Shown here piece by piece: positions 1 to 64,000 of a stretch of 64,000 bases of DNA; positions within the stretch are counted from its first letter, which is position 1, and each line of letters begins with the position of its first letter. This DNA is from Chryseobacterium sp. CY350 (GTDB lineage Bacteria > Bacteroidota > Bacteroidia > Flavobacteriales > Weeksellaceae). The stretch covers positions 2,170,001 through 2,234,000 of the forward strand of contig NZ_CP116034.1 of the NCBI RefSeq assembly GCF_027945075.1, given 5' to 3'. The position numbers were made by a program, and so were the translations under genes. Under the pieces are notes generated by a model. That model worked only from the letters and a program-made list of their open reading frames with translations, did no database searches and was not told where the DNA came from.

Positions 1-3000
1 GGAACAGATGTCCAATTGACTGTCGCTGAATTTTGAGTGATCGGCGTTACAGTAACGTTCGTTGGAGTTACATTGCTACAAGGTCTCAATTTCACTGCAT
101 AATCTTCTACTTCACCGTTTACAGGATCAACACACATTACTGATCCGCTACTTCTTTTCAGAATTACTCTAAGCGTAGTAGTAAGCGGTCCTGCGTAGAT
201 GGCCGGTCCTGCTTGCGGAACATTAAATGTAACCGTTACAGGAGTAGTAGTACTTGATGCAGAAGTCATGATTTTCTCATTCGCTGCAAAAATTCCGTCT
301 CTGTTGTAGTCAATATAAGCATCAACAGCGTCAGCATATGTAGTGGTTTGCCAAGCTTTTGAAACCGACAATTGATTTCCTGTAGAGCCAACTTCTAAGT
401 TGATTAATGTTGCGGGAGTGGTATAGCTAATATAATTTGTCTGTAACGATGTATTATCCATCACAGGGAAATTCACTGGTGTAATTTTTACATTTGATAT
501 GTAGTCGTTAGTACCTGTTCCTACCATTGGACAATATGTCAACGGTGGTGTTGTGAAATTCACAGAAGGACCAAAAGCTCCAGCTGTTCCGTTACAAATT
601 GTTTTAACCTGAACTTCATAGTTTGTTTGTTCAGTTAAACCAGTAATCGTGTAGAAACTTTGACCTGCAGGAATAGTAACGAAACCTGCCGGCTGCTGTT
701 GCCAAAGTGTTTGACCGATCTGTCTCCATCTAACCTGATAAGTTGCTCCAGCAGCAGGTAACCAAGATACATAAGCTGTAGTAGCCGTCATGTTAGCAAC
801 TGTAATATTTGATGGTGCAGCGGTAGTACATGGTAATAAATCGATCAATCTTACAGAATAATCTTCTACTTCTCCCCAAGTAAATCCTCCACAAGGGCTA
901 GGAACACCTCCTTCAAGAATGATCACTCTCATTCTTACATTTAAGTTTCCTGCGTAAGCTCCCTGAGCAACTGTTGGTACAGAGAAGTTAGGATTGTTTA
1001 CAATTGAGGTCGTATTAGAAGGCGAATCAAGAACTAATTCATTTGGATTATCTCCAAAAATTCCATTTCGGTTAAAATCAATCCAAGCTCTTGTTCCAGA
1101 TGCATACTGGAAATTTGGCCAAACCTTAGTTGCAGAAATACTATTATTAGAAGTTCCTCTGATTAATGTAACTAATCTTGTAGGATCATTCGTATAATCA
1201 GAATAGAATGGTGGTGGCGTTGCAGAGTTACTTACCATAGGAGCATATCCTGTAGGAGTAACTGTTACATTAGATATATATTCATAAACCGTAGTACTTG
1301 TTGGACCTGAAGTACAATAAGTGATCGCCGGCGTTGTAAATGTAGTACTCGGTGAGAATGCACCTGTAGTACCTCCACAAATTGTAGCAACCTGAACTTC
1401 ATACGCCGTAAGCTCTAAAAGACCCGGAATTGTATAACTGCTCGTAAGCGGTGCTGTCAAGGTAATTTGATTCCACGCGCCAGAAGGTGCAGTTCTCCAT
1501 CTAACAATATAAGTAGCTCCTGTTGCAGGAGTCCAAGACACTCCAGCCGAAGTTGGCGTAAGTTGTCCTACGGTAATATTTGTTGGTGGCGCTGTAGTAC
1601 AAGCCAATAACTGCTGTGCAATTAACTGTATTCTCGGAATATCAGAATATCTTGAATTTGCTGTTGGTGGTGAACTCGGATCAGCATTTACTGTATCGTC
1701 GTAATGAAGAATTCCTCTGTTTGCTCCCGCAGCATAATTCCCCCAGTTCTGAGTACAAGAATAACCTGAGGCATTTTCGTCTACTGCAATAACGATATTT
1801 GAGGTACCATTCCACACAAACGGAGTTGTTAAAGTAAGTTCTACCCAAGATCCACCTGTCATGTTTGGCAAAGTACCTGTATAAACCTGCTGCATTCCGG
1901 ATAAAGGAACCCAGTTTGTTGTGCTTGCAAAACTAGCCTGTGTGGTATTACCCATGTAAACAACCCACTGGTTGTAGTTAGCCTGGGTAGTAGCAGTAGA
2001 TTCTACATAAAATCTAATTTTAGTAATAAAATTATTTGTACCAATTGCTCCACCAACTTCAGCAGCTGTGTAGATTTGCTGAGAATAATTGTATCCATAA
2101 CATGAATAGATTGGTAGATTTCCATTAGATAATGTTCCAGATCCTATCTGACCAGGAGTAAACGGCGGACCTGCTATCCAAGTACTTTTATCCGTACCAG
2201 AACATATTGATCTTACCCACCAATAGTATGTTGTACCTGTGGTAAGTGCATTAATAGGAACCGTAAGTGCTGTTGTTGGAGTTCCTGCTGTAGCAGCTGG
2301 TGGAGCTGTATTTGTAGTTGATACAATATACTCATATCCATTTGCCGGCACAGTAGAAGGTGCTGCCCAACCTATCGATCCCGTTACAGGTGATGTGGCA
2401 CTTGATACCAAACCCGAAGGAGCGAAACAACTTGGAGGAGTCCAAATATAGGTGAGTCCATCAGTAAACATACCAGGAGTAGCTGCTGTAGTACTAAATG
2501 CCTGAGAACTGGTATTTACAGCTCCTGCCGTTGAAGCCGTGAAAAGTACTGACGTTGAGTTAGTACGATTATTGTAATCAGCATTTGTTGTACCTCTCAG
2601 ACCAACCTGAACCGTACTGCTAATTGCTGTAGTACCTGCAAGATAAGATCCTGCTTTATAAACTACTGCAATTGTATTGGTTGTCTCTCTTAACCTGATC
2701 TGAAAAGAAAAAGTATAAGCATTTGTTGTAGATGTGGTATAAACTGGTCTAAAATCAGTCCACTGGATTACAACCTCTCTGTTAGGAGCTGTACCCTCAA
2801 CACCCCAACTAACGTTTCCGAATACATTCGTAACGTTGGCGATTGCATTAAGATCTCTTCCCCAAGCAGAAACTGCACCTGTGTAAGTTTCTGTACTTGA
2901 AATAGGAGAATATGTTGCAGTTCCCGGTGCTGTAGTACCAAATGTTATGAAACCATTTGTTGAAACATTTAACGCTGCATAATTCACACCGTTAAAAGAA

Positions 3001-3194
3001 ACATTAAATGGAAGAGTAACAGGATACACAGCATTATCCAACGAGTTGGAAGCAGTTGCCGTTGCCAGCACAGTTGCAGACGTAGTCGGAAGAGCTGTAT
3101 AAGCTCCTATAGACTGGGCAAAACTGTATGAGCTGACCTGCGCATTTGTTAAATATGCCGTTATAAAGGCAAAAATCAGTAAAATTTTCTTCAT
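1..3194 (-). CDS. Large secreted Fn3/GEVED adhesin-like protein (3' end of gene outside window)
   Basis: The gene reads leftward from the ATG at 3194 and runs off the window, leaving 1064 codons and no C-terminus. An export signal (MKKILLIFAFITAYLTNAQ) is followed by a beta-rich N-terminal region, a first Fn3-like module, a jelly-roll-like stretch, and then Fn3 modules alternating with GEVED modules. The GEVED signatures read GEVEDYSVRL near 850-880 and GEVEDYAVKL near 90-117; another Fn3 module (TVTPITQNSATVNW) starts at the window edge. Proteins of this architecture in Flavobacteriia are usually T9SS substrates with a C-terminal sorting domain, which would lie off-window. A surface or adhesive role is inference. 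No stop interrupts the frame. The neighbouring protease carries the same Fn3 and GEVED modules. Confidence 0.85.
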   Translation of the reverse strand, partial: MKKILLIFAFITAYLTNAQVSSYSFAQSIGAYTALPTTSATVLATATASNSLDNAVYPVTLPFNVSFNGVNYAALNVSTNGFITFGTTAPGTATYSPISSTETYTGAVSAWGRDLNAIANVTNVFGNVSWGVEGTAPNREVVIQWTDFRPVYTTSTTNAYTFSFQIRLRETTNTIAVVYKAGSYLAGTTAISSTVQVGLRGTTNADYNNRTNSTSVLFTASTAGAVNTSSQAFSTTAATPGMFTDGLTYIWTPPSCFAPSGLVSSATSPVTGSIGWAAPSTVPANGYEYIVSTTNTAPPAATAGTPTTALTVPINALTTGTTYYWWVRSICSGTDKSTWIAGPPFTPGQIGSGTLSNGNLPIYSCYGYNYSQQIYTAAEVGGAIGTNNFITKIRFYVESTATTQANYNQWVVYMGNTTQASFASTTNWVPLSGMQQVYTGTLPNMTGGSWVELTLTTPFVWNGTSNIVIAVDENASGYSCTQNWGNYAAGANRGILHYDDTVNADPSSPPTANSRYSDIPRIQLIAQQLLACTTAPPTNITVGQLTPTSAGVSWTPATGATYIVRWRTAPSGAWNQITLTAPLTSSYTIPGLLELTAYEVQVATICGGTTGAFSPSTTFTTPAITYCTSGPTSTTVYEYISNVTVTPTGYAPMVSNSATPPPFYSDYTNDPTRLVTLIRGTSNNSISATKVWPNFQYASGTRAWIDFNRNGIFGDNPNELVLDSPSNTTSIVNNPNFSVPTVAQGAYAGNLNVRMRVIILEGGVPSPCGGFTWGEVEDYSVRLIDLLPCTTAAPSNITVANMTATTAYVSWLPAAGATYQVRWRQIGQTLWQQQPAGFVTIPAGQSFYTITGLTEQTNYEVQVKTICNGTAGAFGPSVNFTTPPLTYCPMVGTGTNDYISNVKITPVNFPVMDNTSLQTNYISYTTPATLINLEVGSTGNQLSVSKAWQTTTYADAVDAYIDYNRDGIFAANEKIMTSASSTTTPVTVTFNVPQAGPAIYAGPLTTTLRVILKRSSGSVMCVDPVNGEVEDYAVKLRPCSNVTPTNVTVTPITQNSATVNWTSV

Positions 3195-3370
3195 CTTATT
3201 AATGATTTAAATAGATTAGAATACAAGATTTATACATAATCATAAATTAGTGTATTAGATTAATTGTTTGCGATACGCTGCTAAAACGTGTGAATTCACC
3301 TGTAATAGAAGCAAAAGTTAAAAAAGTAAAAAATTTCCTCATAGGCATTTTAATAATTTTAGATTAACTA

Positions 3371-3378
3371 CAAATCTA
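3371..3378 (-). promoter_or_regulatory. Possible promoter box TAGATTTG for the adhesin-like gene
   Basis: Matches the Bacteroidota TAnnTTTG element but has no TTG at the usual upstream spacing and sits within a hairpin arm, so it is a weak call. Confidence 0.25.
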
Positions 3379-3467
3379 AACAATTTTTATTATTCATTAA
3401 TATAATTAGATGTTTTTTTTATCGTAACGTCATCAAAATCCGTGTTATGGTTACATTATAATAAAAA

Positions 3468-3491
3468 AATCCTCAGGTTTTCCTGAGGATT
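3468..3491 (-). terminator. Intrinsic terminator after the T9SS metalloprotease gene
   Basis: Perfect 10-bp stem AATCCTCAGG/CCTGAGGATT with a 4-nt loop. On the minus strand it is followed by a run of T, 26 nt after the protease stop codon. Confidence 0.85.
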
Positions 3492-3516
3492 TAATAGAAT
3501 TAAAAGCTTTAAATTT

Positions 3517-6465
3517 TTATTTCTTGATAAATTTAGAGTTAAAGTTTTCTTTTCCTTTATCTTCTATTGAAATTACATATGCACCTTTTACTAGAGATGT
3601 TACATTAATTTTACCTCCAATAATATTTCCGCTACTTGCTAACTGACCTGCTGCACTATAAATTTTATAGGTTGCTTTGTCAGAAACTTTAGTAACATTT
3701 AAAATATCACTTACCGGGTTAGGGTAAATTTGAATACCATCTTTAACTATGTTTAGTTCGTTTGTACTTAATGCACTACTTACAACCACATTATAATCTT
3801 CTGCCTCTCCGTAACTAATTGTTCCACAACCAGCATAATTCGAATTGATAGAGCCTCCTGCGCTAGCTTGTCCAAGATATGCTAATATAACTCTCATTCT
3901 AAGTGGCTGATCTACTATTGCAGTAGCAGGAACTGTGAAAGTACCCGTAATTGGTGCTGTAGGAACTGCTACAGGATAATTCAGAACTCTTTCAGAGTTT
4001 TCAAAAACACCATTTTTATTAAAATCAATAAATACTACAGCTGCATCATAATCTGGTGTAGTAACAGCAATAGATAAGGAGTAAGAATTATTTACTGCTA
4101 AGTTAGATTGTAGAGCTGTATTTGTGGTATAATCTGTGTAGTTAGAAGCTCCCGAAGTATTTGTAAACAAAGGAATTCCATTCTTAGAAAGAGTTACATT
4201 AGATATGTACTCAAATTGTGGTGAATTAGTCGCTGAAATAGTACAATACGTTGTTGCAGGTGTTGTAAAATTTGTACTTGCAGAGAATGGAGATTGGGTT
4301 CCACAAACTGAAGCAACTTGCACTTCATAAACTGAACTTGCCAATAAACTTGCAAGAACTACATTATTTACATTAGAAGTTATTTGTTGCCATGTAGTTT
4401 CGGTAGTTTTCTTATATCTAATTACATAAGAAGAAGCACCAGAAACCGGAGCCCAATCAATAGCAGCTCCTGTAGAAGAAACGTTTGTAATATTAATTCC
4501 ACTTATGGCAGTTCCGCACGTTACACTTGTTGTGACGTAAACAGATTTCACAGCATAAAAAACATTTCCTATCGATGAAATTCTTAGTTTGATATTTTGA
4601 TTATTCAAAGAAGTTGGGAATGTAAAGCTTTCTGTACCATCATTTGCAGTAGATGCTAGTAAAACATTCCATGTTGTACCATTATTCAACGTATAATCAA
4701 TTTTAACGTTTGCAACATTATATGGTGCCGCAGTCGTATTTACAACATCCCATAAGATAGGAGAGGCAATATTTGTATATCCATACTGCATTTGATCGCT
4801 CACTTTAAACGGACCGTCAGCTCCCACATTTATAGTCTGAAGAGCAGAATTGGTCTGCTGTTGAGCGGGATTCAGGTTATTATCTCTTACTGTTACAGCA
4901 AAACTTGATGTTCTTGCTACGTTCGAAACAGATTCCCAACTGTTATTAGCATTGACCAAAACACCATTCAATACTGATGATAATTTAGGAAAATATCTTG
5001 TAGGGCTTGTTGTTGGAGATAATGATCTGAAAGAAGCACCAAAAGTTGTGTTTCCTAAATTGGCTAAAGTGATGGGATCTGCATTAGTATTTGCAGCAAC
5101 ATCCGCTGCATTAAATTGTTCCCAAGTATAAGTCATTGGATCATTTTCAGGATCTGTAGCTGATGCAGTAAGCACAAACGCAGTTCCCTTCGGTATACTG
5201 TAAGCAGGTAAAGCTGCAATTGTCGGAGGGTTATTTGTAATTGGAGTTTCAACATCACAAGTTTTACTTGTCAAATTATTCTGAATCTGTACAATACTTG
5301 CTACATGAAAATACGGATCAGAATTCATTTGTACATTTGCATTTGTAATACCTGCATATCCCATAATAGTTGATCCAGAACCTGGTTCCATATTAACACC
5401 TGCACCTTCTAAAGCATGGGAAAATGTATGATTCCCTCCCAGTTGATGTCCCATTTCGTGAGCAACAAAGTCTATATCAAAAGTGTCACCTACAGGACTT
5501 GTACTTTGAGTAAAACCAGACCCCTTAGCAGTCGTGGTAGGTGTTGCAGGGTCAATACAAACACACCCGATACAGCCGGCATTTCCATTGTTACCTGCCG
5601 CATTGAATACATGACCAATATCGTAGTTTGCATTCCCAACATTAGCTGTTAACGTCTGTTGTAATTGAACATTCAAATTTCCAGTATAAGGATCTGTAGC
5701 AGCATCAGTATAAATAATACCTGGGAAATTTTGAACATTTAAATGTAATGCTAAATCTTTTTCAAAAACAAAGTTTACTCTGGTCATCGTAGCATTAATA
5801 GCAGATAATGCAGATGCTACAGTACCTCCGTGAAAAGCAGTATATTCACCAGTAACCGAAATAGCCAATCTCATTGTTCTGTATTTTTTATCAGAATTTT
5901 TAGAGAAATTACCCGTTTGATTATTGAATGACTGACCAGAAAGCATAAGCTCTCCCAGTTGCTTCACTGCTGTCGGATCTTCTGAAGAATTACAGTTAAA
6001 ATCTTTAGCATCTGAAGATTTACTGTGAACACTGTAAACAGTCTTGTCAGACTTTTCAGCATCAATAAACTCATATTGTCCATTAATAATAGTAGTAGAT
6101 TGAAAATTTGTGGGTGATACTGAGAATCGAAGATATTTATTCGGATTATCAACACTTACACCTACATAAGAGCCTAACTGGTATTGACTAGCTAACTCTT
6201 TAGCCATCACAGGAAAACTATAAACTTCAAACTTCTCTAATTTACCTCTAAGGTTAGGCAATAAGATCTGAACAGGTTTCGAATTGGCACCTGTCTCTTG
6301 AGCATTTTTTAGTTGACTTTGAATTTTATCAAGATCTAACTTGTATTGAAGCTGCAATTTTGTCGGATCAACATTTGACCCTCTATTTATTGCAGTTGGA
6401 GTCCATTGCCCAAAGGCTGAAACTCCAATAACACTACAAAATAAAGCAGTAATGAGTTTTTTCAT
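3517..6465 (-). CDS. Secreted reprolysin-like zinc metalloprotease with Fn3, GEVED and T9SS sorting domain
   Basis: 982 residues. The signal peptide is MKKLITALFCSVIGVSAFGQ. The catalytic domain (about residues 190-400) carries HEMGHQLGGNH, the HExxHxxGxxH metzincin motif, with H336, H340 and H346 as zinc ligands and E337 as the base; a downstream GSTIMGYAG fits the Met-turn. After a cadherin/Ig-like middle come an Fn3 module (about 650-745), a GEVED module (GEAEDYNVVV near 885), and a C-terminal type A sorting domain (IYPNPVSDILNV onward, from about 905). This is a typical type IX secretion substrate: exported by Sec, crossing the outer membrane by T9SS, and acting on extracellular protein. 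A promoter box lies 23 nt upstream and a strong terminator follows, so it is probably transcribed alone. The substrate is unknown. Confidence 0.93.
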   Translation of the reverse strand: MKKLITALFCSVIGVSAFGQWTPTAINRGSNVDPTKLQLQYKLDLDKIQSQLKNAQETGANSKPVQILLPNLRGKLEKFEVYSFPVMAKELASQYQLGSYVGVSVDNPNKYLRFSVSPTNFQSTTIINGQYEFIDAEKSDKTVYSVHSKSSDAKDFNCNSSEDPTAVKQLGELMLSGQSFNNQTGNFSKNSDKKYRTMRLAISVTGEYTAFHGGTVASALSAINATMTRVNFVFEKDLALHLNVQNFPGIIYTDAATDPYTGNLNVQLQQTLTANVGNANYDIGHVFNAAGNNGNAGCIGCVCIDPATPTTTAKGSGFTQSTSPVGDTFDIDFVAHEMGHQLGGNHTFSHALEGAGVNMEPGSGSTIMGYAGITNANVQMNSDPYFHVASIVQIQNNLTSKTCDVETPITNNPPTIAALPAYSIPKGTAFVLTASATDPENDPMTYTWEQFNAADVAANTNADPITLANLGNTTFGASFRSLSPTTSPTRYFPKLSSVLNGVLVNANNSWESVSNVARTSSFAVTVRDNNLNPAQQQTNSALQTINVGADGPFKVSDQMQYGYTNIASPILWDVVNTTAAPYNVANVKIDYTLNNGTTWNVLLASTANDGTESFTFPTSLNNQNIKLRISSIGNVFYAVKSVYVTTSVTCGTAISGINITNVSSTGAAIDWAPVSGASSYVIRYKKTTETTWQQITSNVNNVVLASLLASSVYEVQVASVCGTQSPFSASTNFTTPATTYCTISATNSPQFEYISNVTLSKNGIPLFTNTSGASNYTDYTTNTALQSNLAVNNSYSLSIAVTTPDYDAAVVFIDFNKNGVFENSERVLNYPVAVPTAPITGTFTVPATAIVDQPLRMRVILAYLGQASAGGSINSNYAGCGTISYGEAEDYNVVVSSALSTNELNIVKDGIQIYPNPVSDILNVTKVSDKATYKIYSAAGQLASSGNIIGGKINVTSLVKGAYVISIEDKGKENFNSKFIKK

Positions 6466-6488
6466 AAAATTGAATTATTTTTATTCGC

Positions 6489-6496
6489 CAAATATA
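6489..6496 (-). promoter_or_regulatory. Promoter box TATATTTG for the metalloprotease gene
   Basis: TAnnTTTG element 23 nt before the ATG at 6465. The nearest upstream TTG is 24 nt away, slightly outside the usual 17-23. Confidence 0.4.
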
Positions 6497-6572
6497 TGGC
6501 TTTTAATGCATTTAAAGCATCAATAAGGATAGTATTTTACAAAAACTATAATTGCGTGAAAAATATAAAAAA

Positions 6573-6600
6573 AATAACTCAAGAAAATTCCTGAGTTATT
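6573..6600 (-). terminator. Intrinsic terminator after the DUF6048 gene
   Basis: Stem AATAACTCA/TGAGTTATT with a T-rich run on the minus-strand side, 59 nt after the stop at 6659. Confidence 0.7.
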
Positions 6601-6658
6601 TATATTTCTAAAAATTATAGTTTTATATTCTTCTATAATAACTTATCCAGAACCAATA

Positions 6659-7321
6659 TTAAAACTTATAAGCAATGTTCCAGGCAAATCCCATATTAAA
6701 TTTGGAAGAACTTCTGCCAAAGCCTGGAACAATCATTGGAACTACTTCGTCTTGTTTTGAGGTTGCTACCAAATATCTGGGCTGCATATTGACATCAATA
6801 AAAAAGTTTGATTCAAATAACTGCACTCTTCCGCCAATAGCGCCTTCCAGCCAAAAAGAAGTTTGCGAAGATGAAGGTAAAGAGATTGATGAACTGCTTC
6901 CACCAAAACCTCGAATAGGAATTGCAAAATATTCCTGATTATAGAAAGAACCGCCTATTTTTACTCCACCATAAAAACCGTTAAATTCATTCTCACGGTC
7001 TTTTGCCAACATATAAAGCGCCCCAATCTTGAAAAAAGGTCCGTTTGCAGTCGCGTCATATCCGTTTTTCTCATAAATATTTTTCTCAAAACCAGCCTCT
7101 ATAATTCCATGGATGTTATCTTTAATTTTGGAAGAAATAAAACCCTGAAACAACTGTCTGTCTGAAAAAAAAGAAACTCCTGTATTAAGTGCATCTACTC
7201 CCACCATAAAGTTGGGCTCATACTTCCATTTTTCTTTTTTCTCAGTTTCTTTATTTTCCTGCGCAGAAAATAGCATCGTCAACAGACTAAAAAACGAGGT
7301 AAAGATTAGTTTTGTCTTCAT
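6659..7321 (-). CDS. DUF6048 family outer-membrane beta-barrel-like protein
   Basis: 220 residues with a signal peptide (MKTKLIFTSFFSLLTMLFSAQ). The mature part is made of alternating amphipathic strands and ends in an aromatic residue (WNIAYKF), as outer-membrane barrels do. I assign the family by pattern and by its place next to a DUF6452 lipoprotein and rlmD, an arrangement common in Flavobacteriia. The start lies 35 bp inside the end of the DUF6452 gene in another frame, so the two are probably translationally coupled. A terminator follows at 6573-6600. No function is known; a role with the neighbouring lipoprotein in the outer membrane is a guess. Confidence 0.75.
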   Translation of the reverse strand: MKTKLIFTSFFSLLTMLFSAQENKETEKKEKWKYEPNFMVGVDALNTGVSFFSDRQLFQGFISSKIKDNIHGIIEAGFEKNIYEKNGYDATANGPFFKIGALYMLAKDRENEFNGFYGGVKIGGSFYNQEYFAIPIRGFGGSSSSISLPSSSQTSFWLEGAIGGRVQLFESNFFIDVNMQPRYLVATSKQDEVVPMIVPGFGRSSSKFNMGFAWNIAYKF

Positions 7322-7751
7322 TTTGAATAAAATTTTGTCCGGCTTCTACTTTTACAACAGGATTGGTATCAAGCAATTGTCCGCTTACATTTTCATAATT
7401 TAATTTTGCTCCACAGCCTGGTGACACGTAGATCGATTTTGTAGTATAACTTACTCTCACTTTTGAAGAATCACCTTTAGCCGTTCTTTTCACAAATAAA
7501 TCGGTGTAGGGCGATTCGTCAACACGCAATGGTATTAAGATGGAGTCAGCATTTCGAGCCCAGCCAAGATCAACGGTTCTTACACCATAATTAACATATA
7601 CCTTTAAAGAATCGAGAGTCGTTATTTTATCTGCATTTTTGAACATGATCTTCATTCTGGGCGTACCTTCTCCGCTTTCGCAGATATCGTCGTCTCCGCC
7701 ACATGAGACCATTACAGCAGATAATATTAAGAATAGCAGTAATCTTTTCAT
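7287..7751 (-). CDS. DUF6452 family lipoprotein
   Basis: 154 residues. The N-terminus MKRLLLFLILSAVMVSC is a lipoprotein signal with lipidated Cys17, followed directly by GGDDD, an acidic patch that resembles the surface-export signal of Bacteroidota lipoproteins. Family features are DDICESGEGTPRMKIMF near the N-terminus and YVSPGCGAKLNY near residue 115. It starts 5 bp after the DUF5117 protease gene and its 3' end overlaps the DUF6048 gene, so all three are likely one transcript. Function unknown. The family assignment is from memory of motif and neighbourhood. Confidence 0.75.
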   Translation of the reverse strand: MKRLLLFLILSAVMVSCGGDDDICESGEGTPRMKIMFKNADKITTLDSLKVYVNYGVRTVDLGWARNADSILIPLRVDESPYTDLFVKRTAKGDSSKVRVSYTTKSIYVSPGCGAKLNYENVSGQLLDTNPVVKVEAGQNFIQNEDKTNLYLVF

Positions 7752-7756
7752 TTTAA

Positions 7757-10231
7757 TTATTTTGGATCTAAAGCCTTTTCTATTCTGAAAACCAAATCTT
7801 CATAATGATATTTATTCACCAGATCTGAAGATGTTTTCATCGAAAGTTCTTTTTTTATAGTATTTAAATTTCCTCTCACCAACGCAGAAATATCAGATTT
7901 GTCTGAGGATTTATTATCAACGAGTTTTATTAAAGAATCTATATAATTTCTCTGAAGATTTCTTTGATAAATATCTGCATTTTCATTTTTAAGAATTGAA
8001 GTATTTAAATCTGTCAGCAATTCAATTACAGAATACGTATTGGCTTCCACTGCTTCCATTTGATACATATTTTGCAAAACCATTGGGCTCAAAATTCTTC
8101 CCAGAACACCATTCTGAATTTCCTCGATTGTCTTAACGGGAGTCTTTCCCGTTTTCTCAAAAATATCTTTTTTGATCAGCCAGTCAGGAGTAGTGAAAAT
8201 ATTTTCTTCTAAAAATTTCATGGCTTCTTTCTGATCTTTTTTAGCAACAACTTCATAAACTGCTCCCGATTGTTCAGCTGTTTTCGGAGTTTCCATTTGT
8301 CCGCCAATATATTTTGAAACATGCCCCAGATATCTTCTGAATTGTGTGGTAACCTGATCATACATCATATCAAGATTGGCGTAATCTTCGTTTGGAGTTT
8401 TCGTCCATTTTTCCAAATGATCAACAATTCTCTCCAAATTTTTGATTCCGTATGTACTTGCAACCATTGCATTGTCACCAACCTGCTCACTTTGTGACCT
8501 TGGATCTAAAGGATTACTCTCTGTACCAAACCAAAGTCTTTCATTCTTAAGATTTTTGATCACCCATTTATTAAGATATTCTTTTTCTGACTCGGGAGTT
8601 TTATATTGATTAAATCTTTTGTAACCCCACTCGATAGCCCAGTCATCATAATCGCCGATTCTTGGGAAAATACCGGCATCACCAATATTATCTTCCGGTT
8701 GTGCAACATAATTAAATCTAGCATAATCCATAATTGAAGGTGTATGACCGTTTTTCTCCAGCCACTTTTTATCTCTCAACTTTTCAACAGGAACTGTAGA
8801 GCTAGATCCATAATTATGTCTCAAACCTAAAGTATGCCCAACTTCATGAGAAGAAACAAAACGAATAAGCTCACCCATCAGTTTATCTTCAAATTCAATT
8901 TTTCTTGCTCTGGGATCATTTGGAGATGCCTGTACAAAATACCAGTTTCTCAAAAGCATCATCACATTATGATACCAATTAATATGACTTTCAAGAATTT
9001 CTCCTGTTCGTGGATCTGCAATTGACGGACCTGAGGCATTCGGAACATCCGAAGGTTTATAGACAATCGCCGAAAATCTTGCATCTTCCAAGCTCCACTC
9101 TGTATCAACTTTCGGATCCGGAACTTTTGCAACAATGGCATTTTTGAAACCTGCTTTTTCAAAAGCTTTCTGCCAATCATTTACTCCTTGTATTAAGTAA
9201 GGAACCCATTTTTTCGGAGTTGCAGGATCAATATAAAACACAATTGGTTTTGCTGGTTCTACTAATTCACCTCTATTGTATTTTTCGAGATCCTGAGGTT
9301 TTGGCTCAAGACGCCATCTTTTAATTAAAGAAATCTTTTTTACTCCCTGAGGATCTAGATCAAAATCTGTGTATCCAACGGTAAAATATCCAACTCTCGG
9401 GTCAAAATATCTCGACTGCATTTTGTTCTCCGGAAGAAGTACAAATGAAGAATTGATTTCAACAGTATAATTTCCGCTGATCTTTGGAGCCGGCCTTCCC
9501 GGAATTGTCGGAGTTGCAGGTGTTCCTAAAGTTCTTGCGAAAGTTTTAGTAGTATTGATCTCAATATTTGTCGGGAAAGATTTAACGAAATTTACATAAG
9601 ACATGTCTTTCTGAAAAACTCCGACTCTGTAAGAATCTTTAGACCATACAGAGAAAGAAGTCAGCTCGTTATCAGAATTTAAAACATCGGTCACTTCAAT
9701 TACAGAAGAGTTTTTATTAACTCCGTAAGCTTTTACATCGAAAGATTTAATGATCGACTGCACGTTGTTTCTCGTTACCGAATTGTACATATCTGAAGTA
9801 GAATCTTTGGCATAATCAACGTGAGAAATGGCTCTTAAAAGAATCTTATCTTTTTGACCTTTTTCAAAAGCAATCACCTGCTGCCCTATTTGATCTCCAG
9901 CGTAACCGGAAGTTCCGGAACGCATTCCTGCAGCAGCTTTCGTTAATCTTGTTACAAGAAGAAATTCCTTTTTCAGCATTGCATCCGGAATTTCGAAATA
10001 ATATTTGTCGTCTACTTTATGAACTGTAAAAACTCCCTGGTCAGAAACCGCTTTATCAGTAATGATTTCTTTAAAAGGCTTAATCAGGCTTTTCTTTTTA
10101 TCGTCTTTTTTTACTTTTGCCGTATCTGTTTTTGCAGCAGCAGAATCCTTTGGTTTCTCTTGCGAAAACAAATTTTGCTGGAAGAAAACTAAAGCTGCTA
10201 ATAGGAAGAATGCCTTACAGTTCTTTATCAT
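7757..10231 (-). CDS. Zinc-dependent metalloprotease, DUF5117/DUF5118 type
   Basis: 824 residues with signal peptide MIKNCKAFFLLAALVFFQQ and a Lys/Asp-rich linker after it. The architecture fits the DUF5118-DUF5117-DUF4953 family: a beta-rich N-terminal half, then HEVGHTLGLRHN with zinc ligands H462, H466 and H472 and catalytic E463, followed by SIMDYARFNY acting as the Met-turn. Members are periplasmic or outer-membrane-associated peptidases of unknown substrate, common in Bacteroidota and sometimes linked to nutrient-scavenging loci. A good promoter (TTG-N17-TAAATTTG) overlaps the end of rlmD, so this gene probably heads its own transcript with the DUF6452 and DUF6048 genes. Confidence 0.9.
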   Translation of the reverse strand: MIKNCKAFFLLAALVFFQQNLFSQEKPKDSAAAKTDTAKVKKDDKKKSLIKPFKEIITDKAVSDQGVFTVHKVDDKYYFEIPDAMLKKEFLLVTRLTKAAAGMRSGTSGYAGDQIGQQVIAFEKGQKDKILLRAISHVDYAKDSTSDMYNSVTRNNVQSIIKSFDVKAYGVNKNSSVIEVTDVLNSDNELTSFSVWSKDSYRVGVFQKDMSYVNFVKSFPTNIEINTTKTFARTLGTPATPTIPGRPAPKISGNYTVEINSSFVLLPENKMQSRYFDPRVGYFTVGYTDFDLDPQGVKKISLIKRWRLEPKPQDLEKYNRGELVEPAKPIVFYIDPATPKKWVPYLIQGVNDWQKAFEKAGFKNAIVAKVPDPKVDTEWSLEDARFSAIVYKPSDVPNASGPSIADPRTGEILESHINWYHNVMMLLRNWYFVQASPNDPRARKIEFEDKLMGELIRFVSSHEVGHTLGLRHNYGSSSTVPVEKLRDKKWLEKNGHTPSIMDYARFNYVAQPEDNIGDAGIFPRIGDYDDWAIEWGYKRFNQYKTPESEKEYLNKWVIKNLKNERLWFGTESNPLDPRSQSEQVGDNAMVASTYGIKNLERIVDHLEKWTKTPNEDYANLDMMYDQVTTQFRRYLGHVSKYIGGQMETPKTAEQSGAVYEVVAKKDQKEAMKFLEENIFTTPDWLIKKDIFEKTGKTPVKTIEEIQNGVLGRILSPMVLQNMYQMEAVEANTYSVIELLTDLNTSILKNENADIYQRNLQRNYIDSLIKLVDNKSSDKSDISALVRGNLNTIKKELSMKTSSDLVNKYHYEDLVFRIEKALDPK

Positions 10232-10256
10232 ATTCGATATTATTTTGATTTATCTT

Positions 10257-10284
10257 CAAATTTAAACAATTATTTCTTCACCAA
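10257..10284 (-). promoter_or_regulatory. Promoter TTG-N17-TAAATTTG for the DUF5117 protease operon
   Basis: Both elements match the Bacteroidota consensus with correct spacing. The box ends 25 nt before the ATG at 10231 and the upstream element lies inside the last codons of rlmD. Confidence 0.55.
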
Positions 10285-11676
10285 TAATGCAATATTTTCC
10301 ACATGATGTGTTTGTGGGAACATATCTACCGGCAAAATTTTCACTAAAGTATAATGATCTTTCATCAAAGCCAAATCTCTTGCCTGGGTTGCAGAATTAC
10401 AGCTTACGTATACCACTTTTTCTGGTGCCAATTTCAAGATTTGTTCTACTACTTTCTGATGCATTCCGTCTCTTGGAGGATCGGTAATCAATACATCTGC
10501 TTTCGGATGATTTTCCATAAATTCATCGTTGAAAACGTTTTTCATATCTCCACAATAGAATGTAGTATTGGTTAAACCATTCAATTCTGCGTGCTCAATT
10601 GCTGCATCAATAGCTTCCTGCACAGATTCTATTCCGATCACATGTTTCGCATTTCTAGCAACATATTGTGCAATCGTTCCTGTTCCTGTATATAAATCGT
10701 AAACTATCTCATCACCTTTTAAATCTGCAAATTCAAGAGTTTTTCTGTATAATTCTAAAGCCTGTTTGTAATTTGTCTGAAAGAATGATTTAGGTCCTAT
10801 TTTAAATTTCAAGCCATCCATTTCCTCCATCAAAAAACCTTCTCCATGATAAATATTTACATTTAAATCATAAATGGAATCGTTCTGCTTTGGATTAAGA
10901 GCATAAACCAACGTTTTAATCTGCGGAAATTGCTCTAATAAATAATCAAAAAGTTTTGCGCGGTTGGCTTTCTCTTCTCGGTACAGCTGAAATAAGACCA
11001 TCCATTCTCCTTTTGAGTTTTGTCTCATCATCAGAGTTCTTAGAAAACCTTTCTGCTCTTTCACATCAAAAAAGTCTAAGCCATTTTCTATTCCGAAATT
11101 TCTTACCGCCAGACGAATTGCATTAGAAGGATCTTCCTGCAACCAGCATTCTTTCAAGTCAAGAATTTTACTCCACATCCCAGGAATATGAAAACCAAGT
11201 GCATCTCTGCTTCCGAAGTTTTCTTCAGAACTGATTTCGTATTGCGTAAGCCATCTTGCATTAGAGAAAGAAAATTCCATTTTATTTCTGTAGAAATACT
11301 GTTCTTCTGCACCCAAAATCGGAACGGTTTCAAAATCATCAATCCCACCGATTCTTTTGATATTATTATATACTTCTTCCTGTTTGAAATCTAGCTGTTT
11401 TTCGTAGCTCATATTTTGCCATTTACAGCCACCACAAGTTCCAAAATGAATACATTTTGGTTCTACTCTGAATGGTGATTTTTCAACAATTTCTTTTACT
11501 TCGGCCTCAAAATATTTTGACTTTGATTTTTTCACTCTTGCATTCACCACGTCGCCGGGAATTGCTCCGGAAACTAAAACAGTTTTTCCTTCTTCAGTTT
11601 TTCCGATGGCAACACCCTTTGCACCTGCGGCAAACAATTTTATATTTTCAAGAATTACATCTTTCTTCTTTCTCAT
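10270..11676 (-). CDS. rlmD: 23S rRNA (uracil-1939-C5)-methyltransferase RlmD/RumA
   Basis: 468 residues from the chosen start. An N-terminal TRAM domain (about 5-65) is followed by the iron-sulfur cysteines C75, C81 and C84 (CIHFGTCGGC), a Rossmann methyltransferase domain (YDLYTGTGTIAQYVA binds SAM), and the nucleophile region YVSCNSATQARDL near the C-terminus. The enzyme uses SAM to methylate a uridine of 23S rRNA. An upstream in-frame ATG at 11718 would add 14 residues (MTAKALTFVVIEID) that do not resemble the family, so I prefer 11676, which begins MRKKKDVILENIKL. The gene precedes the DUF5117/DUF6452/DUF6048 genes, as in other flavobacteria. Confidence 0.92.
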   Translation of the reverse strand: MRKKKDVILENIKLFAAGAKGVAIGKTEEGKTVLVSGAIPGDVVNARVKKSKSKYFEAEVKEIVEKSPFRVEPKCIHFGTCGGCKWQNMSYEKQLDFKQEEVYNNIKRIGGIDDFETVPILGAEEQYFYRNKMEFSFSNARWLTQYEISSEENFGSRDALGFHIPGMWSKILDLKECWLQEDPSNAIRLAVRNFGIENGLDFFDVKEQKGFLRTLMMRQNSKGEWMVLFQLYREEKANRAKLFDYLLEQFPQIKTLVYALNPKQNDSIYDLNVNIYHGEGFLMEEMDGLKFKIGPKSFFQTNYKQALELYRKTLEFADLKGDEIVYDLYTGTGTIAQYVARNAKHVIGIESVQEAIDAAIEHAELNGLTNTTFYCGDMKNVFNDEFMENHPKADVLITDPPRDGMHQKVVEQILKLAPEKVVYVSCNSATQARDLALMKDHYTLVKILPVDMFPQTHHVENIALLVKK

Positions 11677-11770
11677 ATCAATTTCTATCACAACGAATGT
11701 AAGCGCTTTCGCTGTCATCCGTTTATTTTTTATTCTTCTATATTATGAATGACCTTTCAGTCACACTTTG

Positions 11771-11778
11771 CAAAAATA
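11771..11778 (-). promoter_or_regulatory. rlmD: Possible promoter box TATTTTTG for rlmD
   Basis: TAnnTTTG element upstream of rlmD, 94 nt before the preferred start. No TTG at standard spacing, so weak. Confidence 0.3.
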
Positions 11779-11783
11779 CAATA

Positions 11784-11816
11784 AAAAAAACCTTATCCGA
11801 AGACAAGGTTTTTTTC
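11784..11816 (-). terminator. Intrinsic terminator after the thioredoxin-fold lipoprotein gene
   Basis: AAAAAAACCTT pairs with AAGGTTTTTTT, giving A- and T-runs on both sides. Lies 17 nt after the stop at 11833. Confidence 0.7.
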
Positions 11817-11832
11817 TATTGTGTAAGTTTTA

Positions 11833-13380
11833 TTATTTTGTCTGAGCCGGTTGCTGAGGAGCTTCCTGAACCGGAGGTGCAGGCTGAGCCGACGGATCCA
11901 TATTCATTTGCGGCATCATCTGAGGCTGAGGAGCAACTTTAGGAGCCGAAAGACCAGTTTGCTTATCTAAGATCGTGATCAATTCTGGATCACCAAGGTT
12001 CACATATGATCTGCTTGCAATTTTACCGTTTTTATCTACGACAATAAAGTTTGGCAACTTGAATCCGTAAACTCCATATTTTTTTGCAATATCAGAATTT
12101 AAACCACCGTCTGCATAAACATTCGTCCCTTGAATTCCTTTCATCATGGCATTGCTTGTTTTTACAAATTGATCTTTTGTATCATCTACGTTGACGAATA
12201 CAAAGTTCATTTTAGATTTGTAAAAATTAACAACTTCTTTAAGTACAGGAACTGTACCTTCAGCGATATAAGGATTCCAAGATGCATAAAACACAAGCAT
12301 ATAAGGCTTCCCTTTATTGTCCCCAAGTTTGTAAGCTGAGCCATCTGCTTTCACTAAAGAAGCTTCAGGAGCATCATCACCGATTTTGAATCCGTTGATT
12401 GTAAACTGCATTTTTTTGATATCAGCTTTAATGCCTGAATCTTTAATATCTTCTTCTATAATCTTCTTGATCTTATCTGAAGTTTTTGCAGGTGTTTGAG
12501 GATGAATGTCAGACTGAGCCATTACGAATGCCAATAAATAGTCTTTCGTAATCTGAGAAACATCTTTCTGAGATTTTAGATAATCATTAAACAATTCTGA
12601 AGTAGTGATATCCGTTTTACCTTTACTCTTTGCTTCAGCATACTTTTGGAAACCAGGACTCATTTTAGTTAAAAGATATTGTCTGTAGAAAGGGCTTGTT
12701 TTCACCATTTCGTCATTATTCTCTTTCAATTTATTTTCATAATCTGTAAAGACTTTTCCTAATTTAAAAGAAGGGTTTCCAGACATTTGCTTTTTCGTCA
12801 TTTCATAATTAACCATAAGATTAAGAATTGCCGTTTTAGCATCTGTTCTTTTCCACTCTACCACTTCTTTACCAGGATTGTATTTTTTTACATTTTCGTC
12901 GATATTTTTGTTGATATCCGCTTCGATCTTCTGCATTCCTTTTACATACTTGGCTTCGTCACCCGACATTAATTCCTGAATATTCAATCCCTGTCCGTAA
13001 GTAGAAAGAAATTTCTGACTAGCCTGGAAGAAATCATTATCATTTTTGGCATCACCAGTTACCACATACTCAGCAGGAAAAGTAGCTGCAGTTCCTGAGA
13101 TATTAACGGTTTGTCCGCCCTTCAGGAAAATTAGATTTTGCTTACCTGCATAATTGATCACGTACATTCCGTTTTTTGGAGCTTCAAAAGTTCCTGCGAA
13201 ATTTCCGTCTTTATCAAGACCCATGTTAATCAAAGGTAAAGTGGCAACCCCGGAAGCTTCCACGAACTCTACTCTTTCCAACGGAGCGCTGCCTGCGATT
13301 TTCCCTTTTACTTCAACTTTTTTTGAACAAGACACTGCAAATAGTGCAATGGCAAACAACAAAAGATATTTTTTAATCAT
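11833..13380 (-). CDS. Thioredoxin-fold (TlpA-like) lipoprotein lacking the CXXC motif
   Basis: 515 residues from the ATG at 13380. The start is chosen because MIKKYLLLFAIALFAVSC is a lipoprotein signal with Cys18; the longer frame to 13464 adds a non-signal sequence. The N-terminal part (about 20-130) resembles the DUF4369 domain common to these proteins, followed by a helical middle and a TlpA/AhpC-like thioredoxin domain (about 335-470) with IGDDAPEASL and LPNFIVVDKNGKI. Where the redox CXXC should follow FYASW the sequence is NPYIAEG, so both cysteines are gone. The C-terminal 45 residues are rich in Pro, Gln and Met. Probably periplasm-facing. Without the cysteines it is unlikely to be an ordinary reductase, and a binding or structural role is inferred. 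Confidence 0.85.
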   Translation of the reverse strand: MIKKYLLLFAIALFAVSCSKKVEVKGKIAGSAPLERVEFVEASGVATLPLINMGLDKDGNFAGTFEAPKNGMYVINYAGKQNLIFLKGGQTVNISGTAATFPAEYVVTGDAKNDNDFFQASQKFLSTYGQGLNIQELMSGDEAKYVKGMQKIEADINKNIDENVKKYNPGKEVVEWKRTDAKTAILNLMVNYEMTKKQMSGNPSFKLGKVFTDYENKLKENNDEMVKTSPFYRQYLLTKMSPGFQKYAEAKSKGKTDITTSELFNDYLKSQKDVSQITKDYLLAFVMAQSDIHPQTPAKTSDKIKKIIEEDIKDSGIKADIKKMQFTINGFKIGDDAPEASLVKADGSAYKLGDNKGKPYMLVFYASWNPYIAEGTVPVLKEVVNFYKSKMNFVFVNVDDTKDQFVKTSNAMMKGIQGTNVYADGGLNSDIAKKYGVYGFKLPNFIVVDKNGKIASRSYVNLGDPELITILDKQTGLSAPKVAPQPQMMPQMNMDPSAQPAPPVQEAPQQPAQTK

Positions 13381-13511
13381 TAGTGTAATATTATTTTTTT
13401 TGAATGATTGAATCTCCGATTTCATTTTTGATTTTAAATAATTACGCAAAAATAAGTTTTTCAACTCAACATGTTACAGTTTATCAACTTATTTTATGAA
13501 ATATTTAACTA

Positions 13512-13541
13512 AAAATCGTCTTCTTAGCAGAAGACGATTTT
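13512..13541 (-). terminator. Intrinsic terminator after sdhB
   Basis: Perfect 13-bp stem AAAATCGTCTTCT/AGAAGACGATTTT with a TAGC loop, flanked by A and T runs, 21 nt after the sdhB stop. Confidence 0.85.
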
Positions 13542-13562
13542 AATATTTTATAAAGAAACAGA

Positions 13563-14330
13563 TTATCCTCTGTCTGCATAGGCAGCCATATACTCTCTGT
13601 TCATTCTTGCAATATTCTCAAGAGAAATCCCCTTAGGACATTCTACTTCACAAGCTCCAGTATTTGAACAGTTACCAAAACCTTCTTCATCCATGGCTTT
13701 CACCATATTCAGAACTCTTCTTTTTGCTTCTACTCTTCCTTGTGGCAAGAGAGCGTACTGAGAAACTTTAGCTCCCACAAATAACATTGCCGAACCATTT
13801 TTACAAGAAGCTACACAAGCTCCACAAGCGATACAAGCTGCAGCATCCATTGCTTTGTCTGCATCTTCTTTCGGAACCGGAATTGCGTTGGCATCTAATG
13901 TATTTCCAGATGTATTTACCGAGATAAATCCACCAGCGGCCATCACTCTGTCGAATGCGCTTCTGTCTACTATTAAATCTTTAATCACAGGGAAAGCTGC
14001 ACTTCTCCAAGGCTCAATAACGATCGTTTCACCGTCTTTGAACATTCTCATATGTAACTGACAAGTGGTAATTCCTGTATCTGGACCGTGCGCTCTACCG
14101 TTGATGTAAAGAGAACACATACCGCAAATTCCTTCACGACAGTCGTGATCAAAAGCGATAGGTTCTTTTCCTTCGTTAATTAAGTTTTCGTTCAGAATAT
14201 CAAGCATTTCTAAGAATGAAGAATCTGTAGAAACATCCGATATTTTATAGGTCTCAAACTGACCTTTAGTTTTCGTATTTTTTTGTCTCCAAATTTTCAG
14301 CGTAAGATGAAGGCCTTTTTTTGCACTCAT
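13563..14330 (-). CDS. sdhB: Succinate dehydrogenase/fumarate reductase iron-sulfur subunit
   Basis: 255 residues. The N-terminal 2Fe-2S ferredoxin domain shows C64, C69, C72 and C90 (CREGICGMC). The C-terminal helical domain has C166, C169, C172 and C176 ([11 protein letters not shown]), then C221, C227 and C231, giving the 4Fe-4S and 3Fe-4S clusters. It passes electrons between the flavoprotein and the membrane cytochrome b of complex II on the cytoplasmic face. Last gene of sdhCAB, 24 bp after sdhA, with a strong terminator behind it. All cluster ligands are present. Confidence 0.96.
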
Positions 14331-14354
14331 AATTTTATATTTATAGGTTGGAGA

Positions 14355-16367
14355 TTATTTATAGCTTCTTGCTTTAACTTCGATGTTTTCGTAAACCAAA
14401 TCTTCTTTATGCAGAACTTCCTGTTTGATATCATCACCCTGATATTCCCAAGCTCCTACATATTTGAAGTTCACGTCATCTCTCTCTGCTTCTCCTTCAG
14501 GAGTTGAATGATCTTCTCTGAAATGTCCTCCACAAGATTCGTTTCTGTGTAAAGCATCAATCGCCATCAATTGTCCTAGTTCGATAAAGTCTGCTACCCT
14601 GAACGCTTTCTCAAGCTCTGTGTTCATTCCTTCAGTTTCTCCCATTACTTTCACATTCTTCCAGAAATCTTTTTTAACCTCGTCAATTTCTGCAATTGCT
14701 TCTCTCAAACCTTCAGGAGTTCTTCCCATTCCTACTTTATTCCACATAATGTGTCCTAATTTTTTGTGGAAATAATCTACCGAATGTGTTCCTTTATTAT
14801 TGACAAAGAAGCTTACTTTATCTTTTATTTCTTTTTCTGCCTGATCAAACTCAGCTGAAGCTGTAGGAATTGCTCCTGTTCTGATATCTGCAGAAAGGTA
14901 ATCAGCAATTGTATAAGGAAGAACGAAATATCCGTCTGCCAGACCTTGCATCAATGCTGAAGCTCCCAATCTGTTGGCTCCGTGATCAGAGAAGTTAGCT
15001 TCACCAATTACGAAACATCCAGGGATTGTAGACTGCAAATTATAATCAACCCAAACACCACCCATCGTATAGTGAACGGCAGGATAGATCTTCATTGGAG
15101 TTCTGTAAGGATCATCTGCAGTAATTTTTTCATACATCACGAATAAATTACCATACTTTTCTTCAATCCAAGATTTTCCAAGATCGTAAATCTGTTGATC
15201 TGTAGGATTGTGAATATGCTTCTCTATCGCAGCTTCTTTACCTTTTTTGATAATTTCTGTAGAGAAATCTAAGTAAACCCCCTCTTTAGTTTCATTATTT
15301 TCAATTCCGAAACCAGCGTCACATCTTTCCTTACCGGCTCTGGAGGCAACGTCACGCGGAACTAGATTTCCGAATGCAGGATATCTTCTTTCAAGATAAT
15401 AATCTCTATCTTCTTCTTTAATATTTTCAGGTCTTAATTTCCCCTCTCTGATCGCAACAGAATCTTCAATTTTTTTAGGAACCCAGATTCTTCCTGAGTT
15501 TCTAAGTGATTCTGACATCAAAGTAAGTTTAGACTGCTGTGTTCCGTGAACCGGAATACAAGTTGGGTGAATCTGTACATAACAAGGGTTTGCAAAGTAT
15601 GCTCCTTTTTTATGAATCTTCCAAGCTGCAGAAACATTTGATCCCATTGCATTGGTAGAAAGGAAATATACGTTTCCGTAGCCACCTGATGCAATAACAA
15701 CTGCGTGTGCAGAATGTCTTTCAATCTCACCTGTAACAAGATTTCTTGCGATAATACCTCTCGCCTTGCCATCAACGATGACCAACTCCATCATTTCGTG
15801 ACGGTTATACATTTTGATTCTACCTTTACCGATCTGACGGCTCATTGCAGAATATGCACCTAATAATAATTGCTGACCAGTTTGTCCTTTAGCATAAAAA
15901 GTTCTTTTTACCTGAACCCCACCGAAAGAACGGTTATCTAACTGTCCGCCGTAATCTCTACCAAACGGAACTCCTTGAGATACACATTGATCGATAATAT
16001 TTGCAGAAACTTCAGCAAGTCTGTAAACATTAGCTTCTCTTGCTCTGTAATCACCACCTTTGATGGTATCATAGAACAATCTGTATGTAGAGTCACCATC
16101 ACCCTGGTAGTTTTTTGCAGCATTAATACCACCCTGAGCCGCAATAGAGTGAGCCCTTCTAGGTGAATCCTGATAACAGAATGCTTTTACATTGTAACCT
16201 TGCTCTGCTAAAGTTGCAGCGGCAGAACCACCTGCCAAACCTGTACCAATAACAATAATATCAATTTTATCACGGTTATTAGGCGCAACAAGGTTCATAT
16301 GATCTTTATGATTTTTCCATTTATCCTGAAGAGGACCTGCCGGAATTTTTGAATCTAATTTACTCAT
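14355..16367 (-). CDS. sdhA: Succinate dehydrogenase/fumarate reductase flavoprotein subunit
   Basis: 670 residues. An N-terminal dinucleotide-binding motif ([19 protein letters not shown], about residues 38-56) is followed by [11 protein letters not shown], whose His is the covalent FAD attachment site in this family. The capping domain contains the active-site His/Arg segments (HPTCIPVHG, and [12 protein letters not shown] with the fumarate-binding region). It oxidises succinate to fumarate in the TCA cycle, or the reverse. Length and order (C-A-B, one cytochrome b) match the Bacteroidota/Bacillus-like complex II rather than the four-subunit E. coli form. It lies 15 bp after sdhC. Confidence 0.96.
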
Positions 16368-16382
16368 ATTAGTATAATGATA

Positions 16383-17045
16383 TTATTGAGTTACGTAATG
16401 AAAAATTGCAATAAAAATAAATCCTAACGGAATTAAAATTGAATACCAGTTTCCGAAAGCTCTGATCACCGGAGTGTATTTCGGATGTCTAGCACCAACA
16501 GACTGAAAAGAAGACTGGAAACCGTGTGCCAAATGAAGACCAAGTAATCCGAATGAGATTACATAAAGAACCACTCTCCACAAATCAGCAAACTTACCAT
16601 GAAGATCTCCCCAAAAACGAGATTCTTCAATTGGTAACCCATCTACATATTTATAATTCATCTCATGAAACCAGAAATCATACATATGTAAAAAGATAAA
16701 AGCTAAAATTACAGCTCCGGAGATGACCATATTTCGGGATGACCATGTAGAATTTGCAGAACCATTGTTCTTATCGTAACCAATCGGTCTCGCTTTCTGG
16801 TTTTTGATTTCTAGAACAAATCCCATCACAAAATGGAAAATGACAGCAAACATCAACACGGGTTGCATTACAAACTGAATAAGAGGATTGTACCCCATAA
16901 ACTGCGATGCATTGTTATAAGCTGTTTCACCGAAAACCGACAATAGATTTACGGAAAGATGCATTACTAAGAAAATCAGCAAAAAGAATGCTGATAATGC
17001 CATAGCATATTTTCTACCTATTGTAGAACTTGTTAAACCTGCCAT
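16383..17045 (-). CDS. sdhC: Succinate dehydrogenase cytochrome b subunit
   Basis: 220 residues with five predicted membrane helices, the diheme cytochrome b that anchors complex II and exchanges electrons with menaquinone. Conserved histidines lie in helices (LVMHLSVN, VIFHFVMG, FLHMYDFW, LHLAHGFQS). An ATG at 17072 would add nine residues, but a promoter box at 17070-17077 overlaps it. Starting at 17045 (MAGLTSSTIGRKYAM) puts the box 24 nt upstream, the distance seen at several other genes here. First gene of sdhCAB. Confidence 0.92.
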   Translation of the reverse strand: MAGLTSSTIGRKYAMALSAFFLLIFLVMHLSVNLLSVFGETAYNNASQFMGYNPLIQFVMQPVLMFAVIFHFVMGFVLEIKNQKARPIGYDKNNGSANSTWSSRNMVISGAVILAFIFLHMYDFWFHEMNYKYVDGLPIEESRFWGDLHGKFADLWRVVLYVISFGLLGLHLAHGFQSSFQSVGARHPKYTPVIRAFGNWYSILIPLGFIFIAIFHYVTQ

Positions 17046-17069
17046 ATTGAGTTTAAATTTGATTTTCCA

Positions 17070-17077
17070 CAAAATTA
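17070..17077 (-). promoter_or_regulatory. Promoter box TAATTTTG for sdhCAB
   Basis: TAnnTTTG element 24 nt before the preferred sdhC start. No clear TTG upstream. It overlaps the alternative start at 17072 and so argues against it. Confidence 0.42.
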
Positions 17078-17188
17078 AGGAATGTTAAGAAAACTAAAAA
17101 GTGAGAAATCTCACTATTAGTCAGTTTGTAATCTTTCTAAATAACAAGTAAAAACATTTATACTAAAGGAAAACTTAAAAATATAAAA

Positions 17189-18991
17189 TTATTTTAATTC
17201 ATAAACTTTTTTATTAAATACAACCTTTCCCGTATTGTCCGGAAGCTTTTTAATAAGCACATTTTTCACGCGCCGGGATGTACAATAAGGATAGATGATA
17301 TATTGCTGAATTTTCATTTGATCTTCAAAATTCTGTATATAAAAACATACATCAGTACCACTTTTTACTGATAGAACATTCTTTTTTTTGTAATGATGTA
17401 CCAGAATTTCGTTGCTGCTTTCTTCAAATATTGAAAAAGAAATTCTTAGTATGAAAAAAAGGGAAACTGCGATTGTAAATTGAGTAAAATTTTTAATATT
17501 CAATTTAATGACAACAAACCTCAATAGATAAACAATTACAAACAATACTCCCGCTTCCCACCAATTCATGGGAATATTTTCAAAGAATAAAGACTCAAAT
17601 TTCGCAAACCAATGGATAGATTTTAATAAAACATCAATAATAAAATCGTATATCATATCAAACATCCAAAAATCAATCTTCATTGCCAGCAAAACTGTCA
17701 TTAAAAAAGAAAAGACAATAATTACTTCCGAAAAGGGAATAATAAAAAGATTAGCAATAATTGAAACTGCTGAAAACTGGTGAAAATAACACAAAACCAA
17801 CGGCATTGTTGCAATCTGTGCAGAGAAAGAAATAGAAATTGTATTGAAGAAAATTTTCTTGAAAAAATTATTCGGTTTAGGTAAAAGTTTTAAAATTGGT
17901 TGATTAAGCCAATAAATTCCTAAAACTGCCAGAAAGCTCAACTTAAATCCCACATCAAAAAACTGCTGGCTATCAATAACTAAAATAATGAAAGCAGACA
18001 AAGCCAAAGAATGAAGCAGATCTGGTTTTCGCTGTAGCAATACGTAAATAAAATATACGGAAAGCATGATACACGAACGCACAACTGAATTCCCAAAATC
18101 TATAAATACTGCAAAAATCCAGATAAAGATTAAGCTTAAAATGATTACACCTTTACGAAATCTTAATGGTAAAAATCTCATCAAAACGTAATAAAGCAAT
18201 CCGAAAATAATAACAATATGCGTACCTGAAATCGCCAGGAAATGAACCAAACCTGCCTTGTTAAAATCCTGTAAAGTTTCAGAATCTATACCACTACGGT
18301 CGGCCAAAATAATTCCTTTAAGGAATTCCTGACTTTTTGATGACATTTTAGACTGATTAATATTCTGCAAAACTTCTAATCTTGACTGACGAATTTTTTC
18401 ACCCAATGTAAGATCATTTCGTAAAGAAGAACTTATTCCGTCATTAGTATAACATTGATAGTGAATGTTTTTTCGGCTGAGATATCGAGCGTAGTCAAAC
18501 TGAAAATCAAATTCGGGAGATTGCGCCTCAGCTAAGTAAGCTTTAGCTTTATAATAGTGCTTAAAATCAAGCTCTTTGCTTTCTTTTGGAATAAGTATTA
18601 CGGAGCTGAAATTTCGTTGATCAACCTCAACAATTCCTTCGTACTTTTTATTTTTTTCGGTTGAATTTAATTTTTTAGAGATCTTAAAAACAATATCTTG
18701 ATTAGGATTTAAGGAAACCGGAGAAGCTTCGGGAGAATTTAAGTAATGAACACATATTCCTAATCCAAAAAATAAAACTCCCAGAATTACGGAATAAATT
18801 CTCGAAATAAGAAACGATTTGATTAATGTGCATATTGCGATAAAAAAGCAGAAAATTGCTACAATTAAGATACAATTTTGCTTAAACGAAAAGTAATCCT
18901 GAAATAAAATTCCAAGTATAAAGCAGCAGACTAATATCAGCAATGGCTGTCGGTTCAATTTTTCATCAATTTGTACTACTAAAGTAAACAA
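17189..18991 (-). CDS. comEC: ComEC/Rec2 family competence membrane channel
   Basis: 600 residues, many membrane helices. An N-terminal DUF4131-like region (two helices, then a soluble beta domain to about residue 190) is followed by the competence domain, with the family signature HFLAISGTHIVIIFGLLYY near residue 250. ComEC moves single-stranded DNA across the inner membrane during natural transformation. The protein ends soon after the last helix without a metallo-beta-lactamase domain, a short form common in Bacteroidota. No in-frame ATG exists near the start: codons begin with TTG at 18991, and another TTG lies 11 codons later. It follows lpxB by 24 bp and is probably co-transcribed with it. 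Confidence 0.9.
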   Translation of the reverse strand: MFTLVVQIDEKLNRQPLLILVCCFILGILFQDYFSFKQNCILIVAIFCFFIAICTLIKSFLISRIYSVILGVLFFGLGICVHYLNSPEASPVSLNPNQDIVFKISKKLNSTEKNKKYEGIVEVDQRNFSSVILIPKESKELDFKHYYKAKAYLAEAQSPEFDFQFDYARYLSRKNIHYQCYTNDGISSSLRNDLTLGEKIRQSRLEVLQNINQSKMSSKSQEFLKGIILADRSGIDSETLQDFNKAGLVHFLAISGTHIVIIFGLLYYVLMRFLPLRFRKGVIILSLIFIWIFAVFIDFGNSVVRSCIMLSVYFIYVLLQRKPDLLHSLALSAFIILVIDSQQFFDVGFKLSFLAVLGIYWLNQPILKLLPKPNNFFKKIFFNTISISFSAQIATMPLVLCYFHQFSAVSIIANLFIIPFSEVIIVFSFLMTVLLAMKIDFWMFDMIYDFIIDVLLKSIHWFAKFESLFFENIPMNWWEAGVLFVIVYLLRFVVIKLNIKNFTQFTIAVSLFFILRISFSIFEESSNEILVHHYKKKNVLSVKSGTDVCFYIQNFEDQMKIQQYIIYPYCTSRRVKNVLIKKLPDNTGKVVFNKKVYELK

Positions 18992-19015
18992 AAAATGAAA
19001 ATAATCCTATAAAAT

Positions 19016-20122
19016 TTATTTTATTTTTAAAATAATATCTGCAGCATTATCACTGGCTCCCATTCCGCCAAGCTTGCCGCGCAGAATTTCAAATTCTTCC
19101 AACATGACATTTCTGCCTTCACCTTCGATGATAGACTTCAACTGTTTGACAAGATTATTTGTATTTAATTCGCTTTGAATCAATTCCTTAACAACCTCTT
19201 TATCCATGATAAGATTTACCAAAGAGATATATTTAATATGCTTTACCAATCGCTTTGCAATAGCATAAGAGATCTTGCTTCCCCGGTAACAGACTACTTC
19301 CGGAACATTTAGCAAAGCGGTTTCCAGAGTTGCTGTTCCGGATGTAACTAAAGCAGCTTTTGAGCATCTCAAAAGATCGTAAGTTTTATTAGAAACAAAA
19401 TGAACATTTTCATCAACATATTTTTGATAAAAATCTTTTTCCAGACTTGGTGCGCCGGCTATAACAAATTGATAGTCTTTGAAATAAGGTCGTACGGACA
19501 GCATAATTTCCAGCATTTTTTCAACTTCCTGTTTTCTTGAACCAGGAAGTAACGCGATGATTTCCTTTTCATTCAAGTCATTTTCCCTCTTAAAATACTC
19601 AACATCAATATTTTGCAGCGTCGAAATAGCATCAAGCAAAGGATGACCTACAAAATGTGATTTTACATTATGTTTCAGATAGAAATCTTCTTCAAAAGGA
19701 AGAATAACCATCATATCATCAACATATTTTTTGATGATTTCAACCCTTCCCTCTTTCCATGCCCAAAGTTGAGGCGAAATATAATAGACGACTTTAATGC
19801 CCAGTTCTTTGGCAAATTTTGCAATCCTTAAATTAAAACCGGGATAATCGACTAAGATCAAGACATCGGGTCTATTGTTTCTGATATCTGCTTTGCAGAA
19901 TTTAATGTTATTCAGAATCGTTTTCAGATTTAAAGCAACTTCCAGAAATCCCATGAATGCGAGATCACGATAATGTTTTACCAAAGTTCCGCCTTGTTTT
20001 TCCATCAGATCACCACCCCACAACCTGAATTCCGCATTTGGATCTTTCTTTTTCAAGGATTTCATTAAATTACTTCCGTGTAAATCTCCGGAAGCCTCAC
20101 CTGCAATGATATAATATTTCAT
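19016..20122 (-). CDS. lpxB: Lipid-A-disaccharide synthase
   Basis: 368 residues, a GT19 glycosyltransferase. The N-terminal signature YYIIAGEASGDLHGSNLM is diagnostic, with YYISPQLWAWKEGR and LLPGSRKQEVE later. It condenses UDP-diacylglucosamine with lipid X to give the lipid A disaccharide at the cytoplasmic face of the inner membrane, so the organism makes lipid A. A waaA gene lies elsewhere in the window at 51028. ComEC follows 24 bp downstream on the same strand. Confidence 0.96.
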   Translation of the reverse strand: MKYYIIAGEASGDLHGSNLMKSLKKKDPNAEFRLWGGDLMEKQGGTLVKHYRDLAFMGFLEVALNLKTILNNIKFCKADIRNNRPDVLILVDYPGFNLRIAKFAKELGIKVVYYISPQLWAWKEGRVEIIKKYVDDMMVILPFEEDFYLKHNVKSHFVGHPLLDAISTLQNIDVEYFKRENDLNEKEIIALLPGSRKQEVEKMLEIMLSVRPYFKDYQFVIAGAPSLEKDFYQKYVDENVHFVSNKTYDLLRCSKAALVTSGTATLETALLNVPEVVCYRGSKISYAIAKRLVKHIKYISLVNLIMDKEVVKELIQSELNTNNLVKQLKSIIEGEGRNVMLEEFEILRGKLGGMGASDNAADIILKIK

Positions 20123-20203
20123 GAATGATAATTGATATGCGATGACTGATTTTATCTATTGAAAAGACCATTTTCAATCATCAAAATTCAAATTAAAATT
20201 AAG

Positions 20204-20211
20204 TAAATTTG
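20204..20211 (+). promoter_or_regulatory. Promoter box TAAATTTG for the DUF2480 gene
   Basis: TAnnTTTG element ending 20 nt before the ATG at 20232 but only 11 nt before the ATG at 20223, which supports the later start. No clear TTG upstream. Confidence 0.42.
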
Positions 20212-20231
20212 CTTCAAAGATAATGATAAAA

Positions 20232-20741
20232 ATGTCAGAAGAATTTGAAATAAAAAATAAAGTTGCATCCAGCGGACTGGTCAATTTTGATCTTACTGCT
20301 TTGGTTCCCAAAGGTGTGCGAAAAGGAATTGATCTTAAAGATTTTCTCTTTATGGAAATGATTCTTAAAGAAAAAGATTTCCGTGAAAAAGTGGCAGCTA
20401 TAAATATTGAAGAATATCAAGATACTTATGTTTATGTGTACAACTCTGCTGATGCCATCGTTCCGCTTTGGGCTTACTTTTTAATTACGGCTAAACTGAC
20501 GGATGTTTCTAAAAAGATAGTTTACGGAAATTTAGAAAATTTAGAAATCATATTGATGCATGACGCCATTACAAATCACGATTTCTCTGAAATGGAAGGA
20601 AAAAGAGTTTTGGTAAAAGGTTGTTCAGATAAAGAAATTCCTGAAAATGCTTATGTGGAATTGGTAGAGAAATTAAAACCGATTGTAAAATCATTGATGT
20701 TCGGTGAGGCATGCTCGAATGTTCCGATTCTCAAAAACTAA
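20232..20741 (+). CDS. DUF2480 family protein
   Basis: 169 residues beginning MSEEFEIKNKVASSGLVNFDL. An ATG nine bases earlier (20223) is possible, but the promoter spacing favours 20232. No signal peptide or membrane segment, so cytoplasmic. Recognisable family features are GIDLKDFLFMEMILKEKDFRE and the C-terminal PIVKSLMFGEACSNVPI with a near-terminal Cys. The family is restricted to Bacteroidota and has no known function. Divergent from lpxB and followed by a terminator, so likely monocistronic. Confidence 0.85.
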   Translation: MSEEFEIKNKVASSGLVNFDLTALVPKGVRKGIDLKDFLFMEMILKEKDFREKVAAINIEEYQDTYVYVYNSADAIVPLWAYFLITAKLTDVSKKIVYGNLENLEIILMHDAITNHDFSEMEGKRVLVKGCSDKEIPENAYVELVEKLKPIVKSLMFGEACSNVPILKN

Positions 20742-20776
20742 AAATCTGTTATTACCGATAATTTTAGATTTAAATG

Positions 20777-20812
20777 AAAAATCTGCCATAATAATTTGTG
20801 GTAGATTTTTTT
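20777..20812 (+). terminator. Intrinsic terminator after the DUF2480 gene
   Basis: AAAAATCTGCCA pairs with TGGTAGATTTTT (one G-T), followed by a T-run. The TTG of the next promoter (20796-20798) lies in the loop. Confidence 0.8.
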
Positions 20813-20824
20813 TTGATAACTTTG
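20796..20824 (+). promoter_or_regulatory. Promoter TTG-N18-TAACTTTG for the DUF937 gene
   Basis: Both elements match, spacing 18. The upstream element is embedded in the terminator hairpin of the previous gene and the box ends 28 nt before the ATG at 20853. Confidence 0.5.
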
Positions 20825-20852
20825 ATATCTAACAAATATATAAACACAAAAA

Positions 20853-21509
20853 ATGAGTTTAATAGACCTTTTAACAGGAAACACAGGAAATCAGGTTGCA
20901 GAACAGGCTGAGAGCAAATTCGGAATTAGCAAGAATCAAATTATTGCACTTTTGGCAGTAGCTACTCCGCTCGTCATTTCTTATCTTAGAAATAAATCTC
21001 AGGACGCAAAAGAAGCAGAGGCTTTAAATAATGCTTTAGATAAAGATCATGACGGGAGTATTTTAGATGATACCTCTCAGCTTGACAACAGACAAGACGA
21101 AGGAGGATCTATCCTTTCGCACGTTTTCGGAAACCAAAAAAATACGGTAGAGAATCAGCTATCACAAAATACAGGGATTTCAATTGATAAAATTGGTCCT
21201 ATTCTGGCCATGCTAGCTCCGGTAATCATGGGCTATATCGGTAAAGAAAAACAGCAAAATAATGTGGGAGCCGGCGGTCTTGGTGATCTTTTAGGCGGGA
21301 TTTTAGGAGGAGCACAAAACCAGGCTCAGCAGCAGCAATCAAGTCCGTTGAATGATATTTTGGGAAGCGTTTTGGGTGGCGGACAATCACAATCATCAGG
21401 CAATCCTTTGAATGACATTTTAGGGAGCGTACTTGGTGGCGGTGGTCAACAGCAAAAGCAACAACAAGGTGGCTTAGGAGATATCCTGGGAGGCCTTTTT
21501 GGAAAATAA
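20853..21509 (+). CDS. DUF937 domain-containing protein
   Basis: 218 residues. Two helical DUF937-type segments are visible (ISKNQIIALLAVATPLVISY near 25-45 and ISIDKIGPILAMLAPVIMGY near 110-130), separated by an acidic loop DKDHDGSILDD that resembles a calcium-binding loop. The C-terminal third is low-complexity Gly/Gln with two near-identical PLNDILGSVLGGG units. No signal peptide. The family is widespread and of unknown function. A promoter lies directly upstream and a bidirectional terminator follows, so it is transcribed alone. Confidence 0.85.
   Translation: MSLIDLLTGNTGNQVAEQAESKFGISKNQIIALLAVATPLVISYLRNKSQDAKEAEALNNALDKDHDGSILDDTSQLDNRQDEGGSILSHVFGNQKNTVENQLSQNTGISIDKIGPILAMLAPVIMGYIGKEKQQNNVGAGGLGDLLGGILGGAQNQAQQQQSSPLNDILGSVLGGGQSQSSGNPLNDILGSVLGGGGQQQKQQQGGLGDILGGLFGK
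21345..21464 (+). repeat. Two 60-bp tandem units inside the DUF937 gene
   Basis: Copies begin at 21345 and 21405, exactly 60 bp apart. Each starts with codons for PLNDILGSVLGGG, with mostly silent differences, and then diverges into Gln/Ser-rich codons. Confidence 0.75.
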
Positions 21510-21527
21510 ATTTAAATTCTAATGATA

Positions 21528-21561
21528 AAAAAGACCGAAGATTTGATTCTTCGGTCTTTTT
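21528..21561. terminator. Bidirectional terminator between the DUF937 and THX genes
   Basis: Perfect 14-bp stem AAAAAGACCGAAGA/TCTTCGGTCTTTTT with a 6-nt loop. A and T runs on both sides serve both converging genes; the THX stop codon is only 5 nt away. Confidence 0.85.
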
Positions 21562-21565
21562 GTTT

Positions 21566-21682
21566 TTAGCTCTTCGCCTTTTCAGCGGATTGGTTAGATT
21601 TAGCAGACTTTCTCGGTCTTCTTTTTCCGTAACTTCCAGAAGTAATCTTTCCTCTTTTCGATTTTTTGTCTCCTTTTCCCAT
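21566..21682 (-). CDS. 30S ribosomal protein THX (small basic protein)
   Basis: A 38-codon gene, shorter than most gene finders report. It starts MGKGDKKSKRGKITSGSYGK and continues RRPRKSAKSNQSAEKAKS. The MGKGDKKxxRGKI...GSYGKxRP pattern is that of the Bacteroidota THX/S31e-like ribosomal proteins, which sit in the head of the 30S subunit. Very basic and without hydrophobic segments. No clear TAnnTTTG box upstream. It shares a terminator with the converging DUF937 gene. Confidence 0.88.
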   Translation of the reverse strand: MGKGDKKSKRGKITSGSYGKRRPRKSAKSNQSAEKAKS

Positions 21683-21762
21683 AGTAGATATTTTTTTGGT
21701 TGACTACGAAGTTAAAAATATACAGCCAAAAATCAAAGATTCGATTGTTAAATTTTATAATT

Positions 21763-23157
21763 TTAAATTTTAACATGCTTCCATTTTCCTTTTTTGAATA
21801 GGATAAAAGCAACAATAGTAATAAAAGTTTCTGCAACCGGAATAGAGATAAAAACACCTCTCGGCCCCATTTCAAAATATCTGGAAAGGAAATATGCGAG
21901 CGGAATCTGAAACATCCAAAATCCAAAAAAATTAAGCCAGGTTGGCGTCCAGGTATCACCAGCTCCGTTGAATGCATTGATCGTAACCATTCCTATTCCG
22001 TAAAATATAAATCCGACACTCATGATATGCAATGCATTTTTTGCGTAATCTTTGATCTCCTTTTGTTCGGTGAAAAATCCTACAAGAAAATCGCCAAGAA
22101 TAAAAAACAACAAGCTCACCAGCAACATAAAAATCACGTTGTATTTTACGGTTTTCATTACCGACTGTTCTGCACGAATCATTTCTCCTGCTCCCATATT
22201 TTGCCCTACCAAAGTTGATGCTGCATTGCTGAGTCCCCAAGCCGGAAGCATAAAAAACATCATAAGACGAAGTGCTGTCTGATAACCCGCAGACGCATCT
22301 TCGCCACCTGTTGTTGCCACCAGATTTGCAAGAAAAATCCAGCTGCAGGAAGCGATTACAAACTGAAATATCCCAGGCATGGCAATTTTTATGATGGATG
22401 AAATCAATTTAAAATCTGGCTCAAAATAAATTATCTTTATCCTAACCAAAGAATCAGCGATAAAAATGTGATATATCTGATATAGAACTCCCGTACTTCT
22501 TCCAATAGTTGTTGCAACAGCAGCTCCCGCTAAACCCATTGTCGGAATCGGACTGAGACCTCTTATTAATATCGGACAAAGAATGATATTGGCAATATTA
22601 GCAATCCATAAACTTTTCATAGCGATCGCTGCATTTCCAGCTCCTCTGAAAATTCCGTTGATTAAAAACAGAAGCATGATGATGACACTGCTTCCCATCA
22701 TAATTCTTGTAAAATCTTTTCCATATGCAGCCGCATCGGGTTTTGAACCCATTAAAATTAAGATCTCTTCGGCATAAATAATACCCAGAAAACTTAATAT
22801 TGCAGTGATCACAAATGATAACGATATCACCTGAGCCGCGCTTCGAGAAGCCTGTTCAGTATTTTTTTCTCCGATTCTTCTCGCCACCACTGCTGTTGCC
22901 GCCATACTCATTCCTATCGCAATAGAGTAAATGATTGTGAGCACAGATTCTGTAAGACCAACCGTTTGGATTGCAAAACTACTCTCTTTGAGATGACCGA
23001 CGAAGTACAGATCAACCAATGCAAAGACAGATTCCATTGCCATTTCAAGCATCATAGGAATTGCTAAAAGCAAAACAGCACTTCTGATACTTATTTTGGT
23101 ATAATCTGTCTCTTCTTCGCTAAATGCTTTTTTCAGAAAATTTAAATATTTTTTCAT
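21763..23157 (-). CDS. MATE family efflux transporter
   Basis: 464 residues from the ATG at 23157, with about twelve membrane helices in two homologous halves. The N-terminal half has IPMMLEMAMESVFALVDLYFVGHL and the C-terminal half IAMPGIFQFVIASCSWIFLANLV, typical of the DinF/NorM-like superfamily exporters that use sodium or proton gradients. The open frame continues upstream to 23319 but would overlap the divergent DUF2975 gene and add a non-family sequence, so MKKYLNFLKKAFSEEETDY is preferred (an adjacent ATG at 23160 is equally possible). Substrate unknown. Confidence 0.93.
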   Translation of the reverse strand: MKKYLNFLKKAFSEEETDYTKISIRSAVLLLAIPMMLEMAMESVFALVDLYFVGHLKESSFAIQTVGLTESVLTIIYSIAIGMSMAATAVVARRIGEKNTEQASRSAAQVISLSFVITAILSFLGIIYAEEILILMGSKPDAAAYGKDFTRIMMGSSVIIMLLFLINGIFRGAGNAAIAMKSLWIANIANIILCPILIRGLSPIPTMGLAGAAVATTIGRSTGVLYQIYHIFIADSLVRIKIIYFEPDFKLISSIIKIAMPGIFQFVIASCSWIFLANLVATTGGEDASAGYQTALRLMMFFMLPAWGLSNAASTLVGQNMGAGEMIRAEQSVMKTVKYNVIFMLLVSLLFFILGDFLVGFFTEQKEIKDYAKNALHIMSVGFIFYGIGMVTINAFNGAGDTWTPTWLNFFGFWMFQIPLAYFLSRYFEMGPRGVFISIPVAETFITIVAFILFKKGKWKHVKI

Positions 23158-23252
23158 CATAAAAATTAATGCGCTTAAAAATACGATTTCAGAAAGTTCT
23201 ATCAGCAAAATAAATAAATCACATATATTTATCGTAAAACAATAATTAATTA

Positions 23253-23260
23253 TATATTTG
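23253..23260 (+). promoter_or_regulatory. Promoter box TATATTTG for the DUF2975/regulator operon
   Basis: TAnnTTTG element 21 nt before the ATG at 23282. No TTG at usual spacing. Confidence 0.42.
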
Positions 23261-23281
23261 CAATAATAAAATATTAAAAAC

Positions 23282-23872
23282 ATGAAATTATTAGGACAAA
23301 AATCTGCCTCTACAATCATCAGTTATTTATTCTTGGCATTATTTATTATCCTTTTTATTCATTCCGTTTATCAATTATTCGGATTTGGAATAGGGTATTA
23401 TAACTGGACAACTTCACATCATCTTTTCTCAGAAACTTTTTATGTAAATGATGAAATAGATTATGCATCTTATGAAAAAGGAAAATATGTATTTTTCAGA
23501 TTTAAATATCCTTTCTCAGAGCAACAGATGCTTACAGGGTTTTTCACTTTAAATACATTTATCTTTCACACCTTTCAAAACATTTTTTTCTGCCTCTTTT
23601 TCTTGTATGGATTTAAAACTTCCAAGGAGTTAAGTGAAAAGGAACTGTTTAATGAAACAATTATAAAGCATTTAAAAACCTTCACCGCTATTACATTGCT
23701 TTATGCACCACTTTATTTTTTAATCTGGATTTTTATTTTCCGCACTGGCCTTGAATCAAGCATGCTGATGACAACTTTTGCATTCTTATTTCTGGGAATT
23801 ATTTTACATTTTATAACGGTATTTTTTAAAAAAGGGCTTCAGTTACAGACAGAAAGCGATTTAACAATTTAA
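23282..23872 (+). CDS. DUF2975-like four-helix membrane protein
   Basis: 196 residues. Four predicted membrane helices (about 10-30, 80-105, 130-152, 160-180), with a soluble loop between the first two and a cytoplasmic tail ending LQTESDLTI. The same tail motif ends the next protein (IHSENELTI), which marks the two as paralogues. DUF2975 proteins are commonly encoded next to a small XRE-type regulator, as here. First gene of a tight cluster with spacing of 10 bp to the next gene. Function unknown. Confidence 0.75.
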   Translation: MKLLGQKSASTIISYLFLALFIILFIHSVYQLFGFGIGYYNWTTSHHLFSETFYVNDEIDYASYEKGKYVFFRFKYPFSEQQMLTGFFTLNTFIFHTFQNIFFCLFFLYGFKTSKELSEKELFNETIIKHLKTFTAITLLYAPLYFLIWIFIFRTGLESSMLMTTFAFLFLGIILHFITVFFKKGLQLQTESDLTI

Positions 23873-23882
23873 TATAATAGAT

Positions 23883-24431
23883 ATGAAATCAACCTCAAAT
23901 TTAATAATAGAAATCCTTACCGTTTTCATCTGGATTTATACTTTCGTTTTATGTATTGCCTTAGCTGCACTCATTTTCACATTGATGACTACACTGTTAG
24001 GAATAGACATCGGAACGATGAAAGAAATGAAGATCACCATAAATTTAGGAAGCGAAAAAATTACGAATGTACAAGCATTAGGAAAGATAAAAATGATCTT
24101 AATTCTAGCATATGCAATTATATCAGGAATCCTTGAATTGCTCCTATTAACCTTTGTCATTAAGATTTTAAGAAAATTTAAGCAGAACCAATATTTTTCA
24201 ATAGAAATTTACTTTTTGATCTCGAAAATCGCCAAATTTGCTCTGGTAATTGGTTGTATTTCTTTGCTTGCGGTTTTTATTAATCAACTTTTCTCCGGAA
24301 GCTTCATAATATCAATGGATGTAAATAATGACAATTTTAAATTTTTCATTTTTGCCGGAATCGTTTATATCATTGCGGAAGTTTACAAAAAGGCAGTTGA
24401 TATTCATTCTGAAAATGAGCTAACAATATAA
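23883..24431 (+). CDS. DUF2975 family membrane protein
   Basis: 182 residues with four predicted helices (about 9-35, 75-98, 112-135, 145-165) and the C-terminal motif IHSENELTI shared with the preceding gene. The YFSIEIYFLISKIAKFALVIG segment is typical of DUF2975. It sits 10 bp after its paralogue and 3 bp before the XRE regulator gene. A sensor or partner role for the regulator is inferred from the conserved gene pairing only. Confidence 0.82.
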   Translation: MKSTSNLIIEILTVFIWIYTFVLCIALAALIFTLMTTLLGIDIGTMKEMKITINLGSEKITNVQALGKIKMILILAYAIISGILELLLLTFVIKILRKFKQNQYFSIEIYFLISKIAKFALVIGCISLLAVFINQLFSGSFIISMDVNNDNFKFFIFAGIVYIIAEVYKKAVDIHSENELTI

Positions 24432-24434
24432 ATT

Positions 24435-24638
24435 ATGCCAATAATTATAAACGTAGACGTCATGTTGGCGAAAAGGAAAATGCAGTCTCAGGAACTTGCT
24501 GAGAAAATAGGAATCACACAGGCAAATCTTTCAATTTTGAAAACGGGAAAAGCAAAAGCTGTAAAACTCGCGACTTTGGAAGCAATTTGCAGAGCGCTGG
24601 ATTGTCAGCCAGGTGATATATTAGAATTTAGACCTTAA
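24435..24638 (+). CDS. Small XRE/Cro-C1 family helix-turn-helix regulator
   Basis: 67 residues. The whole protein is a five-helix HTH domain: MLAKRKMQSQELAEKIGITQ forms the first helices, ANLSILKTGKAKAVKLATLE the recognition helix and turn, and ALDCQPGDILEF the end, with the family's CQPGDIL motif. It resembles the YozG-like regulators found with DUF2975 proteins. It begins 3 bp after the membrane protein gene, so both are probably co-translated. The target is unknown; autoregulation of the promoter at 23253 is a reasonable guess. Confidence 0.9.
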   Translation: MPIIINVDVMLAKRKMQSQELAEKIGITQANLSILKTGKAKAVKLATLEAICRALDCQPGDILEFRP

Positions 24639-24664
24639 ATTAAACTTTAATCAAACATTAAATT

Positions 24665-25090
24665 ATGAAAAAATTATTTTTAGCAATTTCTATGATTGCA
24701 TTCAGCTTTTTGTCAGCGCAGGAATTATCCACAGAGCATAAACAGATGCTTAAATATGACGATGCTGGAAATTTCACCAAGTTAGTAAGCAAAGAAAATA
24801 TAAATATATGCTATAAGAACGAAGAGAATTCGTATTCGCTATTGGCATTGTCTATCAAATTAAACAGCAAAAAGGTATTTCAGAAACTTTTAGACGATAA
24901 AGCTGATTTGGAAAAAGTGTGTGATGGCAAAACACCACTAATGTTTGCTGCAAAATACGGAAATGCAGAATTTGCAAAAAAACTTCTGGAGAACGGCGCT
25001 AAAAAAGAAGCAAAAACCGAAAAAGGATATACCGCATTAGATTATGCTAAAAAGTATGAAAAAAGTGACGTCATCAAACTTTTAGAATAG
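24665..25090 (+). CDS. Exported ankyrin-repeat protein (copy 1)
   Basis: 141 residues with a signal peptide (MKKLFLAISMIAFSFLSAQ). The mature part holds about three ankyrin repeats, the clearest being GKTPLMFAAKYGNAEFAKKLLENGA and GYTALDYAKKYEKSDVIKLL. Two cysteines (NICYK and KVCDG) lie in equivalent places in the second copy. Secreted ankyrin proteins usually mediate protein contacts in the periplasm; the partner is unknown. It begins 26 bp after the XRE regulator gene with no clear promoter, so it may belong to that transcript. Confidence 0.82.
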   Translation: MKKLFLAISMIAFSFLSAQELSTEHKQMLKYDDAGNFTKLVSKENINICYKNEENSYSLLALSIKLNSKKVFQKLLDDKADLEKVCDGKTPLMFAAKYGNAEFAKKLLENGAKKEAKTEKGYTALDYAKKYEKSDVIKLLE

Positions 25091-25164
25091 ATCAGAATAT
25101 TCTTTATTTAATCTTTAATTGTTTGAAAGAACGAACAGTTAGATTAAATATCAAAAAAAATATT

Positions 25165-25172
25165 TAGATTTG
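25165..25172 (+). promoter_or_regulatory. Promoter box TAGATTTG for ankyrin gene copy 2
   Basis: TAnnTTTG element 26 nt before the ATG at 25199; no TTG at usual spacing. Confidence 0.42.
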
Positions 25173-25198
25173 TATATTAAATTGAAAAATAAAATTTT

Positions 25199-25636
25199 AT
25201 GAAAAAGATTATATCGGCTACTTTATTTCTTGCAATGTCAATTTTCGCAAACGGATTATTCGCACAGCAGGTTTCTAAAGATCAAATGAAAATCTTCCAA
25301 ACTGACAATCTTCAGGATTTTAAAAAAGTTTTTAAAAAAGATGACTTTAATAAATGTTTTGCAATTAAGGAAAACTCTTATGATCTTCTTGCATTAAGCG
25401 TAAAATATGAAAGAAAAAATATTTTTAATTTCTTATTAAGCAATACTACTGATGTCAACAGAATCTGCAATAATCAATCACCATTGATGGTCGCTGCAAG
25501 ATACGGAAAGGCAGATATGGCGCAATCTCTACTGAAAAAAGGTGCAGATAAAAATCTAAAAAATGCAAGCGGCGAAACTGCTAAAGATTTTGCAGTAAAA
25601 TACGAAAAAGTAAATCTTGCAAATATTCTTAAATAG
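25199..25636 (+). CDS. Exported ankyrin-repeat protein (copy 2)
   Basis: 145 residues with a signal peptide (about 1-22, ending FANGLFAQ). Clearly paralogous to the gene before it: both share ENSYxLLALSxK, SPLMVAARYGKADMAQSLLKKGA corresponds to TPLMFAAKYGNAEFAKKLLENGA, and the two cysteines are kept (NKCFA and RICNN). It has its own promoter box and is closed by a strong terminator. Periplasmic or secreted location inferred; function unknown. Confidence 0.82.
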   Translation: MKKIISATLFLAMSIFANGLFAQQVSKDQMKIFQTDNLQDFKKVFKKDDFNKCFAIKENSYDLLALSVKYERKNIFNFLLSNTTDVNRICNNQSPLMVAARYGKADMAQSLLKKGADKNLKNASGETAKDFAVKYEKVNLANILK

Positions 25637-25672
25637 AGATTTACAAAGTTTAAAACTTTACAATATCATTCT

Positions 25673-25706
25673 AACTTCTTTGGCTCATTGCCGAGGAAGT
25701 TTTTTG
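25673..25706 (+). terminator. Intrinsic terminator after the ankyrin genes
   Basis: AACTTCTTTGGC pairs with GCCGAGGAAGTT (12 bp, two G-T), loop TCATT, followed by TTTTTG. The TTG at the end of the T-run is at the right distance to serve the aspS promoter. Confidence 0.75.
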
Positions 25707-25736
25707 TTTATAAACTCTCTAAAAATCTTATCTTTG
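25704..25736 (+). promoter_or_regulatory. aspS: Promoter TTG-N22-TATCTTTG for aspS
   Basis: Both elements match, spacing 22. The box ends 64 nt before the ATG, leaving a leader that contains the heptamer array. Confidence 0.5.
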
Positions 25737-25762
25737 CAAACGAAAAATTAGGCACCGGAGTG

Positions 25763-25797
25763 TCTAATATCTAAATTCTAATATCTAACATCTAAAA
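25763..25797 (+). repeat. Five tandem TCTAANN heptamers in the aspS leader
   Basis: Five contiguous 7-bp units, all TCTAA followed by TA, AT, TA, CA and AA. The array occupies the whole ribosome-binding region and ends 3 nt before the aspS ATG. A second five-unit array of the same consensus precedes leuS (48859-48893). Confidence 0.9.
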
Positions 25798-25800
25798 CAA

Positions 25801-27555
25801 ATGTTTCGATCGCACACCAACGGAGAATTGTCTCTTAAAAATCTTAATGAAGAAGTTACACTTTCAGGATGGGTACAAACCATTCGTGATAAAGGATTTA
25901 TGATTTGGATAGATCTTCGGGATCGTTACGGAGTTACACAGTTGGTTTTCGATCAGGACCGTTCTTCGGCGGAATTGATGGAAAATGCAAAAAAACTGGG
26001 ACGAGAATTTGTGATTCAGGTTACAGGAAAAGTTATCGAAAGAGTCAGCAAAAACCCAAATATTCCAACTGGTGAAATTGAAATTTTAGTTGAAAAATTA
26101 GAAGTTCTTAATGAATCTCAACTTCCGCCTTTCACGATTGAAGATGAAACGGATGGTGGTGAAGAATTAAGAATGAAATACCGTTACCTTGATATCAGAA
26201 GAGCTCCGGTAAGAGATAAATTAATTTTCCGTCACAAAATGGCGCAGAAAGTGAGAAATTATCTTTCAGACGAAGGTTTTATCGAGGTTGAAACTCCGGT
26301 ATTAATCAAATCTACTCCGGAAGGAGCGAGAGATTTTGTTGTACCGAGCAGAATGAATCCGGGACAGTTTTACGCATTGCCACAGTCTCCACAAACTTTC
26401 AAACAATTGTTGATGGTTGGTGGAATGGATAAATATTTTCAGATCGTGAAATGTTTCCGTGATGAGGATTTGAGAGCAGATCGACAGCCTGAATTTACAC
26501 AAATCGACTGTGAAATGGCGTTTGTAGATCAGGAAGACGTGATGAATGTGTTCGAAGGAATGACGAAAACCCTGATTAAAGATATTACTGGTCAGGAATT
26601 CGGAACTTTCCCAAGAATGACGTTCGCTGATGCAATGCAGAAATACGGAAACGACAAACCGGATATCCGTTTCGGAATGGAATTCGTGGAGTTGAACGAT
26701 TTAGTAAAAGGAAAAGATTTTAAAATATTTGATGACGCAGAATTGGTTGTCGGAATCAATGTTGAAGGTTGTGCCGATTATACAAGAAAGCAGATCGATG
26801 AGCTCGTTGACTGGGTTAAAAGACCTCAGATCGGAGCTTCAGGAATGGTTTGGGCTAAATTCCAGAATGACGGTGTGAAAACATCTTCGGTAAATAAATT
26901 CTATAACGAGGAAGATTTAGCAAAAATCATTGAGAAATTTGGAGCGAAAGAAGGCGATTTAATGTTGATTCTTTCAGGAAACGAGCACAAAGTAAGAACC
27001 CAACTTTCCGCTTTGAGAATGGAGCTCGGAAATCGTTTAGGATTAAGAAAAGGAAATGTTTTCGCACCACTTTGGGTTGTCGATTTCCCGTTATTGGAAT
27101 TTGACGAAGAAAGCGGACGTTACCATGCAATGCACCACCCTTTCACTTCTCCAAAACCAGAAGATATCCATTTACTGGAAACTGATCCAGGAAAAGCAAG
27201 AGCCAACGCTTACGATATGGTTTTGAACGGAAACGAAATCGGTGGTGGTTCCATCAGAATTTTCGACAGAGATTTACAGTCAAGAATGTTTGACTTATTA
27301 GGATTTACAAAAGAAGAAGCAGAAGCTCAATTCGGATTCTTAATGAATGCCTTCAAATACGGAGCGCCGCCTCACGGTGGTTTAGCCTTCGGATTTGACC
27401 GTTTGGTAGCGATTCTTGACGGAAATGAAGTGATCAGAGATTATATCGCTTTCCCTAAGAATAATTCAGGGCGAGATGTAATGATCGACGCTCCGGCTGC
27501 GATTGCGAATGAACAGCTCGATGAACTGGAACTGAAATTAAATTTAAAAGCATAA
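25801..27555 (+). CDS. aspS: Aspartate--tRNA ligase
   Basis: 584 residues, the bacterial type with an extra domain in the middle. An N-terminal OB-fold anticodon-binding domain (about 1-105) is followed by the class II catalytic core with motif 2 [18 protein letters not shown] and motif 3 [14 protein letters not shown] near the C-terminus. It charges tRNA-Asp with aspartate. The start is the ATG right after the heptamer array; [19 protein letters not shown] fits the family N-terminus. A terminator follows. Confidence 0.97.
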
Positions 27556-27560
27556 ATTAG

Positions 27561-27586
27561 AAGCGGAGATTTTTTCTCCGCTTTTA
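27561..27586 (+). terminator. Intrinsic terminator after aspS
   Basis: AAGCGGAGA/TCTCCGCTT stem with a T-only loop and T-rich tail, 5 nt after the aspS stop. Confidence 0.8.
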
Positions 27587-27592
27587 TTATTA

Positions 27593-28147
27593 ATTAAAAA
27601 GATTGCTGACGAAATTCTAACTTACAACACTCCAAATTCAGAACAGATTTTAAGAAAAATAAATCAATATGAGTTCAGACGACAATGGAAAAATAATCTC
27701 AAAAAAAACAATAAAAATCTTTATTGGGGAATAACATTTATTGTATTTGGAATTATTACTGTGCTTCCTAAAAATTATACTTTTTCAGGTTTCTTTTTCG
27801 GATTTGCTTTAGCCTCAGTTTCATCACATTTCAACTATCTGTCTCAATACAAAAAAATTAAAAAAAATTTTCACGATAAATTAGATCAAGAGATTTCCGA
27901 TCTCAAGATAAATTCCAACGATGTAATTTGGGAATTCACTCCGACACATTTTGGTTTTAAAAATTATAAATCTGAATATAATTTTATCTGGAAGGAAATC
28001 ACTTACTGTATTTTAGATGACCAATATCTTTATATCACAGCTTCTTCGTTTATTAATTTCATTTTAGATAAAATCAATATTGATGAAGAAAATCTTAAAA
28101 AAACGATAGATTATTTAGAAAGCAAGTCGCTTTTAAGAGAAATCTAA
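27593..28147 (+). CDS. YcxB-like membrane protein, no ATG start (possible pseudogene)
   Basis: The frame is open well before the first GTG (27761). Read from 27593 it gives about 184 residues: a polar N-terminus (KKIADEILTYNTPNSEQILR), two membrane helices (YWGITFIVFGIITV, then FSGFFFGFALASVS) and a soluble C-terminal domain (FGFKNYKSEYNFIWKEITY). This matches the layout of the gene at 31556-32089 and the YcxB-like family. Starting at the GTG would remove the N-terminus and the first helix. The codon at 27593 is ATT, one base from ATG, followed by AAA AAG. Either ATT is used, or the start has been lost. No promoter box is seen and a terminator lies just upstream. Function unknown. Confidence 0.55.
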   Translation: MKKIADEILTYNTPNSEQILRKINQYEFRRQWKNNLKKNNKNLYWGITFIVFGIITVLPKNYTFSGFFFGFALASVSSHFNYLSQYKKIKKNFHDKLDQEISDLKINSNDVIWEFTPTHFGFKNYKSEYNFIWKEITYCILDDQYLYITASSFINFILDKINIDEENLKKTIDYLESKSLLREI

Positions 28148-28204
28148 TCTTAATGCATAATATCCCACGGCACAATCATTGTATTTTCTTTGAAAAGTAA
28201 GACA

Positions 28205-28990
28205 ATGAAAGCAATTTGGAACGGTGCCATTGGTTTTGGCCTAGTTAATATTCCTGTGAAGATTTATTCTGCGACGGAAACCAGCAAACTGGATCTTGAT
28301 ATGCTGGATAAATCTGATTTTTCAAATATAAAATTCAAGAGAGTTAACGAAAAAACAGGTAAGGAAGTCAAGTGGGCAAATATCGTAAAAGGTTATCTGA
28401 TGGACGATAAATACGTCATTCTTGAAGATGAAGATTATGAAGCCGCAAGTCCGGAGAAAACAAAAATTCTTTCTATAGAGCATTTCGTAAAAGAAGTAGA
28501 AGTAGATTCGGTCTATTTTGAAACTCCTTATTTTCTAGAGCCACAAAAAAATGGTGAAAATGCTTACCGTCTTTTAATCAAAGCATTGCAACAGACAAAA
28601 ATGGTAGGCATCGGGACGTTTGTTCTGCGTGATACCGAAGCAATTGGTATGATTCGACCGTACAGTGATGATGTTTTGGTTTTAAATAGACTGCGTTTTG
28701 ATCAGGAAATAAGAGATTACAAACAACTGAAAATTCCAGCCAAAAAAGCTCCGAAGCCCGCCGAACTCAAAATGGCGAAAAATCTGATCGAACAACTTTC
28801 AGAACCTTTTGACCCGAAATTCTACAAGAATACATATTCCGAAGAACTGCTTAAAATCATCAAGAAAAAAGCAAAAGGAAAATCTGTAAAACTCAAAAAA
28901 TCTGAGCCTGCAAAACAAGGTAAAGTGATCGACTTGATGGCACAATTAAAAGCCAGTCTGCAAACTCCGAAATCTAAAAATGCATCCTGA
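28205..28990 (+). CDS. ku: Ku protein for non-homologous end joining
   Basis: 261 residues. MKAIWNGAIGFGLVNIPVKIYSAT is the classic bacterial Ku N-terminus, and the core beta-barrel continues to about 200 with a Lys-rich C-terminal tail (KKKAKGKSVKLKKSEPAKQG). Ku homodimers bind double-strand DNA ends and recruit LigD. An in-frame TTG at 28190 would add five residues, but the ATG at 28205 fits the family exactly. The stop is 2 bp before the phosphoesterase gene, so ku and ligD form one operon. The expected TAnnTTTG box was not found immediately upstream. Confidence 0.95.
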   Translation: MKAIWNGAIGFGLVNIPVKIYSATETSKLDLDMLDKSDFSNIKFKRVNEKTGKEVKWANIVKGYLMDDKYVILEDEDYEAASPEKTKILSIEHFVKEVEVDSVYFETPYFLEPQKNGENAYRLLIKALQQTKMVGIGTFVLRDTEAIGMIRPYSDDVLVLNRLRFDQEIRDYKQLKIPAKKAPKPAELKMAKNLIEQLSEPFDPKFYKNTYSEELLKIIKKKAKGKSVKLKKSEPAKQGKVIDLMAQLKASLQTPKSKNAS

Positions 28991-28992
28991 TT

Positions 28993-29592
28993 ATGGCACT
29001 AAAAGATTATAACGACAAACGAAGATTCGACGAAACTACTGAACCTAAGGGAAAAACAAAAAAAAGTGAGGACAAACTTATTTTTGTGATTCAGAGACAT
29101 GCTGCATCAAGACTTCATTATGATTTTAGATTAGAAATGGAAGGAGTTTTGAAAAGTTGGGCCGTTCCTAAAGGTCCGTCTCTAAATCCTGATGACAAAA
29201 GACTTGCAATGATGGTTGAAGATCACCCTTACGATTATAAAGATTTTGAAGGAAATATACCAGAAGGTAATTACGGAGCTGGCCAGGTGGAAGTTTGGGA
29301 TAGTGGGACTTACGAGCCTTTGGACGATCAAAGTAAACTTTCTGATGAGAAAGAATTATTAAAAGAACTTAAAGCGGGTTCATTAAAATTCATATTGCAC
29401 GGAAAGAAATTAAAAGGTGAATTTGCTTTAGTGAAAATGAAAAATGCCGAAAATAATTCTTGGTTACTCATAAAACACAAAGACAAATATGCTTTAGAAA
29501 GCTATGACGCGGAAGAAAATACGGCAAAAAATTCGGAGGTAACGAAATTTTTAGAGGAAAAAAAAAGCCTAAAAAGCAGCAAAAAAAAGTAA
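28993..29592 (+). CDS. ligD: LigD 3'-phosphoesterase domain protein
   Basis: 199 residues. The phosphoesterase (PE) domain is recognised by FVIQRHAASRLHYDFRLEM, LKSWAVPKGPSLNP and EDHPYDYKDFEGNIPEGNYG, which contain the conserved His/Asp/Arg residues that trim 3' ends. In Pseudomonas LigD this is the first domain of one PE-ligase-polymerase chain; here it ends with a Lys-rich tail and a stop at 29590. The last codons contain A9 (29558-29566) and A8 (29581-29588). A -1 shift at either leads without interruption into the ligase frame, so this may be the first part of a frameshifted LigD. The start ATG is 2 bp after ku. Confidence 0.92.
   Translation: MALKDYNDKRRFDETTEPKGKTKKSEDKLIFVIQRHAASRLHYDFRLEMEGVLKSWAVPKGPSLNPDDKRLAMMVEDHPYDYKDFEGNIPEGNYGAGQVEVWDSGTYEPLDDQSKLSDEKELLKELKAGSLKFILHGKKLKGEFALVKMKNAENNSWLLIKHKDKYALESYDAEENTAKNSEVTKFLEEKKSLKSSKKK
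29558..29592 (+). promoter_or_regulatory. Candidate -1 frameshift or slippage site joining LigD parts
   Basis: Two A-runs: A9 at 29558-29566, read A_AAA_AAA in the upstream frame, and A8 plus G at 29581-29589, read A_AAA_AAG, followed directly by the TAA at 29590. A_AAA_AAG is the heptamer used in E. coli dnaX. Shifting -1 continues VNSDLKPQFQRFNSLVDEKK into the ligase domain. No strong downstream hairpin is obvious to me; AGAGGA at 29553-29558 is a weak Shine-Dalgarno-like element. Confidence 0.45.
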
Positions 29593-29630
29593 ATTCTGAT
29601 CTCAAACCACAATTTCAACGATTTAACTCT

Positions 29631-31526
29631 TTGGTAGACGAGAAAAAACTAAAGACTTTTATTAAACCAATGCTTGCTAAACCGCACGAGAAAGCGTTTG
29701 ACGATGAAGATTGGGTTTTTGAAATCAAGTGGGATGGTTATCGCGCGATTGCTGATCTAAGCAAAAAACAACCACTTTTCTATTCCCGAAACGGCATTTC
29801 TTTCTTATCAAAATTTGACAAAGTTTCTAATGATTTTGGAAATCAGAAGCATAAGATGATTCTTGATGGCGAAATTGTTGCCTTTGATGAAAATGGAAAA
29901 CCGAGCTTTCAGATGCTTCAACAAATTGGCGATAATCCTGATCTCGCTTTAGTGTATCAGGTTTTTGACCTGCTCTGGCTCAATGGTCATTCTACGGAAG
30001 AGCTTCCGCTTTTACAAAGAAAAGAACTTTTAAAAGATGCTTTAGTAGAAACTGATGTCATTAAATACTGTGATCATATCCCGGAAAAAGGTATTGAATT
30101 TTTTGATCAGATGAAGGAAATGCAACTCGAAGGAATGATCGCCAAAAAAGCTGACAGCCAGTATCTTGAAAACAGCAGAAGTACAGATTGGCTTAAAATA
30201 AAATTCACCAACACAGAAGAAGTTATCATTTGTGGATTTACAGAGCCGCGTGGCTCGCGGGAAGGTTTTGGAGCACTAATTTTAGGGAAATATATTGACG
30301 AAAAACTCACCTATTCAGGACACACAGGAACAGGATTTAATAATGAATCTTTACACGCTCTCCATCAAAGACTTCTAAAGTTGGTAACAAAAAACTCTCC
30401 CTTTGAAGAGACACCTAAGACCAATATGCCGGTAACCTGGATAAAACCGGAATTAGTTTGTGAAATAAAATACTCTGAAATTACGAATGATGGAATTTTC
30501 CGTCATCCCGTTTTTGTTGCAGTACGCGAAGACAAAAACCCTGAAGAAGTAAACGAAAAACCTAAAGAAATGAAAGCTAAGATTCAACCAAAGAAAAATG
30601 AAATCTCTGAAAATGATACAGAAATTACATTGAACCGCCATAAGGTAAAACTTACCAATCAAAACAAAATTTATTTTCCGAAAGATGGCGTTACAAAAGG
30701 CGAAATTATAGATTATTATCAATCTGTAGCAGACTATATTTTGCCTCATCTAAAAAATCGTCCGCTTTCTCTCAATCGTTTTCCGAACGGAATTGATCAT
30801 CAGAGTTTTTATCAAAAAGATGCGAGTGACAACATTCCAGAATGGATAAAAACGACGGAGGTTTACTCAGAATCTAATGATAAGTACATCGATTATATTT
30901 ACTGTAATGACAAAGCAACTTTGGCTTATCTGAACAATTTGGGTTGTATTGATCTCAATCCCTGGAACAGCTCACTGCCTGATTTGGATCATCCTGATTT
31001 TATGGTTTTAGATCTCGATCCCTCGAAGAAAAATAGTTTTGATGATGTGATTGAAACCGCTTTGCAAGTGAACGAGGTTTTAAATTCTATCAAAATTAAA
31101 GGATATTGTAAGACTTCCGGGAGTACAGGAATTCATGTTTACATTCCGATGGGCGGAAAATACGATTTTGATCAGGTAAAAGATTTCGCACATATTTTAA
31201 TGAAACAAGTCAATGAAAAGTTGCCGAAAATCACCACTTTAGAAAGAAGTCTGCAAAAAAGAGATGATAAAAAAATCTATCTCGATTATCTTCAAAACAG
31301 AACCGGACAAACTTTGGCAAGCGTATACAGTATAAGACCAAAAGATGGAGCCTCTGTCTCAATGCCTTTAGAATGGGATGAAGTTAAAAAGGGATTGAAG
31401 CCGACTGATTTCAATATTGAAAATGCTCTCGAAAGAATAAAAGCGAAGGGAGATTTGTTTAAACCGGTTTTAGGAAAGGGGATTGATATGATGAAGGCGT
31501 TGGAATTATTGCAGGATGAAGAGTAA
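29631..31526 (+). CDS. ligD: LigD ATP-dependent DNA ligase and polymerase domains
   Basis: 631 residues from a TTG codon. The ligase domain comes first: PMLAKP, then the adenylation motif FEIKWDGYRA with nucleophile K33, LDGEIVAFD, EGMIAKKADS and WLKIK. After a charged linker (about 310-340) comes the primase-like polymerase domain (EITLNRHKVKLTNQNKIYFP onward) with its metal site in FMVLDLDPS. It fills and seals ends held by Ku. The frame has no ATG or GTG before the conserved PMLA motif and is open upstream across the end of the PE gene, so independent initiation at TTG is doubtful. Fusion by -1 shift would give a PE-ligase-polymerase chain of about 840 residues, the usual LigD size. Confidence 0.92.
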   Translation: MVDEKKLKTFIKPMLAKPHEKAFDDEDWVFEIKWDGYRAIADLSKKQPLFYSRNGISFLSKFDKVSNDFGNQKHKMILDGEIVAFDENGKPSFQMLQQIGDNPDLALVYQVFDLLWLNGHSTEELPLLQRKELLKDALVETDVIKYCDHIPEKGIEFFDQMKEMQLEGMIAKKADSQYLENSRSTDWLKIKFTNTEEVIICGFTEPRGSREGFGALILGKYIDEKLTYSGHTGTGFNNESLHALHQRLLKLVTKNSPFEETPKTNMPVTWIKPELVCEIKYSEITNDGIFRHPVFVAVREDKNPEEVNEKPKEMKAKIQPKKNEISENDTEITLNRHKVKLTNQNKIYFPKDGVTKGEIIDYYQSVADYILPHLKNRPLSLNRFPNGIDHQSFYQKDASDNIPEWIKTTEVYSESNDKYIDYIYCNDKATLAYLNNLGCIDLNPWNSSLPDLDHPDFMVLDLDPSKKNSFDDVIETALQVNEVLNSIKIKGYCKTSGSTGIHVYIPMGGKYDFDQVKDFAHILMKQVNEKLPKITTLERSLQKRDDKKIYLDYLQNRTGQTLASVYSIRPKDGASVSMPLEWDEVKKGLKPTDFNIENALERIKAKGDLFKPVLGKGIDMMKALELLQDEE

Positions 31527-31539
31527 ATCTATATTTTTG
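31509..31539 (+). promoter_or_regulatory. Promoter TTG-N20-TATTTTTG for the second YcxB-like gene
   Basis: Lies across the last codons of ligD. Spacing of 20 fits; the box ends 16 nt before the ATG at 31556. Confidence 0.45.
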
Positions 31540-31555
31540 CAAAAATAAAATGTAC

Positions 31556-32089
31556 ATGGTTACTCCTCTACAAATATTTATCACTTTTGATGAAAAAATT
31601 GCTAAAAGACAAATGGAAAAATACTTTTTCCATTCCTGGAAAAAGAAATTACCTACCTTAATAAAGAATTTTTTCTTTATAGTTTTATTTTTAAGTATTA
31701 TTGATAGTATTTTTAAAAGCGATAGAAGCAGGATTGATTTTTTAAGGTTTATTGGGATTTTTGTGGTCATTTTTTGCCTTATCTATCTTTCCATATTCTT
31801 ATTTAATAAAGCAAACTATAATTCTAAGATACAAAAACACATAGCTGAACTAAAAGAATTTAACCCTATTACAGAACTGTACCTTGATGAAAATTCATTT
31901 TATATTAGAAGCGAGCAGTACGATATAAGAAGTATTTGGAAATATGTTTCCTACGAGGTTTCTGGAAAAGCCATCTATATCACTGCGCAAATGGGATCTC
32001 CTTTCACTTACATTGTAAACCAAGAAGAAACTGATAAATATCAAAATATCATAGATTTTTTAAAGAACAAATCTACTTTAAAAAAGTAA
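31556..32089 (+). CDS. YcxB-like membrane protein
   Basis: 177 residues beginning MVTPLQIFITFDEKIAKRQM. The ATG at 31550 would add only two residues but lies closer to the promoter box. Two membrane helices (about 35-55 and 65-90) follow a polar N-terminus, then a soluble C-terminal domain (LYLDENSFYIRSEQYDIRSIWKYVSYEV) of the YcxB type. It resembles the gene at 27593-28147 in layout, and the pair flanks the ku/ligD operon. Its stop codon abuts the stop of the convergent SDR gene with no spacer. Confidence 0.72.
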   Translation: MVTPLQIFITFDEKIAKRQMEKYFFHSWKKKLPTLIKNFFFIVLFLSIIDSIFKSDRSRIDFLRFIGIFVVIFCLIYLSIFLFNKANYNSKIQKHIAELKEFNPITELYLDENSFYIRSEQYDIRSIWKYVSYEVSGKAIYITAQMGSPFTYIVNQEETDKYQNIIDFLKNKSTLKK

Positions 32090-32821
32090 TCACGGCAACT
32101 TAGCCACCAAATTCTCCGGCAACATTTTTAAAATAAAGTAAATCATTTTCCATTTAAAATTGGGAACGATAGTGAAAGAATTTCCGGCATTAACGATATG
32201 TTTTGCAACATAATCAGGTTCCATCAGAAGATTTTTATTTAAATCTAATCCGGCGTTGATTTTCGTATTAATATATCCGCTCACCAAAACGTTAACTTTA
32301 ATATTTCTTTGCGCTAATTCCTGTCTTAAACCCGCCAAATAAGTAGTAAAAGCAGCTTTTGTACTTCCATAAACAAAATTACTCTTTCGCCCTCTAACAC
32401 CTGAAAGCGAAGACAATCCGATAATTCTTTCTAAATTTTTATTGTTTTCGTCCGTGGCAATAATATTCAGAATAGAAACCGCTCCCATGTAGTTGACCGT
32501 TATCATTTGTTGAGTGTTTTTAAAATCATTCAACGCGTCTGTATTTTCCACTAAAAATCCGGCAGCGTAAATAACAATATGAGGCTTTCTAGGAAGTTCA
32601 TTATAAAATCTTTGATGTGAATCAAAATCTGCTGCATCAAAATACAAAACTGTAATTAGCGAAACTAAATTGTTTTTAATGGAAAATTCAAGCAGAGCAT
32701 CGGTATTTCTGGAAGCTGCAATAACCGCAAAACCTTTTTCGATATATTGTAAAATACACTGCTTGGCAACATCAGAATTGGCACCGAGAATAAGAACGGT
32801 TTTATTTGTGTTTTGATTCAT
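32090..32821 (-). CDS. Short-chain dehydrogenase/reductase
   Basis: 243 residues. The Rossmann cofactor motif is the variant LILGANSDVAKQC (residues about 10-22), with catalytic Ser in IGLSSLSGVRG, YGSTKAAF carrying the YxxxK pair, and a C-terminal hydrophobic segment MIYFILKMLPENLVAKLP. It uses NAD(P)H; the substrate is unknown. Similar enzymes with a hydrophobic tail act on lipids or sugar-lipids. A well-matched promoter ends only 4 nt before the ATG, suggesting a leaderless or almost leaderless mRNA. Confidence 0.9.
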   Translation of the reverse strand: MNQNTNKTVLILGANSDVAKQCILQYIEKGFAVIAASRNTDALLEFSIKNNLVSLITVLYFDAADFDSHQRFYNELPRKPHIVIYAAGFLVENTDALNDFKNTQQMITVNYMGAVSILNIIATDENNKNLERIIGLSSLSGVRGRKSNFVYGSTKAAFTTYLAGLRQELAQRNIKVNVLVSGYINTKINAGLDLNKNLLMEPDYVAKHIVNAGNSFTIVPNFKWKMIYFILKMLPENLVAKLP

Positions 32822-32825
32822 CGGG

Positions 32826-32856
32826 CAAAGATATTTTTTAAAGACAAGTTTAGCAA
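32826..32856 (-). promoter_or_regulatory. Promoter TTG-N20-TATCTTTG directly before the SDR start codon
   Basis: Both elements match (the upstream one as TTTG). Only 4 nt separate the box from the ATG at 32821, whereas 20-26 nt is usual in this window. Confidence 0.55.
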
Positions 32857-32971
32857 ATCTAAGAAATGATTAAGCAGAAGATTCACATTTTTATTCACAA
32901 ATAAGCACGAATATTTTACCAGCCTCTTTTAATTTATGTCTGAAAATCTTAACTAATAGAAGTGATTTTAA

Positions 32972-34522
32972 TTATAAAGAAATTTTTAAAAGTTGTTTTT
33001 TCGTCCCTTTTCTTCCCATGAAGAAGGTAGAGTTTCCTGAAATGACACCATTTGAAACCATAAAAGGAACTTCATTATCTTCGTCATCCAATATTTCCTG
33101 ATAATCAAAATCTCCGTTTTCATTAATCTTGATAACATTGAGGTTAGATCTTCTTGTATTTGTCTGCCCAAACTGTATTCGGTCATTGCTGAGTTTCCTT
33201 ACTTTTTCGCCGGTATTGATAAAAAAGTAAGCATCATTCGCCAACGCAGTTGACGTGTAAGAAATATAAGATTCGTCCCCGCCGGTTTTCTGTCTTTTAT
33301 TAATGTTTCTCGCCCAAACAATCTCACCATTTTTATTAATTCTCGCAGTTACGATATCATCGTAATGATAAATTGTCTGGGAAGATCCGCCGCCGTAAGG
33401 CCCAGTAAAAGTGGAAACCGTTAAATAAAATTCTTCTGCATTAAAAATAATATCTCCGTTGGAAATTGTAATTATTTTCCTGAAAGATAAATTCTTAAGT
33501 TCTTTATCTTTGTCTTTTCCATATTTATCTACAATAAATTGCTCGGTAAACGGATTGTATTTTACCTTTTTAATTTCCAAAGTCATCGGATTCAGTTCAT
33601 AATAGCAAATTCCTTTAAATCTTCTATCTTTTCTATCCGAATAAAATCCGAGACAAACCAAACGGTCATCCAAAACAATAGTTTTTAAAGAAGCTGCAAA
33701 ATGTTCTTCAGAGTCAAAAACCTGCGTTTTTACACTTCCTTCTGATATACTTGTGAGCTCGTATTGATATTTACCTCCTTCTTTTTTCTTTCGCTGCTCG
33801 TCAGTATATACTTTTCCTAAGACATAAATAGTTTTTCCGTCTCGCGAAACATCTATATTTTCATAAACGAATTTTCTGTCTTTGATGTCTCTTTTGAAAG
33901 TATAATCTATATTCTTTTTAAGCGACTGATCAAAAACAAACATTTTGTGCGTTTCTACATTTCTGTCTTTAATATCCACCGTCACTGCAAAAGCCGTACG
34001 ATCTTCATTTACAATCATTCTGGCACCGGAATCACTATCAAAAACTCCGAAGCCAAGAAATGCAAATTGTCTTATTTCCTCACTATCCACATGGAACAAT
34101 TCAGTTTTCTTGAAATTAAAATCATTAATACTTGCGGAAATTGAAGAGCAAATGTATGCCTTCTGATCTTTTTCGTATATAAAGTCGATAATATGAACTT
34201 TTTCGCCATCCATGATGATTCCCAAAACCGAACTTTGCCTTACTACTTTGGAATATTTAATTTCATATTCAAATTCTTTAATGAGTTTTAAATCAGAATT
34301 ATAATGCTCAAAATAATATCCGAATCCTGTGGAAAAAGTACCGCCGTAATAAGATCTTACAATAACAACTCCACCTTTCCCGTCATCTTCTGCAAGTACG
34401 ATTGTTGAATTTTCATATTCGTCTTTGAACAGAGCACTTTTTTTAATCTCAAACGGAATTTTCTGGGCGAAAGAAAAAAGGCTTAATAAGATAAAAGCAA
34501 GGCAGAATAGATTTTTTTTCAT
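32972..34522 (-). CDS. Secreted protein of unknown function
   Basis: 516 residues with signal peptide MKKNLFCLAFILLSLFSFAQ. I do not recognise a named family. The mature protein is rich in short beta strands with repeated charged turns (DGKTIYVLGKVY, NGDIIFNAEEFYL, NGEIVWARNINK), as in beta-propeller proteins. It has no lipobox and no T9SS sorting domain, so periplasmic location is most likely. Only two or three cysteines. It stands alone between the SDR gene and the yajC operon. A box TATCTTTA, one base off the consensus, lies about 33 nt upstream. Confidence 0.75.
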   Translation of the reverse strand: MKKNLFCLAFILLSLFSFAQKIPFEIKKSALFKDEYENSTIVLAEDDGKGGVVIVRSYYGGTFSTGFGYYFEHYNSDLKLIKEFEYEIKYSKVVRQSSVLGIIMDGEKVHIIDFIYEKDQKAYICSSISASINDFNFKKTELFHVDSEEIRQFAFLGFGVFDSDSGARMIVNEDRTAFAVTVDIKDRNVETHKMFVFDQSLKKNIDYTFKRDIKDRKFVYENIDVSRDGKTIYVLGKVYTDEQRKKKEGGKYQYELTSISEGSVKTQVFDSEEHFAASLKTIVLDDRLVCLGFYSDRKDRRFKGICYYELNPMTLEIKKVKYNPFTEQFIVDKYGKDKDKELKNLSFRKIITISNGDIIFNAEEFYLTVSTFTGPYGGGSSQTIYHYDDIVTARINKNGEIVWARNINKRQKTGGDESYISYTSTALANDAYFFINTGEKVRKLSNDRIQFGQTNTRRSNLNVIKINENGDFDYQEILDDEDNEVPFMVSNGVISGNSTFFMGRKGTKKQLLKISL

Positions 34523-34662
34523 GGTATTGTTAGTTTGTTTTTAAATTGATTTTGTAAAGATATTTTTTTAGGGAGAAGTTCAACCATATTTATTGCTTGT
34601 ATTTGAATATACTTGAATTACTTCAAATGCTTTAAATCATCAAGTAACAATAGCGTGAAAAC

Positions 34663-34697
34663 AAACGGCGCGGTGACCTTTGGTCACCGCGCCGTTT
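34663..34697 (-). terminator. Very stable GC-rich hairpin after yajC
   Basis: A perfect 16-bp stem with a 3-nt loop, AAACGGCGCGGTGACC pairing with its complement, in DNA that is otherwise strongly AT-rich. On the minus strand a T-rich tail follows, 25 nt after the yajC stop, so it should terminate the nusB-DUF1573-yajC transcript. Confidence 0.8.
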
Positions 34698-34722
34698 TGC
34701 AGTATTATTTAATTCTGAAAAA

Positions 34723-35082
34723 TTATTTCTTTTCAGTATCGATAACTTCTTTTTTATCAGCAGTTGCTGTAGCTTTATCGCCAAATCTTGCAGCAGTAAA
34801 CTCTCTCGAAATTGCCGCTTTTTCGAACTTCAATTTTCCTGAAAGCGTTTCAATAACGATACCATCTTCCTGAATCTGAGATATTCTCCCGTGAAGACCA
34901 GAAGTAAGCACTACTCTGCTTCCAACTTTCAATTCTTCCTGAAATTTTTTCTCCTGTTTCTGCTTTTTCATCTGAGGTCTGATCATCAGGAAATAAAACC
35001 CGACAAACATCACACCCATCATGATCAGCATCATTGGAGAGGATCCTCCAGCTGGTGCTGTCTGTAAAAATATTGTTAACAT
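34723..35082 (-). CDS. yajC: Preprotein translocase accessory subunit YajC
   Basis: 119 residues from the ATG at 35082 (MLTIFLQTAPAGG). The ATG at 35106 would overlap the DUF1573 gene by 23 bp, while 35082 leaves a 1-bp gap. One membrane helix (MMLIMMGVMFVGFYFLMI) is followed by RPQMKKQKQEKKF and the conserved LKVGSRVVLTSGLHGRI, then a charged tail. YajC associates with SecDF in the inner membrane. Last gene after nusB and the DUF1573 lipoprotein. Confidence 0.95.
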   Translation of the reverse strand: MLTIFLQTAPAGGSSPMMLIMMGVMFVGFYFLMIRPQMKKQKQEKKFQEELKVGSRVVLTSGLHGRISQIQEDGIVIETLSGKLKFEKAAISREFTAARFGDKATATADKKEVIDTEKK

Positions 35083-35083
35083 A

Positions 35084-35599
35084 TTATTTAGGTTGAATGT
35101 TCGCATTGAACGTTAACTTGATAGGCGATTTTTCAACATTTGCATAAACGTCTGCAAACTTTTGAACTGCCCCATCAAAACTTGATGAATCAAAGCTTAA
35201 TGTAATTTTACCTTTTTTACCTGGTAAAATTGGGTCTTTCGTAAATTCCGGAGCAGTACATCCGCATCCTGGTTTCACTTCAGAAATCACCAAAGGATTA
35301 GTTCCTGTATTAGTCACTTCATACACGTGATTTACCTTATCACCTTTTTTGATGTTTCCAAAATCAAAATTGCTTTCTGATAATGCAACGGTAGTCAACG
35401 GTTGATTAGAAACTGGTGCAGCAGCTTCTCCGGCAACTGAAGTTTCGGTTTTTTGAGGTAGAGAATCTCCAGGCACAGTGCTAAGAGAATCTGGAACAAT
35501 GGTTTCTGAATTTTGAAGTTCTTTGTTTTCTTCTTTTTTACAAGAAACCAAACCAAAGCCTATGATAGACAAAGCGATAATTGATAACGACTTTTTCAT
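35084..35599 (-). CDS. DUF1573 domain lipoprotein
   Basis: 171 residues. The lipoprotein signal MKKSLSIIALSIIGFGLVSC puts the lipidated Cys at 20. A Ser/Pro/Glu-rich linker (about 25-65) leads to the DUF1573 Ig-like domain: FDFGNIKKGDKVNHVYEVTN, then SEVKPGCGCTAPEF with the typical CxC pair, and ending KLTFNANIQPK. The family is common in Bacteroidota and of unknown function. It sits between nusB and yajC (11 bp and 1 bp spacing), a conserved order in flavobacteria. Confidence 0.9.
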   Translation of the reverse strand: MKKSLSIIALSIIGFGLVSCKKEENKELQNSETIVPDSLSTVPGDSLPQKTETSVAGEAAAPVSNQPLTTVALSESNFDFGNIKKGDKVNHVYEVTNTGTNPLVISEVKPGCGCTAPEFTKDPILPGKKGKITLSFDSSSFDGAVQKFADVYANVEKSPIKLTFNANIQPK

Positions 35600-35610
35600 T
35601 TTTTATTTAT

Positions 35611-36516
35611 TTATATTCTGTTTAAATCTTTACAATATTTATCTAAAATACCGTTGATGAATATATTCGAACGGTCTGTAGCAAAAACTTTTGCGATCTC
35701 AATATATTCATTAATAATAACTCTTGAAGGTGTTAAAGGAAAATTATCAAGTTCAGAAATTGCTGTTGTAAGAATTACCTTATCCATTAAAGCCACCCTT
35801 TCTAAATCCCAGTTTTCTAATCTTTCAGATAGTTTCTTTTCATTGGTTTCCCAGTTATTGAGCGTATCTCTCAAAAGTTTGCCCGCAAAAGACTTGTCAT
35901 CTTCGTCTTTAATCATCTTAATTAAAGTTCGGCTGTCTTCATTTTCTTTGATAAAACCAATCGTTTTCTGAACCATAGAGTTGGCAATATGAATATCATC
36001 GGCCCAAGTCAGTTCTCTGTCACTTACATAATCATGGAAGTCTTCGTTTTCCGCAACATATCTCAAAAATAATTTCCCAATAAATTTTTGATCATCATCA
36101 AAAGAATAACCTTCTTCTTTCATGAAATCCTGATAACGCTTTCCTGACGTCATTCTCTGAAATGTTCTTACCAAAAAATCATCATGCAAATCCCATTTCA
36201 AATCAGCGTGTTGCCCGGAAAAGAAAAGTCTTTCAGGATTTTCTTCCAACTTGATTAAAACTTGATTATTAATGAATTTCTGGTTGGGATTGATTTCAGA
36301 ATCGGTTTTGAAGTATTTATTCTTCCCAATTTCCATTTGATTTTCTGCAAGATTTTTTAGAGACACTAAAAAATTAAGTTCCAATACATAAAGATTATAG
36401 ATTTTCTCTATTCCATAGAACATGTTTTTCTCTAAAACATCAAATTTTATTGGATTTTGGTAGTAAGAATACACACTTTCTACTACTTTCTCACGGATTT
36501 GTCTTCTTCCTAACAT
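35611..36516 (-). CDS. nusB: Transcription antitermination factor NusB (long Bacteroidota form)
   Basis: 301 residues, about twice the usual bacterial length. The N-terminus MLGRRQIREKVVESVYSYYQ resembles the NusB start, and the conserved NusB fold occupies roughly residues 190-301 (DTLNNWETNEKKLSERLENW, DKVILTTAISELDNFPLTPS, VINEYIEIAKVFATDRSNIFINGILDK). It acts with NusE on boxA RNA to support rRNA transcription. A near-perfect promoter lies 21 nt upstream. It heads the nusB-DUF1573-yajC operon and is divergent from the ABC exporter. Confidence 0.93.
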   Translation of the reverse strand: MLGRRQIREKVVESVYSYYQNPIKFDVLEKNMFYGIEKIYNLYVLELNFLVSLKNLAENQMEIGKNKYFKTDSEINPNQKFINNQVLIKLEENPERLFFSGQHADLKWDLHDDFLVRTFQRMTSGKRYQDFMKEEGYSFDDDQKFIGKLFLRYVAENEDFHDYVSDRELTWADDIHIANSMVQKTIGFIKENEDSRTLIKMIKDEDDKSFAGKLLRDTLNNWETNEKKLSERLENWDLERVALMDKVILTTAISELDNFPLTPSRVIINEYIEIAKVFATDRSNIFINGILDKYCKDLNRI

Positions 36517-36537
36517 TCAAAGAGCTTTTTATGGGTG

Positions 36538-36566
36538 CAAAGATACAAAATTTAAAATTTATCAAA
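36538..36566 (-). promoter_or_regulatory. nusB: Promoter TTTG-N17-TATCTTTG for nusB operon
   Basis: Best match in the window, with a full TTTG upstream element and spacing 17. The box ends 21 nt before the ATG. It lies back to back with the ABC exporter promoter. Confidence 0.62.
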
Positions 36567-36589
36567 TTCGTAGTCTGGCTCTATTTTCG

Positions 36590-36597
36590 TAAATTTG
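36590..36597 (+). promoter_or_regulatory. Promoter box TAAATTTG for the ABC exporter
   Basis: TAnnTTTG element 9 nt before the ATG at 36607. It overlaps the TTG at 36595 that an uninformed reading would take as start. Confidence 0.42.
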
Positions 36598-36606
36598 CAA
36601 AAGTTT

Positions 36607-38268
36607 ATGAAAGCTTTAAAAACTCTAAACCCATACTTTTGGAAGCACAAAATATTATTGTTTTGGGGCTTACTCTTTATCATTGCCAGCAACTTTTTCA
36701 ACATTTATAAGGTACAGTTTGTAGGAAAATCTGTGGACGAACTAACGAAAACAGGAAGCCTAGGCTTTAACAAACAAGTTCTTATTTATGTTGCAATCAT
36801 CGTAGGCTGCTCACTTCTAACCGGATTTTTCACCTTTATGATGAGACAAACCATTATTGTAGCATCAAGAAGAATTGAATATGAACTCAAAAATAAGATC
36901 TACAGGCACTATCAGGATTTATCATTAACAGATTACAAAACAACAACCACCGGAGATTTGATGAACCGTTTAAGTGAAGATGTTGTTGCCGTAAGAATGT
37001 ATCTCGGCCCTGGTGTGATGTACGTTGTTAACTTACTGATTTTATTGACGATCACATGTATCTACATGTTGAAAACTGATGTTTCAATGACTGTCTGGAC
37101 ATTATTTCCATTACCTATTCTTTCGTACATCATTTTCAAAGTCAGCTCGATCATCAATAAAAAGTCTAAAATCATGCAGAAAAGTCAGTCTGCAATTTCA
37201 ACTTTTGTACAGGACAGTTTTTCGGGAATCCGTGTTGTTAAATTTTTCGCAAAGGAAAATTATATTAAGAAAAATTATAGCTCAAAGGTTACCGACTATC
37301 AGGATAAAGCTTTAGATTTAGCAAAAACAGAAGCGTATTTCTTTACCATTATTTTATTCGTAATCGGATTATTAAATGTTGCGATCATCCTGATTGGCGG
37401 ACAGAAATATATTGCGGGTGAATTGACAGTAGGGAAAATTGCTGATTTTTTCATGTACATCAATATTTTGATATGGCCATTTTCTATGGTCGGCTGGGTA
37501 ACTTCAGTAAACCAGAGAGCTGAAGCTTCGATGCAAAGAATTAATGAATTTATGGATAAAAAATCTGATGTTATTAATACAAACTTTGAAAAGTACGACA
37601 TAAAAGGGGATATCGAATTCAGGAATGTATCTTATGTTTACCCGAATACAGGTATTAAAGCTTTAGAAAATTTAAGTTTTAAAATTAATGCCGGACAATC
37701 TCTAGCGATAATGGGTAAAACCGGGAGCGGAAAATCTACCATTGCTCTGCTTTTATGCAGATTGATCGACCCAAGTGAAGGTGAAATTTTAGTCGACGGA
37801 AAAAACCTGAAGGATCATAACCTTGATAATTATCGTGATTTTATAGGCTATATTCCTCAGGAAAGTTATTTGTTTTCAGATTCTATCGAACATAATATTG
37901 GTTTTTCGATCGATAATCCTACGCACGAGAAGGTGGTTGAATATTCTAAAATTGCAGACGTTCACAAAAATATCATCGATTTCAAAGAAGGATATAAAAC
38001 CATGGTTGGAGAGCGTGGCGTGATGCTTTCCGGGGGTCAAAAACAACGAATTTGTATTGCTAGAGCTTTGATAAAAGATCCAAATATCATCATTTTCGAT
38101 GATTCTTTATCTGCTTTAGACACAGAAACCGAACAGAATATTCTTGAAAATATAGATACTAAAATTCATAATGCAACTTCTATAATTATCACTCACCGAG
38201 AGTCTAGCGCTCAACGAGCTGATAAAATCATTAATCTTACTGAAATTACCAATTCTGTAACTGCTTAG
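36607..38268 (+). CDS. ABC exporter, fused permease and ATPase (MsbA/MdlB-like)
   Basis: 553 residues. Six membrane helices (about 15-300) are followed by the ATPase: Walker A GKTGSGKS at 370-377, signature LSGGQKQR from 474, Walker B IIIFDDSLSALD, and the H-loop IIITHR. Half-transporters of this type dimerise and export lipids, peptides or drugs across the inner membrane; the substrate cannot be told from sequence. The start is the ATG at 36607 (MKALKTLNPYFWKHK), since the earlier TTG lies within the promoter box. Confidence 0.93.
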   Translation: MKALKTLNPYFWKHKILLFWGLLFIIASNFFNIYKVQFVGKSVDELTKTGSLGFNKQVLIYVAIIVGCSLLTGFFTFMMRQTIIVASRRIEYELKNKIYRHYQDLSLTDYKTTTTGDLMNRLSEDVVAVRMYLGPGVMYVVNLLILLTITCIYMLKTDVSMTVWTLFPLPILSYIIFKVSSIINKKSKIMQKSQSAISTFVQDSFSGIRVVKFFAKENYIKKNYSSKVTDYQDKALDLAKTEAYFFTIILFVIGLLNVAIILIGGQKYIAGELTVGKIADFFMYINILIWPFSMVGWVTSVNQRAEASMQRINEFMDKKSDVINTNFEKYDIKGDIEFRNVSYVYPNTGIKALENLSFKINAGQSLAIMGKTGSGKSTIALLLCRLIDPSEGEILVDGKNLKDHNLDNYRDFIGYIPQESYLFSDSIEHNIGFSIDNPTHEKVVEYSKIADVHKNIIDFKEGYKTMVGERGVMLSGGQKQRICIARALIKDPNIIIFDDSLSALDTETEQNILENIDTKIHNATSIIITHRESSAQRADKIINLTEITNSVTA

Positions 38269-38308
38269 CCAATTTGTTCATAAATGTTAAATAAATCATA
38301 AAAAAAAT

Positions 38309-38338
38309 TTTGTGATTAAAAGAAAAATTTTATATTTG
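38309..38338 (+). promoter_or_regulatory. Promoter TTTG-N18-TATATTTG for the DUF3276 gene
   Basis: Both elements match with spacing 18; the box ends 29 nt before the ATG at 38368. Confidence 0.6.
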
Positions 38339-38367
38339 TTCTTAACAAGATTAAAAAATATCTAATA

Positions 38368-38703
38368 ATGAGTGAATACAAGGAACGCCATGAGAATGAA
38401 ATTTTCACGAAGGTGTTAAAAGCAGGAAGAAGAACGTATTTCTTTGATGTGCGCGAGACGAAAGCAGGAGATTATTATCTTACAATTACCGAAAGCAAAA
38501 AGAATTTCGGGGAGAATGGAGAGGCTACATTCGAAAAGCATAAAATTTATCTATATAAAGAAGATTTTAAAAGCTTTCAGGAGATGTTTAATGAATCTAC
38601 AGATTTTATCATCAATGAAAAAGGTGAAGATGTAATATCTGAAAAACATGATAAAGATTTTAAGAGCAAAACCTACACGATCGATTCTGACGACGAGGTT
38701 TAG
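38368..38703 (+). CDS. DUF3276/PUR family nucleic-acid-binding protein
   Basis: 111 residues, no signal. The single PUR-like repeat reads IFTKVLKAGRRTYFFDVRET, then YLTITESKK and HKIYLYKEDFKSFQEMF, with an acidic C-terminus (TIDSDDEV). Bacterial PUR proteins form dimers that bind single-stranded DNA or RNA; the role in Bacteroidota is not established. It has a strong promoter and its own terminator, which suggests good expression. Confidence 0.88.
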   Translation: MSEYKERHENEIFTKVLKAGRRTYFFDVRETKAGDYYLTITESKKNFGENGEATFEKHKIYLYKEDFKSFQEMFNESTDFIINEKGEDVISEKHDKDFKSKTYTIDSDDEV

Positions 38704-38734
38704 CCGTAACTAAAACCAGATTATATAAAAACAC

Positions 38735-38761
38735 AAGCATCTTTATTAAGATGCTTTTTTT
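38735..38761 (+). terminator. Intrinsic terminator after the DUF3276 gene
   Basis: Perfect 9-bp stem AAGCATCTT/AAGATGCTT, loop TATT, then a T-run. Confidence 0.85.
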
Positions 38762-38767
38762 AGGCAC

Positions 38768-38799
38768 AAAAAAACACACTTTCCTAAGAAAATGTGTTT
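38768..38799 (-). terminator. Intrinsic terminator after tRNA-His
   Basis: AAACACA/TGTGTTT stem with an inner TTTC/GAAA helix and a T-run on the minus strand, a few bases after the tRNA 3' end. Confidence 0.7.
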
Positions 38800-38804
38800 G
38801 AGTG

Positions 38805-38879
38805 GGTGAATGAGGGGTCTCGAACCCCCGACCTCCGGAACCACAATCCGGCGCTCTAACCAACTGAGCTACAATCACC
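38805..38879 (-). tRNA. tRNA-His (anticodon GTG)
   Basis: A full cloverleaf is visible on the minus strand. The D arm is GCTCAGTTGGTTAGAGC. The anticodon stem CCGGA/TCCGG carries the loop TTGTGGT with anticodon GTG. The T arm is GGGGG/CCCCT around TTCGAGA. The extra G at -1 faces C73, the histidine identity pair. The acceptor stem GTGATTG/CATTCAC has one T-T mismatch at 5:68. CCA is not fully encoded. Promoter and terminator flank it closely, so it is transcribed as a single tRNA. Confidence 0.95.
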
Positions 38880-38892
38880 GTTTTTGGTGGTG

Positions 38893-38921
38893 CAAATATA
38901 GGATATATTTTTTAATTACAA
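38893..38921 (-). promoter_or_regulatory. Promoter TTG-N18-TATATTTG for tRNA-His
   Basis: Both elements match with spacing 18. The upstream element overlaps the last codons of bshB1, and the box ends 13 nt before the tRNA. Confidence 0.6.
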
Positions 38922-39635
38922 AACAATTCCGTCAAAATTTTTCATTGCAATAAGCTTCTCAGTCGTAAATCCCTCAGCATAAGTAACTCCCGACAATCTT
39001 CCTAAATCCTGAGCACGATACGTAAGGCTTTCATAAAAGTCTTTAGAAGTGATCGGTGTTTCAGGTTCCTTCGATTCGGGATCGTAAAACTGGGTTTTAA
39101 AAGCCATACAGGCTTGCAGCTTTTTATCGAGATGTTCAGATATATCGATAACAAACTCCGGCTTTATATCTTTCCACTGAATATAATGGAAAATCTGTTT
39201 TGGTCTCCATACATCTTGGCTTTTCCCATCTATATTTGTCTGAATCTTTCTCAAGCCAGCGAGAAAACACGCATCAGATACTAATTTTGCTGCTTTTGCA
39301 TGATCTGGATGTCGATCATCGATTGCATTCGCTAAAACTATTTCCGGGCGGTATTTACGGATCATTTTTACAATTTCCATCTGGTATTCTTCAGAATTAA
39401 TCAAAAAACCATCTTTCATCCCAAGATTTTCTCTCGCCGCGACTCCTAAAATTTTAGCAGATTCCGTTGCCTCTTCATGTCTAGTTTGATCGGTACCACG
39501 AGTTCCAAGCTCACCTTTTGTAAGATCGATAATAACGCAAGTTTTCCCTTCTGAAATTAATTTAGCTATTGTGCCGCCACAGCCAAGTTCAACATCGTCC
39601 GGATGGGCCCCAAAAGCGAGTATATCTGTTTTCAT
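38916..39635 (-). CDS. bshB1: Bacillithiol biosynthesis deacetylase BshB1
   Basis: 239 residues, a LmbE-like zinc N-deacetylase. The metal-site signature is FGAHPDDVELGCGGTIAKL (H11, D14), with ARENLGMKDG and NAIDDRHPDHAKAA supplying further ligands. It removes the acetyl group from GlcNAc-malate on the way to bacillithiol, the thiol that replaces glutathione in many Firmicutes and Bacteroidota. The other bsh genes are not in this window. A promoter lies 63 nt upstream and the tRNA-His promoter sits in its 3' end. Confidence 0.93.
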   Translation of the reverse strand: MKTDILAFGAHPDDVELGCGGTIAKLISEGKTCVIIDLTKGELGTRGTDQTRHEEATESAKILGVAARENLGMKDGFLINSEEYQMEIVKMIRKYRPEIVLANAIDDRHPDHAKAAKLVSDACFLAGLRKIQTNIDGKSQDVWRPKQIFHYIQWKDIKPEFVIDISEHLDKKLQACMAFKTQFYDPESKEPETPITSKDFYESLTYRAQDLGRLSGVTYAEGFTTEKLIAMKNFDGIVL

Positions 39636-39698
39636 TATTTTTAATATTTAATGTATCACATTTAAACTTTCCTTAATTGAGATAAATGTGCATATATT

Positions 39699-39731
39699 CA
39701 AATATAAGATTTAAAATAAAAACTTCCCAAA
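39699..39731 (-). promoter_or_regulatory. bshB1: Promoter TTTG-N21-TATATTTG for bshB1
   Basis: Both elements match, spacing 21. The upstream TTTG lies within the terminator hairpin of the preceding TPR gene. Confidence 0.42.
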
Positions 39732-39751
39732 CTTAATGAATGGGAAGTTTT
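39719..39751 (-). terminator. Intrinsic terminator after the TonB-locus TPR gene
   Basis: Perfect 11-bp stem AAAACTTCCCA/TGGGAAGTTTT with an 11-nt loop and A/T-rich flanks, 20 nt after the TPR stop. Confidence 0.75.
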
Positions 39752-39771
39752 AATATAAATAACTTATTAAA

Positions 39772-41400
39772 TTATTTGTTAATTTCTGTATTTAATTTTA
39801 CAGCATCCTGATAAGTAGGATCTAGTTGCAAAGATTTAGCAACGTAATCTTTAGCTTTTGCAGGATCAGAATCTTTAGATAAGTATGCAACTGCAAAGTA
39901 AGCATATGCTAAAGTTTGTTTGTTAGCTTCTACTTCTGCAGGTTTTACTGTTGCAATATATTTTTCGTAAGCAATTTTTGCCGCATCATTATTTGTTGCT
40001 TGCTGATAAGCATACCCTAAACTGTAGTAAGCAGGAGCCCAATCTGGTAATATTGCACTCATTTTCTGCCATGTCAGTATAGCACCATTCCAGTTTTTTG
40101 CATCCTGATAAGCAGTTGCAAGTTTGTATAAAGCGTCAGAATCCTGAGCATTAGCAGCAACTTGCTTTTTCAATGCTTCGATTTGAGGATTAGTTGGTCC
40201 TGAATCAACAGCTGATTGTGATGCTCCACCACCAGCAATTTTCACAAGTTCCATATCCCATTTCATCGTTTCATCTTTTGCCGCTTTAGCAATCGCTACT
40301 TTTTGCTGAGCTTCAGTCATTAAAGCTGATTTTTTAGCAGCATCTGTTTCTGTTTTTGCTAAACCAGCAGCAATAAGACCTTGCAATCCTTGGTCAGCAG
40401 GCTGAACTCTAGATTTCTCTGCCTGAGAAACAAATGTATCCATGTTCTGCTTTGCTTCTGCATATTTTCCATCTGCGTAATTCACGTATGATCTCAATTT
40501 GAATTTGATAGGATCATTAATCTTATCAAAAATCTTATCTAAAATCATTTTTGAATTTGCATAATCTTCGTTTGTAAAATATAGCTTTGCAATTTCTAAC
40601 TGCGTATAAGGATCTTCATCAGCATATTTCGTATAGTTAATCAAATCCTGAGTAGCCTTTGCATTTTCCTGATATTTAATATCATAAGCCGCTAAAGCTT
40701 TGTAAGCTGGCGCATACGTAGGATCTGTTGCAATCGCTTTGTCAATACTTGTCTTTGCCTGCTGCCACTGTTGAGCTGCCATCCAAAGAGTACCAATTCT
40801 GGTGTAAACAGAAGCTTTATTTTTTGCTAAAGGCAAAGCTTTGTCATATGCAGACATCGCATCACCAGGAATTCTCTTTAGTCTGTAAGCATCACCTAAA
40901 GTATAGTAATAATAAGCTGGAACGTCTTTTTTAGCTCTCTCAATTGCTTTGTTAAGAAATTGAATAGCAAGATCAGGCGAGTTGTTTTTCTCAAATAAAG
41001 TTAATGCTTCAGCAGCTCTAAAAAGCACTTCCGCATCTTTCTCCCTTGAATCTTTCACTATTTCCTGAATCTCAGAGATAGCACTTTTATCTCCTTTTCC
41101 TAATTTTACAGTTGCTAATCCAAGTCTATTTAAATAACCTTTTTTATCTACTGCAAGACCTTTATTAAAATTCTCGGTTGCTTGTGCAAAATCTGGCTCA
41201 GACTGTCTTAAATATGTATTTCCTAAATAGAAATAATTTTCTGCTTCCGGTGCTTTAGCAATCATTTGAGTGAAATTATTTTTTGCCTGTGCAAATTTAT
41301 CACTGTCAATGCTGTTTATACCATCTTGTAACGTCTGTGCGATCGTAAAATTGCTAAAAAATACAACCGCTGCTCCAAAAGCAATCTTCTTTACATTCAT
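39772..41400 (-). CDS. Periplasmic tetratricopeptide-repeat protein of the TonB locus
   Basis: 542 residues from the ATG at 41400, chosen because MNVKKIAFGAAVVFFSNFTIAQ is a signal peptide. The longer frame to 41454 adds charged residues before it. The mature protein is a string of TPR-type helical pairs, clearest at AENYFYLGNTYLRQSEPDFAQATENFNK, YYYTLGDAYRLKRIPGDAMSAYDKAL and APAYYSLGYAYQQATNNDAAKIAYEKYI. It closes the exbB-exbD-exbD-tonB-PstS-like cluster, an order I recall from other flavobacteria. It probably acts as a periplasmic scaffold; partners are unknown. Confidence 0.9.
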   Translation of the reverse strand: MNVKKIAFGAAVVFFSNFTIAQTLQDGINSIDSDKFAQAKNNFTQMIAKAPEAENYFYLGNTYLRQSEPDFAQATENFNKGLAVDKKGYLNRLGLATVKLGKGDKSAISEIQEIVKDSREKDAEVLFRAAEALTLFEKNNSPDLAIQFLNKAIERAKKDVPAYYYYTLGDAYRLKRIPGDAMSAYDKALPLAKNKASVYTRIGTLWMAAQQWQQAKTSIDKAIATDPTYAPAYKALAAYDIKYQENAKATQDLINYTKYADEDPYTQLEIAKLYFTNEDYANSKMILDKIFDKINDPIKFKLRSYVNYADGKYAEAKQNMDTFVSQAEKSRVQPADQGLQGLIAAGLAKTETDAAKKSALMTEAQQKVAIAKAAKDETMKWDMELVKIAGGGASQSAVDSGPTNPQIEALKKQVAANAQDSDALYKLATAYQDAKNWNGAILTWQKMSAILPDWAPAYYSLGYAYQQATNNDAAKIAYEKYIATVKPAEVEANKQTLAYAYFAVAYLSKDSDPAKAKDYVAKSLQLDPTYQDAVKLNTEINK

Positions 41401-41510
41401 AATCATTATATCTTTCATTATATATTTTCTAAATTTCATCTGTAGTTTATTCACAATTTTCAGACCAAAATACAGGAAATATTCTGGTGGTGAAGCATAT
41501 TTAATATTAT

Positions 41511-42380
41511 TTAACGCATCTGCACTTCTCTGCGATAAATATTATAAGGCTGCAGACCTTCTTTTTGAACTATTATCTGACCCAATTGTGTACATGAGTA
41601 TCTTATAAAACCGCTTGCTATGTTGAAATTACCTTCGTTTGTTAAGAAATATAAAACTCTAGTGAACGGATATTTCATTTCTCGCAAGCCCTCGAAGTCA
41701 GGAGCGTAAAGTTTACCTTTATTATCCACAGGTAGTATTTTTATAAGTTCTCTTAAATTTTCGGATTCGTTATCGTACGGTCGACTGATTGTATTGAGAC
41801 CAACTACACCTATTTTGTCGGGATATTTTCCTAGCTCTTTAATAACATTTGCACTTCCCGGAATTATAGAATATTTTAAATCTTTGGGAAGTTTATTTAA
41901 TTTTTGTGCTACAAAGTTCAAATTACTTGAATTTGCACCATCAAATATAAAATTCTTGCTTTCTGACTGCATTCCCTGAGCTATTTCTTCCATCGTAATA
42001 CTAGTTCTCGTAGAATTTTTGGGAACGACAAAAACAACAGCATCCGCGGCAAATTTTGCAGGCAAAAATTTCAGATCAGCTTGTTCTTCATACGCTTTTA
42101 CTTCTTCTGCAGAAAGTTCCTTAGACATCACGACAATTCTCGCCTTGTCATGTAACAGATCTAAAAAACCAAGATCTTCTTTTTTCGATACAACCTTAAT
42201 TTTTGTATCTGGATAGTTGATCATATATCCATCAGCTAACGCTTCTGTTACGCTTTTAAACGAATCGTCTGTTAATATCGTCATATCACCTTTGTGATAA
42301 GAGGGAGATTTATCTTCCTTTTTAGAACAACTTACCGCAAAAGCAAAAAGCAATATGAGCACAAATTTTAATTTACTCAT
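41511..42380 (-). CDS. PstS-like phosphate-binding lipoprotein of the TonB locus
   Basis: 289 residues. A lipoprotein signal (MSKLKFVLILLFAFAVSC, Cys18) is followed by SKKEDKS and a periplasmic binding-protein type II fold of the PBP-like/PstS group: GDMTILTDDSFKSVTEALAD, RIVVMSKELSAEEV, DAVVFVVPKNS, GVVGLNTISRP. No ABC permease genes accompany it, so it is unlikely to be a normal transporter subunit. The stretch between it and the TPR gene (110 bp) shows no promoter box. Ligand unknown. Confidence 0.87.
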   Translation of the reverse strand: MSKLKFVLILLFAFAVSCSKKEDKSPSYHKGDMTILTDDSFKSVTEALADGYMINYPDTKIKVVSKKEDLGFLDLLHDKARIVVMSKELSAEEVKAYEEQADLKFLPAKFAADAVVFVVPKNSTRTSITMEEIAQGMQSESKNFIFDGANSSNLNFVAQKLNKLPKDLKYSIIPGSANVIKELGKYPDKIGVVGLNTISRPYDNESENLRELIKILPVDNKGKLYAPDFEGLREMKYPFTRVLYFLTNEGNFNIASGFIRYSCTQLGQIIVQKEGLQPYNIYRREVQMR

Positions 42381-42384
42381 GATC

Positions 42385-42570
42385 TCATGTATTTTTAATT
42401 TTTGAAACAGCTCGCCAAATTCTGAAAACTCCGTACAACATTACCAAACCTCCAAGAGGATAAGCAACCGCAGGTTCCAAAAGTGTAAAAAAGAATTTGT
42501 AAACAATAATTACAACACCGAGAACTATATAAAACAATCCTGTAACTAAGGATAACCAATTGAACATCAT
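42385..42570 (-). CDS. Small two-helix membrane protein of the TonB locus
   Basis: 61 residues (or 60 from the second ATG at 42567). Two membrane helices, LVTGLFYIVLGVVIIVYKFF and VAYPLGGLVMLYGVFRIWRAV, with a positive C-terminus. It ends 4 bp before the PstS-like gene and follows the tonB terminator, so it probably starts a second transcript with that gene or depends on read-through. No named family recognised; similar small proteins occur at this position in related genomes as far as I recall. Confidence 0.75.
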   Translation of the reverse strand: MMFNWLSLVTGLFYIVLGVVIIVYKFFFTLLEPAVAYPLGGLVMLYGVFRIWRAVSKIKNT

Positions 42571-42593
42571 ATAACAAAAGTATTAAAAAAAAT

Positions 42594-42622
42594 AAAAAGA
42601 GAAGCTATTGCTTCTCTTTTTT
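42594..42622 (-). terminator. Intrinsic terminator after tonB
   Basis: Perfect 12-bp stem AAAAAGAGAAGC/GCTTCTCTTTTT with a TATT loop, 20 nt after the tonB stop. Confidence 0.85.
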
Positions 42623-42641
42623 AATAGTATTTAAGATAATC

Positions 42642-43484
42642 TTAACCTTCAAAATTCATTGTTAATGGTAATCTAAATCTGTAACGAACAGATTGACCAT
42701 TGATTTTTGCAGGAGTCCACTTATTTTTAATAGACTTTATCGTTCTAACAGCTTCAGAATTAAAGTCTGCATTTTTACCGTTAGCTTTTACGTCTGTAAT
42801 TGATCCGTCTCTTTCTACAACGAAAGTGATTTCAGTTTTTACAGTCCCTTCATCACCATTCATTGCTGAACCATCGAAGTTCCCAGAAACTTTATTTCTA
42901 AACGCATTTATTCCTCCAGGAAATTCAGCAGTCTGCTCTACTTCACTGTACACCTGAGTATCACTCACCTGAGGTTTTACTTCAGCTGTTGAAGCTTTAG
43001 TTCCTGTAGATGGCGGCGGTGGCGGTGGCGTATATGCAGGAGCTTTTACTCCTTCCTGAGCTACTAAACCTGTTTGAGTTTCCAACTGCTTAGAGATTGG
43101 TGGTGGTGGAGTCTCAATTTTCGGAGCCTTCACCGGTTCCGGAACTACGTTCTGGATAACCTCAATCTTTTCTTCCTCTTTTGGAGGCGGTGGTGGTGGT
43201 GGTTCATCTGGTTTAACTTCTTCTATAATAGGATCATCTTCCAAAATTTCCACCAGATCAGCGTTTACTTCTTGTGGAGGTGGTTCGTTCATCTTTTGGA
43301 TAGTAAGATATATAAAAGGGCTCAAAGCAGCTAGCAAGAACAATGATGTACCGATGATAAAAGATTTTGTCAGTAACCTAGGGTACTGAGTTCTGATATC
43401 ATATGCACCATAACTTTTATTTCTATTTTCAAATACAATCTCATCTAATGAAAGATTCTGACTGTACGCATTTTCATCTGCCAT
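42642..43484 (-). CDS. tonB: TonB energy transducer
   Basis: 280 residues. Cytoplasmic start, one membrane helix (SFIIGTSLFLLAALSPFIYL, about 40-60), then a periplasmic Pro/Glu-rich spacer (EPPPP, PPPPPPPKEEEK, PPPPPPS) and the C-terminal TonB domain (about 185-280) with AEFPGGINAFRNKV, ITDVKANGKNADFNSEAVRTI and WTPAKINGQSVRYRFRLPLTMNF. It carries the proton-motive signal from ExbB/ExbD to outer-membrane receptors. It follows exbD by 24 bp and is closed by a strong terminator. Confidence 0.94.
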   Translation of the reverse strand: MADENAYSQNLSLDEIVFENRNKSYGAYDIRTQYPRLLTKSFIIGTSLFLLAALSPFIYLTIQKMNEPPPQEVNADLVEILEDDPIIEEVKPDEPPPPPPPKEEEKIEVIQNVVPEPVKAPKIETPPPPISKQLETQTGLVAQEGVKAPAYTPPPPPPSTGTKASTAEVKPQVSDTQVYSEVEQTAEFPGGINAFRNKVSGNFDGSAMNGDEGTVKTEITFVVERDGSITDVKANGKNADFNSEAVRTIKSIKNKWTPAKINGQSVRYRFRLPLTMNFEG

Positions 43485-43508
43485 TGTAATTCAAATTTAA
43501 TGGTTAAA

Positions 43509-44078
43509 TTACTTTGTTGCAGGAGCAGCACCAGCTGGATTCCCTACTTTTTTGTCGTAAATAGCTTTTTCCCAAGGCTTAAGATCAGTAACACCGTACT
43601 GCTCACTTTTGGTAATTGCCATTTCGTCAAGAATGTCTACAAAGTTCTTATACACTGCATCGTCAGTCGGTTTGATAATCACTGTAAATTTAGTTCTATC
43701 AGCCGCACTCCTCTTTGCTTGCTCAATGATCTTTCTGATACCTTCTCTATCAAAGCTAGTTTCGTTAAGAGTTTGATCAGTCAGAGATGTATTATCCTGC
43801 TGATGCCAAAAAATCTTATTGTCTTTACCTAATAATAAAGAAATTGAATTAGAAAGTTTAATTTCTGTTGGTGGTGGTTTCGGTGTATTCTCTTTCGGTT
43901 TTGCCGGAAGACCCAAATCCATAACATTCGGTTTAGAGAATGTGGTTGTGAACATAAAGAAGGTAATCAATAGAAAACCCAAGTCCACCATCGGAGTCAT
44001 ATCGACTCTGGTACTCTGTTTCTTGGAACGTACCTTGCCGCCTTTGGCGCCTTTTTCCTGTACTTGTACTTCTGCCAT
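43509..44078 (-). CDS. exbD: Biopolymer transport protein ExbD (second copy in locus)
   Basis: 189 residues. A cytoplasmic Lys-rich start leads to DMTPMVDLGFLLITFFMFTTTF, the single ExbD helix with its essential Asp, and a periplasmic domain with FTVIIKPTDDAVYKNFVDILDEMAI. It is closely related to the lone exbD at 59026-59550 (shared DMTPMVDLGFLLITFFMFTT and KPNVMDLGLPAK). It lies 12 bp after the other exbD and 24 bp before tonB. Confidence 0.93.
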   Translation of the reverse strand: MAEVQVQEKGAKGGKVRSKKQSTRVDMTPMVDLGFLLITFFMFTTTFSKPNVMDLGLPAKPKENTPKPPPTEIKLSNSISLLLGKDNKIFWHQQDNTSLTDQTLNETSFDREGIRKIIEQAKRSAADRTKFTVIIKPTDDAVYKNFVDILDEMAITKSEQYGVTDLKPWEKAIYDKKVGNPAGAAPATK

Positions 44079-44090
44079 TTCTAAATGATA

Positions 44091-44699
44091 TTATTCATTA
44101 GGTTTACCTTCTTGTGACGTTATCAACCAAAATTTAAGAAAATCGATATCTCTTAAACCCTCAAATAAACTTTTAACTTTAGGATATCCTGTAGTTACAT
44201 CACCCTTGATTGCTAATTTGTAATCAGGATTAACGCTTAAACTTTGCTCTACCCAGTCAACTAATTGTTTATTAGTACTATCCATAGGAATCCCTGTAGG
44301 ACTCTTGAAACTCTTCTGCTCATCTTCCGGCAAATTAAGATAGCTTTTCAGCTGGTTCATAGGAACCCCAATTGCCTGAACTCTTTGAAACGCAACTTTT
44401 TGTTTGTTGTCAAAAGTAACGCCGTACTTTTGACCCATTTTATCTAAAAGCTGTACTCTTTCTGAACCGTTATCAACAGGCTGGAAATAAAATTTTCCGT
44501 CTGGTGTAGCGTTGATAGTCATTAAACTAGCATCAGGAAGTAATTTTTCTGAGATCGAAGATGGCGGCTTAATCTGCTCCACGTCAGGTTTTTTAAACTG
44601 AGTGGTCAATATAAAGAACGTAAGTAGTAGGAATGCAACGTCACACATTGCCGTCATATCCGTAACTACCCCATGTCTTTTTGGTTTGACTCTCGCCAT
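44091..44699 (-). CDS. exbD: Biopolymer transport protein ExbD (first copy in locus)
   Basis: 202 residues. ARVKPKRHGVVTDMTAMCDV leads to AFLLLTFFILTTQF, with the helix Asp in MCDV, and a periplasmic domain longer than that of the neighbouring copy, ending DIDFLKFWLITSQEGKPNE. Two different ExbD subunits beside one ExbB are usual in flavobacterial TonB loci. It lies 62 bp after exbB with no clear promoter between. Confidence 0.92.
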   Translation of the reverse strand: MARVKPKRHGVVTDMTAMCDVAFLLLTFFILTTQFKKPDVEQIKPPSSISEKLLPDASLMTINATPDGKFYFQPVDNGSERVQLLDKMGQKYGVTFDNKQKVAFQRVQAIGVPMNQLKSYLNLPEDEQKSFKSPTGIPMDSTNKQLVDWVEQSLSVNPDYKLAIKGDVTTGYPKVKSLFEGLRDIDFLKFWLITSQEGKPNE

Positions 44700-44761
44700 T
44701 TATTTATATTTATTTTTAATTAAACTTCTTTTTACACTGCAAATATCTTGCTACAAAATTC

Positions 44762-45625
44762 TTAGTTGAATTCTGCAAAAGACTGCTGGATGCTCATAGC
44801 GATCTCGTCGATCTTATAAGTCAATCCGTCAATTTTAGATGTAAAATAGTTGTAAAGCATAATCGCAATTGCAGAAGTACCAATACCTAAAGCTGTATTA
44901 ATCAATGCTTCAGAAATACCTGTAGAAAGTGCAGCAGCATCAGGAGTACCACCTCCAGAACCTAATGCGAAGAATGCCTTAATCATCCCGATTACTGTTC
45001 CTAGTAGTGCGATCAATGTTGCAACTGTACCTAGAGTAGAAAGAATCATCATGTTTTTTTCAAGCATTGGCATTTCAAGAGTTGTAGCTTCTTCGATCGC
45101 TTTGTTCAAAGCAACCATTTTTTGCTCTTTGTTTAATGTAGTGTCATTAGAAAGTGCCTTGTAAGTTGTAAGACCTTCTTTTACTACGTTACCTACAGAA
45201 CCTTCTTGTCTGTCACACTCTTCTAAAGCTTCGTCTACTCTGTTTTGGTTTAGTAAGCTTCTTACTTTTACTACGAAATTATCTAAGTTACCTTTTCCAG
45301 CAGCTTTGCTAAGAATAAAATATCTTTCGAAAGAGAAAACGATTACCGTGATCATGAAAGTGATCAAGATCGGTACAATGATCCCTCCTTTGTAGATAAT
45401 TCCCAAAAACGACTCTGGGTGAATGTCTTTCCCTTCAACACTTGAAAAAGCAACAGAACCACTTCCTAGTTTATCTGCATCTTTAAAATTCCCCGGGCTA
45501 CCAAGAACGAATAAATAAATACAAATTCCTATAACTAATAGAATAGGAATAATTACAGCCGGATTAAGACCTCCTGCTTTTTTAGCAACTACTTGCTCAT
45601 CATTTTTTGAAACATTCATTTCCAT
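44762..45625 (-). CDS. exbB: MotA/TolQ/ExbB proton channel protein
   Basis: 287 residues (281 from the second ATG at 45619). Three or four membrane helices: AVIIPILLVIGICIYLFVLG near the N-terminus, IIVPILITFMITVIVFSF, and the conserved pair MMILSTLGTVATLIALLGTVIGMIKAF with ALINTALGIGTSAIAIMLYNYF. It forms the proton channel that powers TonB. First gene of the exbB-exbD-exbD-tonB operon; a box TAATTTTG lies 49 nt upstream. Confidence 0.94.
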   Translation of the reverse strand: MEMNVSKNDEQVVAKKAGGLNPAVIIPILLVIGICIYLFVLGSPGNFKDADKLGSGSVAFSSVEGKDIHPESFLGIIYKGGIIVPILITFMITVIVFSFERYFILSKAAGKGNLDNFVVKVRSLLNQNRVDEALEECDRQEGSVGNVVKEGLTTYKALSNDTTLNKEQKMVALNKAIEEATTLEMPMLEKNMMILSTLGTVATLIALLGTVIGMIKAFFALGSGGGTPDAAALSTGISEALINTALGIGTSAIAIMLYNYFTSKIDGLTYKIDEIAMSIQQSFAEFN

Positions 45626-45674
45626 ATTTAACTAAATTATATTGTTTAAAAATTTTAAAGTTGTAAAATAAAGG

Positions 45675-45682
45675 CAAAATTA
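45675..45682 (-). promoter_or_regulatory. exbB: Promoter box TAATTTTG for the exbB operon
   Basis: TAnnTTTG element 49 nt before the ATG at 45625; no TTG at usual spacing, so moderate. The rest of the 239-bp gap to leuS is AT-rich and shows no clear terminator. Confidence 0.35.
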
Positions 45683-45864
45683 CTTAAAATGCAATAGTCT
45701 TAAATAAACATTTTGTCTTTTTTTGATAACGAAAATTTAATACGATTCCGATATTGTAATTATATGTAAATATTTTACTGATTTTTATCATTAATTGTAA
45801 ATATATTAAAAAATCAAAAATATTTGCACCTTAATTTTTTGAAATTACCAATGTTAAATTTATT

Positions 45865-48852
45865 TTAAATTACGATGTTTACGATTTTTTTTGGCACTAC
45901 GATAATCTTTTTTGGCACATTACCATCCAGAATTTCTTTCATTTTGTCATTTTGAAGCACTAAAACTTCAACTTCTTGTGCCGAAAGTTGCGCAGAAAGT
46001 GAAATTTTAAATTTCATCTTACCATTTACGCTTACCGGATAATTAATTTCGTCCTCAATTAAATATTCTTCGTTGAGTACAGGGAATTTTTCAAACTCTA
46101 TCGACCCGCTGTGACCAAGCAAATTCCATACCTCTTCACAGATATGTGGAGCATATGGGGAGATTATAACGGCTAAAGGTTCTAAAATATTGCGCTTGTT
46201 ACATTTTATTTTCTGTAACTCGTTGACAGCAATCATAAATGAAGATACTGATGTATTAAATGAAAAATTCTCTATATCGTAAACAACTTTCTTTATTAAT
46301 GTGTGTAAAATTTTGTATTCCGCTTTTGTTGGCTCTTCTTCAGAAACTTCAAAAGCATCTCCATTAAAATACAGATTCCAGAATTTTTTCAGGAAACCGT
46401 AAACTCCGCTAAGACCTTGCGTGTTCCAAGGCTTGGATTGTTCTAACGGACCTAAGAACATTTCATACAATCTCAACCCGTCTGCTCCGTATTCTTCACA
46501 GATGTCATCTGGATTTACAACATTGTATTTTGATTTAGACATTTTTCCCTGTTCACTATCTGTAAAGAATTTAATATCTTCAATATTTTTAGCTGAACCA
46601 TCCCAATTATAAAACTTTTTTTCAGAAAATTTATAATATCCATCAACAGTAATAAATACAGGATTTTTGAAAGTTTGCCAATTGATATACTCTAAAATTC
46701 CTTGTTCATTTAAGAAAGCTTCTTTTTCATTATTATTGTAATCCTTAACAAATTCTATAGGAACTGAAAGTTTTTGCAACCAATCTCCTGATACTTGAAT
46801 ATTGAATCCTTCTTTAATTGCCTTCTTATCAAATATCAAATCTCCCAATTCTTCATTATCACTAAAAACTAAATAACTGTTTTTCCCTTGATAAACATGA
46901 TTGGATTTATGTTGACTTTTATATGAACTTTCAATAATTCCCAAAATCATCCCTTGATTGATCAACTTTTGGAAAGGCTCATCTTGATTAATATAACCTC
47001 TGTCTTTTAAGAACATATTCCAAAAACGGGAATATAATAAGTGTCCGGTTGCATGTTCGCTTCCACCAATGTATAAATCTACTTGTCCCCAATAATCCGA
47101 AAGTTCTTTTTTAGCAAAAACTTCATCATTATTAGGATCCATATATCTGAGGAAATACCATGAACTTCCTGCCCAACCCGGCATTGTAGATAATTCTAAA
47201 GGGAAAACCGTTTTGTCATCAATTAAATCTGTAGCAACAACTTTTTGGTTCCTTTCATCCCATGCGAACGTTTTTGCATTTCCTAATGGCGGATCTCCGT
47301 CTTCTGTTGGTAAATATTTTTCAACTTCAGGAAGTTCCAAAGGCAGAGCAGAATTTGGTAAGGTGTAAGGCATTCCTTCCTTATAATAAATAGGAACCGG
47401 CTCTCCCCAATAACGCTGTCTTGAGAAAATCGCATCTCGCTGTCTGTAATTTGTAGTTCCGTGACCGATTCCTTTTTTCTCAATTGCATCGATAATTAAT
47501 ACTTTTGCATCATTATAATGCAAGCCGTTTAAGAAATCTGAATTTACACAAATAGAATCTTTAGAATCGAAAGATTTTTCCTGAATGTCTTCATCAGTTT
47601 CTACAACTTTTTTAATTTCTAAATTAAATTTCTTTGCAAATCGATGATCACGCTCGTCATGCGCAGGAACAGCCATTACAGCTCCCGTTCCGTAACCCAT
47701 CAAAACATAATCTGAAATATAGATCGGCATCTTTTCATTGCTGAAAGGATTGATCGCATAACTTCCCGTGAAAGCTCCTGAAACGTTTTTCACATCAGAC
47801 ATTCGATCGCGTTCGGTTTTCTTGGAAGTTTCTTCTATATAAGTATCTACTTCAACTTTTTGTTCTGCAGTTGTAATATTTTCAACCAAAGGATTTTCGG
47901 GAGCCAGAACCATAAAAGTTGCTCCAAAAATAGTGTCTGGTCTTGTAGTGAAAACCTCAACGATCTCATCATGACCTTCTACATTAAATTTCACCTGAGC
48001 ACCCTGCGATTTTCCGATCCAGTATTCCTGTGAATCTTTCAATGGTTGTGGCCAGTCAAGAGTTTTTAAACCTTGTAATAATCTTTCAGAGTAAGCAGAA
48101 ATTCTCATGCTCCACTGCATCATTTTCTTCTGAAAAACAGGATAACCTCCTCTTTCTGATTTACCGTCTTTTACCTCATCATTCGCTAAAACTGTTCCTA
48201 AAGCTGGACACCAGTTTACAGTAGTTTCCGCTCTATAAGCCAAACGGTAATTTAATAAAATATCTTCTTTATCAATCTCAGAAGCATTTTTCCATTCTTC
48301 TGAAGTGAAATTTAATTCGTCGTTTTGATTGGCATTTAAACCTGTTGTTCCTTTTTCTTCAAAATGTTTGATTAAGGTTTCGATAGATTCTGCCTTGTCC
48401 GTATTTTTATTATACCATGAATGGAACAATTCAATAAAAATCCATTGGGTCCATTTATAATAAGAAGCGTCAGACGTTCTTACTTCCCTGTTCCAGTCGA
48501 ATGAAAAACCAATTTTTCTCAACTGCTCCTCATATCTCGTAATGTTTTGCTCGGTCGTAATCGCAGGATGCGTACCTGTCTGTATTGCATATTGCTCAGC
48601 AGGAAGTCCGAAGCTATCATAACCAACCGGGTGAAGAACGTTAAAACCCTGATGTCTTTTATATCTCGCATAAATATCTGACGCAATATATCCGAGCGGA
48701 TGACCCACGTGAAGACCTGCTCCGGACGGATACGGAAACATATCGAGAACATAAAATTTTGGTTTATCTGTTTTATCGGACGTTTTATAGGTTTGATTGT
48801 CTTCCCAGTATTTCTGCCACTTTTTTTCTATCTGCTGATGATCGTAAAACAC
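45865..48852 (-). CDS. leuS: Leucine--tRNA ligase
   Basis: 995 residues, class I synthetase. Signature motifs are MFPYPSGAGLHVGHPLGY (HIGH-type) near residue 40 and GKMSKSKYN (KMSKS) near 770, with the editing domain between (about 220-430; TFGATF-like IFGATFMVLAP, MGYGTGAVMAVPAHDERD). It is longer than the E. coli enzyme, with extra sequence around residues 160-195 and between QGMILG and KMSKS. The start codon is GTG at 48852 (then TTT TAC GAT CAT), which fits the family N-terminus. Its leader holds the second heptamer array. Confidence 0.96.
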   Translation of the reverse strand: MFYDHQQIEKKWQKYWEDNQTYKTSDKTDKPKFYVLDMFPYPSGAGLHVGHPLGYIASDIYARYKRHQGFNVLHPVGYDSFGLPAEQYAIQTGTHPAITTEQNITRYEEQLRKIGFSFDWNREVRTSDASYYKWTQWIFIELFHSWYNKNTDKAESIETLIKHFEEKGTTGLNANQNDELNFTSEEWKNASEIDKEDILLNYRLAYRAETTVNWCPALGTVLANDEVKDGKSERGGYPVFQKKMMQWSMRISAYSERLLQGLKTLDWPQPLKDSQEYWIGKSQGAQVKFNVEGHDEIVEVFTTRPDTIFGATFMVLAPENPLVENITTAEQKVEVDTYIEETSKKTERDRMSDVKNVSGAFTGSYAINPFSNEKMPIYISDYVLMGYGTGAVMAVPAHDERDHRFAKKFNLEIKKVVETDEDIQEKSFDSKDSICVNSDFLNGLHYNDAKVLIIDAIEKKGIGHGTTNYRQRDAIFSRQRYWGEPVPIYYKEGMPYTLPNSALPLELPEVEKYLPTEDGDPPLGNAKTFAWDERNQKVVATDLIDDKTVFPLELSTMPGWAGSSWYFLRYMDPNNDEVFAKKELSDYWGQVDLYIGGSEHATGHLLYSRFWNMFLKDRGYINQDEPFQKLINQGMILGIIESSYKSQHKSNHVYQGKNSYLVFSDNEELGDLIFDKKAIKEGFNIQVSGDWLQKLSVPIEFVKDYNNNEKEAFLNEQGILEYINWQTFKNPVFITVDGYYKFSEKKFYNWDGSAKNIEDIKFFTDSEQGKMSKSKYNVVNPDDICEEYGADGLRLYEMFLGPLEQSKPWNTQGLSGVYGFLKKFWNLYFNGDAFEVSEEEPTKAEYKILHTLIKKVVYDIENFSFNTSVSSFMIAVNELQKIKCNKRNILEPLAVIISPYAPHICEEVWNLLGHSGSIEFEKFPVLNEEYLIEDEINYPVSVNGKMKFKISLSAQLSAQEVEVLVLQNDKMKEILDGNVPKKIIVVPKKIVNIVI

Positions 48853-48858
48853 TTTTTA

Positions 48859-48893
48859 TAATAGATGTTAGATGTTAGACTTTAGATCTTAGA
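48859..48893 (-). repeat. Five tandem TCTAANN heptamers in the leuS leader
   Basis: Read on the minus strand, five contiguous 7-bp units begin TCTAA (four) or TCTAT (the last), followed by GA, AG, CA, CA and TA. The array ends 6 nt before the GTG start of leuS. It has the same unit, copy number and placement as the array before aspS (25763-25797). Confidence 0.88.
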
Positions 48894-48928
48894 ACTCAGT
48901 TTTATATTAATTCTAAATCTAGTTTTCA

Positions 48929-48936
48929 CAAAAATA
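48929..48936 (-). promoter_or_regulatory. leuS: Promoter box TATTTTTG for leuS
   Basis: TAnnTTTG element 76 nt before the start codon, upstream of the heptamer array, the same layout as at aspS (64 nt). No TTG at standard spacing was identified. Confidence 0.38.
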
Positions 48937-48988
48937 ATGATTTTAAAAGAAATGAAAATTTAATTTTAAACTAAATCTCCCTAAAACA

Positions 48989-49016
48989 AAAAAATCTCAT
49001 CCTGAGATGAGATTTT
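48989..49016 (-). terminator. Intrinsic terminator after the lipocalin-like gene
   Basis: Perfect 11-bp stem AAAATCTCATC/GATGAGATTTT, loop CTGA, with A-run to the left, 20 nt after the stop. Confidence 0.82.
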
Positions 49017-49036
49017 ATGCTTGTAAAATTTATTTA

Positions 49037-49510
49037 TTATTGAGCAACTCTTTTGAAAGTGTAGGTCGTCGCCTTGTAAACTGTAGGATCAACATTGTCT
49101 TCAATTTTCAAATTCATTGTTTCTGCGGTGAGATCAACGATCTTACCTTTTTGAGTAACAACTGTTCCCTGATATTTTATTTCGAAATTTTTATCAGACT
49201 TATTATATGAATAAGAAAAGTTACGCTGATTGATTGTAGAACAAACCAAAGGGTTTCCTGCCTCGTCCTTATCTGTTCTTTTCCCTGAAGAATTATCTGC
49301 AAAAACCCATGTAGATTGTTGTTGGCAAGTCGTGTAGTTGATTTGGTCTGAAACACCAACACCGTCTAGATCAACCTCAGTTCTTACTTCTGCGACAGGC
49401 TTCCAGGTTCCTACGATTGAGAACTCCTGTACCGTTTCTTCGTCATCTTTACATGAGGTAGTAGCTACCATTAATGATAAACCTGCAAATAATAATGCTA
49501 ATTTCTTCAT
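49037..49510 (-). CDS. Lipocalin-like lipoprotein
   Basis: 157 residues. Signal MKKLALLFAGLSLMVATTSC with lipidated Cys20, followed by KDDEE, which matches the acidic export signal of surface lipoproteins in flavobacteria. The mature domain begins SIVGTWKPVAEV, typical of the lipocalin-like family in Bacteroidota, then strands STWVFADNSSGKRT and NFEIKYQGTVV and the final TTYTFKRVAQ. Two further cysteines (TTCQQ and LVCST) could form a disulfide. Ligand unknown. Own terminator; no good promoter box seen. Confidence 0.82.
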   Translation of the reverse strand: MKKLALLFAGLSLMVATTSCKDDEETVQEFSIVGTWKPVAEVRTEVDLDGVGVSDQINYTTCQQQSTWVFADNSSGKRTDKDEAGNPLVCSTINQRNFSYSYNKSDKNFEIKYQGTVVTQKGKIVDLTAETMNLKIEDNVDPTVYKATTYTFKRVAQ

Positions 49511-49636
49511 AGATCAAATTTTTCAAGGCATAAAATTATGATTTTTTATTAAAAGTCAATCATTTTTTTTGAATTTTGGAATCATAATTTGCATTTTCTT
49601 AAAAATACCGCTTTTCAGAGACTATTTCCAAACGCT

Positions 49637-49644
49637 TATATTTG
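49637..49644 (+). promoter_or_regulatory. Promoter box TATATTTG for the glycosyltransferase gene
   Basis: TAnnTTTG element 13 nt before the ATG at 49658, which supports that start over the upstream ATG at 49589. Confidence 0.42.
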
Positions 49645-49657
49645 CAAAAAATACAGA

Positions 49658-50410
49658 ATGCCTGAAGTTTCTATCATTACGCCATGCTACAATTCTTCAA
49701 AATTTTTAGAAGAAACGATCAGCTCTATCCAGAGCCAGACTTTCACAGATTGGGAATGGCTGATTACAGATGACAGATCGACAGATCATTCTGTGGAGAT
49801 TATTCAGAAACTTAATGATCCTAGAATAAAACTTACCGTTTCAGAAAAAAACGGAGGCGCAGGTCATGCGAGAAATATTTCTCTGAAAAACGCAAACGGA
49901 AGATTTATAACTTTTCTAGATGCCGACGACTTTTGGGAACCAGAATTTCTTGCAGAAATGGTATCATTTATGAAAACGGAGAATGCTGAAATCGCCTACT
50001 CTACTTATGCAAGATGTGATGAAAATTTAGTTCCGAAAATTGAAGATTTTAAAGCAGATAAAGAAGTCACGTTTGATAATTTATTAAAAACCTGCCGGCT
50101 TTCTTTACTTTCATCAATGTACGATTCTAAAAGAGTGGGTATAGAATATTTTCCTGAAGGAAGCAAAAGAGAAGATCATGTAATGTGGCTGAATCTTCTT
50201 AAGAAAATTCCGGTGGGAAAACCTCTTCCAAAAACGATGGCAAAATACAGAATGCATCCTACAAGTGTTTCGAGAAAAAAGCAGAATATCATAAAGGATC
50301 AATATTTGGTATACAAAGATTTCATGAAATTTTCTACTGCGAAATCACTGTATTACACAGCCAATTGGGCGTTTAATGGATTTTTAAAGTACTCTAAAAT
50401 ATTTAATTAA
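49658..50410 (+). CDS. Family 2 glycosyltransferase
   Basis: 250 residues from MPEVSIITPCYNSSKFLEET. The GT-A fold is clear: ISSIQSQTFTDWEWLITDDRSTD, NGGAGHARNISLKNANGRFITFLDADDFW with the DxD metal motif (DADD), and REDHVMWLNLLKKIP for the acceptor side. The upstream ATG at 49589 lies before the promoter box and adds an unrelated 23 residues. It transfers a sugar from a nucleotide donor, probably to LPS or another surface glycan given the adjacent waaA. Its stop overlaps the next start (TAATG). Confidence 0.92.
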   Translation: MPEVSIITPCYNSSKFLEETISSIQSQTFTDWEWLITDDRSTDHSVEIIQKLNDPRIKLTVSEKNGGAGHARNISLKNANGRFITFLDADDFWEPEFLAEMVSFMKTENAEIAYSTYARCDENLVPKIEDFKADKEVTFDNLLKTCRLSLLSSMYDSKRVGIEYFPEGSKREDHVMWLNLLKKIPVGKPLPKTMAKYRMHPTSVSRKKQNIIKDQYLVYKDFMKFSTAKSLYYTANWAFNGFLKYSKIFN

Positions 50411-51036
50411 TGGAATATTCAAAAGAATTTAAAGCTGCACTGAGTAATTTTTCGGCAATTGAAAAGGACCGTTTGATTTTCCGCTTGTTGAAGAAAGATA
50501 AGCTTTTATCAAAAAAACTTTATTTTGAATTAATTGACACCGAAACGACAGATCAGAAAAGAACTCAGATGGAAGAACTGATCGAAGAACGAGTTCTTCT
50601 GGCTTCAAAGTACATCGGAAATCCGAAATATTTTTTAGTTTTAATCAGAAAAATAAGTGCCGAAATTACTGAACACGTAAAAATTACAACCGATAAATTC
50701 GGAGACATTTATCTGCAACTATTTCTCGTGAATCAAATATTAGAAAGTAATGACAAGCTTAACCATCAAAGATTTGATAATATTTACAAACTCTACATCT
50801 ATTTGATTAACAAACTTTTAAAAGCTATAATTTCAATTAAAAAAATTGACGAAGATTATTGGATGGAGCTTAATGAAATATTAGAAAGTATAGAATCAAA
50901 AATTCACGAAAACAGATATTTAGAAAAGCTGTGTATCAATAACAGTTTTGATTTTAACTGGTTAACGATTGAAAAAATTCCTGATCATTTAGACCTCATC
51001 GTAAAAGATATTAAAAATCAGGGATTTCTAAAATGA
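50410..51036 (+). CDS. Uncharacterised helical protein coupled to the glycosyltransferase
   Basis: 208 residues, no signal or membrane segment, rich in Lys, Glu, Ile and Leu and predicted mostly helical (FSAIEKDRLIFRLLKKDKLL, QMEELIEERVLLASKYI, NIYKLYIYLINKLLKAIISI). I do not recognise the family. Its ATG overlaps the stop of the glycosyltransferase gene by one base, so translation is coupled. Its last 9 bp overlap the end of the convergent waaA gene. A cytoplasmic partner of the glycosyltransferase is possible but only inferred from position. Confidence 0.75.
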   Translation: MEYSKEFKAALSNFSAIEKDRLIFRLLKKDKLLSKKLYFELIDTETTDQKRTQMEELIEERVLLASKYIGNPKYFLVLIRKISAEITEHVKITTDKFGDIYLQLFLVNQILESNDKLNHQRFDNIYKLYIYLINKLLKAIISIKKIDEDYWMELNEILESIESKIHENRYLEKLCINNSFDFNWLTIEKIPDHLDLIVKDIKNQGFLK

Positions 51037-52263
51037 TAGAATTTTCTTCATAATTAATTCTGAAGAATCCGGTTGTTCAGACACAAACTTTCCTGCATTT
51101 TCAGACATTGTTTTCAGTTCTTCATTATTATTTAAAAGATAAAGAACAAATTCTGCGGCTTCATTTTCTTGTTCAAAAGATTTTGCGCCACCAAATTTGA
51201 TTAAATCATCTGCTTCAGGATTTTTCTTATAGTGATCCCCAAAAATTACCGGAACATCAAAAGTGGCTGCTTCAAGAATATTGTGCAATCCTGAGTCGTG
51301 AAATCCACCACCAACAACGGCAATATCTGCGAAAGAATACAGTTTCGACAACAAACCTATACTATCAATAATGAGTATTGTTGAGTTGAAAGACTGGATT
51401 TTTGGACTGCTCAACTCGCTGTAAAGCATCGCATTTGGAAAAATATTTTTTAAATTTTCTACTCTTTTTAAATCATGAGGAGCGATCATCAGTTTCACAT
51501 TCTGGTTTTTCTCAAAAATCATTTTTGCCAATTTTTCTTCAGCCTGCCATGAGCTTCCAAAAACGATTGCTTTGTCATGACCAATGAATTTGTGAATAAA
51601 ATCCACATGATTATCTCGGTTTTTCAGCTTTTTGACGCGGTCAAATCTCGTATCGCCAGTCACCGATGCATTAACTAACCCAATACTTTTAGCCAAAAAA
51701 TAAGAGTGCTGTGTCTGATGAAAAAACCATGTGATATTGTTTTTCAATTGCTTTACAAACCATTTCCCGTATGACGTAAAAAATGACTGATTTTCATAGA
51801 ACATTGCTGAAATCACATAGGTTCTAATGTTGTTGTTTTTCAGCTCATTAAGTAAATTATACCAATAATCATACTTCACCGTAAAAAATAGTTCAATATT
51901 TAAATAAGAAAGAAAATCGCTAACATCTCTTTTTGTATCAAATGGCAGATAACAAATTACATCTGCAATATTTTTCTTCTTTACGACATTATCATAACCT
52001 GAAGGTGAAAAGAAAGTAACTAAAATTTTATTTGATGGAAAGCGTTCTTTCAACTTTTCTAGAACTGGCAAACCTTGTTCGTACTCGCCTAAACTTGCAG
52101 CATGCATCCAAATAACCTTATCTGTTGTTGAAAGCTTTGATTTAATTATATCTACGGACTGCTTTCTCCCTTCAATGCCTTTTTTAGTTTTATCATTAAA
52201 AAACGAAAAAACCTTCATTCCGAAGATGAGAAGGTGAATGAATATGTTGTAAAGAATACTCAA
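51028..52263 (-). CDS. waaA: 3-deoxy-D-manno-octulosonic acid (Kdo) transferase
   Basis: 411 residues. An N-terminal membrane anchor (LYNIFIHLLIFGMKVFSF) is followed by VIWMHAASLGEYEQGLPVLE, VTFFSPSGYD, and the C-terminal GT-B half with VFGSSWQAEEKLA, APHDLKRVE and VVGGGFHDSGLHNILEAATFDVPVIFGDHYKKNPEADDLI. It adds Kdo to lipid A precursor from CMP-Kdo. The start codon is TTG at 52263, which forms a 4-bp TTGA overlap with the stop of the DUF1648 gene. The 3' end overlaps the convergent unknown gene. Confidence 0.95.
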   Translation of the reverse strand: MSILYNIFIHLLIFGMKVFSFFNDKTKKGIEGRKQSVDIIKSKLSTTDKVIWMHAASLGEYEQGLPVLEKLKERFPSNKILVTFFSPSGYDNVVKKKNIADVICYLPFDTKRDVSDFLSYLNIELFFTVKYDYWYNLLNELKNNNIRTYVISAMFYENQSFFTSYGKWFVKQLKNNITWFFHQTQHSYFLAKSIGLVNASVTGDTRFDRVKKLKNRDNHVDFIHKFIGHDKAIVFGSSWQAEEKLAKMIFEKNQNVKLMIAPHDLKRVENLKNIFPNAMLYSELSSPKIQSFNSTILIIDSIGLLSKLYSFADIAVVGGGFHDSGLHNILEAATFDVPVIFGDHYKKNPEADDLIKFGGAKSFEQENEAAEFVLYLLNNNEELKTMSENAGKFVSEQPDSSELIMKKILSF

Positions 52264-52736
52264 TTTTGAATTTTAGGTGTTGCAGCGTTACTTTCTTTAA
52301 TCATTCTAAAAATATGAATTCCCACGACAAGGAGTGATAGAAATAACAAGACAAAAACAGCGTTGCTCATTTCCTCCAATTTACCTTGCGCAATAAGAAT
52401 ACTTTCAACAACGGTATCTGCTATTAAAAGCAATATGGGAAGCAATATGCTATAAGCGAAAAACTTTAAACTTTCTTTATTCCGGTAAGATGGTGGAACA
52501 TTTAGCATTGGCGAATCTATGTTCCTCGGAATACCGACAAGCAACAAAAAGAGAAATGTTGCAATACCCGGTAAGAGCCATATTGCACGCTTTTCACTTT
52601 CTCCATCTATATCACCGTTAACTGCAAAATGAGAAGGTACGGTTTCCGGTAAGCCGCTGTAATTAATTCCTATGAAAACCCATATGAACACAAGCAGCAA
52701 AATATTTATTCCTAAAAGTATACTCGAAGTTTTCAT
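52260..52736 (-). CDS. DUF1648 domain membrane protein
   Basis: 158 residues with four membrane helices (about 7-27, 53-70, 92-112, 125-145). The segment GLPETVPSHFAVNGDIDGE after the first helix is the DUF1648 signature, found alone or in SdpI-like proteins. It overlaps the C40 peptidase gene by one base (TAATG) and waaA by four, so peptidase, DUF1648 and waaA are translated as a coupled set. Function unknown. Confidence 0.85.
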   Translation of the reverse strand: MKTSSILLGINILLLVFIWVFIGINYSGLPETVPSHFAVNGDIDGESEKRAIWLLPGIATFLFLLLVGIPRNIDSPMLNVPPSYRNKESLKFFAYSILLPILLLIADTVVESILIAQGKLEEMSNAVFVLLFLSLLVVGIHIFRMIKESNAATPKIQN

Positions 52737-53452
52737 TAGATAACACTTTTAATCACTCTCAGTTTATGCGTATGTTTATTCAATTCTTTATTAAAAATAC
52801 CTGTAGAATCAAGTGTATCGATTCTTACTTTTCCGGATGCATGAATGATTTTTTGGTTTTCGAGCATAATTCCTACATGAATTATTTTGCCTTCAGAATT
52901 TTCAAAAAAAGCAAGATCTCCTGGCTGACTTTCTTCGACGAAACTTAAAACTTCGCCAACTTCAGCTTGCTGATAAGTATCTCTCGGCAGTTTAATGTTA
53001 TGAATCTTAAAAACCAACTGCACAAACCCAGAACAGTCTACTGCAAAAAAACTTTTCCCACCCCACAAATAAGGGACATTCAGAAATTCTCTAGCAGTCA
53101 ATGCGATACTTTCTCTCACATCGTGGCTGCGTCTTGATGCAACGGCAGGATATTCAACTTCAGATCCCATCGAAAGCAAAGTACGACCATCATTGGTCAT
53201 AATTGATGCAAAATTTTCTGTAATCAGCGTTACTTTCCTGCTTTTCAAATGTTCATCGCTTACATGCTTTATCTGTTTGGTATCCATCCAGCCTTCATAA
53301 CCGTCGTAGTGCATCTTTATTTTGGTCCAGTTTTTATTCACTTCCAGAATATCTGCACTTTCCCCGAACAAAATCTCTGTAACGATCTCAGCTCTATCAG
53401 AATTTTCTGCACGCACAGGCGCTACCGTAACAACGCAAATTCCTATATCCAT
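52736..53452 (-). CDS. C40 (NlpC/P60) family peptidase with SH3-like N-terminus
   Basis: 238 residues. Two SH3b-like repeats (about 5-105: RAENSDRAEIVTEILFGES, WTKIKMHYDGYEGWMDTKQI) precede the NlpC/P60 catalytic domain with C140 in VDCSGF, H192 in IIHVGIM and H204 in IIHASG. Such enzymes cleave cell-wall peptide stems, typically at D-Glu/diaminopimelate. No signal peptide is evident: the start MDIGICVVTVAPVRAENSDRAE is only weakly hydrophobic, so a cytoplasmic muropeptide-recycling role like that of YkfC is plausible. First of three overlapping genes ending in waaA. Confidence 0.9.
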   Translation of the reverse strand: MDIGICVVTVAPVRAENSDRAEIVTEILFGESADILEVNKNWTKIKMHYDGYEGWMDTKQIKHVSDEHLKSRKVTLITENFASIMTNDGRTLLSMGSEVEYPAVASRRSHDVRESIALTAREFLNVPYLWGGKSFFAVDCSGFVQLVFKIHNIKLPRDTYQQAEVGEVLSFVEESQPGDLAFFENSEGKIIHVGIMLENQKIIHASGKVRIDTLDSTGIFNKELNKHTHKLRVIKSVI

Positions 53453-53513
53453 TTTTTTAATTTTTAGGTTAAGACTAAAGCCAATAATGATGAGCCTAAA
53501 TCTTTGCCTGAAT

Positions 53514-54161
53514 TTATTTCCTGCGAAGCAGATTTACTCCGTCACGCAAAGGTAAAATAAGATTTTCAAAATCTTCATCTTTCGCCACCAAATCATTCAG
53601 TTCTTTAATAATCTGCGTTTGCTTTTGTTTTGGGTTTTCGTCTAAGACTTTCCCGTACCAAAGCACATTATCGAACATTACCACTGAGCCGGATTTTGTT
53701 TTAGGCTTTATCAACCTGAAATATTCGGTATAATTTTCTTTGTCTGCATCAATAAAAACGAGATCAAAAATTTCGTCTGTTTCCTTTAAAAATTCTTTCG
53801 CATCCTGAAGTTTAAAATGAATCTGATTACAAAATTCGCTCTCGGCAAAATATTTTTTGGGTAAGTAGGCTAAATCTTCGTTTACATCCAAAGTAGTCAA
53901 CTTTCCGTCTTTTGACAAACCTTCAGCCATGCAAAGTGCCGCGTATCCTGTAAAAGTTCCTATTTCTAAAATATTTTTCGGCTGCAAAATTTTTGAAATG
54001 ATCGTCAGTAATCTTCCCTGCTGATAACCGGAAATCATGTGTGGCTGCGTGGTCTTCTGGAAAGTTTCTCTCCTCAGTTTCCTAAGAATTTCGGGCTCTG
54101 CAGAAGCATGATTTTCCAGATACCGATCCATTTCAGCATTCTTTTCTTCAAAAAAACTCAT
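53514..54161 (-). CDS. SAM-dependent O-methyltransferase (CCoAOMT-like)
   Basis: 215 residues. Class I methyltransferase of the caffeoyl-CoA/catechol O-methyltransferase type: QGRLLTIISKILQPKNILEIGTFTGYAALCMAEGL binds SAM, FDLVFIDADKENYTEYF holds the metal-binding Asp, and GSVVMFDNVLWYGKV continues the site. The N-terminal PEILRKLRRETFQKTTQPHMISGYQQGR is typical of the bacterial subgroup. Substrate unknown. A TAAATTTG box lies 18 nt upstream. It may be co-transcribed with the C40 peptidase gene 61 bp downstream. Confidence 0.92.
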   Translation of the reverse strand: MSFFEEKNAEMDRYLENHASAEPEILRKLRRETFQKTTQPHMISGYQQGRLLTIISKILQPKNILEIGTFTGYAALCMAEGLSKDGKLTTLDVNEDLAYLPKKYFAESEFCNQIHFKLQDAKEFLKETDEIFDLVFIDADKENYTEYFRLIKPKTKSGSVVMFDNVLWYGKVLDENPKQKQTQIIKELNDLVAKDEDFENLILPLRDGVNLLRRK

Positions 54162-54179
54162 TCAGATAATTTTAAGATT

Positions 54180-54187
54180 CAAATTTA
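54180..54187 (-). promoter_or_regulatory. Promoter box TAAATTTG for the O-methyltransferase gene
   Basis: TAnnTTTG element 18 nt before the ATG at 54161; no TTG at usual spacing. Confidence 0.38.
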
Positions 54188-54278
54188 AATAAATATAAAC
54201 AATTTTAAAGAACTGTAATGATCGAAATTATTATTAAATACCGTAAAAACACGGATGCTTTGTAACGGTTTTTAGTGG

Positions 54279-54286
54279 TAAATTTG
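54279..54286 (+). promoter_or_regulatory. Promoter box TAAATTTG before the 56-residue gene
   Basis: TAnnTTTG element with TTTG 16 nt further upstream (54259-54262). Only 4 nt to the ATG at 54291, suggesting a leaderless transcript. Confidence 0.45.
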
Positions 54287-54290
54287 CTTT

Positions 54291-54461
54291 ATGGAAAAGC
54301 CAAGTCAATTGGTGATGAAAAAAACATTATTCGAGTCGGAGGTAGAAAACAAGTTGATGAAACAAACTGATCCTTCAGGAAAAAAAAATCCTCGAACGAG
54401 AGAGCGTCATCCGCTTTTAAAAGCAATTTTCTCAAAGCTTAAAAGAGAAGACGTTGTCTAA
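54291..54461 (+). CDS. Small basic protein of unknown function (56 residues)
   Basis: A short frame from ATG to TAA coding for MEKPSQLVMKKTLFESEVEN followed by KLMKQTDPSGKKNPRTRERH and a basic end (KLKREDVV). It is supported by a promoter box directly before the ATG and a strong terminator 5 nt after the stop, in a 356-bp space between divergent neighbours that would otherwise be empty. No signal or membrane segment; about a quarter of residues are Lys/Arg. I do not recognise a family. A nucleic-acid or ribosome-associated role would fit the charge but is speculation. Confidence 0.68.
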   Translation: MEKPSQLVMKKTLFESEVENKLMKQTDPSGKKNPRTRERHPLLKAIFSKLKREDVV

Positions 54462-54466
54462 AGAAA

Positions 54467-54498
54467 AATCCCGATAAAAAATTATCGGGATTCTTTTT
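54467..54498 (+). terminator. Intrinsic terminator after the 56-residue gene
   Basis: Perfect 11-bp stem AATCCCGATAA/TTATCGGGATT with a 4-A loop and a T-run. It also lies 20 nt beyond the stop of the convergent OmpA gene. Confidence 0.82.
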
Positions 54499-54517
54499 GT
54501 GGTTAATTTTAAGAAAT

Positions 54518-55351
54518 TTATTTCTTTGGAGTAATATCCATCAATTTCATAAACTCATCAAGTTTAGGCATAATGATGATCTCTGTTCTTCTGTTTTCTG
54601 CTCTTCCTGAAACACTCATGTTTGTTGCTTTAGGATTGTATTCTGAACGTCCTCCTGCTGTTATTCTTGCCGGGTCTACACCAAATTGACTTTGCAATAC
54701 TTTCGCAACCGAAGTTCCTCTTAATGCAGAAAGATCCCAGTTGTCTCTCGGTAAATTTGCAGAGCTTAAAGGAGAATTATCTGTATTACCTTCTATCAAT
54801 ACAGAATATTTATCGTAATCGTTGATCACTTTTGCTACTTTACCCAAAACTTCCTGAGCTGCCGGAAGCACATTGTAATCTCCTACTTTATACAACATTT
54901 TATCAGAAAGCGAGATCATAACAACGCCTTTTAGAACTTTTACCTGAACATCCTGATCAGCCATATTGTCTAAAGATCTCTTAAGCTTGTTTGATAATGC
55001 TAAATTCAAACTGTCATTCTTAGCATTCGCAGAGATAAGCTGCTTGATATACATATTGGATGAGTTGATCTCACCCACCAATTTATCAATATTTGCAGAA
55101 CTCTTCCCTGTGTTCGAAAGACACGCATCTAATGATGATTTTAGAGCATCATGCTGACTTTTCAATAAATTATTTTCACTGGCCAAACTAGAGTTTTGAG
55201 ACTTCAAATCCTGAATTTCTCTCTGTCTCTCGCCAATGTTTTCGATACACTGCTTGTAGTTTCCGCTCAACGCGTCATACTGTTTTTTACTTACACAAGA
55301 TGTTACGCCCAACACCATTGCAGAAACTGCTAAAATTTTAATAATCTTCAT
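54518..55351 (-). CDS. OmpA family peptidoglycan-binding lipoprotein
   Basis: 277 residues from MKIIKILAVSAMVLGVTSC, a lipoprotein signal with Cys19. The ATG at 55393 lies upstream of the promoter box. A coiled-coil region (about 30-135: NIGERQREIQDLKSQNSSLA, ENNLLKSQHDALKSSLD) leads to the C-terminal OmpA domain with SVLIEGNTDNSPL, NWDLSALRGTSVAKVL and RAENRRTEIIIMPK, which binds peptidoglycan. It tethers the outer membrane to the wall. Divergent from tilS. Confidence 0.93.
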   Translation of the reverse strand: MKIIKILAVSAMVLGVTSCVSKKQYDALSGNYKQCIENIGERQREIQDLKSQNSSLASENNLLKSQHDALKSSLDACLSNTGKSSANIDKLVGEINSSNMYIKQLISANAKNDSLNLALSNKLKRSLDNMADQDVQVKVLKGVVMISLSDKMLYKVGDYNVLPAAQEVLGKVAKVINDYDKYSVLIEGNTDNSPLSSANLPRDNWDLSALRGTSVAKVLQSQFGVDPARITAGGRSEYNPKATNMSVSGRAENRRTEIIIMPKLDEFMKLMDITPKK

Positions 55352-55374
55352 AAATAATCTTTTTTTAGACGATT

Positions 55375-55382
55375 CAAATTTA
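55375..55382 (-). promoter_or_regulatory. Promoter box TAAATTTG for the OmpA gene
   Basis: TAnnTTTG element 23 nt before the ATG at 55351, supporting that start over 55393. Confidence 0.42.
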
Positions 55383-55407
55383 GGAAAATTCATTTTAAAT
55401 TAAGGTT

Positions 55408-55415
55408 TATCTTTG
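55408..55415 (+). promoter_or_regulatory. tilS: Promoter box TATCTTTG for tilS
   Basis: TAnnTTTG element 22 nt before the ATG at 55438; no TTG at usual spacing. Confidence 0.45.
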
Positions 55416-55437
55416 TATAAAAGAAATTCTAAGCGTT

Positions 55438-56754
55438 ATGCTTCAACTGTCAGACTTTAAAAAACAACTTGCAAATCTTACGAAACCCACTGAAAACGAG
55501 ACATATCTTTTAGCGGTAAGCGGAGGCGCAGATTCTATGGTTTTAGCTTTCATTTTCAAGGCATTAGATTACAGATTTCAGGTTGCTCATGTCAATTACA
55601 AACTTCGCGGCAAAGATTCTGATTCCGATCAAAAAGTGGTAGAAGATTTCTGTTTTAAAAATAATATTAAATTTCATTTATACGAAGTTTCAGAAAAAGA
55701 TCAGAGACCCGAAAATTCTATTCAGCTTTGGGCAAGAGAACTCCGATATGATTTTTTTAAGCAAATTCAGGAAAAAGAAAATTTAGAATTTCTGGTTACC
55801 GCTCATCATCTGAACGATCAGCTTGAAACTTTCATTATTAATTTATCTAAAGCTTCCGGAATTAAAGGTTTAAGCGGAATCCCAGCAAACGACCATAAAA
55901 TTCTCAGGCCGCTTTTGCATTTTTCTAAAGAAGAAATTTATGATTTTGCTAGAGAAAACAATATAGAATACCGCGAAGATCTTTCTAATAAAAAAAATGA
56001 TTATTTGCGGAATAAAATCAGAAACGAATTGGTTCCAAAACTTTTGGAAACGAATGATCATTTCCTGGAGAATTTTAAAAAATCTCTGTCTTATTTAAAT
56101 CAAACGAAAGACTTTATACAGCATCAGATTGAAGAAATTGAAAACAGAATCACGATTTCAAACGTGGAAAATAAAATTTTCGACAAAGAAAAACTCAATA
56201 ATGAAAGCGATTTTGTGCAGTTTGAAATTTTAAAAAAATACGGTTTTGATCAGGAAAACGAGATAAAAAAAATCTTTCAGGCTGAAACCGGAAGTTCTTT
56301 TTTTTCTGAACATTATCGACTAATTATTAATAGAAACGATTTGATTTTAAATAAATTAAATCAAGGCAAAGAAGATCATGATGAAATTATTTTAGTGGAA
56401 AAAATAAGTGTATTTGAAAACCAAATCTTCATAAATCTCGAAGATACAATTGAAAGCATCGAAGGAATCAATAAAACCGTAAGTTGGGATTTTGATGCAG
56501 AAAAACTCGCGTTTCCTATCAAATTACGGAGAAAAAAGGAAGGTGATCACTTCTATCCTATTGGTTTTTCGGGAAAAAAGAAAGTTTCGAAGTTTTTTAA
56601 GGACGAAAAATTGTCTATTTTAGCCAAGCAAAAAATCTGGCTTCTGACAGACGGAAACAACAGTGTTTTAGGCATTCTTCCTTTCAGACAAGATAGACGC
56701 TACGCAAAAGATGAGGGAACGAAATGCATTCTCACAATTTTTAATGAAAAGTAA
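55438..56754 (+). CDS. tilS: tRNA(Ile)-lysidine synthetase
   Basis: 438 residues. The PP-loop ATPase signature LLAVSGGADSMVLAFIFKAL lies near residues 25-44, with HVNYKLRGKDSDSDQKVVEDF and TAHHLNDQLETFIINLSKASGIKGLSGI following. The C-terminal substrate-binding domain ends in IKLRRKKEGDHFYPIGFSGKKKVSKFFKD. It converts C34 of tRNA-Ile to lysidine so that AUA is read correctly. The dsbD-like gene begins 1 bp after its stop, so the two are probably co-transcribed. Confidence 0.95.
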   Translation: MLQLSDFKKQLANLTKPTENETYLLAVSGGADSMVLAFIFKALDYRFQVAHVNYKLRGKDSDSDQKVVEDFCFKNNIKFHLYEVSEKDQRPENSIQLWARELRYDFFKQIQEKENLEFLVTAHHLNDQLETFIINLSKASGIKGLSGIPANDHKILRPLLHFSKEEIYDFARENNIEYREDLSNKKNDYLRNKIRNELVPKLLETNDHFLENFKKSLSYLNQTKDFIQHQIEEIENRITISNVENKIFDKEKLNNESDFVQFEILKKYGFDQENEIKKIFQAETGSSFFSEHYRLIINRNDLILNKLNQGKEDHDEIILVEKISVFENQIFINLEDTIESIEGINKTVSWDFDAEKLAFPIKLRRKKEGDHFYPIGFSGKKKVSKFFKDEKLSILAKQKIWLLTDGNNSVLGILPFRQDRRYAKDEGTKCILTIFNEK

Positions 56755-56755
56755 A

Positions 56756-58819
56756 ATGAAATTCAAAAACTGGTTTTTACTCATTCTCCTGTTCTTATTC
56801 GCAGGAATCAATGCACAAATAAAAAATCCTGTAAAATTCAAATTCACCGTAAACGAATTGGGCAACAATCAGTACGAAGCCGTTCTGAATGCGACTTTGG
56901 AAAGCGGTTGGCATATTTACTCAAGAGATATTCCTGAAGATACGGGAATCCCGACCGAATACATTGTTTCGGGGAAAAACATAGAGCTGATCGGGAAATT
57001 TCAGGAAGTCGGAAAAAAGCATGAAGAATTTTCTGAAGCTTTCGGCGGAACGATTATTTTTTATTCTAACGCTGCAGGTTTTAAGCAGAAATTTAAATTA
57101 AAAGACGGCACAAAACCCGGAGAAGTAGTTGCTGAAATTACTTATCAGACATGTGATGACAGAGTTTGTCTGGCTCCGAATACTTTAGAATTTACTCAAA
57201 AAATTACTCCAAAAGGAGTTTCGGAAGATACTGTTACGCCAACTGAAGAAGTAAAAGATTCTGTAAAAACAACTGAAACGGTAGTAGAAAATCCAGCAAA
57301 AACTGAAGTTACCGCGACAGAAACTTCGAAACTTGATCCTAAACAATTGAAAATTGCGTCGATAGATTTCAAAAAACCTTTGACAGATTGCGGAACTGAG
57401 GCGGTAGTTGCATCTGAAAATTATTGGATGTATTTATTCTTAGGATTCATTGGCGGATTGATCGCTTTATTGACTCCATGCGTTTTCCCGATGATTCCTC
57501 TGACGGTTTCGTTCTTCACAAAAGGAAGCCAAAACAAAGCAAAAGGTAAACGAGATGCGTTGATCTACGGATTTTTCATTTTGATGATTTTTGTTTTATT
57601 AAGTGTTCCTTTCCATTTAATTGACGGAATTGCAGGAAATATTTTCAACGAAATTTCAACAAGCGTCTGGCTGAATATTGTATTTTTTATCATCTTTATT
57701 TTCTTTGCAGGAAGTTTCTTCGGATATTATGATATTTCGTTACCAAGTTCGATTGCGAACAAATCTTCAAAAGCAGAAGAAGCAGGAGGTATTATCGGTA
57801 TTTTCTTCATGGCACTGACTTTGGTGATCGTATCTTTCTCTTGTACCGGTCCCATTTTAGGAAGTTTGTTAGGAGGATCATTATCGGGTTCATCTCATAT
57901 TCCGACACTTTTAACTTTAGCTTTAACAGGTTTTGGTTTGGCTTGGGCAATTATTTTCGGACTTTTGGCATTATTTCCACAGGCTTTACAAAGTCTTCCG
58001 AAATCTGGCGGATGGATGAATACCGTGAAAGTGGTTTTAGGTTTTATCGAATTGGCTTTAGCTTTAAAATTCCTTTCAAAAGCAGATTTAGTTTCCAAAA
58101 CATTTTTAATTAAAAGAGAACTTTTCATCGCGATTTGGATCGTTGTCGGGATTGGTTTGGTTTTATACTTATTCGGATTAATCAGATTTCCACATGATGA
58201 TAAGAAACCGAAAATTTCTTTAACAAGAAAAATTTTGGGAATTTTGGGAATCGGTTTTGTGATATATTTGATTCAGGGATTAATTCCGGCAGAAAGACCG
58301 AAAATGCAATTATTAAGTGGAATTTTACCGCCATTGAATGTAAGCTATTTCCATGATGAAAAAGACGGAATTTTGGGAATGAAACCGGAACATGATTTCT
58401 TTAGCGCCATTGAATTAGCTAAAAAAGAAAACAAACCTATATTAATTGACTTTACTGGTTACGGTTGTGAAAACTGTAGAAAAATGGAAGAGTTTGTCTG
58501 GAGCGAGCCTGACATTTTGCCGCTTTTTCAGAACGATGTGGTTTTAGCTTCATTGTATGTCGATGACAAAGAAGAACTTCCTGAAGATCAGAAAACTAAA
58601 ATTGATCTGGGTGAAGGACAGGTGAAAAAAGTAAAAACAATCGGTGACCGATGGAGTTTGTTTCAGCAGATAAATTTCAACAACAATTCTCAGCCGCATT
58701 ATGTTTTAATAACTCCGGACGGAAAAGTTATCAACACCCCGGTTTCCGGATATATGGATAAAAAAGATTTTAAAAAATTCCTTGAATGTGGAGTTAATTA
58801 TTATAAGAACAGTAAATAA
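56756..58819 (+). CDS. DsbD-like thiol:disulfide interchange protein
   Basis: 687 residues from the ATG at 56756, where MKFKNWFLLILLFLFAGINAQ is a signal peptide; earlier ATGs at 56711 and 56744 overlap tilS. Three parts are visible. A periplasmic alpha domain has redox cysteines C133 and C138 (CDDRVC). An eight-helix CcdA-like core has cysteines in LLTPCVFPMIPLTVSFF and SFSCTGPILGSLLGG. A C-terminal thioredoxin domain has GYGCENCRKM (C571, C574). It carries reducing power from cytoplasmic thioredoxin to periplasmic proteins. A terminator follows. Confidence 0.94.
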   Translation: MKFKNWFLLILLFLFAGINAQIKNPVKFKFTVNELGNNQYEAVLNATLESGWHIYSRDIPEDTGIPTEYIVSGKNIELIGKFQEVGKKHEEFSEAFGGTIIFYSNAAGFKQKFKLKDGTKPGEVVAEITYQTCDDRVCLAPNTLEFTQKITPKGVSEDTVTPTEEVKDSVKTTETVVENPAKTEVTATETSKLDPKQLKIASIDFKKPLTDCGTEAVVASENYWMYLFLGFIGGLIALLTPCVFPMIPLTVSFFTKGSQNKAKGKRDALIYGFFILMIFVLLSVPFHLIDGIAGNIFNEISTSVWLNIVFFIIFIFFAGSFFGYYDISLPSSIANKSSKAEEAGGIIGIFFMALTLVIVSFSCTGPILGSLLGGSLSGSSHIPTLLTLALTGFGLAWAIIFGLLALFPQALQSLPKSGGWMNTVKVVLGFIELALALKFLSKADLVSKTFLIKRELFIAIWIVVGIGLVLYLFGLIRFPHDDKKPKISLTRKILGILGIGFVIYLIQGLIPAERPKMQLLSGILPPLNVSYFHDEKDGILGMKPEHDFFSAIELAKKENKPILIDFTGYGCENCRKMEEFVWSEPDILPLFQNDVVLASLYVDDKEELPEDQKTKIDLGEGQVKKVKTIGDRWSLFQQINFNNNSQPHYVLITPDGKVINTPVSGYMDKKDFKKFLECGVNYYKNSK

Positions 58820-58837
58820 CTTCCTACTTAATTACAG

Positions 58838-58868
58838 AAACTCACATCGAAAGGTGTGAGTTTTTTTT
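58838..58868 (+). terminator. Intrinsic terminator after the DsbD-like gene
   Basis: AAACTCACATC/GGTGTGAGTTT stem (one G-T), loop GAAA, followed by a T-run. Confidence 0.8.
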
Positions 58869-59025
58869 GTCTGAATTTTTCACCTCACAATTATGCGAAA
58901 CATTTCATTAAATAGATTATAGTTAACAATTCTTAATTTTAGGTATAAACTTTGCATTGATTCTTATAATTAAGAAACAATATATTAATCTTTATCAAAG
59001 TTTGTTTAACATAAAAAATACGACC

Positions 59026-59550
59026 ATGGCTGAAATTATCGCACAAGAAAAGCAAGGAGGAAAACAAAAAAAGAAACCAATCAGAGTAGATATGACTCCA
59101 ATGGTGGATTTAGGATTTCTATTAATTACCTTTTTTATGTTTACCACCAATTTTACAAAACCCAATGTGATGGATCTTGGTTTACCTGCAAAAGATCCGA
59201 ATCCTAACCCGATAAACATCCCTTATATTGACAATTTAAATCAAGTCACATTCATTCTCGGAAAAGATAATAGAGTTTTTTATCATCAAAGCAATGAGAT
59301 AGAATTAACTGAAAACAATTTAAAAGAAGCAAGTTTTAGCGGAGTTGAAATTTCCAAAGTTATTTCTGAGGCGTTCAGTAAAGCTCCAAATAAAGAAATT
59401 TTCACCATTATTGTAAAACCAACTGATGATGCAAACTATAAAAATTTCGTTGATGTTTTAGACAATATTGCCATCTCCAAAAAAGAGCGATACGGAATTA
59501 CAGACATCAAACCCTGGGAAAAGAAAGTTTACGAAAACGTAACAAAATAA
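59026..59550 (+). CDS. ExbD family protein outside the TonB locus
   Basis: 174 residues from MAEIIAQEKQGGKQKKKPIR. The frame is open back to 58957, but the added residues do not match the paralogue. The ExbD helix DMTPMVDLGFLLITFFMFTT with its Asp, then KPNVMDLGLPAKD and FTIIVKPTDDANYKNFVDVLDNIAIS, make it a close relative of the exbD at 43509-44078 rather than of the other copy. There is no exbB or tonB beside it. It may form a second complex with the same ExbB or with partners encoded elsewhere. A terminator follows. Confidence 0.92.
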   Translation: MAEIIAQEKQGGKQKKKPIRVDMTPMVDLGFLLITFFMFTTNFTKPNVMDLGLPAKDPNPNPINIPYIDNLNQVTFILGKDNRVFYHQSNEIELTENNLKEASFSGVEISKVISEAFSKAPNKEIFTIIVKPTDDANYKNFVDVLDNIAISKKERYGITDIKPWEKKVYENVTK

Positions 59551-59554
59551 ACTG

Positions 59555-59582
59555 AAGAGCATTTTTATAATGCTCTTTTTTT
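59555..59582 (+). terminator. Intrinsic terminator after the lone exbD-like gene
   Basis: AAGAGCATT/AATGCTCTT stem, 5-nt loop, followed by a T-run, 4 nt after the stop. Confidence 0.82.
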
Positions 59583-59585
59583 ATT

Positions 59586-59593
59586 TAAATTTG
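59586..59593 (+). promoter_or_regulatory. Promoter box TAAATTTG for the lipoprotein gene at 59614
   Basis: TAnnTTTG element directly after the previous terminator and 20 nt before the ATG. Confidence 0.42.
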
Positions 59594-59613
59594 AGAATAT
59601 AATTTATCAATAG

Positions 59614-60129
59614 ATGAAAAAAACTTTAGTAATAGCCATTGCCGGAATTCTTACATTCTCATGTTCTAAAAAAGAAAATCCAACCACGAAAACTACCAAT
59701 CCCGTAGATTCGATCAATGCGGAAAGAACAAAAATTAACGACAGCATTAAAGCTTTAAACAGCAGAAACCGCTTTAAGGACTTTAGCGGAAGTCATAAAT
59801 TCGTTTATCAAAATGACAGTTCACCAAAATATTCAGGATCTGTAAATTTCACGAAAATTGAAGATGAACGAGATAATTACAACGTTTCGGGTGATATAAA
59901 ATCAGGTGCAAATTCTATTACTTTAAAGGGATTTGTAATGGTACTTTCGCCTAAAAGCATGAATTTCACAGGAGAAATCACTCAACGAATTTCAGACAAT
60001 GACAACGGAAAGCCTTACACCAGAAAAGGCACAAAGACTTTCATGTCAAAAGATGGCGGAAAAACGTATAGACTTCAGGATATGGTAAACGGTTCGGGTT
60101 TTGTTGATTACATCGATATTCATTTTTAA
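59614..60129 (+). CDS. Lipoprotein of unknown function
   Basis: 171 residues. Lipoprotein signal MKKTLVIAIAGILTFSC with Cys17, followed by SKKEN and a Thr/Lys-rich linker. A short helical stretch (NAERTKINDSIKALNSRNRF) leads to a beta-rich domain (HKFVYQNDSSPKYSGSVNF, NYNVSGDIKSGANSITLKGF, NFTGEITQRIS). No family recognised. It heads a run of same-strand genes (hydrolase, second lipoprotein, patatin) with spacings of 10, 6 and 48 bp. Confidence 0.8.
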   Translation: MKKTLVIAIAGILTFSCSKKENPTTKTTNPVDSINAERTKINDSIKALNSRNRFKDFSGSHKFVYQNDSSPKYSGSVNFTKIEDERDNYNVSGDIKSGANSITLKGFVMVLSPKSMNFTGEITQRISDNDNGKPYTRKGTKTFMSKDGGKTYRLQDMVNGSGFVDYIDIHF

Positions 60130-60139
60130 AATTTAAACT

Positions 60140-60922
60140 ATGCTCAACTACGAAAAGAAAGGCGACGGAAAAGAAACTTTGGTCCTGCTTCACGGTTTTA
60201 TGGAAAACCTCAGCATCTGGAGTGACATGGAAGGACATCTTTCAAAAGATTTTACTTTGTTAAAAATTGATCTTCCCGGCCACGGTAAATCTGATATTCT
60301 TGCGGAAGTTCATACGATGGAACTCATGGCGGAAGAAGTAAAAAAAGTTGTTGATCATGAAAATTTAGATAAAATTCATCTTCTCGGTCATTCGATGGGC
60401 GGTTATACTTCTTTAGCTTTTGCTGAAAAATTTCCTGAAAGCCTTAAAAGTCTGACCTTATTTTTTTCAACTTATTTTGCAGATGACGATGAGAAAAAAG
60501 AGCAGAGAATAAAAAGCTACAGAATTATCAAAGATGCATTTGCTCATTATGCAAGAGCCGGAGTTCCAAATTTATTTAATCAAAATGAAAGAGATGTTTT
60601 GGAAGGAAAAATAGAAACCGCTTTGGAAACTGCACTTTCAACAAACAATCTTGGTGCTTTAGCTTGCGTAAAAGGCATGGTTGCAAGAACAGATAAGCAG
60701 CATATTATGGAAAATCTGGATGCAAAAATTTTAGTTCTTGCCGGAAAACACGACAACGCAGTAAAAACTGAAAATACGATCAAAAATCTCCCTGACAGAA
60801 CCAATATTAAATCTTACGTTCTCGATTGCGGACACAACGGACATTGGGAAAAACCGAACATCTGCGCAGAAATTATTAATACAGAACTGCTTCACCATCT
60901 GCCGAAAAAATTTCTTCTATAA
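60140..60922 (+). CDS. Alpha/beta-fold hydrolase
   Basis: 260 residues, no signal peptide. The nucleophile elbow is HLLGHSMGGYTSLAF with Ser85, the oxyanion region LVLLHGFMENLSIW lies near the N-terminus, the acid is probably the Asp in VLAGKHDNAV, and the His lies in LDCGHNGHWEKP. These residues form a standard Ser-Asp-His triad of the esterase/BioH-like group. Substrate unknown. It lies 10 bp after a lipoprotein gene and 6 bp before another. Confidence 0.92.
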   Translation: MLNYEKKGDGKETLVLLHGFMENLSIWSDMEGHLSKDFTLLKIDLPGHGKSDILAEVHTMELMAEEVKKVVDHENLDKIHLLGHSMGGYTSLAFAEKFPESLKSLTLFFSTYFADDDEKKEQRIKSYRIIKDAFAHYARAGVPNLFNQNERDVLEGKIETALETALSTNNLGALACVKGMVARTDKQHIMENLDAKILVLAGKHDNAVKTENTIKNLPDRTNIKSYVLDCGHNGHWEKPNICAEIINTELLHHLPKKFLL

Positions 60923-60928
60923 ATCATT

Positions 60929-61750
60929 ATGAGAATTTGCATACTTACATTGCTTTTCATCTCACTTATGAGCTGTAAAAAAGAAGCAAAATCTTCTGTC
61001 ATTCAGAAAAATGATACAGCTTCTTCGATACAAAAAACAACTCAAGATTCTTTAAAACAAAAACCTACTCAGCCGGAAGTCTTTGCTTTCGTTACAGATC
61101 TTTGTGACAGCAAAGGTTATTTTGATGCCGAAAAATATTCGCGTGAAGAAATTGAAGGAACTTATAAATTATGGTTTCAAATGGGAGGAGTTTCACTAAT
61201 TACACCGTCGGTTTTCAAACTAAATGATTTGGAAGAGATCAGAAGAGATAAAGATTTAATTTTAGCAAAACTCGACAAAGATTTCGCTGAAAATAAAAAA
61301 ACTATTGAAAATCTTAAAGTCGTGAATGTTCCATATTGGCAAAATATCAAAGAATTACATTATAAATCATTGCTGCAGCAATATGAATACGAGAAAATTC
61401 ATATTGCAAGTTATCCTGATCCTTCTGTGTTACTTCATAATAAATTTACCGGAAAATGTACAAATTTTGCAAAAGCCGTCAATTCAAATGATGAAAACCT
61501 GATTGCTGAATGGCGAAAACTTCGTGAAGAAATGAGCAAAAGAAACGGCAGCCCCGAGAGAATTATCACTGAATTTGAAAACCGTCTAAATTCCTCAAAC
61601 TGGAAAGATTATGCGATGATAGACTTGCTTACTTTCGGATGGGGAAACTGTGCGAATGAATATATTGAAAGGTCTTTGCATGACGAAAAAATGTATAATG
61701 AATTCAATGCCTTATTCATTAAAATTGATTCTGAATGTGATGAACCTTAA
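60929..61750 (+). CDS. Lipoprotein of unknown function
   Basis: 273 residues. Lipoprotein signal MRICILTLLFISLMSC with Cys16, then a Ser/Thr/Gln-rich linker to about residue 50. The mature domain is mostly helical (YFDAEKYSREEIEGTYKLWF, NLIAEWRKLREEMSKRN, EFENRLNSSNWKDYAMIDLL) and has four cysteines (TDLCDSKG, GKCTNFA, GNCANEY, SECDEP) that could pair in the periplasm. No family recognised. Six bp after the hydrolase gene, so co-transcribed. Confidence 0.8.
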   Translation: MRICILTLLFISLMSCKKEAKSSVIQKNDTASSIQKTTQDSLKQKPTQPEVFAFVTDLCDSKGYFDAEKYSREEIEGTYKLWFQMGGVSLITPSVFKLNDLEEIRRDKDLILAKLDKDFAENKKTIENLKVVNVPYWQNIKELHYKSLLQQYEYEKIHIASYPDPSVLLHNKFTGKCTNFAKAVNSNDENLIAEWRKLREEMSKRNGSPERIITEFENRLNSSNWKDYAMIDLLTFGWGNCANEYIERSLHDEKMYNEFNALFIKIDSECDEP

Positions 61751-61798
61751 CTTTTATTTTATAAAAAATCTGTATTTTAGTACAGTATAAAATTCTCA

Positions 61799-62590
61799 AT
61801 GGGACTATTCTCTTTCAAAAAAAGGAAACCGATAATCGGCCTTACTCTATCAGGCGGCGGAATGCGCGGAATTGCCCACATTGCAGTTCTTAAAGCTCTG
61901 GAAGAATATGATCTGAAGCCACAAATAATTTCAGGAACCAGTGCAGGATCTATCGTCGCTGCATTCTATTCTATCGGAACTTCTCCAGACGAGATGATGG
62001 AAATCGTCAAAAAAACAACTTTTTTCTCTCGTTCTTATTTAAAACTTTCCAAAAATGGAATTTTCAGCTCGAAATTCATTTTAAAATTGCTGACAGATTA
62101 TTTTCCGGAAGATGATTTTAAAGTTTTAAAAATTCCGGTTTATGTTGCTGCAACAGAAATGACCCATGGCATTGTAGATTTCTTCTCGGAGGGCGAATTA
62201 TTCGGTCCGCTTTTGGCTTCATCGAGTGTTCCTTTTGTTTTGCCTCCGGTAAAAATGGGCGAAAAAATTTATGTTGATGGCGGAGTTTTAGACAATTTGC
62301 CGATTGAACCAATTATAGACAAATGTGATTTTCTTATTGGCTCACACGTGAACTCCATCAGTTACGACAGCCTTGAAAATATGAGTTTAATGAAAGAATT
62401 TGACCGTATTTTGCATTTGGCGATTGCAAAATCTGTTTATTCCAAAGCGCATTCTTGCGATATATTTCTTGATCCCCCGAAAATGACCAAGTTCAGTTTA
62501 TTCAACAAAAGATTTCTTGATGATATGTTTTCCGAGGTGTATGATTATACCTGTAAAGAGCTTGAGGAAAAGGGCTATCGTAAATTATGA
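61799..62590 (+). CDS. Patatin-like phospholipase
   Basis: 263 residues without signal peptide. The patatin motifs are all present: oxyanion loop LSGGGMRGIAHIAVL, nucleophile elbow GTSAGS with Ser48, and the dyad Asp160 in VDGGVLDNLP. It belongs to the short bacterial group related to RssA/YchK, cytoplasmic acyl hydrolases acting on phospholipids or other esters. The box upstream (TATTTTAG) is only an approximate promoter match. The stop faces the convergent DHH phosphoesterase gene. Confidence 0.92.
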   Translation: MGLFSFKKRKPIIGLTLSGGGMRGIAHIAVLKALEEYDLKPQIISGTSAGSIVAAFYSIGTSPDEMMEIVKKTTFFSRSYLKLSKNGIFSSKFILKLLTDYFPEDDFKVLKIPVYVAATEMTHGIVDFFSEGELFGPLLASSSVPFVLPPVKMGEKIYVDGGVLDNLPIEPIIDKCDFLIGSHVNSISYDSLENMSLMKEFDRILHLAIAKSVYSKAHSCDIFLDPPKMTKFSLFNKRFLDDMFSEVYDYTCKELEEKGYRKL

Positions 62591-62596
62591 GTTTTG

Positions 62597-62613
62597 AGTT
62601 ATTAGCAATAACT
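62597..62613 (-). terminator. Weak hairpin between convergent patatin and DHH genes
   Basis: 7-bp stem AGTTATT/AATAACT with a 3-nt loop; little T-run on either side, so a weak terminator at best. Confidence 0.3.
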
Positions 62614-62620
62614 TGACTTA

Positions 62621-63625
62621 CTACAAATTCTCTTCAATCAATCTCGCTTTAAAAGTTTCGATCGTATCTGGCAAAGATTCCATAGATTTTCCTCCGGCCG
62701 CGTTGATATGACCTCCACCGCTGAAATATTTTCTTGAGAACTGATTAACATCTACATCATCTTTACTTCTGAAAGAAATTTTAATGAAATCTTCATAAAG
62801 ATCTTCCATGAAAAATGCTGACATTTTTACGCCTACAATGCTTAATCCGTAATTAACAAAACCTTCAGTATCTCCTTTCTGGAAGCCGTATTCCTGAAGT
62901 TCATTTCTCGTTAAAGACAAAACAGCCACTTTACCGTCATTCACAACTTCAATTCGCCCTAAAACTAGTGCCAGTAAATGTAAACGCGAAACAGTATTGG
63001 TATCCCACGTGTTTGAAGTGATCACAGAAGGATCTGCACCTTTTTCAATTAAATTAGCAACGATTCTATGCGTATCTGCACTTGTAGATCGGAAACGGAA
63101 ACCGCCTGTATCAGTCATGATTCCTGTATAAAGACATTCTGCAATTTCTTTATTTACTAAATCTTCATCATCCATCGCTTCAATAAAATGATAAATCATC
63201 TGGCAAGTTGCCGGAATAATGGTATCTGAATACACAAAATCAAAATCTTCCGGCTGTTGATGGTGATCGATAAGAATTTTTTTCGCTTTGGATCTCATGA
63301 GCCAGTCACCAAGAAGGCCAATTCTGGAAGGAGAATTAAAATCTAAGCAGAAAATCACATCAGCCTCGTTTATCATATCAAAAGCCACTTTTCTTTTGTA
63401 CTCGCCAATGATATTTTTCTTTGCTTCGGGCATCCATTTCAGGAATTTCGGAAAATCGTTTGGAGTAACAACCTCAGCGTCAATTCCTTTTGCGCGAAGA
63501 TAATGTTTAAGACCTAAACTTGAACCAATAGCATCACCATCCGGATTGTAATGGGTAACAATCACGATTTTATTTTCCGGGATAAGCAGCTGATTGATTT
63601 CTAAAAGTTCGGCAGGTGTAAACAT
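62621..63625 (-). CDS. DHH family phosphoesterase (NrnA-like oligoribonuclease/pAp phosphatase)
   Basis: 334 residues. The DHH domain shows THYNPDGDAIGSSLGLKHYL, VIFCLDFNSPSRIGLLG, KILIDHHQQPEDFDF and GIMTDTGGFRFRSTS, which supply the manganese ligands. The DHHA1 domain ends in the conserved GGGHINAAGGKS. Enzymes of this group degrade very short RNA and/or dephosphorylate 3'-phosphoadenosine 5'-phosphate. Promoter TTG-N23-TATCTTTG lies 24 nt upstream. Monocistronic and divergent from rpmH. Confidence 0.93.
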   Translation of the reverse strand: MFTPAELLEINQLLIPENKIVIVTHYNPDGDAIGSSLGLKHYLRAKGIDAEVVTPNDFPKFLKWMPEAKKNIIGEYKRKVAFDMINEADVIFCLDFNSPSRIGLLGDWLMRSKAKKILIDHHQQPEDFDFVYSDTIIPATCQMIYHFIEAMDDEDLVNKEIAECLYTGIMTDTGGFRFRSTSADTHRIVANLIEKGADPSVITSNTWDTNTVSRLHLLALVLGRIEVVNDGKVAVLSLTRNELQEYGFQKGDTEGFVNYGLSIVGVKMSAFFMEDLYEDFIKISFRSKDDVDVNQFSRKYFSGGGHINAAGGKSMESLPDTIETFKARLIEENL

Positions 63626-63649
63626 TTTCTTTCTTTAAATTTTAGTCTT

Positions 63650-63683
63650 CAAAGATAAAGTTTTTATACGGATGAATCTCCAA
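63650..63683 (-). promoter_or_regulatory. Promoter TTG-N23-TATCTTTG for the DHH phosphoesterase gene
   Basis: Both elements match at the upper limit of spacing; the box ends 24 nt before the ATG. Confidence 0.45.
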
Positions 63684-63755
63684 AAAGTAACATTACCTGC
63701 ATGAAACTTATATCTTATAGTTATCATATTTAAACAAAATAATTTGAGATTATAT

Positions 63756-63785
63756 TTGCACTTAATAAAAATATACATATATTTG
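63756..63785 (+). promoter_or_regulatory. rpmH: Promoter TTG-N19-TATATTTG for rpmH
   Basis: Two TATATTTG boxes occur at 63751-63758 and 63778-63785. The TTG of the first lies 19 nt before the second, so the pair may act as one promoter with the second box as the main element, 43 nt before the ATG. Confidence 0.52.
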
Positions 63786-63828
63786 CAACCTGAAAATTAA
63801 TAGATAATTACGACTAAAATATATAGTA

Positions 63829-63987
63829 ATGAGTAAAAGAACGTTCCAGCCATCAGAAAGAAAGAAAAGAAACAAACACGGTTTCAGAGAAAGAATGTCT
63901 ACGCCAAACGGAAGAAGAGTTTTGGCAGCGAGAAGAGCTAAAGGTAGAAAAAGCCTTACAGTTAGTTCTGCAAGAGCTAAGAGATAA
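63829..63987 (+). CDS. rpmH: 50S ribosomal protein L34
   Basis: 52 residues, too short for many gene finders. [20 protein letters not shown] followed by [20 protein letters not shown] and [12 protein letters not shown] is the unmistakable L34 sequence with the conserved KRTFQPS and GFRxRM segments. A small, very basic protein near the exit tunnel of the large subunit. In many bacteria rnpA follows rpmH; here the window ends 13 bases after the stop, so this cannot be seen. Confidence 0.97.
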
Positions 63988-64000
63988 TTCTTAACTTTAC

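Follow-up and report, generated by a model that had tools for sequence, protein, structure and literature searches.

The ligD gene of Chryseobacterium sp. CY350 probably gives rise to two proteins by slippage of RNA polymerase on a run of nine adenines. In the window, by which we mean the whole 64,000-nucleotide stretch of this genome that was analysed, ligD is written in two reading frames. Messages that keep the nine adenines (A9) would yield a free 199-residue 3′-phosphoesterase (PE) that ends at 29592. RNA polymerase slipping on the A9 run (29558-29566) would provide a fraction of the mRNAs with one extra A, and in these the ligase (LIG) and polymerase (POL) would come into frame, giving an 844-residue PE-LIG-POL LigD. 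We regard this statement as a whole, with slippage at A9, RNA polymerase as its agent and two products, as probable. Recoding at the A9 run, whichever the agent, is very likely from the sequence comparisons, and on the question of the agent the evidence leans towards RNA polymerase rather than the ribosome. The occurrence of slippage, its agent, its rate and the use of both proteins are what we infer from these comparisons. The features of the locus are the following, all on the forward strand:

28190 to 28990, forward: ku gene (Ku_bact; PF02735, TIGR02772), immediately 5′ of ligD, with a TTG start
28993 to 29592, forward: ligD frame 0, 3′-phosphoesterase (PE) of 199 aa, the whole domain plus a Lys-rich tail (PF13298, TIGR02777)
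29508 to 31526, forward: ligD frame −1, ligase and polymerase (ORF, Pfam/NCBIfam)
29554 to 29568, forward: element GAGGAAAAAAAAAGC surrounding the putative slip site, which we call invariant (GAG in 133/133 Glu codons; 15-mer in 105/148 genus genomes)
29558 to 29566, forward: A9 run, the proposed slip site (A9 in 138 or A10 in 30 of 168/168 split genes)
29583 to 29589, forward: A_AAA_AAG heptamer (in frame in 63/168 split genes)
29590 to 29592, forward: PE stop TAA, 23 nt 3′ of A9, an early and conserved stop (20-29 nt after the run in 136/136 main-clade genes)
29631 to 29633, forward: TTG, the sole one in the LIG frame ahead of the PMLA Met at 29670 (start-codon scan)

The PE ORF (28993-29592) ends with AGC AAA AAA AAG TAA and matches PF13298 and TIGR02777 over residues 3-165 (Pfam, NCBIfam); the closest solved chains are LigD phosphoesterase-type proteins, for example 2lj6. 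It is the only PE match in the genome, which consists of one 4.09-Mb contig. The second frame, at −1 relative to PE and open from 29508 to 31526, encodes a DNA ligase and a LigD Prim-Pol, so that the LigD domain set of PE, LIG and POL, with ku nearby, is complete at this locus (Pfam, NCBIfam). Upstream of the PMLA Met at 29670 the LIG-POL frame harbours no ATG or GTG, and the TTG at 29631 is the sole candidate start. Two A runs precede the PE stop, namely the A9 run within GAG GAA AAA AAA AGC and an A8 at 29581-29588 that is followed by G. All features listed in the preliminary description of this locus (the ORF ends, the A_AAA_AAG, the second A9 run, the −1 frame, the missing ATG and GTG, and the TTG at 29631) were present. 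Read with one added base, PE-LIG-POL is 844 aa long, close to the open frames of fused relatives (845-857 aa among the matches listed). The enzyme resembles the Pseudomonas-type LigD in having PE, LIG and POL in the same order, here adjoining ku (TIGR/NCBIfam models), but differs from it in being encoded in two frames.

Furthermore, we compared the ligD loci of relatives from Chryseobacterium and related genera among the matches listed, a set that takes in the weaker family members only in part. In total, 280 loci had PE and LIG together (the window included), and these represent 208 distinct junctions. Twelve loci were left out: L080 (partial), L207 and L208 (no PE match reached) and L255-L263 (other ligases or a fragment). 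LIG was split off at −1 in 168 junctions, fused in 39 and odd in one. The split ones comprise 72 from named records, 95 from a second set of genomes, and the window; since a species may be represented by different strains in the two sets, these are 168 sequences rather than 168 species; the 39 fused ones include the distant paralogues L206, L292 and L293, and also L081. Among the split genes are those of C. soldanellicola and C. indologenes CI_885; fused ones were found in C. edaphi, C. carnipullorum, C. luteum and three Kaistella. In the odd junction, L212 from the Chryseobacterium genome G170, the run is A8 and LIG lies at +1; this may be a sequencing error, a lesion or a case served solely by RNA polymerase slippage. 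Edaphocola flava (L063), which belongs to another family, the Chitinophagaceae, has a ligD that is split likewise and shares about 70% identity with Chryseobacterium ligD, possibly owing to horizontal transfer.

The preliminary description had left room for a recent indel or a sequencing error, and both are ruled out, as the same split recurs in 168 of the 208 distinct junctions. The alignment with other Chryseobacterium ligD genes that it proposed shows a conserved split and favours recoding. The split is real and looks selected, and is explained by neither damage to the gene nor an error of sequencing, and the idea of a recoded gene that makes a free PE and a fused PE-LIG-POL enzyme looks right.

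On a FastTree phylogeny treekit gave 18 changes between the split and fused states without L212, and our own count gave 19 with L212 as a third state. The Chryseobacterium clade of this tree (143 tips) holds 137 split genes, five fused ones and the odd one. It needs six state changes, so the five fusions look independent. Three of these five fused genes have A10 at the same run and are thereby in frame, whereas in the other two the run is still A9 and a downstream length change has fused the frames. Elsewhere, the fused genes L198, L200, L242 and L248 have A11, and their nearest split genes A10. The fused A10 genes L002, L053 and L128 retain the codon whose wobble A makes the short-frame stop, so that slippage there could still yield the short form. 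Fused relatives with no slippery run had been named beforehand as evidence against recoding; within Chryseobacterium there are none, since 5/5 fused genes keep A9 or A10, but several fused genes of the Kaistella group do lack a long run. In that group fused and split ligD genes are also neighbours among near relatives (L276/L275; L268/L214), and the split ones have A9 or A10.

Next we considered whether the second frame could be translated from a start of its own. In the LIG frame, the stretch from the last in-frame stop up to the PMLA Met has an ATG in 0/168 split genes; 155/168 have neither ATG nor GTG, and 134/168 have no ATG, GTG or TTG. Substitution patterns were compared in two groups (51 and 60 gap-free sequences of a 131-sequence set; 200 and 348 pairs). 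From the PE stop to the PMLA Met, pN/pS in the LIG frame was 0.133 and 0.125, as in the 60 nt after that Met, and in the PE frame it was 1.7 and 2.6. Upstream of the PE stop (−87 to −15) the PE-frame ratio was 0.21 and 0.15. In the stretch from the run to the stop, the ratios were 0.45 and 0.47 for PE and 0.49 and 0.33 for LIG, and pS was lowered; both frames are constrained there, as expected of dual coding. The frame-wise pattern along the junction thus places the change of frame around the run. Moreover, these ratios indicate purifying selection on the start-less stretch before the PMLA Met when it is read in the LIG frame. Two separate proteins, with LIG-POL starting by itself at the PMLA Met or at a non-standard codon, coupled to the PE stop, are therefore a most improbable reading: the stretch before the Met is conserved as LIG-frame protein to the same degree as the ligase itself, and 134/168 genes offer no start codon within it. 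The Met at 29670 is indeed ATG in 135/136 main-clade genes, and TTG or GTG is present in some species (34/168), but a separate start leaves both the A9 or A10 in 168/168 split genes and the one-A fusions without a reason.

The element that all split genes share is the run. An uninterrupted A9 (138) or A10 (30) was found in 168/168, that is, a conserved homopolymer of at least about 8-9 nucleotides; in the main clade A9 occurs in 133/136 and A10 in 3/136. The longest run in the 39 fused genes varies from A5 to A11, and we counted this freedom from a pure A9 or A10 in favour of slippage at the run in split genes. Runs of this length are rare in comparable coding sequence: other ORFs of 150 aa or more from 80 loci, the window included, add up to 325,443 nt and hold seven A runs of at least nine (six A9 and one A10), plus one T9. 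Counting both strands and non-coding DNA, there are 217 exact A9 in the CY350 genome as a whole. The 15-mer GAGGAAAAAAAAAGC was found in 105 of 148 genus genomes (one per species), at 108 sites altogether, and its reversed reading in 1/148. Eleven of the 108 sites were compared by eye with the matches listed, and each is followed closely by a ligD match.

The run is also pure at the codon level. In-frame Lys codons within it are AAA in 368/368 cases over the 168 split genes, and both run Lys codons are AAA in 136/136 main-clade genes; the average share of AAG in the main clade is 15% across 24 conserved Lys columns, among them those of the run. AAG is likewise absent from two other Lys columns: that of residue 4 lies near the start codon and that of residue 194 in the dual-coded stretch. 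Part of the purity of the run stems from amino-acid and dual-frame constraint. PE Lys codon 4 (29002-29004) is AAA in 127/127 main-clade genes, perhaps through avoidance of G near the start codon. The Glu codon before the run (29554-29556) is GAG in 133/133 main-clade split genes, in contrast to 13 other Glu columns with 73-93% GAA, and neither run length nor dual coding accounts for this constraint.

The distant A10 genes narrow down the site. In 26/27 a stop made of the first two As of the run and the T ahead of them closes the LIG frame, and in 25/27 PE terminates 17 nt past the run; in these genes the shift must therefore lie inside the run or just after it. As the slip site, the preliminary description had singled out the A_AAA_AAG beside the PE stop. 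Between run and stop, this heptamer is in frame in just 63/168 split genes (63/136 in the main clade and 0/32 of the more distant ones), and it was rejected as the shared element.

Another reading is switching at the DNA level, in which the run would toggle between A9 and A10 within a population and cells would be fused or split. Replication tends to slip on A runs, and A9/A10 and A10/A11 differ among related species. However, more variation would be expected of a switching tract than 133 A9 and three A10 among 136 main-clade genes, and the split state greatly predominates in the clade, with 137 of its 143 tips split, five fused and one odd, so we consider phase variation very unlikely.

If the slip were accidental and merely rescued an old tolerated frameshift, the short PE would be a useless by-product. 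Slippage rescue of frameshifted genes is known in insect endosymbionts, and fusions have arisen repeatedly, five of them in the 143-tip Chryseobacterium clade. The early PE stop argues against this. It is built with the wobble A of a LIG-frame codon, and the aligned column has ATA for 106/110 Ile codons and GTA for 13/13 Val codons, although ATA accounts for just 14% of Ile codons across the LIG body (633 of 4,434). LIG codons directly over the stop end in A in 134/136 and in G in two, a count that is conditioned on the stop, as the aligned column is not. When codons were redrawn according to usage for an unchanged LIG protein, the expected frequency of a stop within 29 nt averaged 47% (8.5%-89% by gene); such a stop was observed in 136/136, counts that are not independent trials because the genes are related. 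LIG-frame synonymous sites in the region of the PE stop are near saturation (pS 0.66 and 0.69). This codon choice indicates that the early PE stop, and hence the short product, is selected, and it makes an accidental rescue scarcely credible.

The serious competitor to RNA polymerase is the ribosome. The same products would come from programmed −1 ribosomal frameshifting at the A_AAA_AAA of this run, perhaps aided by an A_AAG near the stop and a GAGG ahead; we hold this to be unlikely, yet it has several points in its favour. The direction is constant, with −1 against +1 at 168 to 1, and an A_AAA_AAA heptamer lies within the run in 168/168 split genes, as it must because the run is A9 or A10. 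An in-frame A_AAG, described in a passage of PMC4066793 as the best tetramer in E. coli, occurs between run and stop in 126/168 (124 in the main clade and two others). For 30 of the 136 main-clade sequences, the mean folding z after the run was slightly lower (−0.66 and −0.74) than that of the control (−0.10). On the other hand, this is a weak signal of conserved RNA structure in the 30 sequences folded, the z values of the window itself were +0.76 and +0.65, and no stimulator was found. LIG-frame pS after the stop is not lowered (0.66 and 0.69, compared to 0.54 and 0.44 after the Met). An AAG at the last position is allowed or even better in E. coli, yet the runs have none. The GAGG lies 2 nt ahead of the first in-run codon, which is too close; the spacing of an upstream Shine-Dalgarno sequence that stimulates −1 frameshifting is roughly 10 nt. 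We also counted against the ribosome that those of the Bacteroidia are said, in a passage of PMC9976891, not to recognise Shine-Dalgarno sequences.

RNA polymerase is preferred because of the purity of the run and its length beyond a heptamer, the lack of AAG, the lack of a fitting stimulator, and the insertion bias of the enzyme. According to a passage of PMC6260861, E. coli RNA polymerase inserts about threefold more often than it deletes, which fits a gene that is one A short, and a passage of PMC1088944 states that a 9A run whose length is conserved in homologues very likely serves purposeful transcriptional slippage. Against it we counted that the same part of PMC6260861 has E. coli RNA polymerase slipping less on A than on T runs, and that 168 split genes shift by −1 and a single gene by +1 (the A8 gene L212, possibly an error); section 10 of PMC3711429 takes an unvarying direction to point to ribosomal frameshifting. 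The GAG ahead of the run, which run length leaves unaccounted for, and the part of the run's purity owed to amino-acid and dual-frame constraint count against it too. The earlier suggestion of ribosomal frameshifting or transcriptional slippage looks right as to recoding, which we place at the A9 or A10 run (168/168), while its dnaX-type ribosomal route is the less favoured of the two.

Two systems are the nearest precedents. In the relevant passages of PMC4256274, tssM1 of Citrobacter rodentium has an A11 28 nt before a stop and 20-25% transcriptional slippage, and both its forms are reported as needed. It shares with ligD an A-run about 25 nt before the short-form stop and slippage that gives the long form; it differs in being another gene and in having A11 instead of A9 or A10, slippage is proven there and inferred here, and the ligD run is conserved over many species. 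The dnaX gene of Thermus thermophilus, as treated in part of PMC1088944, is likewise a gene of DNA metabolism with an A9 and two product lengths, slippage accounting for about half the product. There standard reading gives the long form and slippage the short one, the reverse of ligD except in its fused relatives. Escherichia coli dnaX, with −1 ribosomal frameshifting on A_AAA_AAG (passages of PMC3711429 and PMC1088944), resembles the window in the heptamer and the −1 direction, but in ligD the heptamer is found in 63/168 relatives only and no fitting stimulators were found. No report of ligD frameshifting or slippage was found in the main texts of open-licence papers (for PMC5009743, in its first 300,000 characters); a cluster in the supplements of PMC3711429 or in the GeneTack database might hold the gene. 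The passages on Bacteroidetes in PMC7719229 make no mention of a ligD split.

If our reading is right, annotation would present a repair enzyme of over a hundred species as two genes, although its full form depends on slippage. Recoding would then be deeply conserved in a gene that sits on the chromosome and not on a mobile element, and this in bacteria with ribosomes said to disregard Shine-Dalgarno sequences. The free phosphoesterase would be a wanted product of end joining. The natural series of A9, A10 and A11 genes offers material to tell slippage by RNA polymerase from that by the ribosome.

A GG before and a G after a 9-nt run resemble the elemental pause signal, and we take this likeness as a lead. 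The −11 and −10 positions are mentioned with regard to pausing in a passage of PMC6336406. More tentatively, GG-A9-G, which we call invariant, might be a dedicated RNA-polymerase slippage cassette, in which an all-A-T RNA-DNA hybrid framed by pause-type Gs would set the ratio of PE to LigD. Single-A changes in the DNA would then swap the default product in evolution, and end joining would depend on a programmed transcription error; we find this possible but doubtful.

Some genomes have more than one ligD-like gene. L202 (G122:C1:2918129-2919481) is a second ligD copy that matches query residues 2-452 only and has an internal TAA; the same genome also has an apparently whole copy, and the 15-mer is found in both. 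Further LigD paralogues, in G009, G042, G073 and others, are 45-50% identical and mostly a single open frame of 900-930 aa among the matches listed.
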